From NCBI GenBank assembly GCA_934777095.1, contig CAKVNP010000051.1:1-10065 (forward strand): DNA of 10,065 bases. The letters are read 5' to 3'. Position 1 is the stretch's first letter. Each line of letters begins with the position of its first letter. Under the pieces are notes generated by a model. That model did not search any database. It saw only the letters and a list, made by a program, of their open reading frames with translations, and was not told where the DNA came from. This document shows positions 1 to 10,065 of this stretch, piece after piece. The DNA comes from an uncultured Clostridium sp. Its GTDB lineage: Bacteria; Bacillota; Clostridia; Clostridiales; Clostridiaceae. Made by a program: the position numbers and the translations under genes.

Positions 1-75
1 CATTTCCTCTTTATTAGCAGTATCAACATTTAACTGTCTTAACACCTGCTGAATGAGTTCAAACGTTCCTATCAT
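1..75 (-). CDS. Possible start of the group II intron-encoded protein (partial)
   Basis: From an ATG at 75 a frame stays open for 25 codons to the window edge, beginning MIGTFELIQQVLRQ. It lies about 460 nt into the group II intron, after the EBS1 hairpin and a further hairpin region, which is where the domain IV reading frame of mobile group II introns normally starts. Such proteins combine reverse transcriptase, maturase and often endonuclease domains, but none of those motifs falls within these 25 residues. The amphipathic 'ELIQQVL' style is reminiscent of reverse transcriptase N-termini, which is only a weak argument. No good ribosome-binding site precedes the ATG. It is not dnaE exon 3, which should begin with the EQVMQI-like sequence. 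Confidence 0.4.
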   Translation of the reverse strand, partial: MIGTFELIQQVLRQLNVDTANKEEM

Positions 76-155
76 TCTATCTTTACATATTAACTTAGGC
101 TTTCTCTAGAACCGCTAAGTATCTTTTCGCTTTGTAAGGGTTAGCTAAAGACGAG

Positions 156-177
156 TAATAAATAAATTTATTTATTA
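156..177. repeat. 22-bp perfect AT palindrome in the group II intron
   Basis: The 22 bases read identically on both strands (A/T only) and would form an 11-bp hairpin with essentially no loop. It directly follows the EBS1 stem on the minus strand. In a group II intron this position could be the domain II stem, but I cannot prove the assignment. Confidence 0.5.
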
Positions 178-182
178 AACAT

Positions 183-210
183 AAATTATATAACCAAGAA
201 TATATAATTT
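183..210 (-). other. EBS1 stem-loop of the group II intron
   Basis: On the minus strand AAATTATATA (210-201) pairs perfectly with TATATAATTT (192-183). The 8-base loop is TTCTTGGT. Its CTTGGT (198-193) is the exact complement of ACCAAG at 539-534, the six bases before the proposed intron start. A 6-bp match displayed in the loop of a 10-bp stem is the expected geometry of the exon-binding site 1 that selects the 5' splice site and, in mobility, the DNA target. Confidence 0.82.
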
Positions 211-533
211 ACACTTAGATTATTGCTTACATTTCACAATTATTTGGTTTTCGATTCCTTAAACGAGAATTTCTTTGCGTAGCCATATTAATTTTATAGA
301 CCCCCGATTACTTCTCTAATCACTTTTCAGATCCAATTTTCACCGACTTTAACGAGCTTCATACATAAATATGTTAAACTACTTATGCATGTCGTAGCTT
401 AGGGAAGAATTACCCTTAATAATTCTTAAAAGGATTTTCACCTTTCACTTCAAATGATAAGTTAGATATTAATATATCCCTGCAATTTTATATTATATTT
501 CTATAATTTTTGTATTTGCAGAACGTTTCGCAC

Positions 534-1353
534 CTTGGTACACCATTACTCCATATGTGACATCTAAAATGTCCTCTAATTCAGGAGTTTCGTAATGAAC
601 ACTGTCTTTATTTCTTTTTCCCTCAATATATCTTGGAATCTCTGCCATTGGTCCTGGTCTATATAATGATATCCCGGCTATAATATCTTCTAAACAATCT
701 GGCTTTAATTCCTTCATAAAGGATGTCATTCCTGGAGATTCAAGCTGGAATACACCTGCTGTTTTTCCCTCTCCAATCATCTTGTATACTTCTTTATCTT
801 CCATATCGATTTTATCTAAATCAATATCTATTCCTCTATTTTGCTTAATCATCTTAACAGCATCACTCATAACTGTTAATGTTCTAAGCCCTAAGAAGTC
901 CATCTTTAATAGTCCAAGCTCTTCAAGAGTTGTCATATCAAATTGGGCTACTATATTATCTTCATTTCTTTGCAGTGGTACATATTCCACTAGTGGCTTT
1001 GATGCAATAACTACCCCTGCTGCGTGAGTAGATGAGTGTCTAGGTAACCCCTCAAGAGTTTTGCTGACATCAATTAGTGTCTTAACTCTCTCATCAGTAT
1101 CATAAGCTGCTTTAAGCTCTGGATTCATATCTAAAGCCTTTGTTATTGTTATTCCAAGCATCGTTGGAATCATCTTAGCTACTCTATCAACTTCTGCATA
1201 TGAATAATTCATTGCTCTTCCTACGTCTCTGATACAAAGCCTAGCTGCCATTGTACCAAAGGTAATTATCTGTGATACATTTTTAACTCCATATTTATCA
1301 ACAACATAATCAATTACTTCCTGTCTTCTTTCGTAACAGAAATCCGAATCGAT
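534..1353 (-). CDS. dnaE: DNA polymerase III alpha subunit DnaE, exon 2
   Basis: This is the middle of the replicative polymerase, residues 420-692 if joined to exon 1 after residue 419. It starts IDSDFCYERR, which completes the catalytic motif P-D-I-D begun in exon 1. It continues through QIITFGTMAARLCIRDVGRA, the third catalytic Asp in LKMDFLGLRTLT (about residue 571, matching E. coli D555), and the finger motif SLYRPGPMAEIPRYIEGK. It ends at DVTYGVMVYQ plus the first base of the next codon. The usual continuation EQVMQI is absent; instead group II intron sequence follows, and reading on gives 13 unrelated residues before a stop. There is no start codon: the frame is entered from the group I intron 3' splice site. 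One variant residue is the Ser in IDSD, where Val or Thr is common. The C-terminal third of the protein (rest of fingers, beta-clamp and OB domains) is beyond the window. Confidence 0.93.
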
Positions 1354-1673
1354 CTATTCCTACCCTCTCTTTCGAGATACTTGAACACTGATTTTTCAGT
1401 GGGTATAGACTATATCTTCTCCCACCGGCCTTAAACGGTTTGGGATGCCCCGCTTCGCAAATGTATATCTAACATTCACTACGTGCCCTTGCACTAGTCG
1501 TTGGACCTTTCTCTTTTCAAGACTTGGCTGCTGGTTATCCAATCCCTTTAATTTTTACGGTTAAACCACCTTTTCACTTAGACATATTTCATCCTTTTGC
1601 TTTGGTTTAAAGGGCTCTAAGGACTTTCCAGCAATTCGAGGCTCTTTAAGTATATTATTTCTAATATACACGA
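1354..1673 (-). ncRNA. Group I intron catalytic core (P3-P9 and 3' splice site)
   Basis: On the minus strand, in order: P/P4 element AATTGCTGGAAAGTCC (1636-1621); R element CCAGCAGCCAAGTC (1534-1521), whose CCAGC pairs with GCTGG of the first to form P4; P3'/P7 strand GGTCCAACGACTA (1507-1495); and S element AAGATATAGTC (1418-1408). TAGTC of S pairs with GACTA to form P7, the guanosine-binding helix. P3 is probably GCCT (near 1640) with AGGT. P9 is the hairpin CACTGA/TCAGTG (1401-1386). Next comes CTC-GAAA-GAG with a GNRA loop, and then the terminal G at 1354. The order and content of these conserved blocks leave little doubt about the group I assignment. Confidence 0.9.
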
Positions 1674-1687
1674 CTATAAGTTAACTT
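1669..1687 (-). other. 3' strand of P1 plus internal guide sequence, overlapping the endonuclease stop
   Basis: AAGTTAACTT (1687-1678) pairs over 10 bp (one G-U) with AAGTTAATTT at intron positions 5-14 (2542-2533). After a small internal loop, UA pairs with the first two intron bases. The following GUC-g-UG (1674-1669) pairs with exon CA-GAU, placing a G opposite the splice-site U at 2547, as group I P1 helices require. That G is the last base of the endonuclease TAG stop. The extension helix is strong; the guide pairing is short, with one bulge, so it is tentative. Confidence 0.65.
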
Positions 1688-2507
1688 TCTCACTATTTTT
1701 TAAAATAATATACTTCTTATATTTTCTATCTAAATAAATATTTGAATTATCATATAAATATTCCATTATACTTAATGTTTTGTTTTTCCCACCATAACTT
1801 ATATAGTAATTATTCTTATCATTATTCCATCTTTTAAAAACTCTTTTTTGATAGTCATATTCAGAACAATTATTAAAAATATCAATTATTTTCTCTAACA
1901 ATTCTTTAGTACCACAAATTTTAAAGTTTATTGAATTCCTTGATAATACTAAACTTCCATCGCCATCAAAATATCCACGAATAAAATGTCTATAAAACTT
2001 TTCATTGAGAATTGACTCTTTAGGAAAATCAAGTACTAGCGTTTTATTATTTATTACGCCTTTTTGTTTTATGTCTTCAACCAACTTTTTGCTATTTATA
2101 AGAATTCTACTGTAGTTAAAATTTCCATATGATGATTGTGATAAATATCTCTTAATCGGATATGTAGCATTAATACTTTTTTTAAACTTCAACAAATGAT
2201 TTTCATCATTTTGAGATAAAGCTATTCCAAGATTATTACCTGTAATATATCCATCAGCATAAATGAATCCAAGCCAATAAGCTTTCTCGTCGGTATTTAT
2301 TTCTTCGAAAAAACTTTCATTACAGTAATATCTTTTATGACTTTGACTTGAGTTTCTAGTTTGTATATTCCAGCGCTTAAGCGCATCATAAATACCACAT
2401 AAACTATATCCATACTTATCAGCTATTTCCTTACAAGATATTTGTTTATTTATATATAATTCAATAATTTCATTTTTATATTTATCTAGTTCAAATCTTT
2501 TAGTCAT
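1674..2507 (-). CDS. LAGLIDADG homing endonuclease encoded in the group I intron
   Basis: This predicted site-specific DNA endonuclease would start intron homing by cutting intronless dnaE at the insertion site. The 277-residue protein carries two LAGLIDADG motifs. Numbering from an alternative GTG three codons upstream (2516), WLGFIYADG is at 81-89 and IRGYFDGDG at 179-187, each with its acidic residue (D88, and D184 or D186). This makes it a monomeric two-domain enzyme. The N-terminus, about residues 13-50, looks like a helix-turn-helix (IIELYINKQISCKEIADKYG...). I choose ATG 2507 because AGGTG lies about 7 nt upstream, and it would overlap the GTG. The gene fills nearly the whole P1 loop and its last codons form the 3' strand of that helix. 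It is strikingly AT-rich next to dnaE, consistent with separate origin. It appears intact. Some LAGLIDADG proteins also act as maturases, which cannot be judged from sequence. Confidence 0.92.
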   Translation of the reverse strand: MTKRFELDKYKNEIIELYINKQISCKEIADKYGYSLCGIYDALKRWNIQTRNSSQSHKRYYCNESFFEEINTDEKAYWLGFIYADGYITGNNLGIALSQNDENHLLKFKKSINATYPIKRYLSQSSYGNFNYSRILINSKKLVEDIKQKGVINNKTLVLDFPKESILNEKFYRHFIRGYFDGDGSLVLSRNSINFKICGTKELLEKIIDIFNNCSEYDYQKRVFKRWNNDKNNYYISYGGKNKTLSIMEYLYDNSNIYLDRKYKKYIILKNSEKVNL

Positions 2508-2546
2508 TATTTTCACCTAGTAAAAATTATTTAAATTAACTTTTTA

Positions 2547-3803
2547 ATCTGGCATACTAACTCTTTCCGGATTTAGGAAGCGCTCAAAGATCAAGCTATA
2601 CTTTATTGGATCTATTTTTGTGATTCCCAAAGTATAGGCAACAATGGAGCCTGCAGCTGATCCTCTTCCTGGTCCTGTTGGTATTCCATTTTCATTAGAG
2701 AAATGAATGAAATCCCAGGTAATCAAGAAGTAATCCACATATCCCATTTGATTAATTACTCCCAGCTCATATTCAAGCCTTTCAACGTATTCTAATGCTT
2801 CCTTATTGGTATCCGCAAATCCCTTAACTGCTTTAACGTCTATAGGTTTTCCTACAAAATCTTTAAAAACATCATACCTTTCTACAAGGCCTTCATAACA
2901 TACTTCCTGTAAGTATTCAAAGTGGTCCTTATTATCAGGTACTGGGAAATTCGGCAGCTTCGATACGTGGAATTCATAATCAAAATTACATTCTTCTGCT
3001 ATCTTTACTGAGTTCTCTAAAGCTTCAGGTGCATAGGCAAATAAATCCCACATTTCTTCCTGTGACTTTAAATAGAACTGATCAGATGGATATCTTCTTC
3101 TATTTGTATCATCAATAGTCTTACCAGTCTGAATACACATTAAGATATCATGTGCTTTTGAATCTTCCTGCTTAAGATAATGAACATCGTTAGTTGCTAT
3201 TAGTGGAATACCTGTTTCTTTAGATAACTTCATATTCCAATCAATAACCTTACGCTGCTCCTCCATGCCATGATCCTGGATTTCAAGATAAAATCCTTCT
3301 TTAAATATATCTTTATACTCTAAAGCCAGCTCTTTAGCCTTTTCATAGTTATCAGCCATAATAGCCCTTTGCACTTCTCCACCCAGACAAGCACTTAAAG
3401 CTATTAAACCTTCACTATGTTTTCTTAAGTATTCGTGGTCAACTCTTGGTTTATAATAAAAACCATCTATAGAAGCTGCTGATACTATCTTCATTAAGTT
3501 TTCATAACCAACTTCATTTTTAACTAAAAGAACTAAGTGATTAGTTGAATTTTCTTTATCTGCAACTTTTATATTCATTGATTTAGCTGCAACATAAACT
3601 TCGCATCCTAATATAGGCTTAATTCCATTAGCTACTGCTTCTTTATAAAAAGCAACACAACCATACATAACACCATGGTCCGTAATGGCTATGCTTTTCA
3701 TCCCCAGCTCCTTTGCTCTGGCAATAAGATTTTTTATCTTAGCAGAACTATCAAGAAGACTGTACTCAGTGTGTAAATGAAGGTGGCAAAATTCTTTCGT
3801 CAA
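2547..3803 (-). CDS. dnaE: DNA polymerase III alpha subunit DnaE, exon 1 (N-terminal)
   Basis: This encodes the first 419 residues of the replicative DNA polymerase alpha subunit of the DnaE1 type. The N-terminal PHP domain begins [16 protein letters not shown] (metal-type His 7, 9 and 11), with AITDHG at 40-44 and GCEVYV near 66-71. The palm follows, with [10 protein letters not shown] at about 377-386 and [10 protein letters not shown] at the end. The final Asp419 corresponds to the first catalytic Asp (D401 of E. coli), and a TAA follows at once because the group I intron starts here. The start is TTG at 3803, preceded by GAGGGGTGA with 5-6 nt spacing; no ATG fits the conserved N-terminus better. 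Exons 1 and 2 together give 692 codons of an expected roughly 1170-1190. Without splicing, only a PHP-containing fragment lacking a complete active site would be made. Confidence 0.95.
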
Positions 3804-3823
3804 AATATCACCCCTCTTTTTTA

Positions 3824-3937
3824 ATTATGAATTATGAATTAATGATAAAACTCACAGAGTTTTTATAATTATATTTTTTAAACTCCCTTGAAGGAGTTTA
3901 TTCCACAATTCATCATTCATCACTCATCATTCATCAT
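3824..3937 (-). repeat. Dispersed-type repeat, copy A: 7-bp units flanking two hairpins
   Basis: The element fills the whiA-dnaE spacer. On the minus strand it begins with four 7-bp units of the ATGATGA type (3937-3910; one is GTGATGA). It continues with a hairpin AAACTCC/GGAGTTT (3880-3899) and a second hairpin AAAACTC/GAGTTTT (3847-3863). It ends in units that read ATTATGA twice on the plus strand (3824-3837). The unit arrays at the two ends are therefore inverted relative to each other, as in a MITE. A related element at 7639-7730 lies in the opposite orientation. No clear terminator or dnaE promoter is seen here, so whiA and dnaE may be co-transcribed through it. Confidence 0.7.
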
Positions 3938-3940
3938 TAA

Positions 3941-4891
3941 CTAATAATTTCCGCTTCTTATTTCCTCGGCAATTTTTTCTATTTTTCTCAATCGATGATT
4001 AATTCCTGATTTTCCTACTGGTGGATTTAGCATCTCACCTAGTTCCTTAAGCGATTCGTCTGGATAGCTTAATCTTAATTCTGCAACTTCCTGTAGATTT
4101 TTAGGAAGTCTTTTTAAGCCTATTTTGCTTTGAATCAGCTTTATACTTTCTACTTGTCTTACTGCTGCATTTACAGTTTTACTAAGATTGGCAGTTTCGC
4201 AGTTAACAAGTCTATTGACGTTGTTTCTCATTTCCTTCATTATTCTGATGTTTTCTAATTCTAATAAAGAAGTATGTGCGCCAATAATATTTAAAAGGTC
4301 AACTATCTGCTCACCTTCTTTTATATAAATAATATAACTGTTCTTTCTTTGAATTACCTTTGAATTTAACCCAAATGAATTAATTAATTTACATAAGTCA
4401 ACAGCGTATTCTTCATTGTGAATAACAAACTCTAAATGATATGTTTTTTCAGGGTTGCTAATACTCCCTCCCCCTATAAATGCGCCTCTTACATAAGCTC
4501 TTTTGCATTCTTCGGTCTTTATCATTTCATCATCTATCGTGTAGTCCAGAGTTAAAACTCCATCTACCTCTTTAAATATACCTGTTATTTTCAGTAAATC
4601 TCTTACTCCCATTTCTTCATCAATCAAAACCATATAAATATTGTTCTTTTTTAATGAATTACTTTTCTTAACCATCAGCTTAGAATGAATATCAAAGTAT
4701 TCTTTTAATATAGTAAATATATGTCTTGCTGATGCTGGATTTTCTGTGGTTATCTTAAAGCTTAAACCCTTACCACTAAATCCAATTGTTCCACTGCCCT
4801 TCATAATTGCAGATATTTCTGCTAATGCTTCTTCTCTGGATATATCTATATATCTACATATTTCTCCCTTTACCTTTGCTGAAAACGACAT
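3941..4891 (-). CDS. whiA: DNA-binding protein WhiA
   Basis: This is a conserved Gram-positive DNA-binding protein, a sporulation regulator in Streptomyces and linked to cell division and chromosome segregation in Bacillus. The 316-residue length is normal. The N-terminal part has the LAGLIDADG-derived fold known for the family but without catalytic acids: the motif region reads YVRGAFIGGGSISNP (about 133-147), with Gly where endonucleases carry Asp. A C-terminal helix-turn-helix covers about residues 235-312 (LSKTVNAAVRQVESI..., then LPKNLQEVAELRLSYPDESLKELGEML). ATG 4891 is preceded by AGGAG at 9 nt. It is normally directly downstream of yvcK; here a lipoprotein gene and a promoter intervene. 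Identification is firm; its targets in this organism cannot be read from the sequence. Confidence 0.96.
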   Translation of the reverse strand: MSFSAKVKGEICRYIDISREEALAEISAIMKGSGTIGFSGKGLSFKITTENPASARHIFTILKEYFDIHSKLMVKKSNSLKKNNIYMVLIDEEMGVRDLLKITGIFKEVDGVLTLDYTIDDEMIKTEECKRAYVRGAFIGGGSISNPEKTYHLEFVIHNEEYAVDLCKLINSFGLNSKVIQRKNSYIIYIKEGEQIVDLLNIIGAHTSLLELENIRIMKEMRNNVNRLVNCETANLSKTVNAAVRQVESIKLIQSKIGLKRLPKNLQEVAELRLSYPDESLKELGEMLNPPVGKSGINHRLRKIEKIAEEIRSGNY

Positions 4892-4928
4892 ATATTATTA
4901 CTCCTAACTAAATTTAAATATATTTAAT

Positions 4929-4957
4929 ATTATATCATAAACTGAGCCGTATGTATC
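4929..4957 (-). promoter_or_regulatory. Probable whiA promoter
   Basis: On the minus strand TATAAT (4934-4929) is preceded by TGA, giving an extended -10 (TGATATAAT). A weak -35 GATACA (4957-4952) stands 17 bp upstream. The -10 is about 40 bp before the whiA start. The rest of the 215-bp spacer (4892-5106) shows no gene; it has a small AT hairpin near 5055-5090 without a U-run. Confidence 0.6.
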
Positions 4958-5106
4958 ATACTATTATCATCATTTATAAAAAATGAATTCCCATAAATTA
5001 AAGGCAAAACTGTTAATATTTATATTTAAATCCAAAGCCCAAATCCTCTCCAATTTACCAGGAAATTTTATCCGTAAAATAGCTAAATTTCAAAGATAAT
5101 GATGAA

Positions 5107-5598
5107 TTATTCTATTTCTTTTATAGAGTAATTTCCTGCTTTGTCTTCCAGGACTATAGTTTTGCTGCCTAAAACTTCTCCACTATCTTTATCTTCTATC
5201 TGTAAAGTAATATTATATTTAAATAAAGTTTCCTTATCTATATATCCTATCTCTGCATATATTCCTAAAATGACCAAGCCTCCTGAATTAACTATTTCGG
5301 TTGCTCCTCCATTTTCTGTTTTAAATAAAACATAATTATTATCATCAATAATCCAATGATAATTAATATTGTCAGAATCAATATCTTTAATATCTGGTGT
5401 AAGTATTATGCTTTTAACCTCATCAAATAAGGAAAATCCATTTTTATTATATTTAATATTCACCTTGCCCTCTCCCTCTGGTTTTTCTGAAAAATCTTCT
5501 ACAGACGCTGATTTAGTTATCTTATTTTCTGGCGTTTTACTGCATGATACCACTACTAAAACACTGAACAGTAATATAATAAGTGCTGTTTTTTTCAT
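5107..5598 (-). CDS. Small predicted lipoprotein of unknown function
   Basis: The 163-residue product has a lipoprotein signal peptide: MKK, a hydrophobic stretch (residues 4-17) and the lipobox VVSC with Cys19 as the lipidation site. It should therefore be anchored on the outer face of the cytoplasmic membrane. A polar linker follows (SKTPENKITKSASVEDFSEK...). About residues 80-150 alternate as in a beta-sandwich (INYHWIIDDNNYVLF... FKYNITLQIEDKDSG), loosely resembling Ig-like or PKD domains. I do not recognise a family. The start ATG 5598 has an excellent AGGAGG 8 nt upstream. It lies between yvcK, whose terminator precedes it, and whiA, which has its own promoter, so it may be a separate unit. 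No clear promoter was found; a TATAAT at 5628-5623 lacks a good -35. Its interruption of the yvcK-whiA pair suggests lineage-specific acquisition. Confidence 0.85.
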   Translation of the reverse strand: MKKTALIILLFSVLVVVSCSKTPENKITKSASVEDFSEKPEGEGKVNIKYNKNGFSLFDEVKSIILTPDIKDIDSDNINYHWIIDDNNYVLFKTENGGATEIVNSGGLVILGIYAEIGYIDKETLFKYNITLQIEDKDSGEVLGSKTIVLEDKAGNYSIKEIE

Positions 5599-5623
5599 CC
5601 TTCCACCCTCCTAATTTAAAAAA

Positions 5624-5668
5624 TTATAAAAAAATAAGTAATTATATTAAACAATATAAATTACTTAT
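5624..5668 (-). terminator. Intrinsic terminator after yvcK
   Basis: On the minus strand a 15-bp AT-rich stem with one bulged T (ATAAGTAATT...ATTACTTAT, arms 5668-5653 and 5648-5634, 4-base loop) is followed by seven T and then ATAATTTTTT. It starts within 10 nt of the yvcK stop. The stem is poor in GC, so efficiency is uncertain. Confidence 0.65.
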
Positions 5669-5675
5669 CTTTTTA

Positions 5676-6650
5676 CTATTTATCTTCTGATAATATATTA
5701 TGCATTATTATTTCTGCTAATTTTTCTGAATTATGTTTTACATATCCTTTTGTAACCTTTACTAAGTTAGTTCCTATGATATCAACATTTAAATTATTAA
5801 TATTTTCAGTATCTAGCTTTACTAATTCAGAACCTTCTTTTGCATACCTTGCCTTAATATCCTCAGGTATATCTCCATCATTAGCAATTACGTAGTTTAT
5901 GCTATCAGCTACTCCATAGTACATCAGTACTCTTAAATGGTCTGAAACCCTAAAATTATCGCTTTCGCCTGGCTGTGTCATTATATTTGAAATATATACT
6001 TTAACTGCCTGGCTGCTGCAGATAGCCTCTGATATTCCTTTTACTAATAGGTTTGGTACTATGCTTGTATAAATGCTGCCTGGGCCTAGAATAATTATAT
6101 CTGCATTATTAATAGCTTTTAATGCTTCATCTAATGGTTTTGCATCTGCTGGACTAATACTAAGTCTTTTAATTCTAGACTTTCTTGCAATAGCTTCACA
6201 AGGTATTCTAGACTCTCCTTCAACAAAATCTCCATTATCTAGTTCTGCAGTAAGCTTCATATCATCTAAAGTAACTGGCAGAACCTTTCCTTTTACGGCT
6301 AAAACAGAACTCATTTTTTGTACTGCATCTTCAAAGTTATCACTTATACCAGCCATTGCAGCCAAGAATAAATTACCAAAGCTCTGACCCTTTAAGCAGC
6401 CGTCCTCAAATCTATATTGTAATAAATCCTGCATAATAGGCTCTGTATCTGCTAAAGCTAAAATACAGTTTCTAATATCTCCTGGTGGAAGCATCCCTAA
6501 ATCTTCTCTAAGCTTTCCTGAACCGCCTCCATCATCTGCAACTGTGACTATAGCAGTAATATTGCTAGTATGCTGTTTTAACCCTCTCAACATGGTAGAA
6601 AGTCCTGTACCCCCACCAACAACCACTACATTTGGTGTATTTGTTATCAT
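5676..6650 (-). CDS. yvcK: YvcK/CofD-like protein (gluconeogenesis factor)
   Basis: This 324-residue member of the YvcK (CofD-like) family has a Rossmann-type nucleotide-sugar-binding fold. In Bacillus the family member binds UDP-sugars and is needed for growth on gluconeogenic carbon sources and for correct cell shape; the same role here is inferred. The N-terminus carries [18 protein letters not shown] (8-25). [26 protein letters not shown] (37-62) is the family's signature, followed by [20 protein letters not shown] and [17 protein letters not shown] 6650 overlaps the rapZ stop as ATGA, and AAGGGAG inside rapZ acts as the ribosome-binding site, pointing to translational coupling. The length is usual and no residue is obviously missing. 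Confidence 0.96.
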
Positions 6651-7531
6651 AATTTCTTATCTCCCTTATGTAGATCTTCTTTTATATCTCTATGCTCAAT
6701 ATATACGTTATGTTCATTTTGACGTAACATTTCATATATGGCATTAGCTATAGCTACAGATCTATGTCTTCCCCCTGTACATCCTATTGAAATAATAAGT
6801 TGTCTTTTTCCTTCTTTTTTATAATTTGGTATTAAAAATTCTAACATATCATTAGACTTCTCTAGGAAGGTTTTTGTTTCCTGTTGATTTAAAACATATT
6901 TTTTAACTGGCTCATCATTCCCTGATAATGGCTTAAGTTCTGGAATATAGAAAGGATTTGGAATAAATCTTACATCAAATACCAAATCTGAATCTACAGG
7001 AATTCCGTATTTAAACCCAAAGCTTAAGATAGTAATAGCCATCTGCTTTTCTGGCATATCCTTATCGCCAAACTTTCTAGCTAACTCTTCCCTTAAATCC
7101 TTGATAGCATATTTTGATGTATCGATAATTACATCAGCCTTATCCTTTACTTCTCTAAGCTTCTTTCTTTCAAGTTCAATTCCTGTAATAACTCTGCCGC
7201 CTGGAGATAATGGATGACTTCTTCTCTTTTCCTTAAATCTCTTAACCAACACTTCATCTGATGTATCTAAAAATAATATTTCATATTTAAACTGGTATTT
7301 TGATAACTCATTTAAACTTTCAAATAAATCATTAAAGAAAACTCCGCCTCTTATATCCATTACAAGGGCAACCTTATCTATCTTTCCATCGCTTTGCTGA
7401 CATACATCTGCAAACTTTCTAATAAGCTTTGGTGGAAGATTGTCAACGCAAAAATATCCCATATCTTCTAATGCATTAGTCGCTTCTGATTTCCCTGCTC
7501 CAGATAATCCTGTTACTATTATAAATCTCAT
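6647..7531 (-). CDS. rapZ: RNase adapter / nucleotide-binding protein RapZ
   Basis: This 294-residue P-loop protein of the RapZ (YvcJ) family has Walker A GLSGAGKS at 8-15, the [11 protein letters not shown] motif at 24-34 and [10 protein letters not shown] at 54-63. The C-terminal domain signature [10 protein letters not shown] is at 249-258; in E. coli this domain binds glucosamine-6-phosphate. E. coli RapZ directs RNase E to the small RNA GlmZ. In Firmicutes that RNA system is missing, and the protein is known only as an ATP/GTP-hydrolysing protein with effects on competence and cell-envelope metabolism. ATG 7531 has GGGAGGG 8 nt upstream. It opens a two-gene unit with yvcK, after a promoter located between it and the murB terminator. 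Confidence 0.95.
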
Positions 7532-7566
7532 TTCTTTATCCCTCCCAAAATACTAAGCCTAATTCT

Positions 7567-7595
7567 GTGACATATAATTGATTTAATTATATCAC
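7567..7595 (-). promoter_or_regulatory. Probable rapZ-yvcK promoter with overlapping dyad
   Basis: The minus strand has TGATATAAT (7594-7586), an extended -10, about 55 bp before the rapZ start. There is no good -35; that region falls in the terminator T-run. The -10 lies inside an imperfect palindrome, GTGA-TATAATT ... AATTATA-TG-TCAC (7567-7595), which could be an operator. No regulator is known from the sequence. Confidence 0.55.
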
Positions 7596-7605
7596 AATTA
7601 CTAAA

Positions 7606-7637
7606 ATAAAAAGAGAGGCTAAGGCCTCTATTTTTAT
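7606..7637 (-). terminator. Intrinsic terminator between murB and rapZ
   Basis: The stem is AGAGGC/GCCTCT (7614-7619 with 7624-7629, 4-base loop), extended past a G-A mismatch by ATAAAAA/TTTTTAT. It is AT-flanked on both sides, so it can act in both directions. For minus-strand transcripts the stem is followed by CTTTTTATTTT. It ends the murB unit just upstream of the rapZ promoter. Confidence 0.8.
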
Positions 7638-7638
7638 A

Positions 7639-7730
7639 ATGATGAATTATGAATGATGAATGACGAATTAAAGTTGAAATTCCTAAGGAATTTCTTTAAA
7701 TAAAAAAATAGAAACTCCCTAAGGAGTTTC
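7639..7730 (+). repeat. Dispersed-type repeat, copy B: 7-bp units and two hairpins
   Basis: The plus strand carries four 7-bp units ATGATGA, ATTATGA, ATGATGA and ATGACGA (7639-7666). Two perfect hairpins follow: GAAATTCC-taa-GGAATTTC (7676-7694) and GAAACTCC-ctaa-GGAGTTTC (7711-7730). The same plan, with the shared AAACTCC/GGAGTTT stem, occurs at 3824-3937 in the opposite orientation. Copy B lacks the inverted unit array at its far end, so it may be truncated or a shorter subtype. Confidence 0.7.
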
Positions 7731-7745
7731 CACCTTTAATAACTA

Positions 7746-7936
7746 AAATAAGATATCATAACGTAAAAAGCATTGAAGCGAGTTTTAGAATCTTATTGCT
7801 TGAATAAGATATATTGCGTTAAGAAAGTTTTACTGTTTGAGTGAAACGAGTTTAAAACTTTTAGCAATATATCTTAGGCAAGCGATAAAGATTCTTAACA
7901 AAGCTTCACAGCTTTTGGAGTTATGATATCTTATTT
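7746..7936. repeat. 191-bp imperfect long palindrome overlapping the murB stop
   Basis: The outer arms pair perfectly over 17 bp (7746-7762 with 7920-7936; core AATAAGATATCATAAC). Moving inward, further paired blocks are AAAAGC/GCTTTT, GAAGC/GCTTC, AGAATCTT/AAGATTCT, GCTTG/CAAGC, AAGATATATTGC/GCAATATATCTT (7806-7817 with 7864-7875), AAAGTTTTA/TAAAACTTT and GTTT/AAAC with a 5-base loop. Matching blocks are separated by short unpaired stretches, so as RNA it would be one long bulged hairpin. The right arm includes the last Lys codon and the stop of murB. The motif GAARCGAGTTT occurs twice within it. No coding frame was recognised. It may be a mobile palindromic element or a structured 3' end of murB mRNA. 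Confidence 0.85.
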
Positions 7937-8860
7937 ATCTTCATCTTCATCTTCGCCTACTATTCTTACTTCAGTATGAAGTTCAACGCCAAATTGCTTC
8001 TTAACTTCATCTTGAATATGCTTTATTAGGTTTAAGATATCCTTAGCTTTTGCTCCACCTTTGTTGATTACAAATCCTGAGTGCTTGCTTGATACTGCTG
8101 CCCCATTCATTTCATATCCCTTTAAGCCTGCATCTTGAATAAGCTTACCAGCAAAATATCCTTCTGGTCTCTTAAATGTACTTCCTGCTGATGGGTATTC
8201 TAAAGGCTGCTTAGACTCTCTCTTTTCAGTTAACTCATTAACCATATCCTTAATAGATTTTACTTCACCATGTGCAAGCTTTAATGTTGCTGATAATACA
8301 ATATATCCATTCTTCATTACTGCTGATGATCTATATCCAAAATCTAATTCTTCATTTGTTAACGTTCTTATATTACAGTCTTGATCGATAACTTCTACTG
8401 ATTCAACTATATCCATCATTGAACCATCATATGCACCTGCATTCATAAACACAGCTCCACCAATAGTTCCTGGAATTCCACAGGCAAATTCAACACCTGT
8501 TAATGAATTTTCCATTGCTACATTTGAAGTATCTTTTAACATAGCTCCAGCTTCTGCAACTATTCTTTCTCCTTCAACCGAAATATTTTTAACTCCTGTT
8601 AATAATATTACTACTCCTCTTATTCCGCCATCCTTAACTAAAAGGTTTGACCCATTTCCAATTACAAATACAGGAATATTATTCTCTTTACAGATTTTAA
8701 TACTCTCAATAACTTGTTCTCTTGTACTTGGCATTAATAGTATATCAGCTGGTCCCCCAACTCTAAAATTAACGTAACTTTTTAAATTTTCATCTATCTT
8801 AATTTCTTCACTTTTATATAACTGGCTAAACAAATTTCCTAATCCACTATACTTGCTCAT
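7931..8860 (-). CDS. murB: UDP-N-acetylenolpyruvoylglucosamine reductase MurB
   Basis: This is the cytoplasmic FAD enzyme that reduces UDP-GlcNAc-enolpyruvate to UDP-MurNAc with NADPH, the second committed step of peptidoglycan synthesis. At 309 residues it fits the shorter Gram-positive (type II) class. FAD-binding motifs are NFRVGGPAD (31-39), IGNGSNLLV (67-75) and GIPGTIGGAVFMNAGAYDG (128-146). Catalytic candidates are Arg177 in YRSS, Ser227 in SAGSTFKRP and Glu297 in TEVRIVG. ATG 8860 follows AAGGAG at 6 nt. The C-terminus ends in an unusual acidic tail, DEDEDK, encoded by three near-identical hexamers (GATGAA type). Its stop lies within the arm of the adjacent palindrome, so the natural 3' end may have been remodelled. 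Confidence 0.96.
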   Translation of the reverse strand: MSKYSGLGNLFSQLYKSEEIKIDENLKSYVNFRVGGPADILLMPSTREQVIESIKICKENNIPVFVIGNGSNLLVKDGGIRGVVILLTGVKNISVEGERIVAEAGAMLKDTSNVAMENSLTGVEFACGIPGTIGGAVFMNAGAYDGSMMDIVESVEVIDQDCNIRTLTNEELDFGYRSSAVMKNGYIVLSATLKLAHGEVKSIKDMVNELTEKRESKQPLEYPSAGSTFKRPEGYFAGKLIQDAGLKGYEMNGAAVSSKHSGFVINKGGAKAKDILNLIKHIQDEVKKQFGVELHTEVRIVGEDEDEDK

Positions 8861-8897
8861 GATTAGCTCCTTAATTTTTTAATATTTTCAATTAAAT

Positions 8898-8926
8898 AGT
8901 ATAAATTAAAAACTTCCATTTAACAA
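8898..8926 (-). promoter_or_regulatory. Probable murB promoter
   Basis: On the minus strand, -35 TTGTTA (8926-8921), a 17-bp spacer and -10 TATACT (8903-8898), ending about 37 bp before the murB start. Spacing is ideal and the hexamers match 4/6 and 5/6 of the vegetative consensus. It overlaps the hairpin after uvrC. Confidence 0.6.
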
Positions 8927-8934
8927 GGAGTTTT
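8908..8934 (-). terminator. Weak hairpin after uvrC, possible terminator
   Basis: On the minus strand AAAACTCC (8934-8927) pairs with GGAAGTTTT (one bulged A, 8917-8909), followed by TTAATTTAT. It begins 3-4 nt after the uvrC stop. The stem is short and the T-run poor, so read-through into murB is likely. Confidence 0.4.
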
Positions 8935-8937
8935 CAT

Positions 8938-10065
8938 CTAATTCCTTGCTTTTCCATTAAAATATTCAATTATGCTCTCTGCAGCCTTTTTATCAATGGA
9001 AGGGGTTTCTAATAATTCTTCAAATTTAGCTGTTTTTATATTTTCTACACTACCAAACTTTTGAAGCAGCGCCCTTCTTCTTTTTTCACCAATATTAGGT
9101 ATATCATCTAATATTGAACGTAAAGTCCTTTTATCTCTTAAGCTTCTATGATAAGTTATGGCGAATCTATGAACTTCATCTTGTATTCTTCTAATAAGCT
9201 GCATCAAATTAGAAGTTCTATTTATAATAAGCTCGTTATTATTATATATGATTCCTCTAGTCTGGTGCTTATCATCTTTAACTAAACCGCAGACCGGAAT
9301 ATTTATATTTAATTCATTCAATACTTCTAGAGCTATATTTACCTGTCCTTTTCCACCATCCATCATAATCAAGTCTGGGAAAACTGAGAACTTTCCGGCA
9401 GATAATTTTAGTTCTGAATTTTGTATTGCTTTTATTTCTTCCAAACCATGAGTAAATCTTCTAGTTAAAATTTCCCTCATACTGTCATAATCATTTGCAC
9501 CTTTTACTGACTTTATTTTAAATCTCCTATAATCACTATTTTTAGCTCTTCCTTCTTCAAAGACAATCATTGTACCAACTGAATCTACCCCTTGGATATT
9601 TGATATATCATAGGCTTCAATTCTTGTTGGCCATATATCAAGCTGAAGCAGATCTGTCAGTTCACCTAAAGTAACTCTATTTATTTCTTTTTCCTGGAAG
9701 TACTTATCCTTAAACTTTTCAAGAGTAATCCTTGCATTATTCTTGACCATTTCCAGCATATCTTTCTTTTGTCCTTTTTGAGGAATTTTCACCCACACCT
9801 TACTACCGCGCTTTATTGTCAGGTATTCTTCTAATAATCCTATATCAGCAGCAGCTGGCAAATATACTGTCTTTGGTATTTTAGCTGTGCCGGCATAAAA
9901 AGTAGTAATAAAATCTTCTAATACTTCTTCAATATTTTCATTAGCCGTATTTTCAAAAATAAAATGCTCTCTGCCCAATATTTTTCCATCCCTCGAGAAG
10001 AACACTTGGATACAGCTGTCTTTTTCATCCTGATCAATATTAATAAAGTCTTCATCACCTTCCAT
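8938..10065 (-). CDS. uvrC: Excinuclease ABC subunit C, C-terminal part (partial)
   Basis: UvrC makes the two incisions around DNA lesions after loading on UvrB. This is the last 375 codons of about 600-620; the Met at the window edge is internal, because the GIY-YIG nuclease and the UVR motif lie upstream of it. Present are CIQVFFSRDGKILGREHFIF at about 18-37 and the RNase H-like nuclease that makes the 5' cut: Asp153 in EAYDISNIQG, PDLIMMDGGKGQ with Asp236, and DEVHRFAITYHR with His299. A tandem helix-hairpin-helix DNA-binding domain follows (about 319-370, DIPNIGEKRRRALLQKFGS...). The catalytic Asp and His residues appear intact. It precedes murB by 77 bp, which holds a weak hairpin and a promoter. 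Confidence 0.96.
   Translation of the reverse strand: MEGDEDFINIDQDEKDSCIQVFFSRDGKILGREHFIFENTANENIEEVLEDFITTFYAGTAKIPKTVYLPAAADIGLLEEYLTIKRGSKVWVKIPQKGQKKDMLEMVKNNARITLEKFKDKYFQEKEINRVTLGELTDLLQLDIWPTRIEAYDISNIQGVDSVGTMIVFEEGRAKNSDYRRFKIKSVKGANDYDSMREILTRRFTHGLEEIKAIQNSELKLSAGKFSVFPDLIMMDGGKGQVNIALEVLNELNINIPVCGLVKDDKHQTRGIIYNNNELIINRTSNLMQLIRRIQDEVHRFAITYHRSLRDKRTLRSILDDIPNIGEKRRRALLQKFGSVENIKTAKFEELLETPSIDKKAAESIIEYFNGKARN

What the first reader, a model, noticed from the sequence alone, without database searches (positions are those of the whole stretch)
1..3803. dnaE is split by two different ribozyme introns, group I and group II
The gene for the replicative polymerase alpha subunit is broken twice: by a group I intron with a homing gene after codon 419, and by a group II intron start inside a codon about 273 codons later. 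Both exon junctions reconstruct conserved DnaE sequence exactly. One essential housekeeping gene depending on two unrelated self-splicing RNAs is very unusual in bacteria. It makes DnaE output a function of splicing.
Basis: partly seen in the sequence, partly recalled or inferred. Interest (0 to 1): 0.85.

Follow-up and report, generated by a model that had tools for sequence, protein, structure and literature searches.

The report
Clostridium dnaE split by mobile introns
In this Clostridium, a gene for a DNA-copying enzyme is interrupted by two unrelated kinds of self-removing RNA inserts, and comparison with relatives shows that the gene is a landing spot invaded again and again by several kinds of self-removing parasites, one of them of a kind hardly known in bacteria.

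Summary
dnaE (minus strand) has exon 1 3803-2547, a 1193-nt group I intron 2546-1354 with a LAGLIDADG homing-endonuclease gene (HEG), exon 2 1353-534, then the first 533 nt of a group II intron that runs off the window. Group I: P3-P9 core with pseudoknotted P7; 35 of 86 pairs compensated in 10 homologues. Group II: Rfam D1-D4 hit, GUGCG start, EBS1-IBS1 pairing; relatives carry D5/D6 and the predicted 3' exon. Exon dN/dS of 0.03-0.09 says the gene is in use, hence presumably spliced; there is no RNA evidence.

(1) It is no one-off: 16 of 68 genomes of the genus have interrupted dnaE, patchily, by group I introns, group II introns or inteins, at conserved motifs. (2) The window's group II intron belongs to a dnaE-specific family in which six of eight relatives hold an intact or broken LAGLIDADG gene and none a reverse transcriptase; a 2026 survey knew one such bacterial family, in Thiotrichaceae 16S rRNA. 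The window ends before its own copy would show this.

Related genomes also hold a PolC-like gene, so essentiality is assumed; regulation by splicing is untested.

The parts
2547..3803 (-). dnaE exon 1 (codons 1-419, PHP domain and start of the polymerase domain, ends ...ERVSMPD)
   Evidence: (TIGR00594 553.7 bits)
1354..2546 (-). group I intron (1193 nt), inserted between MPD and IDSD; starts with in-frame UAA, ends with G
   Evidence: core structure; homologous introns hit RF00028
1674..2516 (-). intron-encoded LAGLIDADG homing endonuclease (280 codons from GTG 2516; ATG alternative at 2507); motifs LGFIYADG and FIRGYFDGDG (second by eye)
   Evidence: (PF14528 E=3.2e-10)
1354..1678 (-). group I ribozyme core, 3' of the HEG (P1 3' strand, P2-P9)
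   Evidence: alignment A1, RNAalifold, pair counts
1672..1678 (-). internal guide sequence UAUAGUC (P1 3' strand), can pair with GAU|UA at the 5' splice site with U-G at the site; the HEG stop codon UAG lies in it
   Evidence: letters; pairing read by eye
1495..1499 (-). P7 5' strand GACUA
   Evidence: same letters in 10 of 10 aligned cores
1408..1412 (-). P7 3' strand UAGUC
   Evidence: same letters in 10 of 10 aligned cores
534..1353 (-). dnaE exon 2 (820 nt, IDSDFCYERR...VMVYQ + first base of the next codon)
1..533 (-). group II intron, first 533 nt (GUGCG start); truncated by the window edge before D5/D6
293..466 (-). Rfam RF02004 group-II-D1D4-5 match, 51.1 bits
193..198 (-). probable EBS1 CUUGGU, invariant in the 8 aligned introns
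534..539 (-). probable IBS1 ACCAAG, 3' end of exon 2, fully complementary to EBS1

Best explanation
dnaE of this Clostridium is a working gene interrupted by two mobile, self-splicing introns. The pre-mRNA is spliced twice: a group IA-type intron, with the HEG lodged in its P1 loop, removes itself by guanosine attack, and a group II intron removes itself from codon 693. The group I intron spreads by homing: its LAGLIDADG endonuclease cuts intron-less dnaE near MPD|IDSD and the break is repaired by copying the intron. The group II intron belongs to a dnaE-specific family that has, or has lost, a LAGLIDADG gene in the place where others carry a reverse transcriptase, and most likely moved by the same DNA-level homing rather than by retrohoming. 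dnaE is invaded again and again because its catalytic motifs are so conserved; the elements then decay (HEG broken, HEG lost, intron lost). Shown: gene structure, ribozyme cores, homologues, purifying selection, patchy distribution. Inferred: splicing in vivo, endonuclease activity, homing, and that the window's own group II copy has or had a LAGLIDADG gene.
For: Exact junctions and open exon frames. Group I fold on 10 of the 15 B2 introns known here: 99.2% of 859 cells paired, 35 of 86 pairs changed on both sides (shuffled mean 20.6; slid controls 2-5), P7 invariant. RF00028 hits two homologous introns. Group II: RF02004 in the window; RF02004 and RF00029 (D5/D6) in all 8 relatives with the site-C intron, L003, L004, L005, L032, L090, L106, L108, L109 (RF02004 of L109 cut by the locus end). 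LAGLIDADG frame between those two matches: open in L005 and L109, one stop in L106, broken in L003, L004, L108; no such frame in L090 and L032. dN/dS exon 1 0.036-0.090 (3 pairs), exon 2 0.032-0.067 (4 pairs), HEG 0.17-0.20 (2 pairs). Group I: 13 of 206 family genomes match strongly (E<1e-30), all 13 in dnaE with residue 419 right behind the intron; group II: 8 of 206 match in two or more parts at one place or over most of the query, all 8 at dnaE site C. At least 12 (B2) and 7 (C) changes of state on a DnaE tree. HEGs of B2, C and D1 form separate clades.
Against: No RNA evidence of splicing. RF00028 does not hit the window's own group I intron nor several homologues at gathering score. The window ends before D4-D6, so the 3' part of the group II intron, any ORF in it and exon 3 are not seen. 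Group II RNAs without a maturase often splice poorly unaided (recalled); a maturase elsewhere in the genome was not looked for. Endonuclease activity is untested; no solved structure is similar by sequence at E<=0.01. Several dS values exceed 1, so the ratios are rough.
Confidence: 0.88

Rival explanations
1. The introns no longer splice and dnaE is a decaying pseudogene; PolC or another DnaE carries replication.
For: Ten related genomes also hold a frame (about 1440-1490 aa in nine, fragments in G009) about 30% identical to the query, taken here as PolC; G004 also has a 33%-identical DnaE homologue.
Against: Both exons open, dN/dS 0.03-0.09; ribozyme core with compensatory changes; no second dnaE of high identity in the 10 genomes searched.
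Confidence: 0.05
2. The group II intron of the window is an ordinary RT-encoding retroelement whose ORF lies beyond the left edge.
For: RT-type group II introns do occur in dnaE of this group at other sites: L032 (612 aa, RVT_1 6e-32) and L096 (638 aa, RVT_1 7e-36, weak GIIM below its cut-off). The window is truncated.
Against: The window's 533 nt align end to end with site-C introns of relatives; the longest frames of 7 site-C relatives are LAGLIDADG, its remnants or short, and in L109 the LAGLIDADG frame lies directly before D5.
Confidence: 0.07
3. Splicing is used by the host as a switch for the amount of DnaE (for example by temperature or by guanosine or magnesium level).
For: Unspliced mRNA has an in-frame UAA as the intron's first codon, so it would give only a 419-aa N-terminal piece (inference).
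Against: Occupancy is patchy even among near relatives such as L001 and the window, the six tested sites lie in highly conserved stretches, and the HEG is kept under selection: the signature of selfish homing.
Confidence: 0.06
4. Assembly artefact: two organisms joined in a metagenome contig.
For: The nearest MAG (G001) mixes two dnaE versions, 90% identical over 292 nt.
Against: The same two introns at the same sites occur in assemblies not labelled MAG (L003, L004), and the HEG's 90% cluster holds 5 sequences on 5 contigs.
Confidence: 0.02

Closest known systems
Group I introns with HEGs in bacterial and phage DNA-metabolism genes (Hausner et al. 2014, PMC3984707; passages seen)
   [quoted passage not shown] in-frame stop at the intron start
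   Different: The bacterial protein genes named in the passages seen are flagellin, recA, nrdE and nrdF; here dnaE of Clostridium, with the HEG in the P1 loop
Group II introns encoding LAGLIDADG homing endonucleases, group II-LHE (Liu et al. 2026, PMC13190283; abstract and sections 6, 16, 19 read, one term search)
   Same: Group II ribozyme with a LAGLIDADG ORF in place of an RT
   Different: The survey reports 753 cases and in bacteria a single family, rns-1396 in 16S rRNA of Thiotrichaceae; here a protein-coding bacterial gene, in Clostridium. The window's copy is cut before the place of the ORF
[quoted passage not shown] passages seen)
   Same: Both ribozyme classes, with HEGs, in one gene
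   Different: Phage, and EDxHD/Vsr-like HEGs rather than LAGLIDADG; here a bacterial housekeeping gene
[quoted passage not shown] 2003; seen only as a title in the reference list of PMC4649490)
   Same: One bacterial replication-related gene loaded with several kinds of splicing element
   Different: By its title no group I intron; here a patchy, genus-wide pattern
Split-intein dnaE of cyanobacteria (PMC12702839, PMC3403396; passages seen)
   Same: dnaE carrying self-splicing elements
   Different: Protein trans-splicing; here cis RNA introns (and, in L028 and L057, whole inteins)

Membership tests
Group I intron | Conserved P3-P8 core with the P7 guanosine-binding helix | tested here: met
   86-pair structure incl. 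pseudoknotted P7: 99.2% of cells paired, 35 pairs changed on both sides
Group I intron | U-G at the 5' splice site with internal guide sequence; G as last intron base | tested here: met
   GAU|UA can pair with UAGUC; intron ends AUAG (letters, pairing by eye)
Group I intron | Match to Rfam Intron_gpI (RF00028) | tested here: inconclusive
   window not hit at E<=1, B2 of L003, L004, L052, L090 not hit at gathering; B2 of L127 and L129 hit
Group I intron | Self-splicing | not testable with these tools
   needs RNA
Group II intron | GUGYG 5' end and domains I-IV | tested here: met
   GTGCG at 533; RF02004 51.1 bits
Group II intron | EBS1-IBS1 pairing with the 5' exon | tested here: met
   CUUGGU 198-193 with ACCAAG 539-534; EBS1 invariant in 8 of the 9 site-C introns, L109 not aligned
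Group II intron | Catalytic domain V, domain VI and 3' end | tested here: inconclusive
   outside the window; present in all 8 site-C relatives (RF00029 57.2-61.8 bits)
LAGLIDADG homing endonuclease | LAGLIDADG motifs with acidic residues | tested here: met
   LGFIYADG and FIRGYFDGDG (by eye); PF14528 E=3.2e-10
LAGLIDADG homing endonuclease | Cleaves the intron-less allele | not testable with these tools
   needs an enzyme assay
Group II-LHE intron | LAGLIDADG ORF inside a group II intron with D5 | tested here: inconclusive
   met in relatives L005 and L109 (open), L106 (one stop), broken in L003, L004, L108; the window's copy is truncated before that place

The most novel reading that the evidence does not exclude
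The window's group II intron is a member of a second bacterial lineage of LAGLIDADG-encoding group II introns, the first in a bacterial protein-coding gene and in Bacillota as far as the 2026 survey goes, which has swapped reverse transcription for DNA-level homing; and Clostridium dnaE is a natural invasion hub in which inteins, group I introns, RT-type group II introns and LAGLIDADG-type group II introns compete for neighbouring codons of the same conserved motifs.
Probability: 0.7. Interest if true: 0.78.

Novelty: new variant of a known kind. Interest (0 to 1): 0.7.

Why it matters
It offers a bacterial system, with isolates among the carriers, in which group I introns, group II introns and inteins attack one conserved gene. 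Old questions - why replication genes are targets, how a homing endonuclease moves between ribozyme classes, how a group II intron lives without a reverse transcriptase - could be tested there with empty and occupied relatives side by side. It also means that a gene finder would report this dnaE as broken when it is probably working.

Tried and rejected
Own genome: not held, so the contig could not be extended and no second dnaE could be sought in the same genome. RF00028: no hit on the window or on several homologous introns; group I rests on covariation and on the hits in L127 and L129. Left-edge ORF as the start of an RT gene: rejected, it is sequence shared with introns that have no ORF there. 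G001 as one population with and without the B2 intron: rejected, its two contigs are only 90% identical over 292 nt. Phage donor of the HEGs: all 164 phage records matching the B2 HEG and all 130 matching the site-C HEG lie below 60% identity, the best-ranked at 38.1% and 30.8%, so no direct donor in that collection (only the best 20 and 15 rows were shown). PDB relatives of the HEG by sequence: none at E<=0.01. Deeper joins between HEG clades: weak, beside a long branch, not used. Not examined: the short matches in G053, G097, G176 and the many 50-60-nt D5-like matches (L110 and L111 apart, which showed no DnaE), and L138-L140; L135-L137 showed no DnaE in their roughly 3 kb.
Full report
What is in the window. 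The minus strand carries the end of uvrC, then murB, rapZ, yvcK, a small ORF without a family match, whiA and dnaE. dnaE exon 1 (3803-2547) is 419 codons ending ...ERVSMPD; the next triplet is TAA. Exon 2 (1353-534) resumes with IDSDFCYERR and stops one base into codon 693. Pfam places the first break inside DNA_pol3_alpha. That MPD|IDSD is the motif of the catalytic aspartates is recalled knowledge of Pol III alpha.

Group I intron (2546-1354, 1193 nt; site B2). Its HEG (280 codons, PF14528) starts at intron nt 31 and its stop codon lies in the 3' strand of P1, so the HEG fills the P1 loop and the catalytic core follows it. In L057 the same intron, 393 nt, has no HEG. Ten cores, of the 15 B2 introns known here, were aligned. 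RNAalifold gave 85 pairs, 35 with compensatory change. With one conflicting helix taken out and the P7 pseudoknot put in by hand, 99.2% of 859 cells pair, against 87.8% in shuffles and 35-43% in slid controls; 35 of 86 pairs change on both sides, against 20.6 in shuffles and 2-5 in slid controls. P7 itself never varies, so it is supported by conservation alone. Two helices between P7 5' and P3 3' suggest subgroup IA (recalled criterion). Against this, Rfam's group I model misses the window and, at gathering score, the B2 introns of L003, L004, L052 and L090; it does hit the B2 introns of L127 and L129, which are 77% and 76% identical to the window's core.

Group II intron (533-1 and beyond; site C). 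RF02004 hits at 51.1 bits. The 533 nt align end to end with introns at the same site in L003, L004, L005 and L090, and more distantly in L106, L108 and L032. The probable EBS1 CUUGGU is invariant in the eight aligned introns (L109 was not aligned) and fully complementary to the last six bases of the window's exon 2. All eight relatives match RF02004 and the D5/D6 model RF00029 (57.2-61.8 bits).

The group II relatives carry a LAGLIDADG gene. Between the two Rfam matches lie a 306-aa open LAGLIDADG frame in L005 (PF14528 E=2.7e-7), an open stretch of 301 codons in L109, one with a single stop in L106, and broken ones in L003, L004 and L108; L090 and L032 have no such frame. No RT frame was found in them. 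RT-type group II introns do exist in the gene at other sites: in L032 in codon 422 of the reference (612 aa, RVT_1) and in L093 and L096 in codon 777 (L096: 638 aa, RVT_1, and GIIM below its cut-off; L093: a 642-aa frame not tested). A 2026 survey (PMC13190283; abstract and sections 6, 16, 19 read) counts 753 group II-LHE introns and in bacteria only the Thiotrichaceae 16S rRNA family; it started from known sequences by BLASTN, so a divergent family could be missed. Paper searches listed no title or abstract start that reports introns in Clostridium dnaE: 2 of 2 listed; 20 of 75; 30 of 130; 4 of 4; 20 of 27; 15 of 124; 8 of 8. The lists are capped, subscription journals are mostly not held, and only some papers were opened, mostly as passages.

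A hotspot. Mapping 59 loci and later ones onto the C. celatum DnaE reading (its codon numbers are one below the window's at these sites) gives: A 380 (inteins in L028 and L057; Intein_splicing 2.6e-14 and 7e-17), B1 407 (group I; RF00028 in L032, L097, L106, L127, L129), B2 418 (the window's group I), a group II site in codon 422 (L032), C 692 (the window's group II), D1 772 (group I; RF00028 in L094 and L109), D2 776 (group I by eye only), and a group II site one base after D2 (L093, L096). In the genus search 48 of 68 genomes have a continuous dnaE (at least residues 2-1167), 16 an interrupted one, 1 (G043) is split by contig ends and 3 (G039, G046, G058) show none (tally checked). In 206 family genomes 19 match the B2 core at E<=1e-5; the 13 strong ones (E<1e-30) are all in dnaE; of the other six, three looked at showed no DnaE nearby and three were not looked at. 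For the site-C intron 54 of 206 match, mostly over 50-60 nt of D5; 8 match over most of the query or in several parts at one place, and all 8 lie in dnaE. The six tested sites (A, B1, B2, C, D1, D2) fall at the 92.7-98.2 percentile of local conservation (72 of 88 rows; 0 of 20,000 random sets as high; P=0.0001 within residues 340-800). On a quick DnaE tree of 66 rows, B2 (15 of 64 scored) needs at least 12 changes and C (9 of 64) at least 7. The rows were partly chosen because they carry introns, several are partial, and gain cannot be told from loss. L001, which groups with the window and L090, is empty at B2.

Is the gene alive? dN/dS between the window and relatives is 0.036-0.090 for exon 1 (three pairs) and 0.032-0.067 for exon 2 (four pairs); the HEG gives 0.17-0.20 (two pairs). 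Most of these dS values exceed or approach 1, so the ratios are rough. In ten related genomes the only other DnaE-like gene besides PolC-like frames is a 33% homologue in G004; all ten hold a PolC-like frame, in fragments in G009 (named PolC by similarity and length, not by a family test). Clostridia are described as PolC + DnaE1, a set not characterised experimentally (PMC3919608, passages), so that dnaE is essential here is assumed.

Mechanism. Translation of unspliced mRNA would stop at the first intron codon and leave the core free to fold; splicing then joins the exons. The HEGs form separate clades by site (B2 support 84/96, C 99/99, D1 99/98), as expected of site-specific homing enzymes; the joins between clades are weak. 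The site-C series from open to broken to lost frames is what a homing cycle predicts. Splicing, cutting and homing are inferred from the families and not shown here.

Limits. The window's own group II intron is cut at 533 nt; whether it has a LAGLIDADG gene is unknown. 

Noticed in passing
window 7746-7936: Imperfect inverted repeat (49-nt arms, 80% complementary, with an inner 25-nt pair, 88%) between rapZ and murB: a MITE-like palindromic element of about 190 bp.
   Followed up: partly
L028 11141-12412; L057 11144-12415: Inteins with LAGLIDADG domains in DnaE at GRG|SAAG; the same genes also hold two further insertions each, taken as group I introns.
   Followed up: partly
L127, L128, L129, L131: Insertions on either side of an 11-codon (33-nt) mini-exon ([11 protein letters not shown] in the reference); Rfam hits two group I introns each in L127 and L129; L128 and L131 were not run.
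   Followed up: partly
L032 11222-15854: dnaE with three introns: group I without a HEG, RT-encoding group II, and ORF-less group II at site C.
   Followed up: partly
L093, L096 versus L002, L037: An RT-type group II intron sits one base downstream of the position used by a group I intron in other species (codon 776/777; read by eye).
   Followed up: partly
L090 and L091 (genome G001): One MAG holds two dnaE versions, one empty at B2 and one occupied, 90% identical over 292 nt: a mixed bin.
   Followed up: yes
G004 contig C11 103085-105772: A second, 33%-identical DnaE homologue (open frame 1079 aa) in the genome of L005, C. cuniculi.
   Followed up: no
window 3820-3945 and 7640-7680: AT-rich intergenic stretches with repeated ATTCATCATTCATC-like words, seen by eye.
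   Followed up: no
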